Below, piece after piece: positions 1 to 64,000 of a stretch of 64,000 nucleotides of DNA. Each line of letters opens with the position of its first letter. Position 1 is the first letter of the stretch. The DNA comes from Thauera linaloolentis 47Lol = DSM 12138 (GTDB taxonomy: Bacteria > Pseudomonadota > Gammaproteobacteria > Burkholderiales > Rhodocyclaceae): assembly GCF_000310205.1 (NCBI RefSeq), contig NZ_AMXE01000010.1, positions 1 through 64,000 of the forward strand, written 5' to 3'. A program made the translations under genes and the position numbers. Under the pieces are notes generated by a model. It did no database searches. It worked only from the letters and a program-made list of their open reading frames with translations, and was not told the DNA's origin.

Positions 1-89
1 GAAGAAAACAACCCAAACCTCGCCTCAAAACCCCCGCCGTGCCTACAAACCACTCAACCCGTCCGGCAGACACCACGAAAGAGACGCGC

Positions 90-117
90 ATTATAGAGAC
101 CCAGAAAAAACCGTCAA
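90..117 (-). promoter_or_regulatory. Leftward sigma70 promoter for a gene off the left edge
   Basis: On the minus strand TTGACG (112-117) is followed after 16 bp by a perfect TATAAT (90-95), then a GC-rich discriminator. This near-consensus pair points out of the window. Such strong promoters with GC-rich discriminators often drive stable RNA or ribosomal genes, but the transcribed gene is not visible, so its identity is unknown. Confidence 0.6.
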
Positions 118-177
118 CAACAACGAACAATAGAAATATTGATCCGCTCATCGGGCTGCAGAATGCCGGGCATACCA

Positions 178-252
178 CCACTACTCCACTACTCCACTAC
201 TCCACTACTCCACTACTCCACTACTCCACTACTCCACTACTCCACTACTCCA
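178..252. repeat. 8-bp tandem repeat (CCACTACT), about 9 copies
   Basis: Nine exact consecutive copies of an octanucleotide, preceded by a partial copy, lie about 200 bp upstream of thyA. The array is perfect, so it is either recent or prone to slipped-strand changes in copy number. It lies between the leftward promoter and thyA and is in no recognisable gene. There are no spacers, so it is not CRISPR-like. Confidence 0.95.
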
Positions 253-448
253 ACACGGGCAGTCGAGCACGGCCTACGAAACTGCCCTCCTGTCCTGCTG
301 CGCCAGGAGCAAGCGCCTTTCGCGTCATGCGATCCGCCAAACACACGGACAGGACACGGGCGCCCCCCATGCTGCTTACCGCCACCAGAGCCACGAAGAG
401 GATGATGGAGGTGATGTACCATCTCCATTTACTTGCCTCCCCTCAAAC

Positions 449-1243
449 ATGCGACAGTACCTTGACCTCATGCGCCACGTGCTCGAACACGGGGACCACA
501 AAACCGACCGCACCGGCACCGGCACCCTGTCCGTCTTCGGCTGGCAGATGCGTATTCCCCTGAGCGAAGGCTTTCCGCTGCTGACGACCAAGAAGCTCCA
601 CACACGCTCGATCATCCACGAGCTGCTGTGGTTTCTGCAGGGCGACACCAACATCCGCTACCTGAAGGACAACGGCGTCTCGATCTGGGACGAGTGGGCG
701 GACGAGAACGGCGACCTCGGCCCGGTCTACGGCAAGCAATGGCGGCGCTGGGAGAACAAGGATGGCACGACCGTCGACCAGATCGCGAAACTGATCGACG
801 CCATCAAGCGCAATCCGGATTCGCGCCGCCACATCGTTTCGGCCTGGAACCCCGGCGAGGTCGACACTATGGCCTTGCCGCCCTGCCATGCGCTGTTCCA
901 GTTCTACGTGGCCAATGGCCGCCTGTCCTGCCAGCTCTACCAGCGCAGCGCGGACATTTTCCTTGGCGTGCCCTTCAACATTGCCTCCTACGCGCTGCTC
1001 ACACACATGGTGGCGCAGGTGTGCGGGCTGAAAGCCGGCGACTTCATCTGGACCGGCGGTGACTGCCATCTGTACCTGAATCACCTCGAGCAGGCGCACG
1101 AACAGCTTTCACGCACGCCGCGCACCCTGCCGACCCTGAAGATGAATCCTGCGGTGAAGGATATCCTCTCCTTCCGTTTCGAAGATTTCGATATCGAAGG
1201 CTACGATCCGCACCCTCACATCAAGGCACCCGTGGCGGTATGA
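449..1243 (+). CDS. thyA: Thymidylate synthase
   Basis: ThyA converts dUMP to dTMP using 5,10-methylenetetrahydrofolate as carbon donor and reductant; cytosolic. The 264 residues equal the length of the E. coli enzyme. The nucleophile Cys146 sits in the PPCH motif; Arg21 in RTGT matches the phosphate-binding arginine, and the RSAD segment (about 166-169) follows. The start is set by family alignment because no Shine-Dalgarno precedes it. The stop overlaps the folA start (ATGA), so the two are translationally coupled: ThyA produces the dihydrofolate that FolA recycles. Very confident. Confidence 0.97.
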
Positions 1244-1737
1244 GCACTCTCCCCGAAATCACCCTCATCGCAGCCGTGGCGCGCAACGGCGTGATCGGCC
1301 GCGACAACGGACTGCCATGGAAGCTCAAGGCCGACATGCAGCATTTCCGCACCCTGACCATGGGCCATCCGGTGATCATGGGGCGCAAGACCTGGGACTC
1401 GTTGGGCCGTCCCCTGCCGGGGCGCCGCAACCTGGTCGTCACCCGCGACGTGCACTTCCGGACGGAAGGCGCCGAGATCTTCAACACCCCGGCCGCGGCA
1501 GTTTCCGCCGCAGCGAGCGGCGAGCGCATCTTCGTGATCGGTGGTGCACAGCTCTACACCACCCTGCTCCCTCTCGCGGAGCGACTCGAGCTGACCGAGG
1601 TCTGGGCCGACGTCGATGGGGATGCCCACTTTCCGCTGTTCGACCGTTCGGATTTCATCGAGGAGCGGCGCGATGCGCGCGTCGCCGACGCCGACAACGA
1701 CTTCGATTTCGATTTCGTCAGCTACCGACGGCGCTGA
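1240..1737 (+). CDS. folA: Dihydrofolate reductase
   Basis: FolA reduces dihydrofolate to tetrahydrofolate with NADPH, regenerating the cofactor oxidised by ThyA. The protein has 165 residues, usual for bacterial DHFR. The folate-site acid is Asp32 in the LPW-x3-AD segment; the [15 protein letters not shown] segment and FVIGGAQLY form the NADPH site. It overlaps thyA by four bases and is followed by a strong inverted repeat before the convergent decarboxylase gene. Nothing suggests a trimethoprim-resistant variant, though that cannot be judged from sequence alone. Confidence 0.96.
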
Positions 1738-1759
1738 AAACGCGAATCCGACTTCATGT

Positions 1760-1794
1760 GACGAGGGCCGCTTACCGCGGCCCTCGTCGTTTCT
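1760..1794 (+). terminator. Terminator between convergent folA and the decarboxylase gene
   Basis: A perfect 12-bp inverted repeat (1760-1771 with 1777-1788) and a 5-base loop is followed by a short T-containing tail (GTTTCTC). It lies in the 84-bp convergent gap and may act in both directions. The U-tract is weak, so efficiency is uncertain. Confidence 0.65.
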
Positions 1795-1821
1795 CATGCC
1801 GGTGACGGCATGTCTACCGCG

Positions 1822-4065
1822 TCAGTCCTTCACGCAATCCACGTGGTAGCGCCCGTCCTCGCCCTTGACCAGGCCATGGATGTCGGTCTCGAAGCCGGGG
1901 AAGCGGGCATTGAAGTCACGCGCGAACTTCAGGTAGCGCACGATCGTGGCGTTGAAGCGCTCCCCCGGGATGAGCAGCGGGATGCCCGGCGGGTAAGGCG
2001 TGACCAGCATGGCCGTGACCCGGCCTTCGAGCTCATCCAGCACCACGCGCTCGATCTCCCTGTGCGCCATCTTGGCGAACGCATCGGCCGGCTTCATCGC
2101 CGGCACCATGTCCGACAGATACATCTCGGTCGTCAGGCGGGCAATGTCGTGGGCCTTGTAGAAGCTGTGAATCTGATCGCACAGATCCTTCAGCCCGACA
2201 CGTTCGTAACGCGGGTGCTTGGCGATGAACTCGGGCATCACACGCCACAGCGGCTGGTTGCGATCGTAGTCGTCCTTGAACTGCTGCAGCTCGGTCACCA
2301 TCGTATTCCAACGGCCCTTGGTGATGCCGATGGTGAACATGATGAAGAACGAGTACAGCCCCGTCTTCTCGACGATGATGCCGTGCTCGGCCAGGTACTT
2401 GGTGACGATCGCCGCCGGAATGCCGGTATGTTCGGCAAAGTCGCCGTCCATGTTCAGGCCCGGGGTGATGATCGTGCCCTTGATCGGGTCGAGGATGTTG
2501 AAACCCTCCGCGAGATCGCCAAAACCATGCCAGCGCTCGCCGGCCTTCAGCGTCCAGTCCTCGCGGCTGCCGATACCTTCTTCGGCCAGGAACTCCGGCC
2601 CCCAGACCTTGAACCACCATTCGTCATCGCCGAACTCGGCATCGACCTTGCGCATTGCCCGGCGGAATTCGACCGCCTCGGACAGCGATTCATTGACAAG
2701 TGCCGTTCCGCCCGGTGCCTCCATCATCGCCGCCGCCACGTCGCACGAGGCGATGATCGAGTACTGCGGCGACGTCGAGGTGTGCATCAGATAGGCTTCG
2801 TTGAAGATGTCGCGATCAAGCCTGCGCGTCTGCGAATCCTGCACGAGGATCTGCGACGCCTGGCTCAGGCCGGCCAGCAGCTTGTGCGTCGATTGCGTCG
2901 AGAAAACCATCGACTCGCGGCAGCGCGGACGGTCGGCGCCAATCGCATGGTAGTCGCCATAGAAATCGTGAAAGGCCGCGTGCGGCAGCCATGCCTCGTC
3001 GAAGTGCAGGGTATCGATCTGGCCGTCGAGCATGTCCTTGATCGTCTCGACGTTGTACACCACGCCGTCGTAGGTCGACTGGGTGATGGTCAGGATGCGC
3101 GGCTTCTTGCTCTTCGCATTGCGTGCGAAGGGGTTGGCCTCGATCTTTTTCTGGATGTTCTCCATCGAGAACTCTTCCAGCGGGATCGGGCCGATGATGC
3201 CGTAGTGGTTGCGTGTCGGCGTCAGGAACACCGGCACCGCACCGGTCATGATGATGGAGTGGAGGATGGACTTGTGGCAGTTGCGGTCGACGACGACGAT
3301 GTCGCCGGGCGCAACCGTGGTATGCCACACCATCTTGTTCGAGGTCGACGTCCCGTTGGTGACGAAATACAGGTGATCGCAGTTGAAGATGCGTGCCGCA
3401 TTGCGTTCGCTCGCCGCCACCGGGCCGGTGTGGTCGAGCAACTGCCCCAGCTCATCGACCGCGTTGCAGACGTCGGCACGCAGCATGTTCTCGCCGAAGA
3501 ACTGATGGAACATCTGCCCCACCGGGCTCTTCAGGAAGGCGACGCCGCCCGAGTGCCCCGGGCAGTGCCAGGAATACGAGCTGTCCGCCGCGTAGTGCAC
3601 CAGCGCGCGGAAGAACGGCGGCGGCAGCGACTCGAGATAGTTCTTCGCCTCGCGCACGACGTAGCGGGCGATGAACTCGGGCGTGTCCTCGAACATGTGG
3701 ATGAAGCCGTGCATCTCGCGCAGCACGTCGTTGGGGATGTGGCGCGTGGTGCGCGTCTCGCCGTGCAGGAAGATCGGGATGTCCGCATTGCGGAAGCGGA
3801 TCTGCTCGACGAAGGCACGCAGATCGGCGATCGCCTTGGCCGAGGCCTCGGGCGACGAAAACTCCTCGTCGTCGATCGACAGGATGAAGGTCGAGCCGCG
3901 GCTCTGCTGCTGGGCGAAGGACGTCAGATCGCCATAGCTGGTGACGCCGAGCACTTCCATGCCTTCCTCTTCGATCGCCTTCGCAAGCGCGCGAATCCCC
4001 AGGCCCGAGGTGTTTTCCGAGCGGAAATCCTCGTCGATGATGATGATGGGGAAGTGAAATCTCAT
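1822..4065 (-). CDS. PLP-dependent Orn/Lys/Arg decarboxylase
   Basis: Fold-type I decarboxylase of the AdiA/LdcC/SpeC group, 747 residues. An N-terminal response-regulator-like wing domain (about 1-130) precedes the PLP domain with WHCPGHSGG (167-175), the cofactor Asp in DEAW (356-359) and the Schiff-base lysine Lys395 in STHK, then a C-terminal domain. It decarboxylates arginine, lysine or ornithine for polyamine synthesis or acid stress. Sequence alone does not fix the substrate; length and motif spacing resemble arginine/lysine decarboxylases. It stands alone, convergent with folA, and no antiporter gene is adjacent, which argues against a classical acid-resistance pair. Confidence 0.9.
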   Translation of the reverse strand: MRFHFPIIIIDEDFRSENTSGLGIRALAKAIEEEGMEVLGVTSYGDLTSFAQQQSRGSTFILSIDDEEFSSPEASAKAIADLRAFVEQIRFRNADIPIFLHGETRTTRHIPNDVLREMHGFIHMFEDTPEFIARYVVREAKNYLESLPPPFFRALVHYAADSSYSWHCPGHSGGVAFLKSPVGQMFHQFFGENMLRADVCNAVDELGQLLDHTGPVAASERNAARIFNCDHLYFVTNGTSTSNKMVWHTTVAPGDIVVVDRNCHKSILHSIIMTGAVPVFLTPTRNHYGIIGPIPLEEFSMENIQKKIEANPFARNAKSKKPRILTITQSTYDGVVYNVETIKDMLDGQIDTLHFDEAWLPHAAFHDFYGDYHAIGADRPRCRESMVFSTQSTHKLLAGLSQASQILVQDSQTRRLDRDIFNEAYLMHTSTSPQYSIIASCDVAAAMMEAPGGTALVNESLSEAVEFRRAMRKVDAEFGDDEWWFKVWGPEFLAEEGIGSREDWTLKAGERWHGFGDLAEGFNILDPIKGTIITPGLNMDGDFAEHTGIPAAIVTKYLAEHGIIVEKTGLYSFFIMFTIGITKGRWNTMVTELQQFKDDYDRNQPLWRVMPEFIAKHPRYERVGLKDLCDQIHSFYKAHDIARLTTEMYLSDMVPAMKPADAFAKMAHREIERVVLDELEGRVTAMLVTPYPPGIPLLIPGERFNATIVRYLKFARDFNARFPGFETDIHGLVKGEDGRYHVDCVKD

Positions 4066-4160
4066 CCTGGTCGTCTCCAGCGAAGTCCTTGCGGGACGGG
4101 AAAAAAAGAAAGTGTAAGCCCCGAATCTTTGCGCGGGCGTTAATGCGATGAAACGGATCG

Positions 4161-4191
4161 GAAAAAGGACAAGGGGCCGTCAGGCGGCCCC
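4161..4191 (-). terminator. Probable terminator of dcd
   Basis: On the minus strand a 7-bp GGGGCCG/CGGCCCC stem (4173-4179 with 4185-4191) is followed by a pyrimidine-rich tract containing TTTTT. It lies just downstream of the dcd stop and upstream of the decarboxylase gene. Confidence 0.6.
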
Positions 4192-4218
4192 ATCATTGCG
4201 GTCACGGCGTCAGCGCGA

Positions 4219-4785
<567 letters not shown>

Positions 4786-4948
4786 GGGCGCGGGTTCCAG
4801 CGGGTGCGTTGCGACCGTTGCCGGTCGGAAAAGCCGCGTAGTGTAGGGCAAGCGCCGCAAGGGGAAAAGCCTCTGCCGCACAGTTTCTGCGGCAGTGCAA
4901 GATCCCCTCGTGCCCACCCCGCACCGGGCCGGCAGAAACGGGCGGCGC

Positions 4949-6040
4949 TCAGCTGTTCTTGATGACGATGTTCGGGAACTTGTGCGTCATGTCCTTGGAC
5001 TTCTCCGCGATGCGCACCGCCACTTTGCGCGCAATCTGCTTGTAGATCGAGGCAATGCGTCCGTCGGGATCGGCGGCCACGGTCGGCGCCCCGCTGTCCG
5101 CCTCCGAGCGGATCTGGATGTCCAGCGGCAGCGCGCCGAGGAAGGGGATGTTGTAGTCGCTGCACATCCTCTCGCCGCCGCCCTGGCCGAAGATGTGCTC
5201 CTCGTGGCCGCACTTCGAACAGATGTGGATGCTCATGTTCTCCACCACGCCGAGGATGGGCACGCCGACCTTCTCGAACATCTTCAGGCCCTTGCGCGCA
5301 TCCAGCAGCGCGATGTCCTGCGGTGTGGTGACGATGACCGCCCCCGTCACCGGCACGCTCTGCGACAGCGTCAACTGGATGTCGCCGGTTCCCGGCGGCA
5401 TGTCGATCAGCAGGTAGTCGAGATCGTTCCAGGCAGTGTCCTTCAGCATCTGGTTCAGCGCCTGTGTCGCCATCGGCCCGCGCCACACCATCGGCGTATC
5501 CTGCTCGATCAGGAAGCCGATCGACATCGCCTGGATGCCGTGGGCTTCGAGTGGAATCATCGTCTTGCCGTCCTCCGACACCGGGCGCTGGTTGCCGATG
5601 CCCAGCATCTGCGGCTGCGACGGCCCGTAGATGTCGGCATCCAGGATGCCGACGCGCGCGCCCTCGGCCGCCAGCGCCAGCGCCAGGTTCACTGCGGTCG
5701 TGCTCTTGCCCACGCCGCCCTTGCCTGACGCCACGGCAATGATGTTGCGCACCCCCGGCAGCAGCTTCACGCCGTGCTGCACCGCATGCGCCACCACCTT
5801 GCTGTTCACCTTGATATCGATCCGGCCGATGCCCGGCACCGACGCCAGCGCGTCCGCCAGCAAGGCGCGCACCGGCTCGTGCTGGCTCCTCGCCGGGTAG
5901 CCCAGTTCGACCTCGAAGGCGACGTCGGCCCCGTGCACCACCAGATTGCGAATGCTGCGGGCGGACACGAAATCCTTGCCGGTATTCGGGTCGATCACCG
6001 ACTTGAGCGCCTCGGTTACGGTTTGCTGGTCAAGACTCAT
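4949..6040 (-). CDS. apbC: Mrp/ApbC-family Fe-S cluster carrier ATPase
   Basis: Cytosolic P-loop scaffold that delivers Fe-S clusters to apoproteins. The 363 residues comprise an N-terminal MIP18/DUF59 domain (about 1-85), the deviant Walker [10 protein letters not shown] (106-114), the DMPPGTGD segment (213-220) and the cluster-binding CxxC (Cys274, Cys277). In E. coli mrp is divergent from metG; here it is also divergent from metG, but an OmpA-type lipoprotein gene lies between them. Confidence 0.95.
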
Positions 6041-6267
6041 TGCGTTTTCCTCGATAATCGGAACGCCCGTCGCGGGGCGGAGACGAGCGAATGATACCGG
6101 AGCCTCCGCAAACGCTCACCCGCGCTACCATTGAGGTTTCTCGCCAGAACAGGCCCACAGCGGCGCTGCACGCGCACCGCGACCGCACGCATCCCGCGCC
6201 ACCACCTGCCTGGACATGGCCCGCCCGATGGCCATGCCGGCCTTCCCGACGTTTATCCAGCACCGCA

Positions 6268-6855
6268 ATGAACACCCGCCCGATCACGACACTCCTCCTC
6301 CCTGTGGCCGCCGCCGCGCTGCTCGCGGCCTGCGCCACGCCAGGCACGCCCGATGCGCCGCCCCCCGCCGCAGACGATCCGATCCACCGCCACGCCCTCG
6401 TCCGCCAGGCCTCGCCCGCCCCGGACTGGCCACGCCTGCGCCAGGCGCTGGATGACGCCACGCGCGGCACCCATGGCATCACCATCGGTGCGGGCGACGC
6501 GCAAGGCTTCAGGATCGAGATTCCCGTCGCCGACGGCTTCGCGTCGGGCAGCACCGCGATCCGCCCCTCGCTCGCCGCCGCCCTCGACGCCATCGCCTCC
6601 TCGCTCGCAGCGGAGCCGGGCCTTGCGATCAAGGTCGTCGGCCATACCGACAGCCAGGGCAGCGAAATGGTCAATCTACGCCTGTCGATCGAACGCGCCG
6701 AAGCCGTCGTCGCCCATCTCGCCGAGCGCGGCCTGGCTCTCGAGCGGCTGAGCGCCGACGGCCACGGCGAAGCCGACCCGCTCGTCAGCAACGCCACCGA
6801 GGAAGGCCGCGCGCGCAACCGGCGCGTCGAACTGCTGCTGCGCGCAGTACGCTGA
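6268..6855 (+). CDS. OmpA-family outer-membrane lipoprotein
   Basis: A 195-residue peptidoglycan-associated lipoprotein. The start is set by the signal peptide: a short basic N-terminus, an Ala/Leu-rich core and the lipobox LAAC with Cys22. A Pro/Asp-rich linker and a middle region lead into a C-terminal OmpA domain (about 95-190) with the peptidoglycan-contacting segments [10 protein letters not shown] and [12 protein letters not shown] and a terminal ARNRRVEL. It probably anchors the outer membrane to peptidoglycan. It lies between the divergent mrp and metG genes. Function beyond the fold is unknown. Confidence 0.88.
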
Positions 6856-6935
6856 AGGCCGCGCCGCGCAAGTGGCGGCGCGGCACCCCTCGGGCTTTGT
6901 TAAACTTCCATACTTTGATTCACGTTCGACAGACC

Positions 6936-9098
6936 ATGCCCCGCAAGCTTCTCGTCACCAACGCCCTGCCCTACGCCAACGGCGATATCCACCTCGGCCA
7001 CCTGGTGGGCTACATCCAGGCCGACATCTGGGTGCGCTACCAGCGCATGCGGGGCCATTCGGCGCATTACGTCTGTGCGGACGACACCCACGGCACGCCC
7101 GTCATGCTGCGTGCCGAAAAGGAAGGCCTGACGCCCGAGCAACTCATCGACCGCGTGCATGGCGAGCACCTGCGCGACTTCACCGCCTTCGGCGTCGCCT
7201 TCGACAACTACCATTCCACGCACAGCCCCGAAAACCGCGACTACGCCGCGGACATCTACGGCAAGCTCCAGGCCGGCGGCCTGATCGACACGCGCGACAT
7301 CGAGCAGTACTACGACCCGGTCAAGGAAATGTTCCTGCCCGATCGTTTCATCAAGGGCGAATGCCCCAAATGCGGCGTCGCGGACCAGTACGGCGACAAC
7401 TGCGAAGCCTGTGGCGCCGCCTACGCGCCGACCGAGCTCAAGAACCCCTACTCGGCGGTATCCGGCGCCAAGCCCGTGCTGCGCACTTCCACACACTACT
7501 TCTTCCGCCTGTCGGACGAGCGCGCGGTCGCCTTCCTGCGCGAATGGACGCGCGGCACCAACGCCGGCGGCACGCGCCGCCTGCAGACCGAAGCCGCCAA
7601 CAAGATGAAGGAATGGCTGGGCGAACAAGGCGAGAACAAGCTGTCCGACTGGGACATCTCGCGCGACGCACCCTATTTCGGCTTCGAGATCCCCGGCGCC
7701 CCCGGCAAGTACTTCTACGTCTGGCTCGACGCCCCGATCGGCTACCTGGCCAGCTTCCGCAATCTCGCCGCCAAGCGCGGCGACATCGTCGTCGAAGACT
7801 ACACCGACGGCGAGCGCGCCGCGGCCGCCGGCACCGAGATGGTGCACTTCATCGGCAAGGACATCCTCTACTTCCACGCCCTGTTCTGGCCCGCGATGCT
7901 CAAGTTCGCCGGCTATGCCACGCCCAGCCAGCTGTGCGTCAATGGTTTCCTGACCGTCGACGGCGCCAAGATGAGCAAGAGCCGCGGCACCTTCATCACC
8001 GCGCACTCCTACATCGCACAGAAGCTCAACCCCGAGTGGCTGCGCTACTACTTTGCCGGCAAGTCGAACGGCACCATGGAAGACGTCGACCTCAACCTCG
8101 ACGACATGATCGCCAAGGTCAACGCCGACCTCGTCGGCAAGTTCGTCAACATCGCCAGCCGCTGCGCCGGCTTCATCGGCAAGCGCTTCGACGGCAAGCT
8201 GGGTGCGGCCGACCCCCAGGCCTGCGCCGAATTCGCCGCCGCCTGGGCCGACGGCGGCATCGCCGCCGCCTACGACGAACGCGACTACAGCCGCGCGCTG
8301 CGCGAGATCATGCGCCTGGCCGACGCAGCCAACCAGTACGTCAACGACCACAAACCCTGGGAACTCGCCAGGCAGGACGGCCAGGAGGCCCGCCTGCACA
8401 CTGTGTGCAGCACCGCGCTAACCATGTTCCGCGACCTCGCCCGCCTGCTGAAACCCGTGCTGCCGGCACTGGCCGCACGGGTCGAAGCCTTCCTGTCGAT
8501 TCCCGCCATGGACTGGCAGGGCGACTGGGCTCCCTTGCCCGCCGGCCATGCCATCCAGCCCTACGACCACCTGATGACGCGCATCGAGCGCAAGCAGATC
8601 GACGCCCTGATCGAAGCCAACCGCGAGTCCCTCGCGCCCATCACCAGCGCCCCCCCGGCCGCGGACGCCAAGGTCGCGTCCTCGCAGCAGCGCCATGCCG
8701 AAAAGCAGCAGCATGCCGCGCAAGCCGCGGAGACAGCCTCGCCGCACATCTCCATCGACGACTTCTCCAAGGTCGACCTGCGCATCGCGAAGATCGTCGA
8801 TGCGCAGCACGTCGAAGGCGCCGACAAGCTGATCCGCCTGCTGCTCGACATCGGCGAGACCGATGAAACCGGCAGCCCCAGGCCGCGCCAGGTCTTTGCT
8901 GGCATCAAGTCGGCCTATGACCCGGCTGCGCTGGTCGGCCGCCATACCGTCATGGTCGCCAACCTCGCGCCACGCAAGATGAAGTTCGGCATGAGCGAAG
9001 GCATGGTGCTCGCGGCCTCCGGCCCCGAGGGCGGGGCGGGCGGGCTCTACATCCTGTCGCCCGATGCCGGCGCCACGCCCGGCATGCGCGTCAAGTGA
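6936..9098 (+). CDS. metG: Methionyl-tRNA synthetase
   Basis: MetRS charges tRNA-Met. The 720-residue protein starts at the ATG preceding [15 protein letters not shown]. It has the HIGH-type motif HLGH (19-22), the zinc knuckle Cys143-Cys146-Cys156-Cys159, KMSKS (345-349), and a C-terminal EMAP-II-like tRNA-binding/dimerisation domain (about 615-720) joined by an Ala/Gln-rich linker. The C-terminal domain marks the long, dimeric form. Confidence 0.97.
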
Positions 9099-9144
9099 AG
9101 CGCGCACGCATGTCCTCACGGTAGAGGCAGAACCATGCCGCTGA

Positions 9145-9222
9145 CGCCCTCGAAACGCTGGATCATCCTGCATCACGCAGGTCGAGGGCGCCTGTCTCCG
9201 TAATGCCGTCCAAGCGGACGGC
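9145..9222 (+). other. Two stem-loops between metG and the SulP gene
   Basis: The first structure has an outer 9-bp stem (9145-9153 with 9182-9190) enclosing a 5-bp inner hairpin (9167-9171 with 9177-9181). The second is a 7-bp hairpin, GCCGTCC with its complement (9205-9211 with 9216-9222) and a 4-base loop. Neither is followed by a T-run, so these are not clear intrinsic terminators. They could be mRNA-processing or leader structures for the transporter. No riboswitch class is recognised. Confidence 0.4.
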
Positions 9223-9258
9223 CTCGCAAGCCTCGTGCACATTCGAAGCGGAGACGAC

Positions 9259-10950
9259 ATGAAGATCCAGTTCCACCCCAAACTCCTCGACACCCTGTCC
9301 GGCTACGGCCGCGCGGGGTTCGCACAGGACCTTTCCGCCGGCATCACCGTCGGCGTGCTCGCCCTGCCGCTGGCCATGGCCTTCGCCATCGCCTCCGGCA
9401 TGTCCCCGGCGGCCGGCATCTGGACCGCGATCGTCGCCGGCCTGCTGATCGCGCTGCTGGGCGGCTCGCGCGTGCAGATCGGCGGCCCGACCGGCGCCTT
9501 CATCCCGATCATCTACGCCATCGTCGTCGATCACGGCGTGCAGAACCTGCTCATCGCAACGATGATGTCGGGCATCCTGCTGTTCGCCATGGGCGCGCTG
9601 CGGCTCGGCAACATGATCCGCTTCATTCCGCTGTCGGTCGTCATCGGCTTCACCAACGGCATCGCGATCGTCATCTTCATCTCGCAGATCAAGGATTTCC
9701 TCGGCCTGAAGATCGACAACCTGCCCGGCGAGTTCTTCGCCAAGATGAGCGCCCTGTGGGCAGCCCTGCCGACCATCGACGGAGCGACCGTCACCGTCGC
9801 CGTACTGTCGCTGGTCGTGCTGGTCGCCTGGAACCGCCAGGCGAGGAAAGTCGCCTGGATGGCGCGCCTGCCCGGGCCGCTGGCAGTGCTGATCGTGATG
9901 ACGGCGGTCAACGCCTTGTTCGCGCTGCCGGTCGACACCATCGGCAGCCGCTTCGGCGGCATCCCGCAGGAGCTGCCCGCCATCGGCCTGCCGGAGCTGA
10001 GCCTCGGCACGCTGGGCAAGCTGGTGACGCCCGCCATCACCATCGCCCTGCTCGGCGCCATCGAATCGCTGCTGTCCGCACGCGTCGCCGACAGCCAGAT
10101 CGACGACCGCCACGACCCCAACCAGGAACTGATGGCCCAGGGCATCGCCAACGTCGCCGCGCCGCTGTTCGGCGGTTTCGCCGCCACCGGCGCCATCGCC
10201 CGCACCGCGACCAACATCCGCACCGGCGGCCGCACCCCGGTGGCCGGCATCCTGCATGCGCTGGTGCTGCTGGCGATCGTGCTGGCGCTGGCGCCGCTCG
10301 CCAGCCACATCCCGCTCGCCACGCTGTCGGCCATCGTCGTCATGGTGTCGATCAACATGGGCGAATGGCACGCCTTCGCCCCAAAGGAACTCGCACGCTA
10401 TTCGCTGAACTACCGCACCATCCTGCTCGCCACCTTCTTCGTCACCGTGGTGTTCGACCTGACGCTGGCGGTGGAACTGGGCATGGTGCTGGCCAGCCTG
10501 TTCTTCATCTACCGCATGTCGGACCTGACCCGCATCGAACGCGTGCCGCTGGAGGAGTATTACGGCACCGAGGCAATGCAGCGCGAGGACGGCAGCCCAC
10601 GCATCCTGGCCTACAAGATGTTCGGCAGCCTGTTCTTCGGCGCCGCCAACAAGCTCGAGAACCTGCTGCTGATGCAGCACGGCCATCCGGACGTGGTGAT
10701 CCTGGATCTGGACAAGGTCATCAACCTGGACACCACCGGGCTGGACATCCTGCAGACCCTGCACCGCAACCTGCAAAAACGCGGCGCACACCTGATCCTG
10801 TGCGGGCTGAACTCGCAGCCCGGCTCGCTGGTCTTCCGCTCCGGCTTCATGGAAAGCCTCGGTGACGAAAACGTCACCACCAATATCACCGACGCCCTGC
10901 TGCGCGCCCAGTGGCTCAGCGGCAAGGGCCCGGAAGTGGCCTATGCCTGA
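9259..10950 (+). CDS. SulP-family anion transporter with STAS domain
   Basis: Inner-membrane secondary transporter of the SLC26/SulP family, 563 residues from the ATG that follows a GGAG motif. The N-terminal 400 residues are strongly hydrophobic, with the signature region PLAMAFAIASGMSPAAG and QIGGPTGAF. The C-terminal STAS domain (about 450-555) contains VVILDLDKVINLDTTGLDIL. Family members carry sulfate, bicarbonate, dicarboxylates or other anions; the substrate cannot be told here and no carbonic anhydrase or sulfate-assimilation gene is adjacent. An upstream in-frame ATG at 9235 is possible but lacks a ribosome site. Confidence 0.9.
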   Translation: MKIQFHPKLLDTLSGYGRAGFAQDLSAGITVGVLALPLAMAFAIASGMSPAAGIWTAIVAGLLIALLGGSRVQIGGPTGAFIPIIYAIVVDHGVQNLLIATMMSGILLFAMGALRLGNMIRFIPLSVVIGFTNGIAIVIFISQIKDFLGLKIDNLPGEFFAKMSALWAALPTIDGATVTVAVLSLVVLVAWNRQARKVAWMARLPGPLAVLIVMTAVNALFALPVDTIGSRFGGIPQELPAIGLPELSLGTLGKLVTPAITIALLGAIESLLSARVADSQIDDRHDPNQELMAQGIANVAAPLFGGFAATGAIARTATNIRTGGRTPVAGILHALVLLAIVLALAPLASHIPLATLSAIVVMVSINMGEWHAFAPKELARYSLNYRTILLATFFVTVVFDLTLAVELGMVLASLFFIYRMSDLTRIERVPLEEYYGTEAMQREDGSPRILAYKMFGSLFFGAANKLENLLLMQHGHPDVVILDLDKVINLDTTGLDILQTLHRNLQKRGAHLILCGLNSQPGSLVFRSGFMESLGDENVTTNITDALLRAQWLSGKGPEVAYA

Positions 10951-11007
10951 CCGCAAGCGGCCGCGGCCCGGCGACTGAAGCCTGCCGCGGCCCGAATGCC
11001 GCAGGTT

Positions 11008-11060
11008 CACGTTTTCTGCACATTTCGCTGACGTTTCGGCGACGCCGTCCGGCCCATAGT
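11008..11060 (+). promoter_or_regulatory. Triple 11-bp direct repeat and -10 upstream of gtrA
   Basis: Three abutting 11-mers, CACGTTTTCTG (11008), CACATTTCGCT (11019) and GACGTTTCGGC (11030), are followed 14 bp later by a -10-like CATAGT (11055-11060). There is no recognisable -35, as expected for an activator-dependent promoter. An 11-bp period is typical of OmpR/PhoB-type regulators binding one face of DNA. The same repeat and spacing recur at 14677, so I infer the binding site of the ColR-like regulator encoded here. Confidence 0.6.
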
Positions 11061-11068
11061 GCCGGCCG

Positions 11069-11503
11069 ATGAACGCCGCCAGCGCCTCCCCCGTGCCCTC
11101 CTCCATCGCCGCTTTCCGCCGCCCGGCCCGCTTCGCCGTGGCCGGCGGGGCGGCGACGCTCGTCCATTGGCTGTGCATGAGCGTAATGCTCGCCGCCGGC
11201 AGCGGCGCCCATGTCGCCACCACGGCGGGGGCGATGGCGGGCGCCGCGGCCAACTATCCGCTGCAGCATCGCCATGCCTTCGCCAGCAATGCGGCCCACC
11301 GCCGTGCCCTGCCGCGCTACCTGGCGAGCTGCGCGCTCGCCTGGCTGGCCAACCTGCTGCTCTTCGCCGTGCTGCACGGCCCCGCCGACTGGCCCCCCGC
11401 CCTCGCCCAGGCGGGCACCAGCGGCGCAGTCGCCGCGCTCAACTACCTGCTCTACGCGAGGATGGTCTTCGATGAAGCCACAGATGCTCAAACGCCTGCC
11501 TGA
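11069..11503 (+). CDS. GtrA-family membrane protein
   Basis: A 144-residue small integral membrane protein with four predicted hydrophobic helices. GtrA proteins are thought to flip or position polyprenyl-phosphate-linked sugars for envelope glycosylation. It is the first gene of a tight run (GtrA, GT2, ArnT-like, ColR-like) and overlaps the GT2 gene by 32 bases. No Shine-Dalgarno is visible and the inferred -10 lies only 8 bp upstream, so the mRNA could be nearly leaderless. Probably works with the next two genes in making and transferring a lipid-linked sugar. Confidence 0.85.
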   Translation: MNAASASPVPSSIAAFRRPARFAVAGGAATLVHWLCMSVMLAAGSGAHVATTAGAMAGAAANYPLQHRHAFASNAAHRRALPRYLASCALAWLANLLLFAVLHGPADWPPALAQAGTSGAVAALNYLLYARMVFDEATDAQTPA

Positions 11504-12497
11504 ACGGTACGCCGAACGGCATGCCCTGCCCACGCTCAGCATCGTCGTGCCGTTCTACAATGAACGCGAGGTGTTGCCAGCCTGCCTGGCGCGGCTGGAA
11601 CAAATCCTCAATACGCTCGAGCTGGACGCCGAACTGGTGTTCGTCGACGACGGCAGCCACGACGGCTCCGCCGATCTACTGGCCGCCATGCAGCCGCACC
11701 GCGCCGATCTCCGCCTGCTCCGCCTGAGCCGCAACTTCGGCAAGGAAGCGGCGATGAGCGCCGGCCTCGCGCATGCGCGCGGCGCAGCGGTAATCGTGCT
11801 CGACGCCGATCTGCAGGACCCGCCGGAACTGATCCCCGCCATGCTGGCCGAGTGGCGCGCCGGCGCCGACGTGGTGCAGATGCAGCGCCGCAGCCGTGCC
11901 GGCGAAAGCTGGCTCAAGCGCAGCAGCGCCCACGCCTTCTATCGCCTGCTGGCACGGCTGAGCCCGGCGCCGATTCCGCTCGACACCGGCGACTTCCGCC
12001 TGATGAGCCGCCGCGCAGTGGATGCGCTGCTGCGCCTGCCCGAGCGCAACCGCTACATGAAGGGCCTGTACGCCTGGATCGGCCTGCCCGCCGCCGTGCT
12101 GCAATATGATCGCGCGCCGCGCCAGGCCGGGCGCAGCAAGTGGCGCTACACCGCGCTGGCCGGCCTGGCGCTGGAAGGCATCACCTCGTTCTCCACCGCG
12201 CCGCTGCGCCTGGCCACCCTGGCCGGCGCGCTGACCGCGCTGGCCGGCGGGCTCTACTGTCTCTGGATCGTCGCCAAGGCGCTGCTGTTCGGCGATCCTG
12301 TGGCCGGCTATCCCTCGCTGGTGGCGCTGCTCGCCTTGCTGGGCGGCATGCAGTTGCTGGGCATCGGCATCGTCGGCGAATACGTCGGCAAGGCCTATCT
12401 GGAAGCCAAGCAGCGGCCGCTGTACCTGATACAGGACGAGCGCCTGATCCTCGCCGGCGCCCGGGTGGCCGAATGGAAGACGCGCCGCCATGCCTGA
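11472..12497 (+). CDS. Family 2 glycosyltransferase (polyprenyl-phosphate sugar synthase type)
   Basis: A 341-residue GT-A enzyme resembling GtrB, ArnC and dolichyl-phosphate mannose synthases. The N-terminal catalytic domain has SIVVPFYNERE, the VFVDDGSHDGS segment and the metal-binding LDADLQDPPE. Two C-terminal transmembrane helices (about 240-265 and 275-300) follow. It likely moves a sugar from a nucleotide donor to undecaprenyl phosphate at the cytoplasmic face, making the donor for the downstream ArnT-like enzyme. The start is the ATG at 11472 inside gtrA, giving an N-terminus that aligns with the family. Confidence 0.88.
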   Translation: MKPQMLKRLPERYAERHALPTLSIVVPFYNEREVLPACLARLEQILNTLELDAELVFVDDGSHDGSADLLAAMQPHRADLRLLRLSRNFGKEAAMSAGLAHARGAAVIVLDADLQDPPELIPAMLAEWRAGADVVQMQRRSRAGESWLKRSSAHAFYRLLARLSPAPIPLDTGDFRLMSRRAVDALLRLPERNRYMKGLYAWIGLPAAVLQYDRAPRQAGRSKWRYTALAGLALEGITSFSTAPLRLATLAGALTALAGGLYCLWIVAKALLFGDPVAGYPSLVALLALLGGMQLLGIGIVGEYVGKAYLEAKQRPLYLIQDERLILAGARVAEWKTRRHA

Positions 12498-13968
12498 TCC
12501 GACCCGCCGGCCGACGGCCGGATTCGGCTTGTTCTGGCTGCTGTGCGCGATACTCGGCCTGCGCCTGCTGAGCATGGCGGTACTGCCGATGAGCGACACC
12601 ACCGAGCCGCGCTATGCCGAAACCGCCCGCCTGATGGCCGAGCGCGGCGACTGGATCACGCCCTGGTTCACCCCGGAGCTGCCCTTCTGGGGCAAGCCGC
12701 CGCTCGCGTTCTGGACCCAGGCGGCATCCTTGAAGCTGTTCGGCGTGCATGACTTCGCCGCCCGCCTGCCGAGCTGGCTGGCCATGATCGGCATCCTGTG
12801 GCTCACGCAGAAGCTCGCGCGGCAGCAAGGCAACGAACGCCTGGCCTCGTGGTCCGGCCTGGTGCTGGCCAGCATGGCACTGGCCTTCATCAGTGCCGGC
12901 GCAGTGCTCACCGACCCGTTCCTGGCCCTCGGCACCACCCTCAGCCTGGTTTCGCTGGCGCTCGCCAGCCGCGGCCGGCGTGTACCGTGGGGCTGGCTGT
13001 TCTTCGCCGGCCTGGCGATCGGCCTGCTCGCCAAGGGGCCGCTGGCCCTAGTGCTGGTCGGCCTGCCGGTCGCGCTCTGGCTGCCCGGCGATGGCCGCGC
13101 GCGCCATGCGCTGCGGGCCCTGCCGTGGCGGAGCGGCAGCCTGCTGGTGGCCGCGCTGGCGCTGCCCTGGTACGTGGCGGCGGAACTGAAGACGCCCGGA
13201 TTCCTGGACTACTTCCTGCTCGGCGAACATTTCCGCCGCTTCGTCGATCCGGGCTGGGCCGGCGACCTGTACGGCAACGCCCACCGCGAGACACACGGCA
13301 CGATCTGGCTGTTCCTGCTGTGGGCGAGCTTTCCCTGGGGCATCGCCGGCCTGGCCCTGCTGGTCCACCGCCTGTGCAGCCGTGCCGGCCGCGCCACGCT
13401 GCGCAAGGCACTGGCCGACGACGACGTGCGTCTGCTGCTGGCGGCCGGCTTCGCCCCGGCGGTGTTCTTCAGCTTTGCCGGCAACATCCTGTGGACCTAC
13501 CTGCTGCCGGGCTTGCCCTTTCTCGCCATCCTGATCACGCGCGGCCTGCTGCCGCTGCTAGATGCGACACCCGTGCGGCGGACGGCACTGGCGTTGGTGC
13601 TGGCGGTCCCGCTGATGCTCAGCGTGGCGGGCGCCCATCTTGCCCTGCATCCGCACAAGCTGAAATCTGCCGCGCCGCTGATCGCCGCGCTCGAAGCATT
13701 GCCGGGCGGCAGCGTGGAGCGCCTGTACTACCTCGAGGACATGCCGTTTTCCGCACGCTATTATTCGCGCGACGCCGCCCGCCGCATCGGACGCACCGAG
13801 CTGCTGGCGGCGCTGGCGCAGGCGGCCGACGGCTCCCCTCCTCTGTTCATCGCCGTCCGTCGACGCGATCTGGACTGGCTGGAACAAGCCGCCGGAACGC
13901 AACTGGCGGTACGCTACCGTGGCGCGCAACACATCCTGCTGCAGCACAACCCGCCGACGCCGCGCTGA
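12490..13968 (+). CDS. ArnT-like lipid-linked sugar transferase (PMT/GT39-GT83 family)
   Basis: A 492-residue polytopic membrane protein. The first periplasmic loop has the family's acidic signature, DTTEPRYAETARLMAERGDW, followed by PFWGKPPLAFW, resembling ArnT, which transfers aminoarabinose to lipid A. About eleven or twelve hydrophobic helices follow, then a periplasmic C-terminal domain. The sugar and acceptor are unknown; lipid A or LPS core is likely given the neighbouring InaA-like kinase and two-component system. It overlaps the GT2 gene by eight bases. Confidence 0.85.
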   Translation: MPDPTRRPTAGFGLFWLLCAILGLRLLSMAVLPMSDTTEPRYAETARLMAERGDWITPWFTPELPFWGKPPLAFWTQAASLKLFGVHDFAARLPSWLAMIGILWLTQKLARQQGNERLASWSGLVLASMALAFISAGAVLTDPFLALGTTLSLVSLALASRGRRVPWGWLFFAGLAIGLLAKGPLALVLVGLPVALWLPGDGRARHALRALPWRSGSLLVAALALPWYVAAELKTPGFLDYFLLGEHFRRFVDPGWAGDLYGNAHRETHGTIWLFLLWASFPWGIAGLALLVHRLCSRAGRATLRKALADDDVRLLLAAGFAPAVFFSFAGNILWTYLLPGLPFLAILITRGLLPLLDATPVRRTALALVLAVPLMLSVAGAHLALHPHKLKSAAPLIAALEALPGGSVERLYYLEDMPFSARYYSRDAARRIGRTELLAALAQAADGSPPLFIAVRRRDLDWLEQAAGTQLAVRYRGAQHILLQHNPPTPR

Positions 13969-13996
13969 CGGCCAGGCCACTTTTACGAGACTGCCG

Positions 13997-14668
13997 ATGC
14001 GTCTGCTGGTCATCGAGGACAACGCCGACATGCTGGCCAACCTGGTCGACTACCTGGGCATGAAAGGCTATGTCGTGGATTGCGCCGCCGACGGCCTCAC
14101 CGGCCTGCACCTCGCCGCCACCCAGCACTACGACCTCATCGTGCTCGACGTCATGCTGCCCGGCGTGGACGGTTTCAGCCTGTGCGAACGCCTGCGCAGC
14201 GGGGAACGCAAGCACGTGCCGGTGATCATGCTGACCGCGCGCGACGCGCTGAACGACCGCCTGCAGGGTTTTCACAGCGGTGCGGACGATTATCTGACCA
14301 AGCCTTTCGCCCTGCCGGAGCTGGCCGCGCGCATCGAGGCCGTGCTCAAGCGCAGCCACGGCGGCATGCGCCGCGACTTGTGCGTGGGCGATCTGCGCTA
14401 CGACCTCGACACGCTGGAAGTCAGCCGCGCCGGTCAGGGCCTGCATCCCGGCCCGATCGGGCTCAAGCTGCTCGCGGTGCTGATGCGCAGGAGTCCGGCG
14501 GTCGTCCCCCGCGAAGTGCTGGAGGAAGCCCTGTGGGGGGACAATCCGCCCGACAGCGATGCGCTTCGCAGCCACATCCATGCGTTGCGCCAGCAGATCG
14601 ACAAGCCATTCTCCCGGCCACTACTGCACACCGTCCACGGCATCGGCTACCGCCTGGCCGATACCTGA
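13997..14668 (+). CDS. OmpR-family response regulator, ColR/PmrA-like
   Basis: A 223-residue regulator. The receiver domain (1-115) has acidic pocket residues Glu7 and Asp8, phospho-acceptor Asp51 in LDVMLPG, Thr80 and Lys102. The C-terminal winged helix (about 125-222) includes LHTVHGIGYRLAD. The sensor kinase is not adjacent but lies three genes on (16141), split from it by a methyltransferase and an InaA-like kinase. Location in the glycosyltransferase operon and the shared 11-bp repeats suggest ColR, a regulator of envelope genes in Pseudomonas and Xanthomonas; PmrA is the main alternative. Confidence 0.85.
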   Translation: MRLLVIEDNADMLANLVDYLGMKGYVVDCAADGLTGLHLAATQHYDLIVLDVMLPGVDGFSLCERLRSGERKHVPVIMLTARDALNDRLQGFHSGADDYLTKPFALPELAARIEAVLKRSHGGMRRDLCVGDLRYDLDTLEVSRAGQGLHPGPIGLKLLAVLMRRSPAVVPREVLEEALWGDNPPDSDALRSHIHALRQQIDKPFSRPLLHTVHGIGYRLADT

Positions 14669-14676
14669 CCCCCTTT

Positions 14677-14729
14677 CACATCTTTCTCACTTTCTGCGCA
14701 CCTTTTCTTGACCGCCGCCTGATTATCTT
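14677..14729 (+). promoter_or_regulatory. Triple 11-bp direct repeat and -10 upstream of the methyltransferase
   Basis: Three abutting 11-mers, CACATCTTTCT (14677), CACTTTCTGCG (14688) and CACCTTTTCTT (14699), are followed by TATCTT at 14724-14729. The distance from the start of the last repeat to the -10 is 25 bp, identical to the gtrA promoter. I infer a second ColR-like binding site driving methyltransferase, InaA-like kinase and sensor kinase. Confidence 0.6.
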
Positions 14730-14759
14730 GCGTGGGCTCTGCACCGAATGGAGTCCACC

Positions 14760-15452
14760 ATGTTCCGCAACACCGCTCCGGCCGACGTCGAACTGCCGTT
14801 CAGCGCCAAATACGACGCTGGGCATTCCGAGGCCTACCACGACAAGCACCGCAGCAGCCTGCGCCGCAGGCTGTCGAACCGCCGCGACCTGCAACTGGCG
14901 CGCAACGCCCTCGCACTGGCCGGCGATCCGCAATGGGTGCTGGACCTGCCATGCGGCGCGGGCCGCTTCTGGGAAGTGCTGGGCGAGCACCCTGCGCGCC
15001 AGATCATCGCGGCCGACAACTCCGCCGCGATGCTGGAAGTCGCGCTGCGCCACTGCCCCGCCGGCCTGGGCGGACGCCTGCGTCCGCTGCATACCTCGGC
15101 CTTCGCCATCGACCTGCCCGACCGTTCGGTCGACAGCATCTTCTGCATGCGTCTGCTGCACCATATCGGCGAACCCGGGCACCGCCTGGCCATCCTGCGC
15201 GAATTCCACCGCGTCACCCGCGATACGGTGATCCTGTCGCTGTGGGTTGATGGCAATTACCTGGCCTGGCGGCGCAGACGGCAGGAGGCACGGCGCCAGC
15301 GGCGCGGCAACACGGCTTACCAGAACCGCTACGTGCTGCCGCGCGCCACTGCGGAAGCCGAATTCGCCGCTGCCGGCTTCGAGATCATCGAGCACCTCGA
15401 TTTCCTGCCCCTGCATTCAATGTGGCGCATCTATGTTCTGCGCCGCATCTGA
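14760..15452 (+). CDS. Class I SAM-dependent methyltransferase
   Basis: A 230-residue Rossmann-fold methyltransferase. Motif I is VLDLPCGAGRF (60-70), an acidic AADNS segment follows, and FCMRLLHHI matches the post-motif region of small-molecule methyltransferases. The ATG at 14760 is preferred because GGAG lies 6 bp upstream; an ATG at 14748 is the alternative. Its substrate is unknown. It is first in the second half of the ColRS-like locus and overlaps the InaA-like gene, so an LPS or phospholipid-related acceptor is a reasonable inference. Confidence 0.82.
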   Translation: MFRNTAPADVELPFSAKYDAGHSEAYHDKHRSSLRRRLSNRRDLQLARNALALAGDPQWVLDLPCGAGRFWEVLGEHPARQIIAADNSAAMLEVALRHCPAGLGGRLRPLHTSAFAIDLPDRSVDSIFCMRLLHHIGEPGHRLAILREFHRVTRDTVILSLWVDGNYLAWRRRRQEARRQRRGNTAYQNRYVLPRATAEAEFAAAGFEIIEHLDFLPLHSMWRIYVLRRI

Positions 15453-16122
15453 ACGGCCGACCGGTCCCGAGGCCGCCGGAAAGGATGACTACGACTACTG
15501 GTGGACGCTGCCGGGAAGCTGGGTGGAAGAACCCAACGAACGGCGGAGCGGCTGGAGCGGCGTGATCCGCGCCGCAACCGGAAACGGCGTCGCCTACGTC
15601 AAGCGCCAGCGCAACCACCTGTTCCGCAGCCTGCGCCACCCGCTGGGCTGGCCCACGGCCAGCCGAGAATGGCATTTCCTGCTGCGGCTGCGCGCGCTGG
15701 GCATCGCCGCGCCCACCCCGCTCTTCCATGCAGTCCGGCATACGGCGGCCGGCATCGAAGCAGTGCTGGCAACCGCCGCACTGGAGGACTACCATCCGCT
15801 ACACGAACTGCAGGCATTGCCGGCGGCCCGGCGCGCCGCCGTCGCCCAGGCGCTGGGCCAGGTACTTGGCCGCCTGCACCGCGCACGCCTGCAACACGGC
15901 TGCCTGTATGACAAGCACGTCATGATCCGCCTGCACCACGATGCGCCACCCGATGTCGCGCTGCTGGACCTGGAAAAGATGCACCGCCGCCTGACGCCGG
16001 CCCAGGCGGCACGCCACGACCTCACCCAACTGCGCCGCCATCAGGGCCTGTTCGACGATCAGGACTGGACGCGGCTCCTCGCCAGCCACGCGCATGCCCT
16101 GGCCCATCACGCCGCTCCATGA
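15433..16122 (+). CDS. inaA: InaA/WaaP-family LPS kinase-like protein
   Basis: A 229-residue protein of the lipopolysaccharide kinase (Kdo/WaaP-like) family. Visible family features are an N-terminal WWTLPGSWVEEPN, a conserved KRQRNHLFRS near the ATP lysine region, the catalytic-loop-like GCLYDKHVMI, and LLDLEKMHR where protein-kinase-like folds place the metal-binding acid. It may phosphorylate the LPS core or act as a stress protein. It overlaps the methyltransferase by 20 bases. InaA-type genes neighbour or belong to the ColR regulon in Pseudomonas (from memory), which fits this context. Confidence 0.82.
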   Translation: MFCAASERPTGPEAAGKDDYDYWWTLPGSWVEEPNERRSGWSGVIRAATGNGVAYVKRQRNHLFRSLRHPLGWPTASREWHFLLRLRALGIAAPTPLFHAVRHTAAGIEAVLATAALEDYHPLHELQALPAARRAAVAQALGQVLGRLHRARLQHGCLYDKHVMIRLHHDAPPDVALLDLEKMHRRLTPAQAARHDLTQLRRHQGLFDDQDWTRLLASHAHALAHHAAP

Positions 16123-16140
16123 TCGAACGCTGCCCCATCG

Positions 16141-17424
16141 ATGAAAACATCGCTCTCGCGCCGGCTGTTCCGCACCTTCTTCGCCATCGGCCTGATCAAC
16201 GTCGCGGTCACGCTGATCGTCATCGAGAGCGTCTACGACGACATGGAAGACAGCATTTTGCAGCACGAACTGGTGCTGGAGCGTGCCTTCCTGGTGCAGC
16301 ACATCAGCGGCGCACAGGTGCAGTCCCGCGACACGGCGCTGCTGACCACGCTGTATGTGCCCGACGGTGAGTCCGCGACCGAACTGCCGGAAGTCTTCCG
16401 CAACCGCCCGGTGCCGTTCTCGGCCGAAGTGGAAATGGCGGACAAGACCTATCTGATCTCCATCGAGCGCACTGCGGAACCGCCCGGCGTGCTCTACCTC
16501 GCCCAGGACATCACCTTGCTGGAAAGCCGCGAAGCGGCGCTGCGGACCGGCTGGGGAGCGTTCGCCCTGCTGGCGCTCGGCGTGGTGGCGCTGCTGACGC
16601 GCATCGGCACCCGCCGCATCCTCGGTCCGCTCGACGACCTCACCCGCCACATCGCGCGCCTGCAGCCCGGCTCGCCGGTCGCCCGCATCGACACCCGTTA
16701 CGAGGACCTGGAACTGGCCGACATCGCCGCCACCCTGAACCAGTTGCTCGATGCGCTGGACGCCTACGTGCAGCGCGAGAAATCGCTGGTCAGCCTGGCC
16801 AGCCACGAATTGCGCACGCCAGTGGCGGTGATCTCGGGCGCGCTGGACGTGCTAGCGCAGCGTAATTCGCTCAGCGACGCCGACCGCCGCACGGTGGCCC
16901 GTATCCGGCGCGCCGCCGACGAGATGCATGCCGACGTGGACTCCTTGCTCAAGCTCGCCCGCCGCTCGGGTGACAGCGACCAGCCGGAAGACGTCGATCT
17001 GGCCGACAGCGTGCGCGCGGTCGTGGCAGAGCTGGAAGATGGCGCGCCACAGCAGGCGGGGCGCATCATCTGCAGCCTGTCGAAATCCGCCCCCGTCGTG
17101 CGGGCCGATCCGACCCTGGTGCGCATGCTGCTGCGCAACCTGGTGCAGAACGCGGTACGCCACACCTCCGGCAAGGTGCATATCGAACTCGGTGCCAGCA
17201 GTATCGGCATCAGCGATGCCGGCGCGGGACTGCCGGAGCACATCCGCAGCCGCCTGAATGCGCCTGCGGGCCGCCTCGTGCCTGAAGACGGGCTCGGCCT
17301 GTTCATCGTCCGCCTGATCTGCGAGCGGCTGGGCTGGCTGCTGCGGGTGCGGCGCAGCGATGCCGGCGGCACCGTGCTGGACCTGCTGTTCCTGCCCGAT
17401 GCCGCGCGCCACGCGCGGGCATGA
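16141..17424 (+). CDS. Sensor histidine kinase, ColS/PmrB-like
   Basis: A 427-residue inner-membrane kinase. TM1 is at about 12-30, a 105-residue periplasmic loop at 31-136, TM2 at about 137-153, then HAMP, the H-box SHELRTP with His222, the N-box NLVQNAVRH, the G1 segment DAGAGLP and the G2 segment DGLGLFIV. The loop contains ELPE (81-84), an ExxE motif like those used by ColS and PmrB for metal sensing. Zinc, iron or a similar cation is therefore a plausible signal. Its partner is the regulator at 13997. Confidence 0.86.
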   Translation: MKTSLSRRLFRTFFAIGLINVAVTLIVIESVYDDMEDSILQHELVLERAFLVQHISGAQVQSRDTALLTTLYVPDGESATELPEVFRNRPVPFSAEVEMADKTYLISIERTAEPPGVLYLAQDITLLESREAALRTGWGAFALLALGVVALLTRIGTRRILGPLDDLTRHIARLQPGSPVARIDTRYEDLELADIAATLNQLLDALDAYVQREKSLVSLASHELRTPVAVISGALDVLAQRNSLSDADRRTVARIRRAADEMHADVDSLLKLARRSGDSDQPEDVDLADSVRAVVAELEDGAPQQAGRIICSLSKSAPVVRADPTLVRMLLRNLVQNAVRHTSGKVHIELGASSIGISDAGAGLPEHIRSRLNAPAGRLVPEDGLGLFIVRLICERLGWLLRVRRSDAGGTVLDLLFLPDAARHARA

Positions 17425-17466
17425 AACGCGGCGCCGGCGGCCACGGCACCGACGGCCACCGCGCAC

Positions 17467-20400
17467 TCAGTTCGGATACACGACCTCCACCGCCTCGGGC
17501 GCCAGCCATTCGCGCAGGCTCTCCAGCAACGCATCGTCCAGCCTCACGCGCCAGCCGTCGCCGAAAGGCAGCTCCGCCTCGGCGGCGGCGTTGCGGTAGT
17601 TGACCCGCACCGGGCAGCCGCCCTCGCGGAAAGGTTCGATCAGCGCCTGGAGCTTGCCCGCAGCGGCAAGCGCGCCGCCGCCGGCCTCGGCCCCGCCATC
17701 GATGCGCAGTTGCAGGGCGCGCGCGAAACGGCCGCGCGCCTCGCCCAGCGTCAGCAGGCGGTCGGCGATGATGCGCAGGCCGCCGGAGAAATCGTCGTTG
17801 CTGACCTTGCCCTCCACCACCAGCACTTCGTCGGTGACGATCTTGCCGCGGCTGGCGTCGAGCACTTCCGAATACACCATGATCTCGCGCGGCTGCGTGC
17901 CGTCGTCGAGCTGGACGAAGGCCATCTTGCCCCGGCTGCCCATCTTGGTGCGTGTTTCCATCACCACACCGGCCAGCATCGTGATATCGCGCGAAGGCTC
18001 GATCTGGGCGAGCGTGCGGCGCACGAAGCGACGCACCTCGGCCTTGAAGGCATTGAACGGATGGCCGGAGAGGAAGAAGCCGATCGCCAGCTTTTCTTCC
18101 TTCAGGCGTTCGCGCTCGGTCCACGGGCGGATCTTCGCGAACTCGGGGGCCGCGCCGGCGGCCTCGGGCATCATGTCGAACAGACCGCCCTGCATGGCGT
18201 TGGCCGCCGCCTGCTCGGCCGCCTCCATCGCCAGCGCCACGGTGGCCATCAGTTGCGCGCGGTCCAGCCCGGCATGACCGGCGAGCGTGTCCATCGCCCC
18301 GGCACGGATCAGCGCCTCGATGACGCGGCGGTTGACCAAGCGCCGGTCCACCCGGTCGCAGAAATCGAACAGGTCGTGGAAGGCGCCGGCACCATTCTTC
18401 TCGCGCGCGGCGATGATCGCCCGCACCGCGGGCTCGCCCACGCCCTTCACCGCACCGAGGCCGTAGCGGATGGTTTTGCGGTCCACCGGCACGAAACGGT
18501 AGTCGGAGGCGTTCACGTCCGGCGGCAGCACGGCGATGCCGTTGGCCACCGTGTCTTCGTAGAAGATCTTGACGGTGTCGGTGTTGTCCATGTCCGCCGA
18601 CATGGTTGCCGCCATGAAGGCCGCGCAGTGGTGCGCCTTGAGCCACGCGGTGTGATAGGTCACCACCGCGTAGGCCGCGGTGTGCGACTTGTTGAAGCCG
18701 TACTCCGCGAACTTGGTCATCAGGTCGAACAGCTGTTCGGCCAGGGCCGGATCGTAACCCTTCTGCTTCGCCCCTTCGGCGATGGTGGCGCGGTGCTTGG
18801 CCATCTCCTCGGGCTTCTTCTTGCCCATCGCACGGCGCAGCATGTCGGCGCCGCCCAGGGTGTAGCCGCCGATGATCTGGCTGATCTGCATCACCTGTTC
18901 CTGGTACACGATCACGCCGTAGGTCGGCTCCAGGCAGGCTTTCAGGTCGGGGTGGAAGTAGTCGATCTCCTGCTGGCCCTTCTTGCGCAGGATGAAGTCG
19001 TCCACCATGCCGGAGCCGAGCGGACCGGGGCGGTACAGCGCGAGCACCGCGATGATGTCCTCGAAGCGGTCGGGCGCGAGCTTCTTCAGGAGCTTCTTCA
19101 TCCCGTCCGATTCCACCTGGAAGATCGCCGTGGTGTTGGCGTCCTTCAGGATCTGGTAGGCGGCGGGGTCCTCGAAGCCCAGGCTCATCAAGTCGACGCG
19201 CTCGCCGGTGAGGCGCTGCACGTAGTCCAGGGCAAGCTCGATGATGGTCAGGTTGCGCAGGCCGAGGAAGTCGAACTTGACCAGGCCGACGGCCTCCACG
19301 TCGTCCTTATCGAACTGCGACACCGGCGTGGCGTCGTCGCCGTCGGCGATGTACAGCGGGCAGAAATCGGTGAGCCTGCCCGGCGCGATCAGCACGCCGC
19401 CGGCATGCATGCCGACGTTGCGCGACAGGCCCTCCAGCGGTTGTGCCAGCCCCCACAGGGTCTGGATGGCCTCGCCGTCGTTGCCGTCCTTCATCATCTC
19501 GCCGATCTGCGGCTCCATCTCGTAGGCCTTGTTCAGCGAGACGGGCTTGGCGCCTTCGATCGGAATCAGCTTGGACAGGCGGTCGCACAGGCCGTAGGGC
19601 AGGTCGAGCACACGGCCGACGTCGCGCACCACGGCCTTCGAGGCCATGGTGCCGAAAGTGGCGATCTGGCTGACCGCATCCTTGCCATAGCGCTCGCGCA
19701 CGTATTCGATGACGCGGTAGCGGTTGTCCTGGCAGAAGTCGATGTCGAAGTCGGGCATCGATACCCGCTCCGGGTTCAGGAAGCGCTCGAACAGCAATGC
19801 GTATTCCAGCGGGTCGAGGTCGGTGATGTCGAGCGAATAGGCGACCAGCGAACCCGCGCCCGAGCCCCGCCCCGGCCCCACCGGCACGCCGTTGCGCTTG
19901 CCCCAGCGGATGAAGTCGGCCACGATCAGGAAGTAGCCGGGGAAGCCCATCTGGATGATCGTGTCGGTTTCGAACTTGAGGCGTTCCTCGTAGCGCGGGC
20001 GCTGCTGCTCGCGCTCCGCGGCGTCGGGGTAGAGCTGCGCCAGGCGGCGCTCGAGGCCCTCCTTCGCCTCCTGGACGAGGAAGTCGTCCAGCGTCATGCC
20101 CTCGGGCGTCGGGAACTGGGGCAGGAAGTTCTTGCCCAGTTGCACCGTCAGCGAACAGCGGCGCGCGATCTCGACCGCATTTTCCAACGCCTCGGGGATG
20201 TCGGCGAACAGTTCGCACATCTCCGCCTGGCTCTTGAGGTACTGCTCTTCGGTGAAGTCGCGCGGCCGGCGCTTGTCCGCCAGCACGTAGCCTTGCGCGA
20301 TGCACACGCGCGCCTCGTGGGCCTGGAAGTCCTCGCGCTTCAGGAACTCCACCGGGTGCGTCGCCACCACCGGCAGACCGAGCGCGCCGGCGATATCGAG

Positions 20401-20991
20401 CGCGTGGCGGATGTAGCCCTCGGTGCCGGGATGGCCCGCGCGCTGGATCTCGACATAGAAGGCATCGGGAAACAGCCTTGCCCACTCCGCCGCCAGCAGC
20501 GAGGCCTGCTCGGTATTGCCGGCGGCGATCGCCGCGCCGATGTCGCCCTGCATCGCACCCGACAGGCACAGCAGTTCGCTCGCCGCGCCGTTCTCGAACC
20601 ATTCGCGCCGCATCTCGGCACGGCCACGGTACTTGTTGTCGAGATAGGCGCGCGTCAGCAGCTCGCTCAGCTGGCCGTAGCCCGCGCGGTTCTTGCAGAT
20701 CAGCAGGACGCGGTGGGGCTTGTCGCGCTCGGCCTCGTTCTGGATCCAGGCATCGACGCCGACGATCGGCTTGATGCCCTTGCCGCGCGCCGTCTTGTAG
20801 AACTTGACCATGCCGAACAGGTTGGCGAGGTCGGAAATGCCGAGCGCCGGCATGCCGTCGGCGGCAGCGGCGGCAACCGCCTGGTCGATCTGGACGATGC
20901 CGTCGGTGATCGAGTATTCGGTATGGAGGCGAAGATGGACGAAGCGCGGCTGGCGCGGCGAGGCGGGAAGGGTGTTCTGGGCGGCAGTCAT
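17467..20991 (-). CDS. dnaE: DNA polymerase III alpha subunit
   Basis: Replicative polymerase catalytic subunit, 1174 residues, slightly longer than E. coli DnaE. An N-terminal PHP domain begins FVHLRLHTEYSITDG; the palm has PDFDID with catalytic-type Asp414 and Asp416; then come thumb and fingers, a tandem helix-hairpin-helix region and an OB fold (about 985-1070) for single-stranded DNA. It is convergent with the sensor kinase across 42 bp with no clear terminator. Monocistronic as far as seen. Confidence 0.97.
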   Translation of the reverse strand: MTAAQNTLPASPRQPRFVHLRLHTEYSITDGIVQIDQAVAAAAADGMPALGISDLANLFGMVKFYKTARGKGIKPIVGVDAWIQNEAERDKPHRVLLICKNRAGYGQLSELLTRAYLDNKYRGRAEMRREWFENGAASELLCLSGAMQGDIGAAIAAGNTEQASLLAAEWARLFPDAFYVEIQRAGHPGTEGYIRHALDIAGALGLPVVATHPVEFLKREDFQAHEARVCIAQGYVLADKRRPRDFTEEQYLKSQAEMCELFADIPEALENAVEIARRCSLTVQLGKNFLPQFPTPEGMTLDDFLVQEAKEGLERRLAQLYPDAAEREQQRPRYEERLKFETDTIIQMGFPGYFLIVADFIRWGKRNGVPVGPGRGSGAGSLVAYSLDITDLDPLEYALLFERFLNPERVSMPDFDIDFCQDNRYRVIEYVRERYGKDAVSQIATFGTMASKAVVRDVGRVLDLPYGLCDRLSKLIPIEGAKPVSLNKAYEMEPQIGEMMKDGNDGEAIQTLWGLAQPLEGLSRNVGMHAGGVLIAPGRLTDFCPLYIADGDDATPVSQFDKDDVEAVGLVKFDFLGLRNLTIIELALDYVQRLTGERVDLMSLGFEDPAAYQILKDANTTAIFQVESDGMKKLLKKLAPDRFEDIIAVLALYRPGPLGSGMVDDFILRKKGQQEIDYFHPDLKACLEPTYGVIVYQEQVMQISQIIGGYTLGGADMLRRAMGKKKPEEMAKHRATIAEGAKQKGYDPALAEQLFDLMTKFAEYGFNKSHTAAYAVVTYHTAWLKAHHCAAFMAATMSADMDNTDTVKIFYEDTVANGIAVLPPDVNASDYRFVPVDRKTIRYGLGAVKGVGEPAVRAIIAAREKNGAGAFHDLFDFCDRVDRRLVNRRVIEALIRAGAMDTLAGHAGLDRAQLMATVALAMEAAEQAAANAMQGGLFDMMPEAAGAAPEFAKIRPWTERERLKEEKLAIGFFLSGHPFNAFKAEVRRFVRRTLAQIEPSRDITMLAGVVMETRTKMGSRGKMAFVQLDDGTQPREIMVYSEVLDASRGKIVTDEVLVVEGKVSNDDFSGGLRIIADRLLTLGEARGRFARALQLRIDGGAEAGGGALAAAGKLQALIEPFREGGCPVRVNYRNAAAEAELPFGDGWRVRLDDALLESLREWLAPEAVEVVYPN

Positions 20992-21059
20992 GGACCGAAT
21001 TTTACCCGAGCCTGCCCGCCTCCACCCCCTTCCCCCTCATCTGGCGCCCGGCCCCGCCC

Positions 21060-22040
21060 TCACGGCAGCAGGATGGTCGAGCCCGTGGTTCGCCGTTCTT
21101 CCAGATCGCGATGGGCCTGCGCCGCGTCCCTGAGCGCGTAGCGCTGGTTGATCCCGATCCTGAGTCTGCCGGAGCCGACCGCGTCGAACAGCGCGGCGCA
21201 ACGCGCCTGCAGTTCCTCGCGCGTGGCGATGTAGTCCAGCAGCCCCGGACGGGTGACGTAGACCGAGCCGGAGCGTGCCAGCAGGCCGCAGTCGAAGGGC
21301 GCGACCGGTCCGGTCGCGTTGCCGAAGCTCACCATCGTGCCGCGCCTTTGCAGGCAGGAGACGGAATCGAGGAAAGTGTCGCGGCCGACCGAATCGTAGA
21401 CCACCGCCACGCCCGCGCCCCCGGTCAGTTCGCGCACCCGCTCGGCGAAGCGTTCGCGCGAATAGATGATCACATGGTCGCAGCCCAGCGCCTTCGCACG
21501 CACCGCCTTGTCGTCGTTGCCGACCGTGCCGATCACCGCCGCGCCGAGCAGCTTCGCCCACTGCACCAGGATGGAGCCGACGCCGCCGGCCGCCGCATGC
21601 ACCAGGATGGTCTCGCCCGCCTTGACCGGGTAGGTGCTGTGCAGCAGGTAGTGCGCGGTGACGCCCTGCAGCATCATGGCGGCGCCCTGCTCGAAGGAAA
21701 TGGCCTCGGGCAGGCGTACCAGGTGGCGCGCCTCGATGTTGCGCGCTTCGGCATAGGCGCCGAGCGGCCCGCTGGTATAGGCCACGCGATCGCCCGCCTG
21801 CAGGCCGGCCACGCCCTCGCCGACGGCTTCGACCACACCGGCCGCCTCCATGCCCAGCCCGGACGGCAGGGGCAGCGGATACAGGCCACTGCGATGGTAG
21901 GTGTCGATGAAGTTGAGGCCCACCGCATGGTGCCGGACGCGGACCTCTCCGGCATCCGGCGCGGGCAGATCCACCGCCTCCCACTGCAGCACCTCGGGTC
22001 CGCCGGTACGGTGAAAACGAATCGCATGGCTCATGTCCAT
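21060..22040 (-). CDS. qor: NADPH:quinone oxidoreductase, zinc-independent MDR family
   Basis: A 326-residue medium-chain reductase lacking the zinc ligands of alcohol dehydrogenases. The N-terminal GroES-like domain has YHRSGLYPLPLPSGLGMEAAGVVE; the Rossmann domain has ILVHAAAGGVGSILVQWAK with the AAGGVG nucleotide motif; YDSVGRDTFLDSV follows. This closely matches E. coli QorA in length and motifs. It reduces quinones, probably as detoxification. It sits between dnaE and pldA on the same strand, with 68 and 34 bp gaps. Confidence 0.9.
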   Translation of the reverse strand: MDMSHAIRFHRTGGPEVLQWEAVDLPAPDAGEVRVRHHAVGLNFIDTYHRSGLYPLPLPSGLGMEAAGVVEAVGEGVAGLQAGDRVAYTSGPLGAYAEARNIEARHLVRLPEAISFEQGAAMMLQGVTAHYLLHSTYPVKAGETILVHAAAGGVGSILVQWAKLLGAAVIGTVGNDDKAVRAKALGCDHVIIYSRERFAERVRELTGGAGVAVVYDSVGRDTFLDSVSCLQRRGTMVSFGNATGPVAPFDCGLLARSGSVYVTRPGLLDYIATREELQARCAALFDAVGSGRLRIGINQRYALRDAAQAHRDLEERRTTGSTILLP

Positions 22041-22074
22041 CTCCTGTATTGCCGGGTGCGAGGCCGGCGATGTC

Positions 22075-23247
22075 TCAGCGCACGAGCGAAATGCCGATGC
22101 GCCACTGGCCGTCCTTGTGTTTGTCGTAGTCGAGCAGGGTTTCTCCGTAGCCGCCCAAGTACTGCAGGTGGATGAAGGCGCCGACGCCGGAGAAGATGCT
22201 TCGCCGCAACGGGTAGGAGAGGTCGAACTGACGCCGCATCTTGCCCGCCGTTCCCCTGCGCAGCAGCGAGGTGAGCATCAGGCCATCCTCTTTGCCGTAG
22301 CGCAACCCCAACTCCGCATAGCCGCGATAGCGGGCGATGTCGGGATTGTCGTCGCGGTCGAGATAGGTCCAGACCTTGGGCTCGAGGCCGAAATAGGTCA
22401 GCCCGTCGTCGAGGTAGTAGCGTCCCTCGGCCTTCAGGAACAGGGTGTCGATGCTGCGCGAGTCCTCGTCGTCCTCGCCGTTGGATTCGTGCTCGTAGCC
22501 GCCGGACAGGGCGAAAAAGCCCCCCCGCTCGGGGTCGGACACGTGCCAGCGGTAGAACAGCGAAGGCCGGAAGCTCGTATCCCGGAAGGGTTTCGAGTCC
22601 GACTCCAGATCCCACAGCGAGGTCTGCGTGAAGCCGAAGTAGAGGCCGCGCGCCACCGGGAAATGCTCGGCCACGACGCCATGGTCGTCGAACACGCGAT
22701 AGCGGAAGCTGAACTGGAAACGCGCGGAAACCGGGTCTTCGCCGCCGACGAGGAAGTACATCGGCTCATGGGCGCCCAGCGCCGAAGGCGCCACCGCCGC
22801 GCTCGCCGTTGCCGCGGCCGGGATGACGGTATCGCCTCCGGAGGCCGCCGCCGCTTGCGCGGTCTGCACCGGCGTCCGCACCGCCGCACCGGCATCCATG
22901 ACGATGCGGGCCGAGGCCGCATCCTGCAGCGACAGGGTGGCAAAACCGACCACCTCGTCGGGCCAGCGCCCGAGATAACGCCGCTGGCGCGAGCGCTCAT
23001 CGGCAGGCGCGGCCGCGACCAGTTCGAGCGCGATGCGCGGACCGCCGTCGGGCAGTTCGATCTGGGCGGGCAGGCGCTCGGGCAGATCCGCCCCGTCCGG
23101 CAGGCCGATGACGACGACGCCGAAGCTCTGGCCCGGCACCACGCGCGGCTCGGGCGACGCCAGCAGCCAGCCGGAAGCCAGGGCCGGCAGGCTCGTGAAT
23201 CCAAGCACGCACGCAAGTACGCAGCGGAAAAGCGGGGAGCGAGACAT
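22075..23247 (-). CDS. pldA: Outer-membrane phospholipase A (OMPLA)
   Basis: A 390-residue outer-membrane phospholipase that hydrolyses phospholipids misplaced in the outer leaflet. A signal peptide (1-25) is followed by an extra N-terminal periplasmic region of about 130 residues, then the 12-strand barrel. The catalytic segment is GYEHESNG with His253 and Ser255; the position equivalent to E. coli Asn156 is Asp267 in SRSID. The calcium-site and terminal-strand segments DDNPDIARYRGY and GYGETLLDYD are conserved. The start at 23247 is chosen because it begins the signal peptide. Confidence 0.93.
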   Translation of the reverse strand: MSRSPLFRCVLACVLGFTSLPALASGWLLASPEPRVVPGQSFGVVVIGLPDGADLPERLPAQIELPDGGPRIALELVAAAPADERSRQRRYLGRWPDEVVGFATLSLQDAASARIVMDAGAAVRTPVQTAQAAAASGGDTVIPAAATASAAVAPSALGAHEPMYFLVGGEDPVSARFQFSFRYRVFDDHGVVAEHFPVARGLYFGFTQTSLWDLESDSKPFRDTSFRPSLFYRWHVSDPERGGFFALSGGYEHESNGEDDEDSRSIDTLFLKAEGRYYLDDGLTYFGLEPKVWTYLDRDDNPDIARYRGYAELGLRYGKEDGLMLTSLLRRGTAGKMRRQFDLSYPLRRSIFSGVGAFIHLQYLGGYGETLLDYDKHKDGQWRIGISLVR

Positions 23248-23357
23248 TTTCGAACCAGGAAAAAACGAAACGGACAGCGTCCGACTCACGCTGCCCGTTC
23301 GATGCTTTGACAATGGCCGCACCGGGCTCCCCTTCCGGCTGGAGCCCGGCGGCGAGC

Positions 23358-25655
23358 TCAGCGTACCCGCTTGGCCCGCGAGGCCTGCGCATCCACCACC
23401 GCCAGCGCAGTGATGTTGACCAGCCGCCTCACCGTGGCCGAGGGCGTCAGGATATGCACCGGCTTGGCCGCACCGAGCAGGATCGGGCCAACCGACACAC
23501 CGTCGCCATTGGCCATCTTCATCAGGTTGAACGAGATGTTGGCGGCATCGAGGTTGGGCATCACCAGCAGGTTGGCCTCGCCCTTGAGGCGCGAATCCGG
23601 GTGCAGGTGATCGCGGATCTCCGCGGACAGCGCGGCATCGCCGTGCATTTCGCCATCGACGTTCAGCTCCGGCGCGGTCTCGTGCAGGATCTCGCAGGCA
23701 CGGCGCATCTTGCGCGCCGACGCCGAGTTGGAGCTGCCGAAGCTGGAATGCGACAGCAGCGCCACGCCGGGCTCGATGCCGAACCGGCGCAGTTCCTCGG
23801 CAGCCATCAGCGTGATGTCGGCCACTTCTTCCGCGCTCGGGTTCTCATTCACGTAGGTATCGGTCACCGCGAGCATGCGCTTGCTCAGCATCAGCAGGTT
23901 CATCGCGGCGAACTGCTTGGCGCCGGGCGCCAGGCCGATCACGTCCTCGACCTGCTTCAGATGGTATTCGTAGGTGCCGAAGGTACCGCACACCAGCGCA
24001 TCCGCATCCCCGCGGCGCAGCAGCATGGCGCCGATCAGCGTGGTGTCGCGGCGGATCTTGGCCTTGGCCAGTTCGGGCGTGACGCCGTCGCGGCCCATCA
24101 ACTGGTAGTACTCGGTCCACAGCTCGCGATAGCGCGGATCGGACTCCGGATTGACGATCTCGAAGTCGCGGCCGGGCACGAGGTTGAGGCCGATCTTCTT
24201 GATCCGCATCTCGATCACCTCGGGACGGCCGATCAGGATCGGCCGCGCCAGGCCTTCGTCGAGCACGACGCGGACCGTGTGCAGCACGCGTTCTTCCTCA
24301 CCCTCGGCGTAGAGCACACGCTTCTGCTCGGCCGGAACCTCCTTCGCTGCGGAGAACACCGGCTTCATGACCATGCCCGATTGATACACGAAGGCATTCA
24401 GGCTCGAAACGTAGGCGTTGAAGTCCTCGATCGGCTTGGTGGCCACGCCCGAGTCCATCGCCGCCCTGGCCACCGCCGGCGCGATCTTGACGATCAGGCG
24501 CGGATCGAAGGGCTTGGGAATGATGTATTCCGGACCGAAGCTCAGCTCCTGGCCGCCGTAGGCGCTGGCGACGACGTCGCTCGCCTCGGCTTCGGCCAGT
24601 TCGGCGATCGCCTTGACGCAGGCCAGCTTCATCTCCTCGTTGATCGTCGTCGCGCCGACGTCGAGCGCGCCGCGGAAGATGAACGGGAAGCACAGCACAT
24701 TGTTGACCTGGTTCGGGAAGTCCGAACGGCCGGTGGCGACGATGCAGTCGGGGCGCACGGCCTTGGCATCGGCCGGCAGGATCTCGGGGTTCGGGTTGGC
24801 GAGCGCGAAGATCAGCGGCTGGTCGGCCATCTTCGCCACCATCTCCGGCTTCAGCACGCCGGCCGTCGACAGGCCGAGGAACACGTCGGCGCCTTCGATC
24901 ACGTCGCCCAGCGTGCGCGCCTCGGTCTTCTGTGCGTAGCGCGCCTTGGTCGGCTCCATGTTGGCCTCGCGGCCCTCGTAGATCACGCCCTTGGAGTCGC
25001 AGACGTAGATGTTCTCGCGCCTGAGGCCGACGCTCACCATCAGGTCGAGGCAGGCGATCGCCGCCGCGCCGGCGCCGGAGCACACCAGCTTGACCTCGGC
25101 GATGTTCTTGCCGACCACTTTCAGGCCGTTGATCAGGCCCGAGGACGAGATGATCGCAGTGCCGTGCTGGTCGTCATGGAAGACCGGGATCTTCATGCGT
25201 TCGCGCAGCTTCTTCTCGATGTAGAAGCATTCCGGCGCCTTGATGTCCTCGAGGTTGACGCCGCCCAGCGTGGGTTCGAGCGCGGCGATGATCTCGATCA
25301 GCTTGTCGGGGTCGTTCTCGGCCAGCTCGATGTCGAACACGTCGATGTTGGCGAACTTCTTGAACAGGCAACCCTTGCCTTCCATGACCGGCTTCGACGC
25401 CAGCGGGCCGATGTTGCCCAGGCCGAGCACCGCCGTGCCATTGGTGACCACGGCGACCAGATTGCCGCGGCTGGTGAGTTCGAAGGCTTCGGCGGGGTCG
25501 GCGACGATCGCGTCGCAGGCCGCGGCCACACCGGGCGAATAGGCGAGTGCCAAGTCGCGCTGGTTGGTCAGCCCCTTGGTCGGGACGACCGAAATCTTTC
25601 CTCGCGTCGGCGAACGGTGATAGTCGAGCGCGGCGGCGATGAAATCCTGATCCAT
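23358..25655 (-). CDS. maeB: NADP-dependent malic enzyme with phosphotransacetylase-like domain
   Basis: MaeB oxidatively decarboxylates malate to pyruvate with NADP. The 765 residues comprise a malic enzyme part (about 1-425), with [27 protein letters not shown] and [13 protein letters not shown], and a C-terminal phosphotransacetylase-like part (about 430-765), typically regulatory rather than catalytic. It begins at MDQDF; upstream in-frame residues are not conserved in character. A GC-rich hairpin (23322-23330 with 23341-23349) lies just beyond the stop without a T-run. Confidence 0.95.
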
Positions 25656-25957
25656 GTGTGCTCCCTCGTGCAAATGGAGGTGTTCTATGAGTTGGAACGG
25701 GCCCGATCGCCCGTTTGAGCGCACCGCCCGGGAAAGGCGCACGCAGTTCCGTCGCTCGGGCAGGCCTGTTGTTGTCGTTTGGCTCGCCTTGCCCGCGGCC
25801 CTTGGCGGCTGCGGGATACCCAAGATTGTTGACGTCACGGAAGTTTAGCGCAGCAGGCGAGCCTTTTGCACGGCGCTTCACTGATATCCACTATCCGCAA
25901 AACCCCTTCACCAGCCGCTTTTTGGCAGAATGCGGGCTCGGACGGAGGGAGTGAAGA
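25656..25957. other. Divergent intergenic region maeB/parA
   Basis: About 300 bp separates maeB (leftward) from the ParA gene (rightward). It should contain both promoters, but I could not find a confident -35/-10 pair on either strand. ParA has a good Shine-Dalgarno (GGAGGGAG). No additional gene is supported. Confidence 0.5.
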
Positions 25958-26737
25958 ATGCGACGCGTGGTGTTCAATCAGAAAGGCGGCGTGGGCAAAT
26001 CCACGATTACCTGCAACCTTGCGGCAATCAGCGCACAGCAGGGCAAGCGCACGCTGGTCGTCGATCTCGACCCGCAGGGCAATTCCACCCAGTACCTGCT
26101 CGGCGCCTCCAGCGACAGCCTGGACATCACGCTGGCCGACTTCTTCGACCAGACGCTGAACTTCAAGCTCAACCCGCGCGCCACCACCGCCTTCGTCGTG
26201 GCAACGCCGTTCGAGCGGCTGCACGTGATGCCCTCGCATCCGCTGCTCGAGGAACTGCAGGGCAAGCTGGAGTCACGCTACAAGATCTACAAGCTGCGCG
26301 ACGCGCTGGACGAGCTCGCGGAAGATTTCGACCACGTTTTCATCGATACGCCACCCGCGCTGAATTTCTTCACCCGTTCGGCGCTGATCGCCGCGGATGC
26401 CTGCCTGATTCCGTTCGATTGCGACGAATTTTCACGCAAGGCGCTGTATTCGCTGCTGGAGAACGTGCAGGAGATCAAATCCGACCACAACCGCGCGCTG
26501 CAGGTGGAAGGCATCGTCGTCAACCAGTTCCAGCCGCGCGCCAGCCTGCCGCAGAAGGTGGTGCAGGAACTGATCGACGAGGGCCTGCCGGTGCTGCAGC
26601 CTTATCTGTCGGCCTCGGTCAAGATCAAGGAATCGCACGAACAGGCGAAGCCGATGATCCACCTCGACCCGAAGCACAAGCTGTCGCAGGAATTCGTCGC
26701 CCTTCACGACACGCTGGCACGCAAGTACGGCGCCTGA
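25958..26737 (+). CDS. Orphan ParA-family ATPase
   Basis: A 259-residue P-loop ATPase with deviant Walker A KGGVGKST (9-16), VVDLDPQGNST and a DTPP Walker B segment (about 129-132). Such proteins position chromosomes, plasmids or protein clusters on the nucleoid. No parB-like gene or centromere-like repeat adjoins it, so its cargo is unknown; it is probably not the main chromosomal ParA, which is usually next to parB. Convergent with the LysR gene. Confidence 0.85.
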   Translation: MRRVVFNQKGGVGKSTITCNLAAISAQQGKRTLVVDLDPQGNSTQYLLGASSDSLDITLADFFDQTLNFKLNPRATTAFVVATPFERLHVMPSHPLLEELQGKLESRYKIYKLRDALDELAEDFDHVFIDTPPALNFFTRSALIAADACLIPFDCDEFSRKALYSLLENVQEIKSDHNRALQVEGIVVNQFQPRASLPQKVVQELIDEGLPVLQPYLSASVKIKESHEQAKPMIHLDPKHKLSQEFVALHDTLARKYGA

Positions 26738-26782
26738 AGGCGCGACGAGGCGAAGCCCTGCCCGGCGCCACGCGGCCCGGAC

Positions 26783-27682
26783 TCAGGCTCCGGGGTCGGG
26801 AATCTGCGGCCCCAGGCGCTCTGCCATCCAGTCGATGAACAACCGCACCCGGGGCGACAGCAGCCGCGAATGCGGGTACACCATCTGCACGGGAACGTCG
26901 GCCGGCTCGAATGCCTGCAGCAGGCGAACCAGCCGGCCATCGGCCAGTTCGCCGGCGATCTGGTAATGCAGCAGACGGGCGATGCCCACACCCTGCAGGC
27001 AGGCCAGTCTGGCGACATGCACCTGGTTGGTTGCGAGACGGACGGGGACGGCTTCGCTGATGGCCCTGCCCCGATCGAGGAAATGCCACTCCCGGCAATG
27101 CGGCACCAGGACGATGCAGGCGTGCCGATGCAGCGCGGACGGGGACTGGAGCACCTCCTGGTGGCGCAGATAGTCCGGGCTGGCACACACCACGTAGCGC
27201 GTCCGCCCGAGCGGCGTCGCCACCATCGAAGAGTCGGGTAGCTGTCCGATACGGATCGCCAGATCCAAGCCTTCTTCCAGCAGGTCGGCCATGCGGTCGA
27301 GCAGGATCAGTTCGATCCGCATCGCCGGATGCTGCGCCAGGAACGCGTTCACCAGCGGCGCGACGTAGCGCCGGCCGAACTCCACCGGCGCCGTCAGGCG
27401 CAGCAGGCCGCCCGGGCTGTGGCGGCGGGCATCGAAGCTGTGTTCGATCTCGTCGAATTCGGACAGCATACGGCGGCTCCAGGCAAGGAACTCCAGTCCC
27501 TCGTCGGTCAGCGCCAGGCGCCGCGTGTTGCGGTTGAGCAAGCGCACGCCCAGGTGCTTTTCCAGCGCCGCCAAGCTGCGCACGACCGATGCGGCGGACT
27601 GGCCCGAGGCCTCGGCCGCCGCGCTCAGGCTCCCCGTATCGACGATGCGCACGAAAGTCGCCATGGCTTTCAGTCGGTCCAT
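26783..27682 (-). CDS. LysR-family transcriptional regulator
   Basis: A 299-residue regulator with an N-terminal winged HTH (1-60, MDRLKAMATFVRIVDTGSLS and QSAASVVRSLAALEKHLGVRLLNR) and a C-terminal periplasmic-binding-protein-like effector domain, of the CrgA/DsdC-like group common in Proteobacteria. It is divergent from the VOC-GST gene pair, 111 bp apart, the usual arrangement for a LysR regulator and its target. The effector is unknown. A 13-bp inverted repeat GGACACTTTGTCC (27757-27769) in the gap could be an operator. Confidence 0.88.
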   Translation of the reverse strand: MDRLKAMATFVRIVDTGSLSAAAEASGQSAASVVRSLAALEKHLGVRLLNRNTRRLALTDEGLEFLAWSRRMLSEFDEIEHSFDARRHSPGGLLRLTAPVEFGRRYVAPLVNAFLAQHPAMRIELILLDRMADLLEEGLDLAIRIGQLPDSSMVATPLGRTRYVVCASPDYLRHQEVLQSPSALHRHACIVLVPHCREWHFLDRGRAISEAVPVRLATNQVHVARLACLQGVGIARLLHYQIAGELADGRLVRLLQAFEPADVPVQMVYPHSRLLSPRVRLFIDWMAERLGPQIPDPGA

Positions 27683-27793
27683 CCGCCGGCTCCCATCTGT
27701 GCAGCAACTGCAATGGTGTTGTCAGCTCCGCGGCATTGATGCGCCGCCGCGGGCCACGGACACTTTGTCCATCCCGCCACTGTGATCCCGCAC

Positions 27794-28282
27794 ATGGATA
27801 CCGCCCCTGCCCTTTCCGTTCGCCCCACGGCACCTCCCGCATTCCCGGACACGGCCGGCAACCCTGCCCGCATCATGGCCTATGACCACGTCGGCATCCG
27901 CGTCAGCGACCGCCGCCGCGCGCTCGACTTCTACGAGGCCCTGGGCTTCGCCGAAAGCGCGCACTTTCCCGGCCACGAAGCCAACGAGATGCTGAGCCCG
28001 GACGGCGTGCGCATCAACCTGATCTTCAATGCCGCACGCCGCTCCGGCGCGCGCAACATCCTGCTGGACGAGCCCGTCAAGCTGCCGGGCATGACCCACC
28101 CCGCCTTCGTCGTGGATGATCTGGAGGGCCTGCAGGCATGGCTCCGACGGCGAAACATCGCGATCACCGAAGGGCCGCATCGGATCGGCCCCCGCCGCAT
28201 CGCGCTCTTCATCCGCGACCCCGACGGCAACGTCCTTGAATTCAACCAGTTGATCGACCACCACACAGGAGACAAGGCATGA
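27794..28282 (+). CDS. VOC-family (glyoxalase-fold) protein
   Basis: A 162-residue protein with two beta-alpha-beta-beta-beta units: MAYDHVGIRVSDRRRALDFYEALGF near residue 28, and THPAFVVDDLEG followed by RDPDGNVLEFNQ. Putative metal ligands are the His of YDHVG, the His of THPAF and the Glu of LEFNQ. It may be a glutathione-dependent or aromatic-related enzyme; its stop overlaps the next gene, a glutathione transferase, by four bases. The start is uncertain: GTG 27782, ATG 27794 or ATG 27875 are possible, none with a clear ribosome site. Confidence 0.8.
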   Translation: MDTAPALSVRPTAPPAFPDTAGNPARIMAYDHVGIRVSDRRRALDFYEALGFAESAHFPGHEANEMLSPDGVRINLIFNAARRSGARNILLDEPVKLPGMTHPAFVVDDLEGLQAWLRRRNIAITEGPHRIGPRRIALFIRDPDGNVLEFNQLIDHHTGDKA

Positions 28283-28872
28283 AACTCTACGACCTGGAAC
28301 TGTCCGGCAATTGCTACAAGGTCCGGCTGTTCGCGGCGCTGGCGAACATCGACCTGGAAATCGCAGCGGTCGACTTTCTCGGCGGCGAACACAAGCGCCC
28401 GCCGCTGACCGACCTCAATCCCTGGGGCGAGCTGCCCATCCTCGTCGATGGCGACCTCGTGCTGCGCGACTCGCAGGCGATCCTGGTCCATCTGGCCGGC
28501 ACGCATGGCGGCGCCGCATGGTGGCCGGCCGAACCCCAGCTCCAGGCCGAAATCGTGCAATGGCTATCCACTGCGGCGAACGAAATCCAGCATGGTCCGG
28601 CCTCGGCGCGGCTGGTGGACAAGTTCGGCTACGCCATCGACAAGGCCGGCACCCTCGCCCGCGCCGCCCGCATCCTGCCGCTGCTGGACGCCCATCTCGC
28701 CCAACGGGAATGGCTGGCGCTGTCGCGCCCCACCATCGCCGACTGCGCCATGTTCCCGTATGTCGCGCTGGCACCGGAGGGCGGCATCGATCTGTCGCCC
28801 TATCCGAACATCGTGCGCTGGATCGACCGGGTCAAACGCCTGCCCGGCTATGTTGCGATGCCCGGCACCTGA
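28279..28872 (+). CDS. Glutathione S-transferase
   Basis: A 197-residue cytosolic GST. The N-terminal thioredoxin-fold domain (1-78) includes LSGNCYKVRLFAAL with a probable catalytic Ser/Cys turn, the cis-proline segment GELPILVDG and the glutathione-contacting RDSQAI. The C-terminal helical domain follows. It is coupled (ATGA) to the VOC gene and divergent from the LysR gene, so the pair probably detoxifies an electrophile under LysR control. The substrate is unknown. Confidence 0.87.
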   Translation: MKLYDLELSGNCYKVRLFAALANIDLEIAAVDFLGGEHKRPPLTDLNPWGELPILVDGDLVLRDSQAILVHLAGTHGGAAWWPAEPQLQAEIVQWLSTAANEIQHGPASARLVDKFGYAIDKAGTLARAARILPLLDAHLAQREWLALSRPTIADCAMFPYVALAPEGGIDLSPYPNIVRWIDRVKRLPGYVAMPGT

Positions 28873-28905
28873 GGGCATGGCGGGGCAGGTGCGCCCCGCC
28901 CTCGC

Positions 28906-31119
28906 TCACAGCGGCTCCAGCTTCGCCACCGCCAAGAGCAGCCACTTCACGCCCGCCGGACCGAAGTTGATCTGCAGCTTGGCGTCGGTGCCGCTGCCCT
29001 CCGCGGCGACGATCACGCCCTGGCCGAACTTGGCGTGACTGACCGCCTGCCCGATGCGCAGTCCGTTGGGCAGCGCCACGGCCGTCGGCCGCGGCGCGCG
29101 CGCCTGGGAGGACGATGCCGCGGAAGGCTTGAAGTAGCCTCCGCCCACGCCCCCCGTCGCCCCTCCCTGGGCGGCACGCGGGCTCGGCGGCGTCAGCCAT
29201 TTCGTCAGTTCAGCGGGGATTTCCTCCAGGAAGCGCGACCGCAGGTTGTAGCGCGTCTGCCCGTGCAGCATGCGGCTCTGCGCGAAGGACAGGTAAAGCC
29301 GCTCGCGCGCCCGTGTCACCGCCACGTACATCAGCCTTCGCTCTTCCTCCAGGCCGTCGGTCTCGAGGATGCTGTTCTCGTGCGGAAACAGCCCCTCCTC
29401 CAGCCCGGACAGGAAGACGGCGTTGAACTCCAGGCCCTTGGCCGAATGCACGGTCATCAACTGCACCGCATCCGCCCCCTGGTCAGCCTGATGGTCGCCC
29501 GCCTCCAGCGAGGCATGGGCGAGGAAATCCGCCAGCAGCGCATGGGGCTGCGCCAAGGCCTCGGCATCCCCCGTCTCGGCAAGGAAGTTGGCCGTGGCAT
29601 TGATCAGCTCATCGAGGTTCTCCAGGCGCTCGCGGCCTTCCTTGTCCGCCTTGTAGTGCGCGCGCAGGCCGCTGATGTCCAGCACATGGTCGACCAACTC
29701 CGGCAGCGGCAGGCCTGCGGTATCCCGCCGCATGTCCTCGGCCAGGCGCACGAACTGCCCGAGCACCGTTCCCGGCTTGCCGGAAAGATGGGGCACGGTG
29801 GCATACAGGCTGGTGCCGTACGTGCGTGCGGCATCGCCCAGCACTTCCAGCGTGCGTGCGCCAATGCCGCGCGCGGGGAAGTTGACGACACGCGCGAACG
29901 AGGTGTCGTCGTCCGGGTTGGCGATCAGGCGCAGGTAGGCGAGCGCGTGCTTGATCTCCTGGCGCTCGAAGAAGCGCAGGCCGCCATACACCCGGTAGGG
30001 GATGCCGGCCGAGAAGAGCTGGTGTTCGAGCACGCGCGACTGCGCGTTCGAGCGGTAGAGCAGGGCAACCTCGCTGCGCAGCGCACCGTCGCGCACCAGC
30101 GACTGGATCTCCTCGACGATCCAGCGCGCCTCGTCGCCGTCCGAAAAGGCCTCGAACACCCGGATCGGCTCGCCCGCCCCCTGGTCGGTCCACAGATTTT
30201 TGCCGAGCCGGTTGCTGTTGTGGCGGATGATGGCGTTGGCGGCATCGAGGATGTTGCTGTGCGAACGGTAGTTCTGTTCCAGGCGGATCACGTTGTGCAC
30301 GCCGAACTCACGCTCGAAGTCGCGCATGTTGCCCACTTCGGCGCCCCGGAAGCGGTAGATGCTCTGGTCGTCGTCGCCGACGCAGAACATTGCCGCCCCG
30401 CCCTCGCGCCCCTCGTCGGCGAACAGCTTCAGCCAGCGGTACTGCAGGCGGTTGGTGTCCTGGAACTCATCGACGAGGATGTGGCGGAAGCGGCGCTGGT
30501 AGTGGCGGCGCAATGGCTCGTTGCGCTCGAGTAACTCATAACTGCGCAGCAGCAACTCCGCAAAATCCACAACAGACTCGCGCTGGCATTGCGCCTCATA
30601 CTCCTGATAGAGCTGGACGCGCTGGCGGGTGTAGTCGTCCCAGGCCTCGACCGCGTGCGGACGATGCCCCGCCTCCTTCTGGCCGTTGATGAAATGCTGC
30701 AGTTCGCGCGGCGGGAACTTTTCGTCGTCGACGTTGAGCGACTTCAGCAGGCGTTTGATGGCGGCGAGCTGGTCGCCCGAGTCCAGGATCTGGAACAACT
30801 GGGGCAGCCCGGCATCGCGATGATGGGTGCGAAGCAGCCGGTTCGCCAGGCCGTGGAAAGTGCCGATCCACATGCCGCGGGTGTTGACCGGCAGCATCGC
30901 CGACAGGCGGGCGAGCATTTCCTTGGCCGCTTTGTTGGTAAATGTAACCGCCAGGACGCCGGCCGGATCGACCTGCCCGGACTGGATCAGCCAGGCGATA
31001 CGGGTCGTCAGCACGCGTGTCTTGCCCGATCCAGCACCTGCCAGGATCAGCGCATGCTGCGGCGGCAGGCTTACGGCCTGCAGTTGTTCGGTATTGAGAT
31101 TGGCGAGCAGGTTGGACAT
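28906..31119 (-). CDS. uvrD: UvrD/Rep-type superfamily 1 DNA helicase
   Basis: A 737-residue 3'-5' helicase for nucleotide excision and mismatch repair. It has Walker A AGAGSGKT (27-34), TFTNKAAKEM (motif Ia), VDEFQDTN (motif II), GDDDQSIY (motif III), LEQNYRS (motif IV), MTVHSAKGLEF (motif V) and VAVTRARERL (motif VI). A C-terminal Tudor-like segment (AVSHAKFGQGVI) is present, as in PcrA/UvrD. The ATG at 31119 is chosen because AAGGA lies 6 bp upstream; the ATG at 31125 abuts that motif. Confidence 0.94.
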   Translation of the reverse strand: MSNLLANLNTEQLQAVSLPPQHALILAGAGSGKTRVLTTRIAWLIQSGQVDPAGVLAVTFTNKAAKEMLARLSAMLPVNTRGMWIGTFHGLANRLLRTHHRDAGLPQLFQILDSGDQLAAIKRLLKSLNVDDEKFPPRELQHFINGQKEAGHRPHAVEAWDDYTRQRVQLYQEYEAQCQRESVVDFAELLLRSYELLERNEPLRRHYQRRFRHILVDEFQDTNRLQYRWLKLFADEGREGGAAMFCVGDDDQSIYRFRGAEVGNMRDFEREFGVHNVIRLEQNYRSHSNILDAANAIIRHNSNRLGKNLWTDQGAGEPIRVFEAFSDGDEARWIVEEIQSLVRDGALRSEVALLYRSNAQSRVLEHQLFSAGIPYRVYGGLRFFERQEIKHALAYLRLIANPDDDTSFARVVNFPARGIGARTLEVLGDAARTYGTSLYATVPHLSGKPGTVLGQFVRLAEDMRRDTAGLPLPELVDHVLDISGLRAHYKADKEGRERLENLDELINATANFLAETGDAEALAQPHALLADFLAHASLEAGDHQADQGADAVQLMTVHSAKGLEFNAVFLSGLEEGLFPHENSILETDGLEEERRLMYVAVTRARERLYLSFAQSRMLHGQTRYNLRSRFLEEIPAELTKWLTPPSPRAAQGGATGGVGGGYFKPSAASSSQARAPRPTAVALPNGLRIGQAVSHAKFGQGVIVAAEGSGTDAKLQINFGPAGVKWLLLAVAKLEPL

Positions 31120-31237
31120 CGGCATTCCTTCGGAGGCCGTGCATTGTAATGCGGACAGCGGGAGGAACGATTTGCCTTGCGCCCATGCAAGGCTCCGGGC
31201 CCCGGCATGCGGATGTTGCAATGCAACAACAAGAGAC

Positions 31238-31266
31238 TTGTCAAGCAAGCCCGCGGGGGCTATTTT
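31238..31266 (+). promoter_or_regulatory. Sigma70 promoter for the 108-residue protein gene
   Basis: TTGTCA (31238-31243), a 17-bp spacer and TATTTT (31261-31266) point to the small gene at 31461, giving a leader of nearly 190 nt. A 13-bp palindrome GTTGCAATGCAAC (31215-31227) lies just upstream and could bind a regulator. Confidence 0.5.
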
Positions 31267-31427
31267 GAAATTGTGCAAAGCAGCAAATTAATTCAGCCAA
31301 AGCGGAACCATTTCACACTTCATCCGCCTGACTGACCATAAAATCAACCCCCACAGAGACGCCGCGCCAAGATGTTGCGGCACAACACAAGCCCACAAGA
31401 CACGGTCCAAAAGACCTGCAAGGGCAT

Positions 31428-31452
31428 TGCGCCAAGACCTGGCGCACAGGAG
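31428..31452 (+). promoter_or_regulatory. Hairpin abutting the Shine-Dalgarno of the 108-residue gene
   Basis: A 7-bp stem TGCGCCA/TGGCGCA (31428-31434 with 31440-31446) with loop AGACC ends one base before the AGGAG ribosome site (31448-31452), eight bases before ATG. The long leader and adjacent hairpin suggest possible translational control. No known riboswitch is recognised. The rest of the gap from 31120 to 31460 holds no other gene that I can support. Confidence 0.4.
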
Positions 31453-31460
31453 AACACATC

Positions 31461-31787
31461 ATGAAAACACCCAAACTGCTTCCGTGGTACGCCCGCAAAG
31501 CGGGCGTGTCGACCGAACGTGCCGAAGCGCTATGGCACAAGGCCGTGCGCGAAGCCACCGCCGAAACCGGCTGGGTCGGCAACTCGGAGTACTGGGGCGC
31601 CTGCATGGATACCTTCGTCGCCCTGCTCGAGCAAGAACGCAACACCCTGTGTGCGCCGCAGGTCGTGCCTTTCGTGCGCAGCCACAACCGCATGTGGCGC
31701 CTGCCCCTGCTGGCCATGGAAGACGTCTTCTCGGCCTTCCACGCCAACTGGCAGCGCCACACCGGCGTCCCGCGCAAGGCCGCCTGA
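31461..31787 (+). CDS. Small conserved-looking protein of unknown function
   Basis: A 108-residue soluble protein with a strong AGGAG ribosome site and its own promoter and terminator, so it is an isolated transcription unit. It has five tryptophans, an N-terminal WYARKAGVSTERAEALWHKAVREA helical segment and a mainly alpha-helical pattern, with no signal peptide, membrane helix or nucleotide motif. Two cysteines are present. I do not recognise the family. Placement between uvrD and leuS gives no functional hint. Confidence 0.75.
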   Translation: MKTPKLLPWYARKAGVSTERAEALWHKAVREATAETGWVGNSEYWGACMDTFVALLEQERNTLCAPQVVPFVRSHNRMWRLPLLAMEDVFSAFHANWQRHTGVPRKAA

Positions 31788-34592
<2,805 letters not shown>

Positions 34593-34602
34593 GGACAACG
34601 CC

Positions 34603-35166
34603 ATGCACCGCCGCCCGCACGCCGCGACGCCCCCCCATGCAGCAAGCCCGGCCACGATCTGCCCGCCCGCCCGGCGGCGCCTGCTGCTCGGCACGGCCGG
34701 CCTCGCCGGCCTGCTGCTGACGGGCTGCGGCTTCAAGCTGCGCGGCCCGCAGCGGCTGGACTTCGCCACGGTGCACATCAACACCAGCGAGCTTTCCGAG
34801 CTGGGCGCCAGCCTGCGCCGGCTGATCGCCACCAGCGGCAGCACCACCGTCGTAGACGACCCCGCGCAGGCCGATGCCCGCCTGCAGATCCTCGCCGACA
34901 ATCGCGGCCGCGAGATCCTCAGCCTGACCGGCGCGGGCAAGGTACGCGAGTACCAGCTCACGCAGATATTGCGCTTCCAGTTGCTCGACAAAGGCGGCAA
35001 GGCGCTGATTCCGCCCACCACCATTTCCGCATCGCGCGAGTTCACCTTCGACGACTCCCAGGTGCTGGGCAAGGAACAGGAAGAAACCCTGCTCTACAAC
35101 GACATGCAGCAAGATCTGCTGCAACAGTTGATGCGCCGCCTCGCCAGCGTCCAGCGCACGGACTGA
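34603..35166 (+). CDS. lptE: LPS-assembly lipoprotein LptE
   Basis: LptE plugs and assembles the LptD barrel that inserts LPS in the outer membrane. The 187 residues begin with a long N-terminal extension, then an arginine-flanked signal peptide and lipobox LLTGC with Cys42. Mature segments GFKLRGPQ, SLTGAGKVREYQL and YNDMQQDLLQQLMRRL are typical. It starts 10 bp after leuS. The 40-residue pre-lipobox stretch is longer than usual; a later start is not available in frame. Confidence 0.92.
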   Translation: MHRRPHAATPPHAASPATICPPARRRLLLGTAGLAGLLLTGCGFKLRGPQRLDFATVHINTSELSELGASLRRLIATSGSTTVVDDPAQADARLQILADNRGREILSLTGAGKVREYQLTQILRFQLLDKGGKALIPPTTISASREFTFDDSQVLGKEQEETLLYNDMQQDLLQQLMRRLASVQRTD

Positions 35167-35196
35167 CCCCATCCCCGCCGGCACATCCGGAAGGCC

Positions 35197-36207
35197 GTGA
35201 ACCTGCGCCCCGACCAACTGCCCGACCTGCTCGGCAAGCCGCTTGCCCCGCTGTGGCTGCTGCACGGCGACGAACCGCTGCTGGTGCTCGAAGCGGCGGA
35301 TGCGATCCGTGCCGCGGCAAAGCGCCAGGGCTTCGAGGAACGCGAGACCCTGGTTGTCGGCCAGGGCTTCAAGTGGGACGCGCTGGCGCTCGCCGCCGGC
35401 AACCTGTCGCTGTTCGGCGGCGCCAAGCTGATCGACCTGCGCATTCCCGGCGGCAAACCCGGACGCGACGGCGGCGAGGCCCTGCAACGCTACGTCGCCA
35501 GCCTGCCCGCCCAGACGCTGACCCTGATCACGCTGCCCGAACTCGACTGGCAGGCACGCAAGACGAGCTGGTTCAAGGCCGTTTCCGAGGCAGGCAACTG
35601 CCTCGAGCTCAAGGCGCCCGAGCGCGAGCGCCTGCCCGACTGGGTCGGCCGCCGCCTTGCCGTGCAAGGGCAGACCGCCAGCGCCGACGCGCTCGCCTTC
35701 ATCGCCGACCACGTCGAAGGCAACCTGCTCGCCGCTCACCAGGAAATCCTCAAGCTCGGCCTGCTGCACCCGGAAGGCCAGCTGAGCCTGGAGCAGGTGC
35801 GGGACGCGGTGCTCAACGTCGCCCGCTACGACATCGACAAGCTGCGCCAGGCCATCATCGAAGGCGAGCCCGCGCGCTGCGCCCGCCTGCTCGAAGGCCT
35901 CAAGGGCGAAGGCGCCGCGCCGCCGCTGGTGCTGTGGACGCTGGCCAACGAAACCCGCACGCTGGCCAGCCTGTGCGCGGGCCGCGACGCCGGTCAGCCG
36001 CTCCCGGCCCTGTTCAAGGCCGAACGCATCTTCGATCCGCGCCGCCAACAGGCCCTCGGCCGCGCGCTGGGACGCCTCAACCAGGGCAGGCTGCGTGCTG
36101 CGCTGATGCATGCCGCGCGCATCGACCGCATGATCAAGGGCCTGGTGGCCGGCGACGTGTGGGACGAATTCCTGCAGCTCGCGCTGCGGCTGGCGCGCCA
36201 CGCATAG
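35197..36207 (+). CDS. holA: DNA polymerase III delta subunit
   Basis: HolA opens the beta sliding clamp in the clamp-loader complex. The 336 residues use a GTG start with AAGG upstream. It has the N-terminal LWLLHGDEPLLVLEAADAI segment, typical of the beta-clamp-binding AAA-like domain, and a helical C-terminal collar domain. It lies 30 bp after lptE in the conserved leuS-lptE-holA order. Confidence 0.93.
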   Translation: MNLRPDQLPDLLGKPLAPLWLLHGDEPLLVLEAADAIRAAAKRQGFEERETLVVGQGFKWDALALAAGNLSLFGGAKLIDLRIPGGKPGRDGGEALQRYVASLPAQTLTLITLPELDWQARKTSWFKAVSEAGNCLELKAPERERLPDWVGRRLAVQGQTASADALAFIADHVEGNLLAAHQEILKLGLLHPEGQLSLEQVRDAVLNVARYDIDKLRQAIIEGEPARCARLLEGLKGEGAAPPLVLWTLANETRTLASLCAGRDAGQPLPALFKAERIFDPRRQQALGRALGRLNQGRLRAALMHAARIDRMIKGLVAGDVWDEFLQLALRLARHA

Positions 36208-36274
36208 CCCTGGCGCGATGTTCGGTGTTTTAATTGCGGCTTGGCCCATTCAGCCCTGACACCCGGACACCGCG

Positions 36275-37552
36275 ATGGACATCCAGAACTACATGCAGAC
36301 CCTCGGCCGCCAGGCCCGCGCCGCCTCGCGCGTACTGGCTGCCGCCTCCACCGCCACCAAGAACGCCGCGCTGCTGGCAATGGCCGCCGAGATCCGCGCC
36401 CGCAGCGGCGAACTGCTCGCCGCCAATGCCCAGGATCTCGACGGAGCACGCGCCGCCGGCCTCGAACCCGCGCTCATCGACCGCCTGACGCTGACCGAGA
36501 AGGGCGTCGAGGCCATGGCAATCGGCCTCGAACAGGTCGCCGCGCTGCCCGATCCCATCGGCGAGATGACCGACATCAAGCGCCGCCCGTCGGGCATCCA
36601 GCTCGGCAAGATGCGCGTGCCGCTGGGGGTGATCGGCATCATCTACGAGGCGCGCCCCAACGTCACCGCCGACGCCGCCGCCCTGTGCCTGAAATCCGGC
36701 AACGCCGCGATCCTGCGCGGCGGCAGGGAAGCCATCAACGCCAACCGCGCGATCGCCGCCTGCGTGCGGGCGGGCCTTGCCGCCGCCGGCCTGCCCGAAG
36801 CCGCAGTACAGGTGGTCGAAACCACCGACCGCGAGGCAGTGGGGGCGCTCATCACCATGCCGGAGTTCGTCGACGTCATCGTGCCGCGCGGCGGCAAGGG
36901 CCTGATCGAGCGCATCTCGAAGGATGCGCGGGTACCGGTCATCAAGCACCTCGACGGCAACTGCCACGTTTATATCGACGACGAAGCCGACCCGGCCAAG
37001 GTCGTGCCCATCGTCGAAAATGCCAAGACCCAGCGCTACGGCACCTGCAACACTGCCGAGTCGCTGCTCGTCGCGCGCGGCGTGGCCGACATCTACCTGC
37101 CCGAAATCGGCCGCATGCTGGCCGGCAAGGGCGTGGAGATGCGCTGCTGCGCCGAGTCGCTGGCGCTGCTGCGCGAGGCCGGCATCGACGCCGGCAGGCT
37201 GGCCGCGGCAACCGAAGCGGACTGGCGCGAGGAATACCTCGCCCCGGTCATCGCGGTGAAGATGGTGGACGGCCTCGACGAGGCGATCACCCACATCAAC
37301 GCCTACAGTTCCGGCCATACCGAAGCCATCGTCACCGAAAACCATACGCATGCCATGCGCTTCCTGCGCGAAGTGGATTCGTCCTCGGTCATGGTCAATG
37401 CCTCGACGCGCTTCGCCGACGGCTTCGAATACGGACTGGGCGCGGAAATCGGCATTTCCACCGACAAGATCCATGCGCGCGGCCCGGTTGGCCTGGAAGG
37501 CCTGACCAGCCAGAAGTGGATCGTGTTCGGCAATGGCGAGATTCGCGCCTGA
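36275..37552 (+). CDS. proA: Gamma-glutamyl phosphate reductase
   Basis: ProA reduces glutamyl-5-phosphate to glutamate-5-semialdehyde with NADPH in proline synthesis. The 425 residues are usual. The catalytic Cys258 is in [11 protein letters not shown], and [14 protein letters not shown] and [15 protein letters not shown] form the dinucleotide-binding part. proB is not adjacent. It follows holA by 67 bp. Confidence 0.96.
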
Positions 37553-37575
37553 CCCGGCATCCGGAGCACACGCCC

Positions 37576-38154
37576 ATGAAAGCACTCGCCCCGACCTTGC
37601 TGGCCGCCGCCTTGCTGTCGGCCAGCCTTGCCCAAGCCGCGGAAGTGGCCGGCATCGGCTTCGCACCGCAGGCAAGCGTCGACAACAGCACGCTGACACT
37701 GAACGGTGCCGGCCTGCGCACGCGCCTGACCTTCAAGGTGTATGCGATGGGCCTCTACCTGCGCAATCCGGCTACGGGCAGCACCGAAATCCTGCAGGAC
37801 GCGGGCGAGAAACGCATCCGCATCGTCATGATCCGCGACCTGGACGGTAAGCAGTTCGCCGATGCGCTGCTCGACGGACTGCGGCGCAACCATGACGAGG
37901 CCACGCTGGCGGCGCTGAAACCCGCCACCGACGCCCTGCTCGCCGCAGTGCTGGACAGTGGCGAAGCGAAATCGGGCACTGAGGTGATTCTCGACCGGCT
38001 TGCCAACGGCGCAACCCGGCTGCTGATCAACGGCCAGCCGCGCGGCAGCGACATTTCCGATCCGGCCTTCTATCCTGCCTTGCTGCGCATCTGGCTGGGC
38101 GAGCGCCCGGCCGACGCCGGGCTCAAGGCAAGCCTGCTCGAGTCTGCGCGATGA
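37576..38154 (+). CDS. Periplasmic chalcone isomerase-like protein
   Basis: A 192-residue protein with a clear signal peptide (1-22, cleavage after AQA) and the chalcone isomerase-like fold, including LTFKVYAMGLYLRNP and a C-terminal SDPAFYPALLRIWLGERPAD. Bacterial members lack flavonoid substrates; their role is unknown, possibly fatty-acid or hydrophobic-ligand binding in the periplasm. It lies 23 bp after proA and 7 bp before the methyltransferase, probably in the same transcript. Confidence 0.85.
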   Translation: MKALAPTLLAAALLSASLAQAAEVAGIGFAPQASVDNSTLTLNGAGLRTRLTFKVYAMGLYLRNPATGSTEILQDAGEKRIRIVMIRDLDGKQFADALLDGLRRNHDEATLAALKPATDALLAAVLDSGEAKSGTEVILDRLANGATRLLINGQPRGSDISDPAFYPALLRIWLGERPADAGLKASLLESAR

Positions 38155-38161
38155 GCAGCCA

Positions 38162-38656
38162 GTGATGCGCGGATCGGCTACTCCAGCGGCCAGCGGCTTC
38201 GATGCGGTGATCGCCCTGCCGTTCGGGCCGTTCGGCATCCGCAGCGCCGGCGGGGCGGTCGCCGAGCTGGTGTTCCTGCCGCCGGATACCGCACTGCATG
38301 CACCCGCGAATGAGACCGCCCGCCTGGCGGCCGAAGCGCTGCACGGCTGGATCGACGATCCCGAGCGCCCCTTTCCGCTTCCGCTCCTCGAGTGCGGCAC
38401 CGCCTTCCAGCGCCGCGTCTGGGCCGAGATCAGCGCCATCCCCACGGGGCAGACCCGCAGCTATGGCGAGCTGTCGGCCCGGCTAGGGAGCGCGGCGCGC
38501 GCGGTCGGCCAGGCCTGCGGCGCCAACCCCTATCCGCTCGTCGTGCCCTGCCACCGCGTCACGTCCTCCAGCGGCCTCGGCGGTTTCGCCAATGCCAGCG
38601 GCGGCTGGCTGCTCGACGTCAAGCGATGGCTGCTGCGGCACGAAGGCGCCGCATGA
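38162..38656 (+). CDS. ogt: Methylated-DNA-[protein]-cysteine S-methyltransferase
   Basis: Suicide DNA-repair enzyme that removes O6-alkyl groups from guanine. In 164 residues it has the acceptor Cys130 in VVPCHRV, the recognition helix GSAARAVGQACGANP and the arginine finger within it. GTG 38162 and ATG 38165 are equally possible starts. It overlaps xerD by four bases (ATGA), so repair and recombinase are translationally coupled. Confidence 0.93.
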   Translation: MMRGSATPAASGFDAVIALPFGPFGIRSAGGAVAELVFLPPDTALHAPANETARLAAEALHGWIDDPERPFPLPLLECGTAFQRRVWAEISAIPTGQTRSYGELSARLGSAARAVGQACGANPYPLVVPCHRVTSSSGLGGFANASGGWLLDVKRWLLRHEGAA

Positions 38657-39582
38657 CGACGCGCCCGACCGCCGCCGAGGCCGGTCTGCCCGCGGAAACC
38701 CGCACGGAACTCGATCGCTTCACCGACAGCCTGTGGCTGGAACACGGCCTTGCGCGCAACACGCTGAACGGCTACCGCAGCGATCTCGCCTTGTTTGCCG
38801 CCTGGCTGGCGAAACGCGAAGTGCCGCTGCGATGCGCGCGGGCGGGCGACCTGGCCGCCTATCTGGCCGAATTCAGCCTGCGCGCACGCCCCGCCAGCCA
38901 GCGCCGCCTGCTGTCCGCCTGGCGGCGCTATTACCGCCACCTGCTCGCCAACCGCGAGATATCGGAAGACCCGACCCTGACGCTGGACCCGCCCCTGCCC
39001 GGCCAGCGCTTTCCGAAGACTTTGAGCGAAGCCCAGGTCGAGGCCCTGCTCGCGGCTCCCGACACCGGCACGCCGCAAGGCCTGCGCGACCGCTGCATGC
39101 TCGAAGTCCTGTATGCCGCCGGGCTGCGCGTGTCCGAATTGATCGGGCTGAAGCTTTTTGCCGTCAGCCTCGACCAGGGCGTGCTGCGCGTAATGGGCAA
39201 GGGCAGCAAGGAACGGCTCGTGCCGCTCGGCGAAGTCGCGGCCGACTGGATCGTCCGCTACGTGCGTGAAGCGCGTCCCGTCCTGCTTGGCGGCCGCCAT
39301 TGCGACGAAGTCTTCGTCACGCGCTTGGGCAGCGGCATGACACGCCAGATGTTCTGGCGCATCATAAAACAAAATGCGATGGTGGCCGGCATCCCTGCGG
39401 AACGCATTTCCCCCCATACGCTGCGCCACGCATTCGCGACCCATCTACTGAACCACGGTGCAGATTTGCGCGTCGTCCAGTTGCTGCTCGGACATGCCGA
39501 CATTTCGACGACTCAGGTCTATACCCATGTCGCGCGTGAAAGGCTCAAGCAATTGCATGCGAATCATCACCCCCGCGCCTGA
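38653..39582 (+). CDS. xerD: Site-specific tyrosine recombinase XerD
   Basis: XerD acts with XerC at dif to resolve chromosome dimers. The 309 residues have an N-terminal core-binding SAM-like domain (about 20-105) and a catalytic domain with Arg159, Lys183, His255, Arg258, His281 and nucleophile Tyr290, all in place. The sequence HADISTTQVYTHVA is typical of XerD rather than phage integrases. No xerC, dif site or mobile element is adjacent. Confidence 0.94.
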   Translation: MTTRPTAAEAGLPAETRTELDRFTDSLWLEHGLARNTLNGYRSDLALFAAWLAKREVPLRCARAGDLAAYLAEFSLRARPASQRRLLSAWRRYYRHLLANREISEDPTLTLDPPLPGQRFPKTLSEAQVEALLAAPDTGTPQGLRDRCMLEVLYAAGLRVSELIGLKLFAVSLDQGVLRVMGKGSKERLVPLGEVAADWIVRYVREARPVLLGGRHCDEVFVTRLGSGMTRQMFWRIIKQNAMVAGIPAERISPHTLRHAFATHLLNHGADLRVVQLLLGHADISTTQVYTHVARERLKQLHANHHPRA

Positions 39583-39658
39583 TCTCGCTACATGCCGGTA
39601 CCGCATCCGCCTCCCCTTTCCCTCAGCCCGCCTCTCCAGTCTCCCCCGGATTCCGATC

Positions 39659-40147
39659 ATGAGCCGACACGATACCCACGCGCCGGAAACCCCGGCGACA
39701 CGTTTCCTGCGACAGCATGGCCTGGCCTATTCGAGCCATCTCTACGAATATGAAGAGCACGGCGGCACCGCGGTCTCTTCACGCGAATTGAACGTAGACG
39801 AACACGCCGTGATCAAGACGCTGATCATGGAGGATGAAAGCGCCAAACCACTGATCGTGCTGATGCACGGCGATCGCAAGGTTTCGACCAAAGAACTCGC
39901 CCGCCAGATCGGCCGCAAGCACATCGAGCCATGCAAACCCGAGGTCGCCAATCGCCATACAGGCTATCTCGTCGGGGGCACATCGCCCTTCGGCACCCGA
40001 AAGGCGATGCCGGTCTATATGGAAAGGACCATTCTCGATCTGCCGCTCATCTATATCAATGGCGGCCGCCGCGGCTATCTCGTCGGGGTCCATCCCCACG
40101 ACATTCTCAGGGCTCTGCAGGCCCAGTTGGTCGAAGTCGCGAATTGA
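39659..40147 (+). CDS. ybaK: Cys-tRNA(Pro)/aminoacyl-tRNA deacylase, YbaK/EbsC type
   Basis: A 162-residue trans-editing enzyme that clears Cys mischarged on tRNA-Pro. The core has the conserved lysine segment VIKTLIMEDE, GDRKVSTKELARQIG, and a GYLVGGTSPFGTRKAMPVYME stretch typical of YbaK. It lies 76 bp after xerD, same strand. Confidence 0.92.
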   Translation: MSRHDTHAPETPATRFLRQHGLAYSSHLYEYEEHGGTAVSSRELNVDEHAVIKTLIMEDESAKPLIVLMHGDRKVSTKELARQIGRKHIEPCKPEVANRHTGYLVGGTSPFGTRKAMPVYMERTILDLPLIYINGGRRGYLVGVHPHDILRALQAQLVEVAN

Positions 40148-40318
40148 GGATTCGGAATGAAAGCGATACCGTACCCAAGTATTGCAAGAACCGAAAACCG
40201 TCGTATTGCGGCGCGATTACTGGCAGAATCCATGCTGCAACTGCTTGGCCATCAATAGCCGAGCAATTCTGCTCAAAATCTATAGAGAACCAACTCGCGC
40301 AACCACTGAGGAAACACC

Positions 40319-40687
40319 ATGGATCTTTCGAGTTATTCGCTTCCCGATCTCCGCCGCCTGCAAACGAAAGTCGAATCCGAGATTCGCCGCCGCAGCGATA
40401 CCACGCGTCGCGCGCTGCTGAAGCAGGTGCAGAAACTGGTTGCAGAGCAAGGCCTCACGCTCGACGATCTGATCGATGCGCCGGCCGCCGCGGCCCAGCC
40501 CCAGGCAAAGGCCACCGCCGCCGCGAAGGCCAAGCGCGGCAGCGCCAAGAAAACCAAGGCGCCGTCCGTCATCAAGTACCGCAACCCGGCCAATCCCGAG
40601 CAAGGCTGGAGCGGCCATGGCCGCCGCCCCCAATGGGTTCTCGACTGGCTCGGGCAAGGCAAGCCCCTCGAAGAACTGGCGGCATAA
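40319..40687 (+). CDS. H-NS-family nucleoid-associated protein
   Basis: A 122-residue histone-like silencer. The N-terminal helical oligomerisation region (1-50) is joined by an Ala/Lys-rich linker (54-82) to the C-terminal DNA-binding domain with YRNPANPEQGWSGHGRRP (87-104), matching the H-NS/MvaT-type AT-hook-like loop of BpH3/Bv3F proteins. A good GAGGAA ribosome site precedes ATG. The 171-bp upstream region is notably AT-rich compared with its surroundings, as expected for an autorepressed hns promoter. Confidence 0.92.
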   Translation: MDLSSYSLPDLRRLQTKVESEIRRRSDTTRRALLKQVQKLVAEQGLTLDDLIDAPAAAAQPQAKATAAAKAKRGSAKKTKAPSVIKYRNPANPEQGWSGHGRRPQWVLDWLGQGKPLEELAA

Positions 40688-40850
40688 GCATCTGCCTGTT
40701 CTGCAAGACAAGCCGGCTTCGGACACGCTCTGGATCCGGCTCGTTTCATTCGTGCCCACAATGCGGAACGGCCATCGGCGGTGCTTTCGCAAACGCCGCA
40801 CCGACACGCGTGATGAATGCGCACCGCGGCATCGGATATCCCGCCCGCGA

Positions 40851-41228
40851 TCAGACCCCGAAAGGCGGTGGTGCAGCGCCGTCCCGGCCGCGCTGGATGA
40901 AGACGCCAACACGGCGCACATCCTTCATCACCCCGATCTTTGCCACGCGCAGCTTTACCCACGGTGCGCCGAATTCGTCGAACAGCAGCTTGACGACGAA
41001 TTCACCCAGGCTCTCGATCAAATTGAAGTGGCGCTGCCCGAGTTCCTCGCGAATACGCTGGGTGACAACGGCATAATCGATGGTATCGGCGATATCGTCA
41101 TGCTCGGCTGCGGCATCCGGGACACCGAAAGTGAGATTGAGCTCGACGGTCTGCTGGCCGGTCTTCTCCCGAGCGTAAACGCCAACCCAGGCCTTGACCC
41201 GCAACTCCTCGATGAAGATGAAATCCAT
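40851..41228 (-). CDS. folB: Dihydroneopterin aldolase
   Basis: FolB cleaves dihydroneopterin to hydroxymethyl-dihydropterin and glycolaldehyde in folate synthesis. The 125 residues show the substrate-anchoring Glu in the VGVYAREK region, DYAVVTQRI, and the catalytic Lys in the VAKIGVMKD segment. A Gly/Pro-rich tail follows the domain. It is divergent from plsY, as in E. coli, and convergent with the H-NS gene. Confidence 0.92.
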   Translation of the reverse strand: MDFIFIEELRVKAWVGVYAREKTGQQTVELNLTFGVPDAAAEHDDIADTIDYAVVTQRIREELGQRHFNLIESLGEFVVKLLFDEFGAPWVKLRVAKIGVMKDVRRVGVFIQRGRDGAAPPPFGV

Positions 41229-41364
41229 GCTGGTTCCCGTTTAGAATCGCTGCGATTCTATCCTGTGCGCGACCACCGGCCGCAGCCGGACACATGGTTC
41301 CCGCACCTTCCGCTGAACGTTTGATGCATTCGTCGCCCGCCCCGGCGGAAGACGTGGAGCAAAG

Positions 41365-41970
41365 ATGTCCCTGATTGCCCTGCTCCTCGGAGCCTATCTG
41401 CTCGGCTCGATTCCCTTCGCCATCGTCACCAGCAAGCTGTTCGGCCTGGAAGACCCCCGCCGCTACGGCTCGGGCAATCCGGGCGCAACCAATGTGCTGC
41501 GCAGCGGGAACAAGGGTGCGGCGGCGCTGACGCTGATCGGCGACTGCCTGAAAGGCTGGCTGGCCGTATGGGCAGCCAGCCGGCTCGGCTTCAGCCCGCT
41601 GGAGGCTTCGCTTGCGGGCCTGGCGGCCTTTCTGGGCCACGTCTTCACCGTCTTCCTGCGCTTCAACGGCGGCAAGGGTGTCGCAACTGCGCTCGGCGTG
41701 CTTGCCAGCGTGGACGGCCAGGTCGCAATCCTGTGCGCATTGGTCTGGCTGGCCGTGGCCTTCACCTCCCGCTACTCGTCGGCCGCGGCCTTGTCCGCGG
41801 CGGCGGCGGCCCCCGTTGCCGGGCTGATTTTCCTGGGGCCGCAGCCGAGCGTGCTGGTATTGGCGGCCATGGCCGGGGTGCTGATCTGGCGCCATGCCGC
41901 CAACATCCGGCGCCTGTTGGCAGGCACCGAAGGCCGGATCGGTGGCAGCAAGAAACCGAAGGCGGACTGA
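41365..41970 (+). CDS. plsY: Acyl-phosphate:glycerol-3-phosphate acyltransferase
   Basis: PlsY makes lysophosphatidic acid from acyl-phosphate and glycerol-3-phosphate at the inner membrane. The 201-residue protein has multiple membrane helices and the three signature motifs: GSIPFA near the N-terminus, GSGNPGATNVLR, and FNGGKGVATALG. It faces folB divergently and tsaD convergently (26 bp gap). Confidence 0.95.
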   Translation: MSLIALLLGAYLLGSIPFAIVTSKLFGLEDPRRYGSGNPGATNVLRSGNKGAAALTLIGDCLKGWLAVWAASRLGFSPLEASLAGLAAFLGHVFTVFLRFNGGKGVATALGVLASVDGQVAILCALVWLAVAFTSRYSSAAALSAAAAAPVAGLIFLGPQPSVLVLAAMAGVLIWRHAANIRRLLAGTEGRIGGSKKPKAD

Positions 41971-41996
41971 CCCCCCTGGCCGGGGGGGGCCGAGGG

Positions 41997-43031
41997 TCAG
42001 GCAGTTGCCCGCTGCGGCGGTCGCAGTTCGGCGAGCGGCCAGCGCGGCCGGATCCGCACCGCGGGTTCGCCGCCGGCTTCGTCCCCGGCGGCAAGACGCA
42101 TCGCGCCGGCAAACGCGATCATGGCGCCGTTGTCGGTGCATAGTGCCGGCTCCGGATAATGGACACGCCCACCCCGTTTTTGCAGCGCGGCATCCAGCAC
42201 CGCCCGCAGATGCAGGTTGGCACCGACCCCGCCCGCCACGACGAGCGTCCTCAGCCCGGTTTTCTTCAGCGCAGCCAGCGCCTTTGCGCACAGCACCTCG
42301 ACCACCGCCTGCTGGAACTCGGCGGCGAGGTCAGCCATGCGCGCGGGCTCCCAATCGGAGCCGGACACGACGTTGAGCACCGCGGTCTTCAAGCCGCTGA
42401 AACTGAAATCCAGATCGCCCGAATGCAGCATCGGCCGCGGCAGGCGGAAGCGCCCGGCGACACCCCTGGCCGCGAGCTGAGCGAGCTGGGGCCCGCCCGG
42501 GTAGCCGAGGCCGAGCAGTTTCGCGGTCTTGTCGAAGGCCTCCCCCGCCGCGTCATCGACGGATTCGCCCAGCAACGCGTAATCCCCCACGCCGCGCACC
42601 CGCATCAATTGCGTGTGCCCACCGGACACCAGCAGCGCAACGAAGGGAAACCGCGGCGGATCGGCCGACAGCAGCGGCGATAGCAGATGGCCTTCGAGAT
42701 GGTGGACCGGCAGGGCTGGAATGCCGCGTGCCAGCGCGAAGGACTCGGCCACGCTGGCCCCGACGAGCAGGGCACCCGCCAGCCCCGGACCCGCGGTATA
42801 GGCCACGGCATCGAGGTCGCGGGCTTCCAGCCCCGCAGCCGCCAGGGCCTGCTTCAGGAGCACCGGCAGGCGGCGGATGTGGTCGCGCGAGGCGAGTTCG
42901 GGCACCACGCCGCCGTAGGCCGCATGGAGATCGATCTGTGAATGAAGGCAATGCGCCAGCAGCCCGGCTTCGGTGTCATACACCGCGACGCCGGTTTCGT
43001 CGCACGAGCTTTCGATCCCCAGCACTTTCAT
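41997..43031 (-). CDS. tsaD: tRNA N6-adenosine threonylcarbamoyltransferase
   Basis: TsaD, with TsaB/E, transfers threonylcarbamoyl to A37 of ANN-decoding tRNAs. The 344 residues show the iron-binding HHLEGH (His111, His115), [15 protein letters not shown], and [10 protein letters not shown] of the ASKHA ATP site. The start at MKVLGIESS is fixed by the family N-terminus. It is divergent from rpsU, the order found in many Proteobacteria. Confidence 0.96.
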
Positions 43032-43098
43032 GACTTGCATCCATTTGATTCGGTGCGGCATTCTAATCCCCAAAGCCGATTTTCCGTGCATCTGGCAC

Positions 43099-43127
43099 TT
43101 GCCATCGACTCGGACGTGGTTTATATT
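43099..43127 (+). promoter_or_regulatory. Sigma70 promoter of the rpsU-dnaG-rpoD operon
   Basis: TTGCCA (43099-43104), a 17-bp spacer, then TATATT (43122-43127), 41 bp upstream of rpsU. Good match and spacing for the main promoter of the macromolecular synthesis operon. Confidence 0.75.
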
Positions 43128-43167
43128 CGCGGTCTTTCTGCCCACCAGACACCCAAGGAAGTCCGCA

Positions 43168-43380
43168 ATGCCCGGTATCCGCGTCAAGGAAAACGAGCCG
43201 TTTGAGGTTGCGATCCGCCGCTTCAAGCGCACCATCGAAAAGACCGGTGTGCTGACCGAGCTGCGCTCGCGTGAGTTCTACGAGAAGCCCACCGCCGAGC
43301 GCAAGCGCAAGCTGGCCGCCGCAGTGAAGCGCAACCACAAGCGCCTGCGCAGCCAGACCCTGCCGCCGAAGCTGTACTGA
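43168..43380 (+). CDS. rpsU: Ribosomal protein bS21
   Basis: A 70-residue small-subunit protein needed for initiation; basic throughout, with [21 protein letters not shown] at the start, of the standard length. AAGGAA lies 8 bp upstream of ATG. First gene of the macromolecular synthesis operon. In many betaproteobacteria a yqeY gene separates rpsU from dnaG; here it is absent. Confidence 0.96.
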
Positions 43381-43412
43381 TTCTCTCCGCACCCGGTATT
43401 TCCGGCTGCCCG

Positions 43413-43458
43413 CACGCCGGGCGAAGGCCAAATGGCCTTCGCCCGGCGTGATGCTTTT
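43413..43458 (+). terminator. Internal terminator/attenuator between rpsU and dnaG
   Basis: A perfect 17-bp stem (43413-43429 with 43434-43450), loop AAAT, then ATGC and TTTTT. E. coli also has a terminator at this place that lowers dnaG and rpoD relative to rpsU by partial readthrough; the same role is inferred. The 3' arm and T-run lie within open sequence upstream of the dnaG start. Confidence 0.85.
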
Positions 43459-43530
43459 TCCGTCGATGCACTCCACACGCGAAAAAGCAGCACATTTGTC
43501 CGGGCTACGAGCCTCGATCCGCTGCGCACG

Positions 43531-45384
43531 ATGATCCCTCAGTCCTTCGTTCAGGAACTGTTGTCGCGCGTCGACATCGTCGACGTCATCGAACGCTTCA
43601 TACCGCTGAAGAAGAGCGGGGCGAACTACTTCGCCTGCTGCCCTTTCCACGGCGAGAAGTCCGCCTCTTTCTCGGTCAGCCCTTCCAAGCAGTTCTATCA
43701 CTGCTTCGGCTGCGGGGTTCATGGCAGTGCGCTCGGCTTCCTGATGGAATACAGCGGACTCGGCTTCGTCGATGCCGTCAAGGAACTCGCCGGGCAAGTC
43801 GGCCTGCAGGTGCCCGACGATGGCCGCAGCGCCAACCCGCAGGACGACACCAGCGAACGCCTCCACGAGGTGATGGGCCTCGCGGCGCGCTTTTATCGCG
43901 AGCAGCTCAAGCCCTCGCGCCGCGCCATCGATTACCTGAAGCGCCGCGGCCTGTCCGGCGAGATCGCCGCACGCTTCGGCCTGGGCTACGCGCCTGATGA
44001 GTGGCAGGCCCTGCAGAAGATCTTTCCCGACTACCAGGCGAAGACGCTGGCCGACGCCGGGCTCGTCATCGACAACGATCAGGGGCGACGCTACGACCGC
44101 TTCCGCGATCGCATCGTCTTCCCGATTCATGATCGCCGCGGCCGCATCATCGCCTTCGGCGGCCGGATACTGGACAAGGGCGAACCGAAGTACCTGAATT
44201 CGCCCGAGACGCCGCTGTTCGAGAAAGGGCGCGAACTCTATGGCCTCTACCTGGCGCAGAAACCGATCCGCGACGAAGGCTGCGCCATCGTCGTCGAGGG
44301 CTACATGGACGTCGTCGCGCTGGCGCAGTTCGGCATTTCCAACGCCGTCGCCACACTCGGCACGGCCACGACGCCGCAACACGTCCACACGCTGCTGCGC
44401 CAGACCGACCGCATCGTGTTCTGTTTCGACGGCGACGCAGCCGGCCGCCGCGCCGCCTGGCGAGCCCTCGAGAACGCACTTGAATCGCTGCGCGACGACG
44501 CGACCCTGGCCTTCCTGTTCCTGCCGGCCGAGCATGACCCCGACTCCTTCGTGCGCGCCGAAGGCACCGAGGCATTTCGCAAGGCGGCAGGCAACGCCAA
44601 GCCCTTGGCACGCTTCCTCATCGAGGAGCTTCGCGGCCACCACGACATGGACGCCGCCGAAGGCCGCGCCGCATTCGTGCACGAAGCGGCACCGCTCGTC
44701 ACGCGCATCGCCGCCCCGCTGCTGCGCCTTCAGGTGATCAAGTCGGTGGCGGAAGAAAGCGGCTTGACACAGGCCGAAGTGGAGCACGCATTCGGCATCA
44801 TCGCCGCCAGCCCGAAGCACGCACGCCCGCGTGCACCGCAGCCGGAAACCGCCCTCGCAGGCGCCCCGCGCCCCGCCTTCAAGGGCAGGCAACAGCAGGT
44901 CGGCACCCGCTCCGGCACCCGTCCCTTCGGCAGGCGCAAGCCGCCCTCCACTGCCGGCACCTTGCTGCGGCTCGTCATGCAGCACCCGACCTGGGCCGCG
45001 CGCATGCCGGTCGACCTCGTGCCGTCGGACAGCCCCGAAGGCCTTGCCCTGATCGCCATCATCGACCTGCTGAGCCTGGGCGAGCCGGTCCCCGCCGGCG
45101 GCCTCGGTGCACTGATCGAACGCTTTCGCGACACTCCACACGGCGAGACACTTTCACGCGTCGCAGCGGAACTCGTCGACGCCGAATTCGACGAAAGCAT
45201 TGTCGAAACCCTGTTCGAGGACAGCCTGCGCAAGCTCCACGCCGACAGCCTCGCCGCCGAGATAGCCTCTTTGCTTCGGCATGACCGCGAGCACGGCCTC
45301 GACCCAAGCGGGCGCCACCGCCTGGCAGAACTGCTGCTGGAGAAGCGCGAGCTGGCAAATGCATCGAAAGTCTCGGATTTATAG
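43531..45384 (+). CDS. dnaG: DNA primase
   Basis: DnaG synthesises RNA primers at the fork. The 617 residues have the CHC2 zinc ligands Cys37, His40, Cys58 and Cys61, the TOPRIM domain with VVEGYMDVVAL and CFDGDAAGRRA, and a C-terminal DnaB-binding helical region (about 480-617). The start at MIPQSFVQELL matches the family; an upstream in-frame ATG at 43432 would lie within the terminator stem and is rejected. Confidence 0.95.
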   Translation: MIPQSFVQELLSRVDIVDVIERFIPLKKSGANYFACCPFHGEKSASFSVSPSKQFYHCFGCGVHGSALGFLMEYSGLGFVDAVKELAGQVGLQVPDDGRSANPQDDTSERLHEVMGLAARFYREQLKPSRRAIDYLKRRGLSGEIAARFGLGYAPDEWQALQKIFPDYQAKTLADAGLVIDNDQGRRYDRFRDRIVFPIHDRRGRIIAFGGRILDKGEPKYLNSPETPLFEKGRELYGLYLAQKPIRDEGCAIVVEGYMDVVALAQFGISNAVATLGTATTPQHVHTLLRQTDRIVFCFDGDAAGRRAAWRALENALESLRDDATLAFLFLPAEHDPDSFVRAEGTEAFRKAAGNAKPLARFLIEELRGHHDMDAAEGRAAFVHEAAPLVTRIAAPLLRLQVIKSVAEESGLTQAEVEHAFGIIAASPKHARPRAPQPETALAGAPRPAFKGRQQQVGTRSGTRPFGRRKPPSTAGTLLRLVMQHPTWAARMPVDLVPSDSPEGLALIAIIDLLSLGEPVPAGGLGALIERFRDTPHGETLSRVAAELVDAEFDESIVETLFEDSLRKLHADSLAAEIASLLRHDREHGLDPSGRHRLAELLLEKRELANASKVSDL

Positions 45385-45432
45385 TACAATTTACGGTTTC
45401 CCATTTTCTTACACCCTCACCTGAGGAGTGCT

Positions 45433-47433
<2,001 letters not shown>

Positions 47434-47442
47434 GAAGCCTTC

Positions 47443-47521
<79 letters not shown>

Positions 47522-47532
47522 AAAGCAGGAAG

Positions 47533-47563
47533 CCGCCAATTCGAAAGGATTGGCGGTTTTTTT
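47533..47563 (+). terminator. Terminator of rpoD/tRNA-Ile2
   Basis: An 8-bp stem CCGCCAAT/ATTGGCGG (47533-47540 with 47549-47556) followed by seven Ts. A clear intrinsic terminator 12 bp after the tRNA CCA. Confidence 0.93.
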
Positions 47564-47584
47564 CAGGCAGCCCGAACGGAAAGG

Positions 47585-47960
47585 AAAAGGAAGCACGCCT
47601 GCCGGGACTGCAGACGTGACGATGGGGACCGAAGTCCCCATCGGCTGTCTTGGGTTACAAGGCTTCAGCGGCCCCGGCAGTGCTTATGCAGCGACTGCGA
47701 AACGCTCATCGTTGGCGTTTGTGGTTTTGCGCGGATTACGTCCGTCGCCTCTCGGGTTGCCTGCGCACCTTTGCCCGCCCTGTCGAAACCAGTACACCCC
47801 CACCCAAACACACTAGCGACAGCATGAAATGCACTTGGGTGGAGGTGAGGGGAATCGAACCCCTGTCCAGAACGCCTCCGGGTTGCCGGAATTACAACCA
47901 TGGGCGCTATGGTACGCAGACAGGCGGCGGCATTCAATAGCCCCGACCTGCCCTGTCCCG
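47585..47960 (-). ncRNA. ssrA: Circularly permuted (two-piece) tmRNA
   Basis: On the minus strand the acceptor piece comes first (about 47960-47841): T arm AGGGG-TTCGATT-CCCCT, acceptor strand CACCTCC (47847-47841) and A47840. After a 38-nt spacer (47839-47802) the coding piece starts GGGGGTG (47801-47795), then TACTGGTTTCGACAGGG and the tag. The acceptor strands pair across the two pieces, as does an 8-bp P2 helix (47762-47769 with 47911-47918). CCA is not encoded (CCC instead). A C(UUCG)G hairpin (47621-47642) and a closing helix (47673-47685 with 47591-47606) lie in the coding piece. Outer ends are approximate. tmRNA rescues stalled ribosomes. Confidence 0.92.
47684..47716 (-). CDS. tmRNA proteolysis tag reading frame (ANDERFAVAA)
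   Basis: The frame GCC AAC GAT GAG CGT TTC GCA GTC GCT GCA TAA encodes ANDERFAVAA. It starts at a GCC resume codon and ends with the AVAA tail recognised by ClpXP-type proteases, close to the betaproteobacterial ANDERFALAA type. It is decoded only during trans-translation and has no independent start. Confidence 0.92.
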   Translation of the reverse strand, partial: ANDERFAVAA

Positions 47961-48074
47961 ACAATTTGTAAGCGGGTCTGTCGCTTTCTGCCCCGCTTAA
48001 GCAAAGCCCGGGGCTGGGCCGAAGGGGCGACTCGGGTGATAATGTCGGACTGCCGATTTAACGGACCGTATGCA

Positions 48075-49319
48075 ATGAAGTGTGTTGACGACTTTCGCCT
48101 GAAGCTGGGATCCCGGGAACTGGTGCCGATCATGGTGGGCGGCATGGGTGTCGATATCTCGACCGCAGATCTCGCCCTCGAGGTAGCCCGCCTGGGCGGC
48201 GTCGGCCACATCTCGGATGCGATGCTGCCAACGGTTTCCGACCGCCGCTACAACACGAAGTACGTCAAGAACAAACTCCAGCAGTACAAGTTCAACGTCG
48301 CCAATTCCGACAAATCCGTCGTGCAGTTCGATCTGGGCCTGATCGCCGAAGCCACTGCAACCCATGTCAGCCGGACGATGGAGCGCAAGCGCGGGACAGG
48401 CGAGATCTTCATCAACTGCATGGAGAAGCTGACCATGAACGCCCCGAAGGACACGCTTCGGGCGCGCTTGCGCGCAGCGATGGATAACGGCATCGACGGC
48501 GTGACGCTGGCGGCCGGCCTGCACCTGGGGTCCTTCGCGCTGATCGAGGACCATCCGCGCTTTCACGACGTCAAGCTCGGCATCATCGTCAGTTCGCTGC
48601 GCGCGCTGCAGCTGTTTCTCAAGAAAAGCGCCCGCACCGGCCGCATGCCCGACTACGTCGTGGTCGAAGGCCCGCTCGCCGGCGGCCACCTCGGCTTCGG
48701 CCTCGACTGGGCGCAGTACGATCTCGCCACCATCCTCGTCGAGATCCGCGACTGGCTGAAGGAGCAGCAGCTCGACATCCCGCTGATTCCCGCCGGCGGC
48801 ATCTTCACCGGCACCGACGCGGTGAATTTCCTCGAAATGGGTGCGGCGGCCGTGCAGGTCGCGACGCGCTTCACCGTGACCCAGGAATGCGGCCTGCCGG
48901 AAGACGTCCAGCAGCATTACTTCAAGGCCAGCGAGGACGAGATCGAGGTCAACCAGATATCTCCCACCGGCTACCCGATGCGCATGCTCAAGAGCAGCCC
49001 GGCGATCGGCAACGGCATCCGCCCCAATTGCGAGGCCTACGGCTACCTGCTCGACTCCACCGGCAACTGTCAGTACATCGAGGCCTACAACCGCGAAATC
49101 GCCGCCCATCCGGAGGCGAAGAAGATCCGGGTCTTCGACAAGACCTGTCTATGCACGCACATGCGCAATTTCGACTGCTGGACGTGCGGCCACTACACCT
49201 ATCGGCTCAAGGACACGACGGTGCGCGAGGAAGACGGCGGCTACCGCATCCTGTCTGCCGAACACGTCTTCCAGGATTACCAGTTCAGCACCGGCAACAG
49301 GATCGCGCTGCCCGCCTGA
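48075..49319 (+). CDS. Nitronate monooxygenase-like flavin oxidoreductase
   Basis: A 414-residue FMN-binding TIM-barrel of the 2-nitropropane dioxygenase/nitronate monooxygenase family: VPIMVGGMGVDIS near the N-terminus, GPLAGGHLGFG (about 200-210) and the phosphate-binding IPAGGIFTG plus MGAAAVQVATRF. The C-terminal extension has Cys358, Cys360, Cys368 and Cys371 (CxC-x7-CxxC), suggesting a metal or Fe-S site. Substrate unknown. ATG 48075 is chosen; ATG 48042 is an alternative. Divergent from ssrA, with the two 5' ends close together. Confidence 0.82.
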   Translation: MKCVDDFRLKLGSRELVPIMVGGMGVDISTADLALEVARLGGVGHISDAMLPTVSDRRYNTKYVKNKLQQYKFNVANSDKSVVQFDLGLIAEATATHVSRTMERKRGTGEIFINCMEKLTMNAPKDTLRARLRAAMDNGIDGVTLAAGLHLGSFALIEDHPRFHDVKLGIIVSSLRALQLFLKKSARTGRMPDYVVVEGPLAGGHLGFGLDWAQYDLATILVEIRDWLKEQQLDIPLIPAGGIFTGTDAVNFLEMGAAAVQVATRFTVTQECGLPEDVQQHYFKASEDEIEVNQISPTGYPMRMLKSSPAIGNGIRPNCEAYGYLLDSTGNCQYIEAYNREIAAHPEAKKIRVFDKTCLCTHMRNFDCWTCGHYTYRLKDTTVREEDGGYRILSAEHVFQDYQFSTGNRIALPA

Positions 49320-49373
49320 TCCTCTCGCCGGCATGGCAGCCGGACCGAAGCGGCTGCCATGCCGGCGCGCCGC

Positions 49374-49763
49374 TCAACAGGCCTTGCCTTCGATCAGCTC
49401 GACCTTGTAGCCATCCGGGTCCTCCACGAAGGCAATGACCGTCGTGCCGTGCTTCATCGGCCCCGCCTCGCGTACCACCTTGCCACCACGGGCACGGATT
49501 TCGTCACAGGCCTTCTTCGCATCCGGAACCTCCAGCGCGATGTGGCCATAGGCCGTCCCCTGTTCGTAGCTGTCCACGCCCCAGTTATAGGTCAGTTCGA
49601 GCACGGCGCCATCCTTCTCGTCCTGGTAGCCGACGAAGGCGAGGGTGAACTTTCCGTCCGGATATTCGTGCTTGCGCAGCAGGCGCATTCCGAGCACTTC
49701 GGTATAGAAAGCGATGGAGCGGTCGAGGTTGCCGACGCGCAGCATGGTATGCAGCATTCTCAT
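49374..49763 (-). CDS. gloA: Lactoylglutathione lyase (glyoxalase I)
   Basis: GloA isomerises the methylglyoxal-glutathione hemithioacetal to S-lactoylglutathione. The 129 residues have metal ligands His5, Glu56, His74 and Glu122 at the same numbering as the E. coli Ni-dependent enzyme. Last in a run of minus-strand genes (ffh, EI24, CinA-like, peptidase-like, gloA), 65 bp from its upstream neighbour. Confidence 0.96.
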
Positions 49764-49828
49764 GTTCAGTCTTCCTTCAATGTTGGATTCGCCGGATCCA
49801 GCGAATCCTGACCATCCACAGAGGCCCT

Positions 49829-50608
49829 TCAGCCTTCGTCGATCGTACCGGCATGCGCCGCGCCGCTGCCACCGATCACCGGCAGAGCCGCCGCAGCCTC
49901 GCGCAAACGCGCTCGCCTATTGCGCCAGTCGGGGCAGACGGATTCAACCACGGCCCAGAAGCGGGGCGAGTGGTTCATCTCCCGCAGATGCGCGACCTCA
50001 TGCGCGACCACGTAGTCGATGAGTTCGGGCGGCAGATGCACCAGCCGCCAGTGCAGGCGAATCCCCGACAGGCTGCTGCAACTGCCCCAGCGCGTGCGCG
50101 CGTTCGACAGCCGCACCGGCGGCAGCGGCAACGCCAGGCGTTGGCAATATTCCTCGACACGCCCCCGATACCATGCCAGCGCGCGGGCCTGCAATGCACG
50201 ATGCAAGGCGCGCACCGCATCGACCTGCCCGGGGAGGTGGAGTTCCTCCATCCCATCGCCCCCCATCCGCCATTGCGTGCGGCGCACACTGCCGATGCGC
50301 AACCTCAGGGAGCGGCCGAAAAAGGCCAGCTCACAGCCATCCACCGGCATCATGACCGGCGCGACGGAAGGCACCCGCGCGCGCGCCAGCCGATCGAGCA
50401 ACCACGCACCATGGCCGCGCACGAAGTCCTCGACTTCGGCCAAGGGGGCACGCAGGGGAACCGATACCCGCGCACCACGGTGATCGACCTGCAGCGCAAA
50501 GGAGCGCCGCGCCGAACGCCGCAGCGTCAGATGAACGCATTGTCCGCCGATGTCGATATCGTGCGGCTCTTCACTAGCCACAGCGGGCCGCGCGCACAAG
50601 CGCTTCAA
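49829..50608 (-). CDS. YgjP/SprT-type zinc metallopeptidase-like protein
   Basis: A DUF45/M48-like protein of about 259 residues with [11 protein letters not shown]: His203, Glu204, His207 and a third ligand His213. The RTRWGSCS segment and [18 protein letters not shown] precede it, as in YgjP. A TTG at 50608 overlaps the upstream stop as TTGA and has AAGG upstream; GTG 50581 is an alternative start. Biological substrate unknown. Confidence 0.82.
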
Positions 50609-51354
50609 GCCTTGTCCTGCCACTCCAACCCACGCGCATCCATGTCGGCCTTGATCAGGGCCATCGCCGCCGCCACGCGTTCCGCCGGACCTTTCATGCC
50701 CAGTTCGAGCGAACGGCGCTGCCCTTCCGCCGCCAGCGTAGGCAGGCTGAACAGGGTGGCATCGGGAAACTTGCCGGTGATCTGCCGCATCAAGCCGATC
50801 AACTGCCCCTCGTAGGCATCCCAGACGGTGATGGCCTGCTCGACGTAATCCTCGGCATGGTGCAGATGGGCATACTTCGTATCGAGCACCCATTCGACCA
50901 TCGGCCAGGCCATGACCGGAAAGCCCGGCGTGAAATAGTGCTGGCGGATGGAAAAACCCGGAATGCGGTTGTAGGGGTTGGGGATGATCTCGCTGCCACG
51001 TGGATAGACCCCCATCTGCAGACGCTCGGGCGTGATCTCGTCGCCGAAACGGACACGGATCTCCGCCTCGGCTTCAGGGTGCAGGGCGAGTTCCAGCCCA
51101 AGTGCCGCGCCCGCAGCCTCGCGCGTACGGTCGTCGGGCGTGGCGCCGATGCCCCCAAAACTGAAAACGACGTCGCCGCTGGCGAAGGTCTGGCTCAAGG
51201 TCTCGGTGAGGCGTTCGAAATCGTCGCTGCAGTAGCGTGCCCACGACAGCTTGAGGCCGCGCGCGCCAAGCAACTCGATCAGTCTGGCCAGATGCTTGTC
51301 GCTGCGACGTCCGGACAGGATCTCGTCGCCGATGATCAGGGCCCCGAAGTTCAT
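50605..51354 (-). CDS. CinA N-terminal (MoaB/Mog-like) domain protein
   Basis: A 249-residue protein with the molybdopterin-binding-like fold of CinA (GALIIGDEILSGRRSDKH, FGGIGATPDDRTREA), without the C-terminal nicotinamide-nucleotide amidase domain. CinA N-domains of this kind act as ADP-ribose pyrophosphatases in some bacteria. It overlaps the EI24 gene by four bases and the peptidase-like gene by TTGA, indicating coupled translation. Confidence 0.88.
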   Translation of the reverse strand: MNFGALIIGDEILSGRRSDKHLARLIELLGARGLKLSWARYCSDDFERLTETLSQTFASGDVVFSFGGIGATPDDRTREAAGAALGLELALHPEAEAEIRVRFGDEITPERLQMGVYPRGSEIIPNPYNRIPGFSIRQHYFTPGFPVMAWPMVEWVLDTKYAHLHHAEDYVEQAITVWDAYEGQLIGLMRQITGKFPDATLFSLPTLAAEGQRRSLELGMKGPAERVAAAMALIKADMDARGLEWQDKA

Positions 51355-52127
51355 GGCATGGCCTGTGGCAGGTTGGAAGGCTCCGCATCGAGCAGCGTCA
51401 CGCCACGCGCATGGCGATCCTGGCGCAGGCGATCGAGCAGGTAGTGGACGAAGGCCAGGCCGGCATAGGCCGGCGCGACGAGATTGACCACCGGCACATA
51501 GGCAAGCAAGGCACAGCCCCCGCCCAGCAGCAGCATCTGCGGCCGCCAGTCGCGGCGAAGGCGATTCAGTTCCTCGCCATCGGCATGCAGCATCAGGGCG
51601 TCATAGCCGAAGGCGCGCTGGTTGAGCCATCCCGTCAGGAAGACGGAAGCCAGCAAACCCACCCCCGGAATCAGCCAGAAGGGCAGCGACACGATCAGCG
51701 CGGCGAGGAAAAGCACACCAGCGACAATCGAATTCCACGCACTGCCGAGGTTCGAACCGCCCCTCCTTTGCTCGATATCGGCGTAATCGCGACGGCCGAC
51801 GCGTTCCAGCATCAAGGGAAGGGCGATCGCTGCGACGATCAGGGCCGCCGTCACGTAGACCAGGGGGACGAAGGCCAGGGCCACCGCGATCTTGATCAAC
51901 ACCAGGGTCACGGCCGCCGCCGCGTCGGACGCCGAAACCCAGCTCCCGACGAAACTCCACCCGCCCACCCAGGCGAAGATCCAGTCCGTCACGGGCACCC
52001 AGGCAAGCACCGCGACCACCGTCCACACCAGCATCGATACCAACCCCGGCCACAGCAGGTGCCAGAAGATGTTGCGCTGGAACAGGCTGCGGGTGGCGCG
52101 GCCGAAAGCGATCAGGATGTCCTTCAT
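51351..52127 (-). CDS. EI24/CysZ-like integral membrane protein
   Basis: A 258-residue protein with about five to six hydrophobic helices and the EI24 domain, resembling CysZ. In enterics CysZ imports sulfate, but no cysteine-biosynthesis gene adjoins here, so sulfate transport is only a possibility. It starts 22 bp after ffh and overlaps the CinA-like gene by four bases. Confidence 0.83.
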   Translation of the reverse strand: MKDILIAFGRATRSLFQRNIFWHLLWPGLVSMLVWTVVAVLAWVPVTDWIFAWVGGWSFVGSWVSASDAAAAVTLVLIKIAVALAFVPLVYVTAALIVAAIALPLMLERVGRRDYADIEQRRGGSNLGSAWNSIVAGVLFLAALIVSLPFWLIPGVGLLASVFLTGWLNQRAFGYDALMLHADGEELNRLRRDWRPQMLLLGGGCALLAYVPVVNLVAPAYAGLAFVHYLLDRLRQDRHARGVTLLDAEPSNLPQAMP

Positions 52128-52149
52128 GTATCCCCCGTGCCAGACGTGT

Positions 52150-53520
52150 TCAACGCGGCATGCCCGGCAGGCCGCCCGGCATCATGCCCTTCATGGCACG
52201 CATCATCTTGTGCATGCCGCCCTTGGAGAACTGCTTCATGACCTTCTGCGTCTGCTCGAACTGGTTCAGCAGACGATTGACCTCCTGCACCGTCACCCCG
52301 GCCCCCGCGGCGATCCGCCGCTTGCGGCTGGCCTTGAGCAGTTCGGGCTTGGCGCGTTCGAGCGGCGTCATCGAATTGATGATGCCCTCGATACGGCCGA
52401 TCGCCTTCTCCTCCGCCCCGCCCTGCAACTGCCCCGCCGCCTGCGCGAACTGGGCCGGCAGCTTGTCCATCATCGATGCCAGGCCGCCCATCTTGCGCAT
52501 CTGGGCGATCTGCTCCTTGAAATCGTTGAGATCGAAGCCCTTGCCGCTCTTGAGCTTCTGCGCGAATACGCGCGCCTTTTCCTCATCGACGCCGCGGCGC
52601 GCCTCTTCGACCAGGCCGAGGATGTCGCCCATGCCGAGGATCCGGCTGGCCATGCGGTCCGGGTGGAAGGGCTCGAATCCGGAGAGTTTTTCGCCGACCC
52701 CGGCAAACTTCAGCGGTTTGCCGGTGACGTGGCGCACCGACAGCGCTGCGCCGCCGCGCGAGTCACCATCCAGCTTGGTCAGCACCACGCCGGTCAGCGG
52801 CAGCGCCTCGTTGAAGGCCCGCGCCGTATTGACCGCATCCTGGCCGAGCATCGCATCGACGACGAACAGCGTCTCGATCGGTTCGACGGCGGCGTGCAGC
52901 GCCTTGATCTCGGCCATCATCGCCTCATCGATGGCGAGACGGCCGGCCGTATCGACCAGCAGCACGTCGGCATGGTGCTTGCGTGCGTAATCCAGCGCCG
53001 CCAGCGCGATGTCGACCGGTTTCTGGCCTACGGCCGACGGAAAGAAATCGACCCCCGCCTGGCCCGCCACCGTCTTCAACTGCTCGATCGCCGCCGGTCG
53101 ATACACGTCGGTGGACACCACCAGCACTTTCTTCTTCTGCTGCTCATGCAACAACTTGGCGAGCTTGCCGGTGGTGGTGGTCTTGCCCGCCCCCTGGAGG
53201 CCGGCCATCAACACCACCGCCGGCGGCTGGGTGGCGAGATTCAGCCCCTCGTGGGCCGTCCCCATCAGCGTACGCAATTCGTCATGCACCACGCCGACCA
53301 GCGCCTGACCCGGCGTCAGGGAGCCGACGACCTCCTGGCCGACCGCCTTTTCCTTGATTCTGGCGATGAAATCCTTGACCACCGGCAGGGCGACGTCCGC
53401 CTCGAGCAGCGCCATGCGCACCTCGCGCAGTGCCTCCTGGATGTTGTCTTCCGTCAGGCGCGCCTGACCGCGCAGGGTCTTGACGACTTTTGACAGGCGC
53501 TGGGTGAGATTGTCGAGCAT
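52150..53520 (-). CDS. ffh: Signal recognition particle GTPase Ffh
   Basis: Ffh binds 4.5S RNA and signal sequences and targets ribosomes to FtsY and SecYEG. The 456 residues comprise an N-domain, a G-domain with GLQGAGKT (107-114), DTAGR and TKLDGDSRGG, and a methionine-rich M-domain ending KMMRAMKGMMPGG. It is divergent from the CcsA-like gene (51 bp gap), a common betaproteobacterial arrangement. Confidence 0.97.
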   Translation of the reverse strand: MLDNLTQRLSKVVKTLRGQARLTEDNIQEALREVRMALLEADVALPVVKDFIARIKEKAVGQEVVGSLTPGQALVGVVHDELRTLMGTAHEGLNLATQPPAVVLMAGLQGAGKTTTTGKLAKLLHEQQKKKVLVVSTDVYRPAAIEQLKTVAGQAGVDFFPSAVGQKPVDIALAALDYARKHHADVLLVDTAGRLAIDEAMMAEIKALHAAVEPIETLFVVDAMLGQDAVNTARAFNEALPLTGVVLTKLDGDSRGGAALSVRHVTGKPLKFAGVGEKLSGFEPFHPDRMASRILGMGDILGLVEEARRGVDEEKARVFAQKLKSGKGFDLNDFKEQIAQMRKMGGLASMMDKLPAQFAQAAGQLQGGAEEKAIGRIEGIINSMTPLERAKPELLKASRKRRIAAGAGVTVQEVNRLLNQFEQTQKVMKQFSKGGMHKMMRAMKGMMPGGLPGMPR

Positions 53521-53571
53521 GTGCGAGTAAGCCTTCGTCAGGGGATGACTTGGAGTAAACTTCTGTTCTGT

Positions 53572-54405
53572 ATGCGCTCAATTCTACTTCATCTGATTCC
53601 CGCCTCGCTTTATGCCGGTGTCGGCATCGCGTTCTGGCGCAGTTGCATCGCCGCCCGCGCCCCTGCCGGAAGGGGGTCTGCGTGCATGTCGATGCGCGAG
53701 CGCCTTTTTCTGCTGGTCGCCCTGATGGCGCACGGCGTGGCCCTGCACACGGCGATCTTCCCCGGGGAGCAGATGCGCTTCGGTTTCGGCGTCGCGATGT
53801 CGCTGATGGTGTGGCTGGCGATATGCTTCTACTGGGTGGAAAGCCTCTACACCCGGCTCGACGGCCTGCATGCGGTGATCATGCCGGCAGGCGTGGCGGC
53901 AAGCGTCGTTCCCATGCTCTTTCCCGGAGAACACGTGCTCACGAACGCGGCCTCGCCCACGTTCCGGGCACACTTCGTCATTGCGATGCTTGCCTACAGC
54001 CTGTTTACGCTGGCGGCCCTGCACGCGATGCTGATGTCGATCGCCGGGCGCCAGTTGCACAACGCCCGCTTCAGCCGCCTGCTTGCCGCCCTGCCTCCCC
54101 TGCTGACGATGGAGGCGCTGCTCTTCCGCCTGATCTCGATCGCCTTCGTGCTGCTGACACTGACGCTCGTGAGCGGCGTGATGTTTTCGGAATCGCTGTT
54201 CGGCCAGGCGGTCCGCATCGACCACAAGACCGTTTTCGCCTTCATCTCCTGGCTGCTGTTCGGCGGCCTGCTGCTGGGGCGCCGCCTGTGGGGCTGGCGC
54301 GGACGGATTGCGCTACGGTGGACCCTGGCCGGCTTCGTCGCCCTGATGCTCGCCTATGTGGGCAGCCGCTTCGTCATCGAAGTCGTGCTGCAACGCGTCG
54401 GCTAG
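53572..54405 (+). CDS. CcsA/YpjD-type cytochrome c assembly membrane protein
   Basis: A 277-residue inner-membrane protein with about eight hydrophobic helices of the CcsA/CcmC heme-handling superfamily; conserved histidines near AHFVIAMLAYSLFTLAALHA and IDHKTVFAFISWLLFGG fit heme-ligand positions. The WWD tryptophan motif of full CcsA is not evident, so it is the short YpjD-like type with unclear role. Divergent from ffh; followed after 118 bp by pilB. Confidence 0.84.
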   Translation: MRSILLHLIPASLYAGVGIAFWRSCIAARAPAGRGSACMSMRERLFLLVALMAHGVALHTAIFPGEQMRFGFGVAMSLMVWLAICFYWVESLYTRLDGLHAVIMPAGVAASVVPMLFPGEHVLTNAASPTFRAHFVIAMLAYSLFTLAALHAMLMSIAGRQLHNARFSRLLAALPPLLTMEALLFRLISIAFVLLTLTLVSGVMFSESLFGQAVRIDHKTVFAFISWLLFGGLLLGRRLWGWRGRIALRWTLAGFVALMLAYVGSRFVIEVVLQRVG

Positions 54406-54523
54406 CGCGAGACCGGCAAGTGTCCGCAGCAGCAGGCATGCCTTGCCTCCTCTACGGCGGCGGGGTCTTTACAAGGGCTGGGCCGGCGTGCAACATCGAT
54501 CGCACTTCAGTCCAGGGCAAGGC

Positions 54524-56239
54524 ATGGCGGCAAATCCTCAACCAGCCCTGAGCGGCTTCGCTCGGGCCCTCATCCAGCATGGGCGCCTGTCCGAATCCGA
54601 TGCGGTTGCCTGCACGCGGCAGGGCGCCGAAGGCGCCAATGCCTTCTTGCTCGAAGTAGCGCAGCGCGGCCTGCTTTCCGCCTCGGCCATGGCCCGCTTT
54701 GCGGCCGATACCTTCGGCTATCCCCTGCTCGACATCACGACCTTCGACAAGTCGATGTTCTCCGCCGATGCGGTCGATCGCAAGCTGATGCAGAAGCATC
54801 AGGTCGTGGCCCTTGCCAAGCGCCAGAACCGCATCACGCTCGCGCTGGCCGACCCATCCAACATGCGCGTGCTGGACGAGATCCGCTTCCAGACCGGCAT
54901 GCAGCTCGACCTCGTCGTCGCCGAGGCCGACAAGCTCAAGCGCGTGGTGGACGGGCTCTCCGAATCCGCCTCCGAAACACTGAAGGAACTCACCGGCGAC
55001 GAGTTCGACATGGATCTCCTGAAGCAGGATGCTCCGGGAGAGCCGCGTGAAGAAGAGGATACGAGCGAAGTCGACGATGCGCCGGTCGTCAGGTTCATCC
55101 AGAAGGTGCTGATCGACGCGATCAACGAGGGCGCCTCCGACGTCCACTTCGAGCCCTATGAAAAGTATTACCGCATCCGCGTACGTACCGATGGCGTGCT
55201 GCGCGAGATCGCCCAGCCGCCCTTGGTGCTGAAGGAGAAGATCGCCGCCCGCATCAAGGTCATCTCGCGCCTCGACATCTCCGAGAAGCGCGTTCCGCAG
55301 GACGGGCGCATGAAACTCGTGCTGTCGAAGAACAAGGCGATCGATTTTCGCGTGTCGACGCTGCCGACCCTGCACGGCGAGAAGATCGTGATGCGTATCC
55401 TCGATCCGAGCTCGGCGATGCTCGGCATCGACGCGCTCGGCTACGAGCCCGACCAGCGCAAGGCCCTGCTCGACGCCATCGAGCGGCCCTACGGCATGAT
55501 TCTCGTCACCGGCCCGACCGGCTCGGGCAAGACCGTATCGCTGTACACCTGCCTGAACCTGCTGAACAAGGCCGGCGTCAATATCTCGACCGCGGAGGAT
55601 CCGGCTGAAATCAACCTGCCCGGCATCAACCAGGTCAACGTCAACGAGAAGGCGGGACTCACCTTCGCCACGTCCTTGCGCGCCTTCCTGCGCCAGGATC
55701 CGGACGTGATCATGGTCGGCGAGATCCGCGACCTCGAAACCGCCGAGATCTCGGTCAAGGCTGCGCAGACCGGCCACCTCGTGCTCTCCACGCTGCATAC
55801 CAACGACGCCCCCACCACGCTCGAACGCCTCAAGAACATGGGCGTGGCGCCATTCAATATCGCATCCTCGGTGATCCTGATCACGGCACAGCGCCTCGCC
55901 CGGCGGTTATGCTCCTGCAAGAAACCGGCTGACATACCGCTAGAAGCAATGCTGGAGGCAGGCTTCACGGTCGAGGATCTGGACGGAAGCTGGCAGCCGT
56001 ATGCGCCGGCCGGCTGCGAGCGCTGCAAGGGCAGCGGCTACAAGGGGCGCGTGGGCATCTATCAGGTCATGCCGGTCAGCGAAGACATTGCCCACATCAT
56101 CATGACCGGCGGCAATTCGATGGACATCGCAGCGCAGGCGGAGCGCGAGGGCGTGCGCGACCTGCGCAAGTCCGGCCTGCTGAAGGTCAGGCAGGGCGTC
56201 ACCTCGCTCGAAGAAGTGCTGGCCACGACCAACGAATAA
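54524..56239 (+). CDS. pilB: Type IV pilus extension ATPase PilB
   Basis: PilB powers pilus assembly. The 571 residues have an N-terminal MshEN/T2SE domain (about 1-145), Walker A GPTGSGKT (330-337), Asp box near 355-365, Walker B DVIMVGEIRDLETAE (about 394-408), His box, and a zinc tetracysteine motif CSCKK with CERCKGSGYKGR. It starts the pilB-pilC-pilD cluster. The start ATG at 54524 follows AAGG. Confidence 0.95.
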   Translation: MAANPQPALSGFARALIQHGRLSESDAVACTRQGAEGANAFLLEVAQRGLLSASAMARFAADTFGYPLLDITTFDKSMFSADAVDRKLMQKHQVVALAKRQNRITLALADPSNMRVLDEIRFQTGMQLDLVVAEADKLKRVVDGLSESASETLKELTGDEFDMDLLKQDAPGEPREEEDTSEVDDAPVVRFIQKVLIDAINEGASDVHFEPYEKYYRIRVRTDGVLREIAQPPLVLKEKIAARIKVISRLDISEKRVPQDGRMKLVLSKNKAIDFRVSTLPTLHGEKIVMRILDPSSAMLGIDALGYEPDQRKALLDAIERPYGMILVTGPTGSGKTVSLYTCLNLLNKAGVNISTAEDPAEINLPGINQVNVNEKAGLTFATSLRAFLRQDPDVIMVGEIRDLETAEISVKAAQTGHLVLSTLHTNDAPTTLERLKNMGVAPFNIASSVILITAQRLARRLCSCKKPADIPLEAMLEAGFTVEDLDGSWQPYAPAGCERCKGSGYKGRVGIYQVMPVSEDIAHIIMTGGNSMDIAAQAEREGVRDLRKSGLLKVRQGVTSLEEVLATTNE

Positions 56240-56259
56240 GGCATAGGAAGTTCGATCAC

Positions 56260-57489
56260 ATGGCAACCGCGAGCCGGGCAGCGCGTCACGCAGATCCGAA
56301 AGAGCATCTGTACAACTGGGAAGGCAAGGACAAGACCGGCAAGATCGTCCGCGGAGAGATCCGGAGCACCGGTGATACCGTCGTGCGTGCCATGCTGCGC
56401 CGCCAGGGCATCCTGGTCACCAAAGTCCAGAAGCAGAAAATGTCGCGCGGCGGCAAGATCTCCGACAAGGACATCGCCCTCTTCACCCGCCAACTGGCAA
56501 CGATGATGAAATCGGGCGTGCCGCTGCTGCAGGCCTTCGACATCGGCATCAAGGGCTCGAGCAACCCGGCGCTGGCCCGACTGCTCAACGACGTGCGCAC
56601 CGACGTCGAGACCGGATCCAATCTGTCGCAGGCCTTCGCCAGGCACCCGGCGCATTTCGACAAGCTGTTCTGCAATCTCGTCGCCGCCGGCGAACAGGCG
56701 GGCATCCTCGACAGCCTGCTCGACCGCATCGCCACGTACAAAGAGAAGATTCTCGCCATCAAGGGCAAGATCAAGTCGGCCCTGTTCTACCCGATCGCCG
56801 TCATGGTCGTGGCCGGACTCGTCATCTCGGTGATGATGCTGTTCGTCATTCCGGAGTTCAAGAGCGTTTTCGCCGGCTTCGGCGCCGACCTCCCCGCACC
56901 GACGATGATCGTCATCGCGATGTCCGACTTCTTCGTTGAGTTCTGGTACATCGTGCTCGGCATACCGCTTCTCGCCCTCTTCGCCATCGGCTGGCTCTAC
57001 AAGCGCTCACCGGCGATGCAGATCGCCGTGGACCGCATGGTGCTCAAGCTGCCGGTCGTCGGCGCGATCATCCGCAAGGCCACGGTCGCACGCTGGACCC
57101 GCACGCTGTCAACCATGTTCGCCGCCGGTGTTCCGCTGGTCGAAGCGCTCGACTCGGTCGGCGGCGCCTCCGGGAACCACGTCTACCTGACCGCGACGCG
57201 CGAGATCCAGAGCGACGTCAGCACCGGCACGAGCCTGACGGTCTCGATGCAGAGTTCGGGAGTCTTCCCGACCATGGTCGTGCAGATGGTGTCGATCGGC
57301 GAGGAATCCGGCCAGCTCGACGCCATGCTCGGCAAGGTCGCCGACTTCTTCGAGCAAGAGGTCGACGAAGCCGTGGCCGGCCTGTCGCAACTGCTCGAGC
57401 CGATCATCATGGTCTTCCTCGGCACCGTGATCGGCGGCCTCGTGGTGGCGATGTACCTGCCGATCTTCAAGCTCGGCTCTATCGTCTGA
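56260..57489 (+). CDS. pilC: Type IV pilus inner-membrane platform protein PilC
   Basis: A 409-residue polytopic platform protein of the assembly machine. Two homologous GspF-type domains (about 70-195 and 270-395) have the repeated FTRQLATMMKSGVPLLQAF and WTRTLSTMFAAGVPLVEAL segments, with three membrane helices. It is 20 bp after pilB and 3 bp before pilD. Confidence 0.95.
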   Translation: MATASRAARHADPKEHLYNWEGKDKTGKIVRGEIRSTGDTVVRAMLRRQGILVTKVQKQKMSRGGKISDKDIALFTRQLATMMKSGVPLLQAFDIGIKGSSNPALARLLNDVRTDVETGSNLSQAFARHPAHFDKLFCNLVAAGEQAGILDSLLDRIATYKEKILAIKGKIKSALFYPIAVMVVAGLVISVMMLFVIPEFKSVFAGFGADLPAPTMIVIAMSDFFVEFWYIVLGIPLLALFAIGWLYKRSPAMQIAVDRMVLKLPVVGAIIRKATVARWTRTLSTMFAAGVPLVEALDSVGGASGNHVYLTATREIQSDVSTGTSLTVSMQSSGVFPTMVVQMVSIGEESGQLDAMLGKVADFFEQEVDEAVAGLSQLLEPIIMVFLGTVIGGLVVAMYLPIFKLGSIV

Positions 57490-57492
57490 GCC

Positions 57493-58344
57493 ATGCTTCC
57501 GGCACTGCACGATCCCATCGCGTTCATCGCCCTGAGCTCGCTGCTCGGACTGTTCGTCGGCAGCTTCCTCAACGTCGTCATCCATCGACTGCCCAGAATG
57601 ATGGAGCGCGACTGGCATGTCCAGGCGGCCGAATTGCGCGGCGAGCCCGCGCCACAGACCGAGCGCCTGAACCTTGCCACGCCGCGCTCGCGCTGCCCGC
57701 ATTGCGGCCACCTGATCGGCGCCCTGGAGAACATTCCCATCATCAGCTATCTCGCCTTGCGCGGCCGCTGCCGCCACTGTGGTGCCGGCATCAGCAAGCG
57801 CTATCCGATCGTGGAAGCCTGTACCGCCGCACTGTCGGGCTATGCCGCCTGGCACTTCGGTTTCGGCCTCGCCGCACTCGGCGCCCTGCTCTTCATCTGG
57901 ACGATGATGGCACTCGCCTTCATCGACCTCGATACCCAGCTGCTGCCCGACGATTTGACCCTGCCCCTGCTGTGGCTGGGCCTGCTGTTCAACCTGGGCA
58001 ACACGTTTTCCGATCTTTCGAGCGCGGTGATCGGCGCGATGGCAGGCTACATTGCACTGTGGTCGGTGTATTGGGCGTTCAAGCTGCTGACCGGCAAGGA
58101 AGGCATGGGCTACGGCGACTTCAAGCTCCTGGCCGCGATCGGAGCCTGGCTGGGCTGGCAGGTTCTGCCGCTGACGATCCTGCTCTCCTCGCTGGTGGGT
58201 GCGCTGGTCGGCATCGCCCTGATCGTCTTCGCACGCCACGGCCGCAACGTCCCCATTCCCTTCGGTCCCTACCTCGCGGCAGCGGGCGTGATCGCCTTGT
58301 TCTGGGGCGAGTCGCTCACGGCGCACTACCTCGCAGCACTGTAA
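57493..58344 (+). CDS. pilD: Prepilin leader peptidase/N-methyltransferase PilD
   Basis: PilD cleaves and N-methylates type IV prepilins. The 283 residues have the cytoplasmic tetracysteine zinc motif Cys68-Cys71-Cys93-Cys96, the aspartate FIDLDTQLLPDD (Asp145/Asp147) and GYGD (Asp209), the two A24-family catalytic aspartates. No pilA or coaE follows; in many Proteobacteria coaE comes next. Confidence 0.95.
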   Translation: MLPALHDPIAFIALSSLLGLFVGSFLNVVIHRLPRMMERDWHVQAAELRGEPAPQTERLNLATPRSRCPHCGHLIGALENIPIISYLALRGRCRHCGAGISKRYPIVEACTAALSGYAAWHFGFGLAALGALLFIWTMMALAFIDLDTQLLPDDLTLPLLWLGLLFNLGNTFSDLSSAVIGAMAGYIALWSVYWAFKLLTGKEGMGYGDFKLLAAIGAWLGWQVLPLTILLSSLVGALVGIALIVFARHGRNVPIPFGPYLAAAGVIALFWGESLTAHYLAAL

Positions 58345-58512
58345 GCCCGGCGGTACGCGCCAGACGCCCCGCAAAGCAAAACACGCCCGCCCGGTGCTTG
58401 AAACCCCGCAGCCCCGTCCCCATCTGCCTCCTCGGCTCCGCCATGGCGGGCTTCGCCTTTTTCCTTATGCTGCATTGCGTTAGACTTGCGCACTTGTTTT
58501 CGGGAGCTTGTC

Positions 58513-58770
58513 ATGCCCATCTACGAATATCGTTGCCCGAGCTGCGGTTTCCAGAAGGAACACCTGCAGAAAATGAGCGATGCACCGCTCTCCACCTGCC
58601 CTTCGTGCGGCAGCACCGGCTATGCCAAGCTGCTGTCGGCGGCCGGCTTCCAATTGAAAGGCAGCGGCTGGTACGCGACCGACTTCAAGGGCGGCAGCGG
58701 CAGCAGTACGTCGAGCAGCAGCACGCCAGCCGCACCCAGTTGTCCGGGCGGCGGCTGCGCCTGCCACTGA
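58513..58770 (+). CDS. FmdB-type zinc ribbon protein
   Basis: An 85-residue protein with MPIYEYRCPSCGFQKEHLQK and a second CPSCG forming a zinc ribbon, then a Ser/Gly-rich tail ending CPGGGCACH, which resembles an additional metal-binding end. A common small gene upstream of DUF502 and aspS in betaproteobacteria. Function unknown; possibly translation-related. Confidence 0.86.
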   Translation: MPIYEYRCPSCGFQKEHLQKMSDAPLSTCPSCGSTGYAKLLSAAGFQLKGSGWYATDFKGGSGSSTSSSSTPAAPSCPGGGCACH

Positions 58771-58819
58771 CGACAGCGCCTGACCGGCCGGCCCAGCGCA
58801 GCCCCCGCAAGAAAACCAC

Positions 58820-59443
58820 GTGAAGAAATACTTCATCACCGGCCTGCTGATCTGGATCCCGCTGGCGATCACCTTCATGGTGCTCGCCTGGATCATCGGC
58901 ACGCTCGACCAGATCCTGCTGTGGCTGCCCAATGGCGCCCAGCCCCGTGCCTGGCTGGGTTTCAACATCCCGGGCATCGGCGTGCTGATGAGCCTGCTCA
59001 TCGTATTCCTCACCGGGCTCGTCGCCGCCAACGTCCTTGGCCAGAAGCTCGTCCAGGTCTGGGAGGGGCTGCTCGCCCGCATCCCGGTGGTGAAATCGAT
59101 CTACTACGGCGTCAAGCAAGTATCGGACACGCTGTTCTCCAGCAGCGGCCAGGCCTTTCGCAAGGCGCTGCTGGTGCAATACCCGCGCGAAGGCGCATGG
59201 ACCATCGCCTTCCTCACCGGCAAGCCCGGCGGCGATGCCGCCAGGCACCTCCAGGGAGACTACGTCAGCGTCTATGTACCGACCACGCCGAACCCGACGT
59301 CGGGCTTCTTCCTGATGATGCCGAAGGAAGATGTGATCGAGCTCGACATGAGTGTCGACGAGGCCCTCAAGTACATCATCTCGATGGGTGTCGTCGCCCC
59401 GCCCATCCGCCATGCCGAGCGGCCCGCGCTGCTCAACGAATAA
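58820..59443 (+). CDS. DUF502 family membrane protein
   Basis: A 207-residue protein using a GTG start, with two N-terminal membrane helices (about 5-27 and 55-75) and a cytosolic/periplasmic domain with VKSIYYGVKQVSDTLFS and YVPTTPNPTSGFFLMMPKEDVIELDMSVDEALKY, the DUF502 signature. It sits between an FmdB gene and aspS, an order often found in this group. Function unknown. Confidence 0.88.
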   Translation: MKKYFITGLLIWIPLAITFMVLAWIIGTLDQILLWLPNGAQPRAWLGFNIPGIGVLMSLLIVFLTGLVAANVLGQKLVQVWEGLLARIPVVKSIYYGVKQVSDTLFSSSGQAFRKALLVQYPREGAWTIAFLTGKPGGDAARHLQGDYVSVYVPTTPNPTSGFFLMMPKEDVIELDMSVDEALKYIISMGVVAPPIRHAERPALLNE

Positions 59444-59512
59444 CACACGCAACTTTTTCAGACCTCTGCGCGACGCTCTTGCGCCGCCATCAAGACCTGC
59501 CGGAACCCATCC

Positions 59513-61312
59513 ATGCGAACTCACTACTGCGGGAAAGTCACTGCCGCCGACCTCGACCAGATCGTCACCATCTGCGGCTGGGTCCACCGCCGCCGCGACC
59601 ACGGCGGCGTCATCTTCATCGACCTGCGCGACCGCGAGGGGCTGGTGCAGGTGGTGTGCGACCCCGACCGCGCCGACATGTTCAAGACTGCCGAGTCGGT
59701 GCGCAGCGAGTTCGTGCTCAAGCTGAGCGGCAAGGTGCGCCGTCGGCCGGCCGGCACCGAGAACACGAGCCTCACCTCGGGCGAGATCGAGATCCTGTGC
59801 CACGACATCGACGTGCTCAACAGCGCCGCCACGCCGCCCTTCCAGGTCGACGACGAGAACCTGTCCGAGACCGTGCGCCTGACCAACCGCGTCATCGACC
59901 TGCGCCGTCCGCAGATGCAGAAGAACCTGATGCTGCGCTACAAGACCACGATGGCCTTCCGCCGCTTCCTCGACGGCGCCGGCTTCATCGACGTCGAGAC
60001 CCCGATGCTCACCAAGAGCACCCCCGAAGGCGCGCGCGACTACCTCGTACCGTCGCGTGTGCATCCGGGCCAGTTCTTCGCGCTGCCGCAGTCGCCGCAG
60101 CTCTTCAAGCAGTTGCTGATGGTGGCGGGCTACGACCGCTATTACCAGATCGTCAAGTGCTTCCGCGACGAGGACCTGCGCGCCGATCGCCAGCCCGAAT
60201 TCACCCAGGTCGATCTCGAGACCTCGTTCATGGACGAGCACCAGATCACCGCGCTGGTCGAGGAGATGATCCGCTTCGTGTTCAAGGAAGCGCTCGATGT
60301 CGACCTGCCCGCGCCCTTCCCGCGCATGACCTATGCCGAAGCCATGCGCTGCTACGGCTCGGACAAACCCGATCTGCGCGTCACGCTCGAACTCACCGAC
60401 GTCACCGATGCGATGCAGGACGTCGCCTTCAAGGTGTTCAGCGGCCCCGCCACTTCCGGCGGCCGTGTCGCCGCGATGCGCGTGCCGGGCGGCGCCAGCC
60501 TGACGCGCGGCGAGATCGACGAGTACACCAAGTTCGTCGGCATCTACGGCGCCAGGGGCCTGGCCTACATCAAGGTCAACGACGCCTCCCAGCCCAACGA
60601 GCAGGGCCTGCAGTCGCCGATCGTCAAGAACATCCATGAAGCCGCGCTGCGCACCATCCTCGAACGCAGCGGCGCGCAGTCCGGCGACCTGATCTTCTTC
60701 GGCGCGGACAAAACCAAGGTCGTCAATGACGCCATGGGCGCGCTGCGCACCAGACTCGGCCACGAGAAGGGCTATGTCACCGGCGACGCCTGGTGCCCGC
60801 TGTGGGTCGTCGACTTCCCGATGTTCGAATACGACGAGGACGACAAGCGCTGGACAGCCTGCCACCATCCTTTCACCAGCCCGAAGGACGAGCACCTGGA
60901 CCTGCTCGCCAGCAACCCGGGCGCATGCCTGGCCAAGGCCTACGACCTGGCGCTGAACGGCTGGGAAATCGGCGGCGGCTCGGTCCGTATCCACCGCGCC
61001 GACGTCCAGGCCAAGGTGTTCGAGGCGCTCAACATCGGCCCCGAGGAACAGCAGGCCAAGTTCGGTTTCCTGCTCGACGCGCTGAAGTACGGCGCCCCGC
61101 CGCACGGCGGCCTGGCCTTCGGCCTGGACCGCATCGTCACCATGATGACCGGTGCCGAATCCATCCGCGACGTCATCGCCTTCCCCAAGACCCAGCGCGC
61201 CCAGTGCCTGCTGACCGATGCCCCGGGAGACGTGGACGAGAAGCAGTTGCGCGAACTGCACATCCGCCTGCGCCAGAAGGTGGAAACCCAGGTCGAGGTC
61301 GGCAAGGGCTGA
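59513..61312 (+). CDS. aspS: Aspartyl-tRNA synthetase
   Basis: AspRS, 599 residues, long bacterial form. It has an N-terminal anticodon-binding OB fold (about 1-105), the class II motif 2 region [21 protein letters not shown], an inserted GAD-like domain (about 285-415) and motif 3 [16 protein letters not shown]. Bacterial AspRS with this insert may be discriminating or non-discriminating; asn-related genes are not visible. No clear terminator follows. Confidence 0.97.
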
Positions 61313-61448
61313 CCCCTTCGCGACGAACAGGCCGGGCTTCGCCGCCATGCGTGCCCCGCGGATGCGCGCGGGCGCGAAGCCCGCGCCATTGTTTCAGATT
61401 TCGCCCGGGATGCCGTAAGCTTTACCCGAGGCACGCCTCTGCGTGCAT

Positions 61449-63113
61449 ATGGCGCCATCACAGATGCTCCTCCCGAACGAGCTCGAAGTTCTCGTCGTCG
61501 AAAGCCAACCCACCATGCGTGCGCAATTGCGTACCATGCTGGCCTCCGTCGGCATCGAAACGGCCCAGTACGCGGTATCCGCCACCGCGGCCATCAAGCG
61601 GCTGCGTGAACACCGCTACGACCTGATCCTGTGCGAATACAATCTCGGCGAAGGCCAGGACGGCCAGCACCTGCTGGAAGACCTCCACGCGCACGGCATC
61701 ATTCCGCTCGACACCGTGTTCGTGATGATCACCGCCGAGCGCAACTACGAGCGTGTCACCAGCGCCTGCGAACTCTCGCCGAACGACTACATCCTCAAGC
61801 CGCTCAATGCCGAGACCCTGCGCGTGCGCCTGCTGCGGGCATTCCAGAAACGCGACATCTTCCTGCCGGCATGGCAGTTGATGCGCCTTGGCGACCCGAT
61901 CGGCGCAATCGAGTACTGCCGCATCGCGCGCGACGAGAACCCCCAGCACCTGACCGACCTGATGCGGCTGCAGGCTCAGCTCCACGCCGGCATCGGCCAG
62001 CTCGACGAGGCCGAGACGCTCCATCGCGAAATCCTGGGGTCGCGCAGCATTCCATGGGCCGAACTGGGCCTGGCGCGAATCCTCGTCCTGAAAAAGCGCT
62101 ATGTCGAAGCGGAGGGCATTCTCGTCGACCTGCTCGTCCGCCACGACCGCTTCATCGCCGCCTACGAGCTTCTCGCCCGTGTCTACGAGGAAACGGGCCG
62201 GCCAGACGAAGCCTGCGCCACCCTCAACACCGCGGCGGAAAAATCCCCGCACCGCATGGCCCGCTTGCGGCGCCTCGGCACGCTGTCGCTGACGATCGGC
62301 AACCCGGCCGGCGCGGAAGCGGCGCTGACGGAAGTCGTGCGCAAGGGTAAATACTCCGAATTCCGCGACCCTGAAGACCACGTCCGCCTCGTGCAGGCGC
62401 AGCTCGCCCTGGACAAGGTCGAGGACGCCCAGGACACGATCACCGACCTCGACCGCAGCATGGGGCGGCAGCCCAAGGGTGAAGTGTGCAAGGCCGTATG
62501 CGCCGCGCTGGTGCACGCGCACAACGATGACCGCACGCGCGCGCAGAAGGCGCTGAACGCCGCCGTGCAGGCCGGCGGTGCGGTACGCGAGCTGTCGGTG
62601 GAACTGCGTCAGGACCTGATCAAGGCCTGCTTCGACCAGGAAATGCAGGAACAAGCGAGCAATCTCGTCACCGACCTGCTGCGCAGCGCGGCCGACGAAC
62701 GCACCATCGAAACCACGCGCGCCGTGCTCGGCGAACGCGGATTGGGGCAGTTGTCCCAGGAAATCGAGGCACGCGTCCAGGCCGAGGTCAAATCGCTTGT
62801 CACCACCGGCGCGGAAAAAGCCCGCTCCGGCGACTTCGACGGCGCCGTGGCCGAGATGATGAGCGCGGCGCGCAAGCTGCCGGGCAATCCCCACGTCCTG
62901 TTCAATGCCGCACTCGCCCTTCTCCGCCACATCGAGAACCGGGGCTGGAACGACGCTTTCGCCACCCAGGCGCACGGGCTGATCCAGCGCGCCCAGCGCC
63001 TGTCCCCCACCAGCCCGCGCCTTGCCGCAATCACGGAGTTCATGCACACCTTGATCAAGCGCTATGGCATCCGGCCGGAGAAACTCATAACGCGGATCGT
63101 GCGCTCATCCTGA
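61449..63113 (+). CDS. Receiver-TPR protein with degenerate receiver
   Basis: A 554-residue protein with an N-terminal receiver-like domain (about 10-130), then TPR-like helical repeats (about 140-520). In the receiver Lys117 and Thr95 are kept, but the acidic pocket is ESQ (Glu18, Ser19) and the phospho-acceptor position is Glu63 in LCEYNLGEG where related proteins have Asp. It is therefore probably not phosphorylated, or constitutively active-like. No DNA-binding domain; it may act by protein-protein contacts. GTG 61443 and ATG 61464 are alternative starts. Confidence 0.85.
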   Translation: MAPSQMLLPNELEVLVVESQPTMRAQLRTMLASVGIETAQYAVSATAAIKRLREHRYDLILCEYNLGEGQDGQHLLEDLHAHGIIPLDTVFVMITAERNYERVTSACELSPNDYILKPLNAETLRVRLLRAFQKRDIFLPAWQLMRLGDPIGAIEYCRIARDENPQHLTDLMRLQAQLHAGIGQLDEAETLHREILGSRSIPWAELGLARILVLKKRYVEAEGILVDLLVRHDRFIAAYELLARVYEETGRPDEACATLNTAAEKSPHRMARLRRLGTLSLTIGNPAGAEAALTEVVRKGKYSEFRDPEDHVRLVQAQLALDKVEDAQDTITDLDRSMGRQPKGEVCKAVCAALVHAHNDDRTRAQKALNAAVQAGGAVRELSVELRQDLIKACFDQEMQEQASNLVTDLLRSAADERTIETTRAVLGERGLGQLSQEIEARVQAEVKSLVTTGAEKARSGDFDGAVAEMMSAARKLPGNPHVLFNAALALLRHIENRGWNDAFATQAHGLIQRAQRLSPTSPRLAAITEFMHTLIKRYGIRPEKLITRIVRSS

Positions 63114-63138
63114 GGCCACTGCGGCCACCGATCGAAAC

Positions 63139-63498
63139 ATGGTCCGCCCCCTCCTGCTCCGCCTGGCGACACTCGCCTTCCTCGCATTCACGGGCTGTGC
63201 ACCCGCCGCCCCGGAATCGGCTTGGCATGCCGGGCTGCCGCCCGAAGCGCTCGAAACGATCGCCCTCATCCAGAACGGCGGCCCCTTTCCCTATCGCAAG
63301 GACGGCAGCGTGTTCCAGAACCGTGAAAGGCTGCTGCCGCACAAAGCCCGCGGCTACTACCGCGAATACACGGTGCCCACGCCCGGCGCACGCGACCGGG
63401 GGGCGCGCAGGATCGTGACCGGCGGCGACCCGCCCGAACACTTCTACTACACCCCGGACCACTACCGGAGCTTCCGCCAGGTGGAGCCACGCCCATGA
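63139..63498 (+). CDS. Secreted RNase Sa/barnase-type guanyl ribonuclease
   Basis: A 119-residue exported ribonuclease. The signal segment ends FTGC at Cys20, a possible lipobox. The mature part closely follows RNase Sa: LPPEALETI, GPFPYRKDGSVFQNRE, YYREYTV, TPGARDRGARRI, and PDHYRSF. By that alignment the catalytic residues are Glu76, Arg87, Arg91 and His108. The two disulfide cysteines of RNase Sa are absent. It overlaps the barstar gene by four bases, a classical toxin-inhibitor pair. Confidence 0.88.
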   Translation: MVRPLLLRLATLAFLAFTGCAPAAPESAWHAGLPPEALETIALIQNGGPFPYRKDGSVFQNRERLLPHKARGYYREYTVPTPGARDRGARRIVTGGDPPEHFYYTPDHYRSFRQVEPRP

Positions 63499-63869
63499 CC
63501 TCCCACCGCCCCCACGCCATGCGCGAAGTGCGCATCGACCTGGCCGGCTGCACCGACAAGGCCGGGGTGCTGGAACGCTTCGCCACCGCGCTGCGTTTCC
63601 CCGATTGGTTCGGGCACAATTGGGACGCCCTCGCCGACGCGCTGTGCGATCTCTCTTGGCTGCCGACGCCGGCCTGCCGTATCGTGCTCTCCCGGCCATC
63701 CGCCCTGCGGGCGGCCGATCCGGAGGTCTTCGCCACCCTGCTCGAGATCCTCGATGACAGTGCCGGCTACTGGGCCGGCGTCGGGGTCGGCTTCAGTTGC
63801 GAAATCGAAGAAAACGGACGCAGCGGCAGCGACGCCACGCCTCCGGCATCGCCCTTCTCCGGGCGATGA
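63495..63869 (+). CDS. Barstar-family ribonuclease inhibitor
   Basis: A 124-residue barstar-like protein that would neutralise the upstream RNase in the cytoplasm before export. The segment PDWFGHNWDALADAL matches barstar's YYGENLDALWDCL region; Asp48 aligns with barstar Asp39, the key enzyme-binding residue, and Asp44 with Asp35. A low-complexity Ser/Pro tail follows. Translationally coupled to the RNase gene. Confidence 0.88.
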   Translation: MTSHRPHAMREVRIDLAGCTDKAGVLERFATALRFPDWFGHNWDALADALCDLSWLPTPACRIVLSRPSALRAADPEVFATLLEILDDSAGYWAGVGVGFSCEIEENGRSGSDATPPASPFSGR

Positions 63870-64000
63870 ATCCTGCAGGGCAGCCCGGACGGGGGTTGCC
63901 CTGCACCGCTTCATGTCCGCAGCGTTCCATGACGGGTGAACCATCTCTCGTGCATGAACCCGGACGATGGATCGAAGCCTCCCCAAGCCCTTGAATCTCT
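63870..64000. other. Right edge, no supported gene
   Basis: The last 131 bases contain short frames only. A 21-codon ATG frame (63930-63994) lacks a ribosome site and known motif. Nothing is claimed. Confidence 0.5.

Follow-up and report, generated by a model that had tools for sequence, protein, structure and literature searches.

On the reverse strand of a 64,000-nucleotide stretch of Thauera linaloolentis 47Lol DNA (the window, to which all coordinates refer), the parts of a tmRNA gene lie in an unusual order. This raises the questions of whether the locus is the working ssrA of this genome, how a tmRNA would be made from it, and how the permuted form came to be spread as it is among related bacteria.

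A permuted tmRNA gene of the betaproteobacterial kind

Both Rfam and ARAGORN recognized a circularly permuted tmRNA gene at 47594-47950 on the minus strand. The covariance search with a betaproteobacterial permuted model, which had been proposed in the initial annotation, gave a full-length match to beta_tmRNA (RF01850, model positions 1-331; 285.9 bits, E 6.1e-92, cut-off 84). The locus was also matched by tmRNA_permuted (RF04321; 169.1 bits, cut-off 47), and ARAGORN called a tmRNA* at 47593-47929 with the tag ANDERFAVAA, a frame of the usual AND...AA kind. The features of the locus and its surroundings are as follows.

47617..47950, minus strand: permuted tmRNA gene (ssrA); full-length Rfam beta_tmRNA match, ARAGORN
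47838..47900, minus strand: acceptor piece with P2 strand, T arm, 3' acceptor strand, discriminator A and encoded CC; Rfam and parse, ends inferred and 5' end approximate
47864-47848, minus strand: T arm; Rfam and parse
47847-47841, minus strand: 3' acceptor strand CACCUCC; Rfam and parse
47840, minus strand: discriminator A; parse
47837..47839, minus strand: CCC in place of mature CCA; sequence
47828..47840, minus strand: 5' arm of the precursor extension, ACCCAAGUGCAUU; 13 contiguous pairs, covariation
47802..47814, minus strand: 3' arm of the precursor extension, AGUGUGUUUGGGU; pairing, covariation
47802..47836, minus strand: intervening segment of 35 nt after CCC; presumed from the family to be removed in maturation
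47617..47801, minus strand: coding piece, starting with the 5' acceptor strand; Rfam and parse
47801-47795, minus strand: 5' acceptor strand GGGGGUG; Rfam and parse
47684..47716, minus strand: tag frame ANDERFAVAA and stop; ARAGORN
47594..47618, minus strand: terminator-like hairpin of 9 pairs, then a T-rich tail; pattern match only
47909..47937, minus strand: weak promoter-like hexamers TTGAAT / TACCAT, 17 nt apart; read by eye
47443..47521, plus strand: tRNA with anticodon CAU and encoded CCA; ARAGORN, called tRNA-Met

The initial annotation had placed the T arm and 3' acceptor strand 5' of the 5' acceptor strand and tag, all on one strand, and ARAGORN, Rfam and our motif parse returned this same order. 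Its identification of a permuted tmRNA is likewise borne out, with sequence, ARAGORN, Rfam and the family relatives in agreement, and its two end coordinates, near 47840 and 47801, are correct. A second, conventional T arm 3' of the tag, named there as a finding that would speak against permutation, was absent from the ARAGORN and Rfam output. The acceptor helix has 7 bp (GGGGGUG with CACCUCC), including a G3-U70 pair next to a discriminator A73; G3-U70 and A73 are the elements that confer alanine identity.

The founding paper on betaproteobacterial two-piece tmRNA is said to be that of Sharkady and Williams (2004). Sections of the reviews PMC3985003 and PMC3968760 describe this RNA (RF01850). 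Judged by its sequence, the Thauera locus is an ordinary member of this described family: it shares the gene order, full-length model match, tag type and tRNA-like domain, and no difference beyond the range of the family was found, its long stem and missing A recurring in 34 of 50 family genes. With permuted tmRNA generally (RF04321) it shares the permuted order and, presumably, the cut between the acceptor strands. The passage of PMC3978253 on this subject holds that the alpha, beta and cyanobacterial permuted forms evolved independently.

On one side, ssrA is flanked by rpoD and the CAU-anticodon tRNA, and on the other by a nitronate monooxygenase-like gene (PF03060); rpoD, dnaG, ubiG and gph were here and below named by eye from their sequences. 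The position of the tRNA beside rpoD resembles that of ileX in Escherichia coli, and the tRNA may be a tRNA-Ile2.

A long precursor stem with covarying pairs

An extension of the acceptor helix into the spacer had been noted in the initial annotation. It does exist, but has 13 extra pairs rather than four, giving 20 bp instead of 11: ACCCAAGUGCAUU with AGUGUGUUUGGGU prolongs the 7-bp acceptor uninterruptedly, G-U pairs included. The spacer, put at 38 nt, measures 39 nt between the acceptor strands, of which 35 nt follow CCC.

At least 13 such pairs arose in 9 of 1,000,000 shuffles of the 39-nt Thauera segment. The predicted fold energy of 141 nt was not significantly low (z -1.41; 19 of 200 shuffles as low), and since energy alone is unremarkable, comparison has to make the case for the stem. 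Across 34 family loci, that of Thauera included, 382 of the 408 cells in the first 12 pairs held standard pairs; with partners swapped, the mean was 329 and the maximum 358. Several stem positions vary on both sides; position 4, for instance, is T-A in 15 loci, C-G in 12, G-C in two and unpaired in five. The shuffles and the covariation together rule out a chance inverted repeat.

The 3' end and a proposed route of maturation

The earlier observation that the 3' end reads CCC and that CCA is non-encoded was upheld in refined form. As A-CCC and not CCA follows the acceptor strand, at least the terminal A must be added, and with ACC encoded it alone is strictly needed. According to the legend of Figure 1 in PMC11915505, permuted tmRNA genes do not always encode CCA at this position. 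By comparison, CCA was encoded by all 37 tRNAs inspected (30 genome loci, the tRNA in the window and six neighbours) out of 53 matches in the Thauera genome. This genome has two PF01743 genes over cut-off (CCA-adding/poly(A) polymerase class), RNase III (216.4 bits, over cut-off) and SmpB (PF01668, 199.2 bits, on contig C35). RNase Z, searched for with the single model TIGR02651, stayed at 37.3 bits, below the cut-off of 292.95.

What is established about the processing of tRNA and tmRNA leads us to infer the following route. A single transcript would contain the T arm and 3' acceptor strand, then the hairpin spacer, then the 5' acceptor strand and tag, its two pieces joined in the precursor by the 20-bp stem. 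RNase P would cut before G1 (47801), cleavage or trimming on the 3' side would leave ACC or the discriminator as the end, and a CCA-adding enzyme would supply the missing 3' end. With the encoded ACCC held in a helix in the precursor, and RNase Z not recognized, we propose that the long helix may be opened first, possibly by RNase III, with RNase P and 3' exonucleases finishing afterwards; this step is a guess, to which we give somewhat less than an even chance. As in the rest of the family, the mature tmRNA would be in two pieces, which would remain paired and, once alanylated and bound to SmpB, rescue stalled ribosomes.

The portion of PMC6581868 that deals with the permuted tmRNA of Hodgkinia, whose intervening sequence measures 129 nt, states that reads indicate the addition of CCA to each of the two pieces. 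On that account, both RNAs have an intervening sequence with complementary sequences, and CCA is added after processing in Hodgkinia, as it presumably is in Thauera; the difference is that Hodgkinia has a degenerate endosymbiont genome and its intervening sequence is 129 nt long.

The locus is probably the working ssrA of this genome

Could the permuted gene be a decayed or silent copy, with the work done by a standard ssrA missing from the assembly or by some other rescue system? The assembly is in 220 contigs, one permuted gene of the family lacks its acceptor piece and two genomes hold both forms (see below), all of which would suit this explanation. The weak consensus promoter also counts against a working gene: a scan for consensus promoters returned no promoter-like site at 47909..47937. 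Many relatives have TTGAAA and CATAAT at the position of the Thauera hexamers. As to the terminator-like hairpin, three such patterns occur in the region, counting both strands, where shuffled sequences had a mean of 1.0.

Against decay, the locus retains an intact T arm, acceptor pairing and tag, and all three sampled genomes of the genus have the permuted gene. Standard tmRNA (RF00023) has no match over its cut-off of 47 in the Thauera genome, which is rated 99.99% complete; the permuted locus itself scored 33.3 bits and the best match, 36.4 bits, lay on a tRNA. A second tmRNA was considered and dropped, as the sole other RF01850 match listed (19.9 bits) sits on a tRNA cluster, which leaves one strong tmRNA locus in this genome. 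We consider a decayed copy very improbable, and put at about 0.94 the probability that the locus is the genome's working ssrA, of the permuted beta kind and matured and processed as proposed.

Two precursor designs among relatives

A permuted gene over the RF01850 cut-off was found in 50 of 121 genomes of the family (Rhodocyclaceae). In a separate draw across the order, 7 of 10 family genomes had one, against 6 of 290 genomes outside the family. The script parsed 47 of the 50 family genes, and two more (L045 and L047), read by hand, have CCA and 4 nt. The precursors come in two designs. In 34 genes there is no CCA (the triplet being CCC in 15, CCT in 15, CAG in two and CCG in two) and 24-48 further nucleotides extend the covarying stem; 15 others encode CCA without an extended stem, followed by 4 nt in 14 cases and by 24 nt in genome G112. 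These 15 genes count against the stem as a general need.

The remaining gene, L051 (G022:C112:427-704), lacks the T arm and 3' acceptor strand, which may be an assembly fault; genome G022 has no standard tmRNA over cut-off.

A general rule that an encoded CCA excludes the long stem is valid in the family sample (34 versus 15 genes) but fails elsewhere. Both features occur together in three genes of other families (L269, L272 and L273; four of the six permuted genes outside the family were parsed) and in 5 of 58 viral permuted genes, which are described below.

A patchy distribution on the host tree

Standard tmRNA over cut-off was found in 68 family genomes. These include G010 and G111 and exclude G093, where the 47.2-bit match lies on the genome's own permuted gene; two more standard genes, in G021 and G077, are cut at contig ends. 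G010 (contigs C87 and C3) and G111 (C163 and C7) have both forms, the standard one on a short contig, which may reflect either coexistence or contamination.

The two forms were mapped onto a host tree of 120 genomes, built from RpoD and DnaG (two neighbouring genes, by a quick search that flagged long branches). For this count G010 and G111 (both forms), G099 and G119 (form not assigned) and G090 (no RpoD) were left out, and G022 was scored as permuted despite its missing acceptor piece. A minimum of 18 form changes was needed for the 48 permuted and 68 standard genomes, compared with a mean of 37 and a minimum of 29 with shuffled labels. When genomes with both or unassigned forms were coded as not standard, the count was 21, of which 17 changes are forced by branches with good support, and a 38-genome subset (37 assemblies of at most 10 contigs plus that of Thauera) gave 7 changes, 6 of them forced. 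The forms are mixed even within genera, G039 being standard and G088 and G120 permuted in one, G017 permuted and G074 and G113 standard in another. The three Thauera genomes, all permuted, are placed among standard ones.

Signs of transfer in trees and neighbourhoods

Such patchiness could arise by vertical descent from one family ancestor, if that ancestor had both forms and many losses followed. The two genomes with both forms are in keeping with this, though on short contigs with contamination possible, and the permuted tmRNAs keep some host signal: their distances correlated with host distances at r 0.18 for 46 genes, a value matched or exceeded in 9 of 2000 permutations. This agreement is poor, however, next to r 0.61 for 18 standard tmRNAs, and random sets of 18 permuted tmRNAs ranged from 0.04 to 0.35 (5-95%). 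The permuted tmRNA tree comprised 46 of the 47 script-parsed genes, and these rows rejected the host topology (lnL difference 702, AU p 7e-6); the 18 standard rows also rejected it (lnL difference 79, p 3e-4), the two differences not being directly comparable in size.

Gene neighbourhoods were compared with 18 of the 68 standard loci. Of these, 17 share an upstream neighbourhood (ubiG-gph, with protein-level similarity of the flanks), which was found at only 14 of 47 permuted loci, upstream at seven and downstream at seven. The gph gene itself lies upstream and co-oriented at 13 of the 18 standard loci and near 9 of the 47 permuted ones (4 co-oriented, 5 convergent). Judged by gph alone, the neighbourhood in common would have looked narrower than the 14 of 47 loci found here, and this difference adds weight to vertical descent. 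In Thauera, a gph orthologue could not be placed, the best match having 31% identity. Taken with a minimum of 18 form changes among the hosts, the evidence makes vertical descent unlikely, although we give it appreciable weight.

Alternatively, the gene may have been permuted several times independently within the family. In the tmRNA tree there are two separated sets, one of them consisting of 8 rows that all have CCA and a 4-nt segment (100/100), and the four permuted genes co-oriented beside gph stand at the usual place of ssrA. Against this, a single model, with the same order, fits all of the 50 family genes that exceed the cut-off, the 46 aligned genes share the promoter region, where conservation among them starts, and the genes of G010, G020, G029 and G112 encode CCA yet group with the other set. 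Repeated permutation appears distinctly improbable, and less probable than vertical descent.

Plasmid and viral copies

Permuted tmRNA genes over the beta_tmRNA cut-off were found on two plasmids. That of Cupriavidus plasmid NZ_CP017753.1, typed as non-mobilizable (L292:7968-8285; 231.7 bits), has CCT and a long stem; the other is on the conjugative Pandoraea plasmid NZ_CP011518.2 (L293:7925-8279; 131.6 bits). The plasmid gene table, which holds no RNA genes, lists no gene at either position.

In IMG/VR, 107 stretches matched the junction pattern, and 58 of the 80 that were fetched (L294-L373) were judged to be permuted tmRNAs. Of these, 46 have CCT and 48 have at least 12 uninterrupted extra pairs. 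Three bases in each arm of the stem are dictated by the junction pattern; beyond these, 207 of 216 cells pair in 24 distinct segments, against a maximum of 191 with partners swapped. When 18 viral loci were scanned with Rfam, 14 exceeded the RF04321 cut-off and 11 that of beta_tmRNA. A search with the CCA/4-nt signature gave no viral match, and a stricter family T-arm pattern was found in one viral contig. Among deposited phage records there were only short T-arm matches, in 13 records, all of Synechococcus phages or cyanophages. The viral tags are varied (e.g., ANDSRFALAA and ANDEKFLMAA), and loci L302 and L350 lie within long tRNA arrays.

In an unrooted tree, two of the viral copies (L308 and L371) are placed within the set from the Rhodocyclaceae. 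On the L308 contig there are genes for a terminase small subunit and a DNA methyltransferase; the methyltransferase next to L371 is 85% identical to the latter. Five proteins from these two contigs were found beside no bacterial permuted locus, the flanks searched being mostly 1.5 kb.

Phages are known carriers of tmRNA: part of PMC9004378 reports that 53 of 133 unique structures from 402 phages were judged two-piece, and the relevant text of PMC7162821 that huge phages carry tmRNA and SmpB. Like the phages of PMC9004378, the viral contigs found here bear a permuted ssrA; the form set out in the pertinent part of that paper is alphaproteobacterial, whereas here two viral copies lie within the Rhodocyclaceae set.

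A gene that may travel

The patchy spread and the close copies on phages and one plasmid suggest that the gene moves between bacteria. Overall, we read the locus as an ordinary two-piece tmRNA gene that has probably been horizontally transferred many times. A more specific reading is that permuted ssrA of Rhodocyclaceae is a mobile cassette of about 350 bp from promoter to terminator, carried by phages and plasmids and repeatedly displacing the resident one-piece ssrA, with the CCA-less, long-stem version as the travelling form shared with phages. Since the host tree is small and several genomes are metagenome assemblies, we place this reading at about even odds. We make no claim that either the transfer or the CCA pattern is unpublished.

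With the relatives of the Thauera ssrA, the reasons for the origin and spread of two-piece tmRNA become testable. Should the permuted gene indeed travel and displace a nearly universal housekeeping RNA, a core gene of translation quality control would be subject to mobile-element traffic, and the long stem without an encoded CCA may then represent a way of processing that suits new hosts. The long-stem precursors without CCA and the 4-nt precursors with CCA would together offer a natural experiment on the cutting of permuted pre-tmRNA where RNase Z is not recognized.
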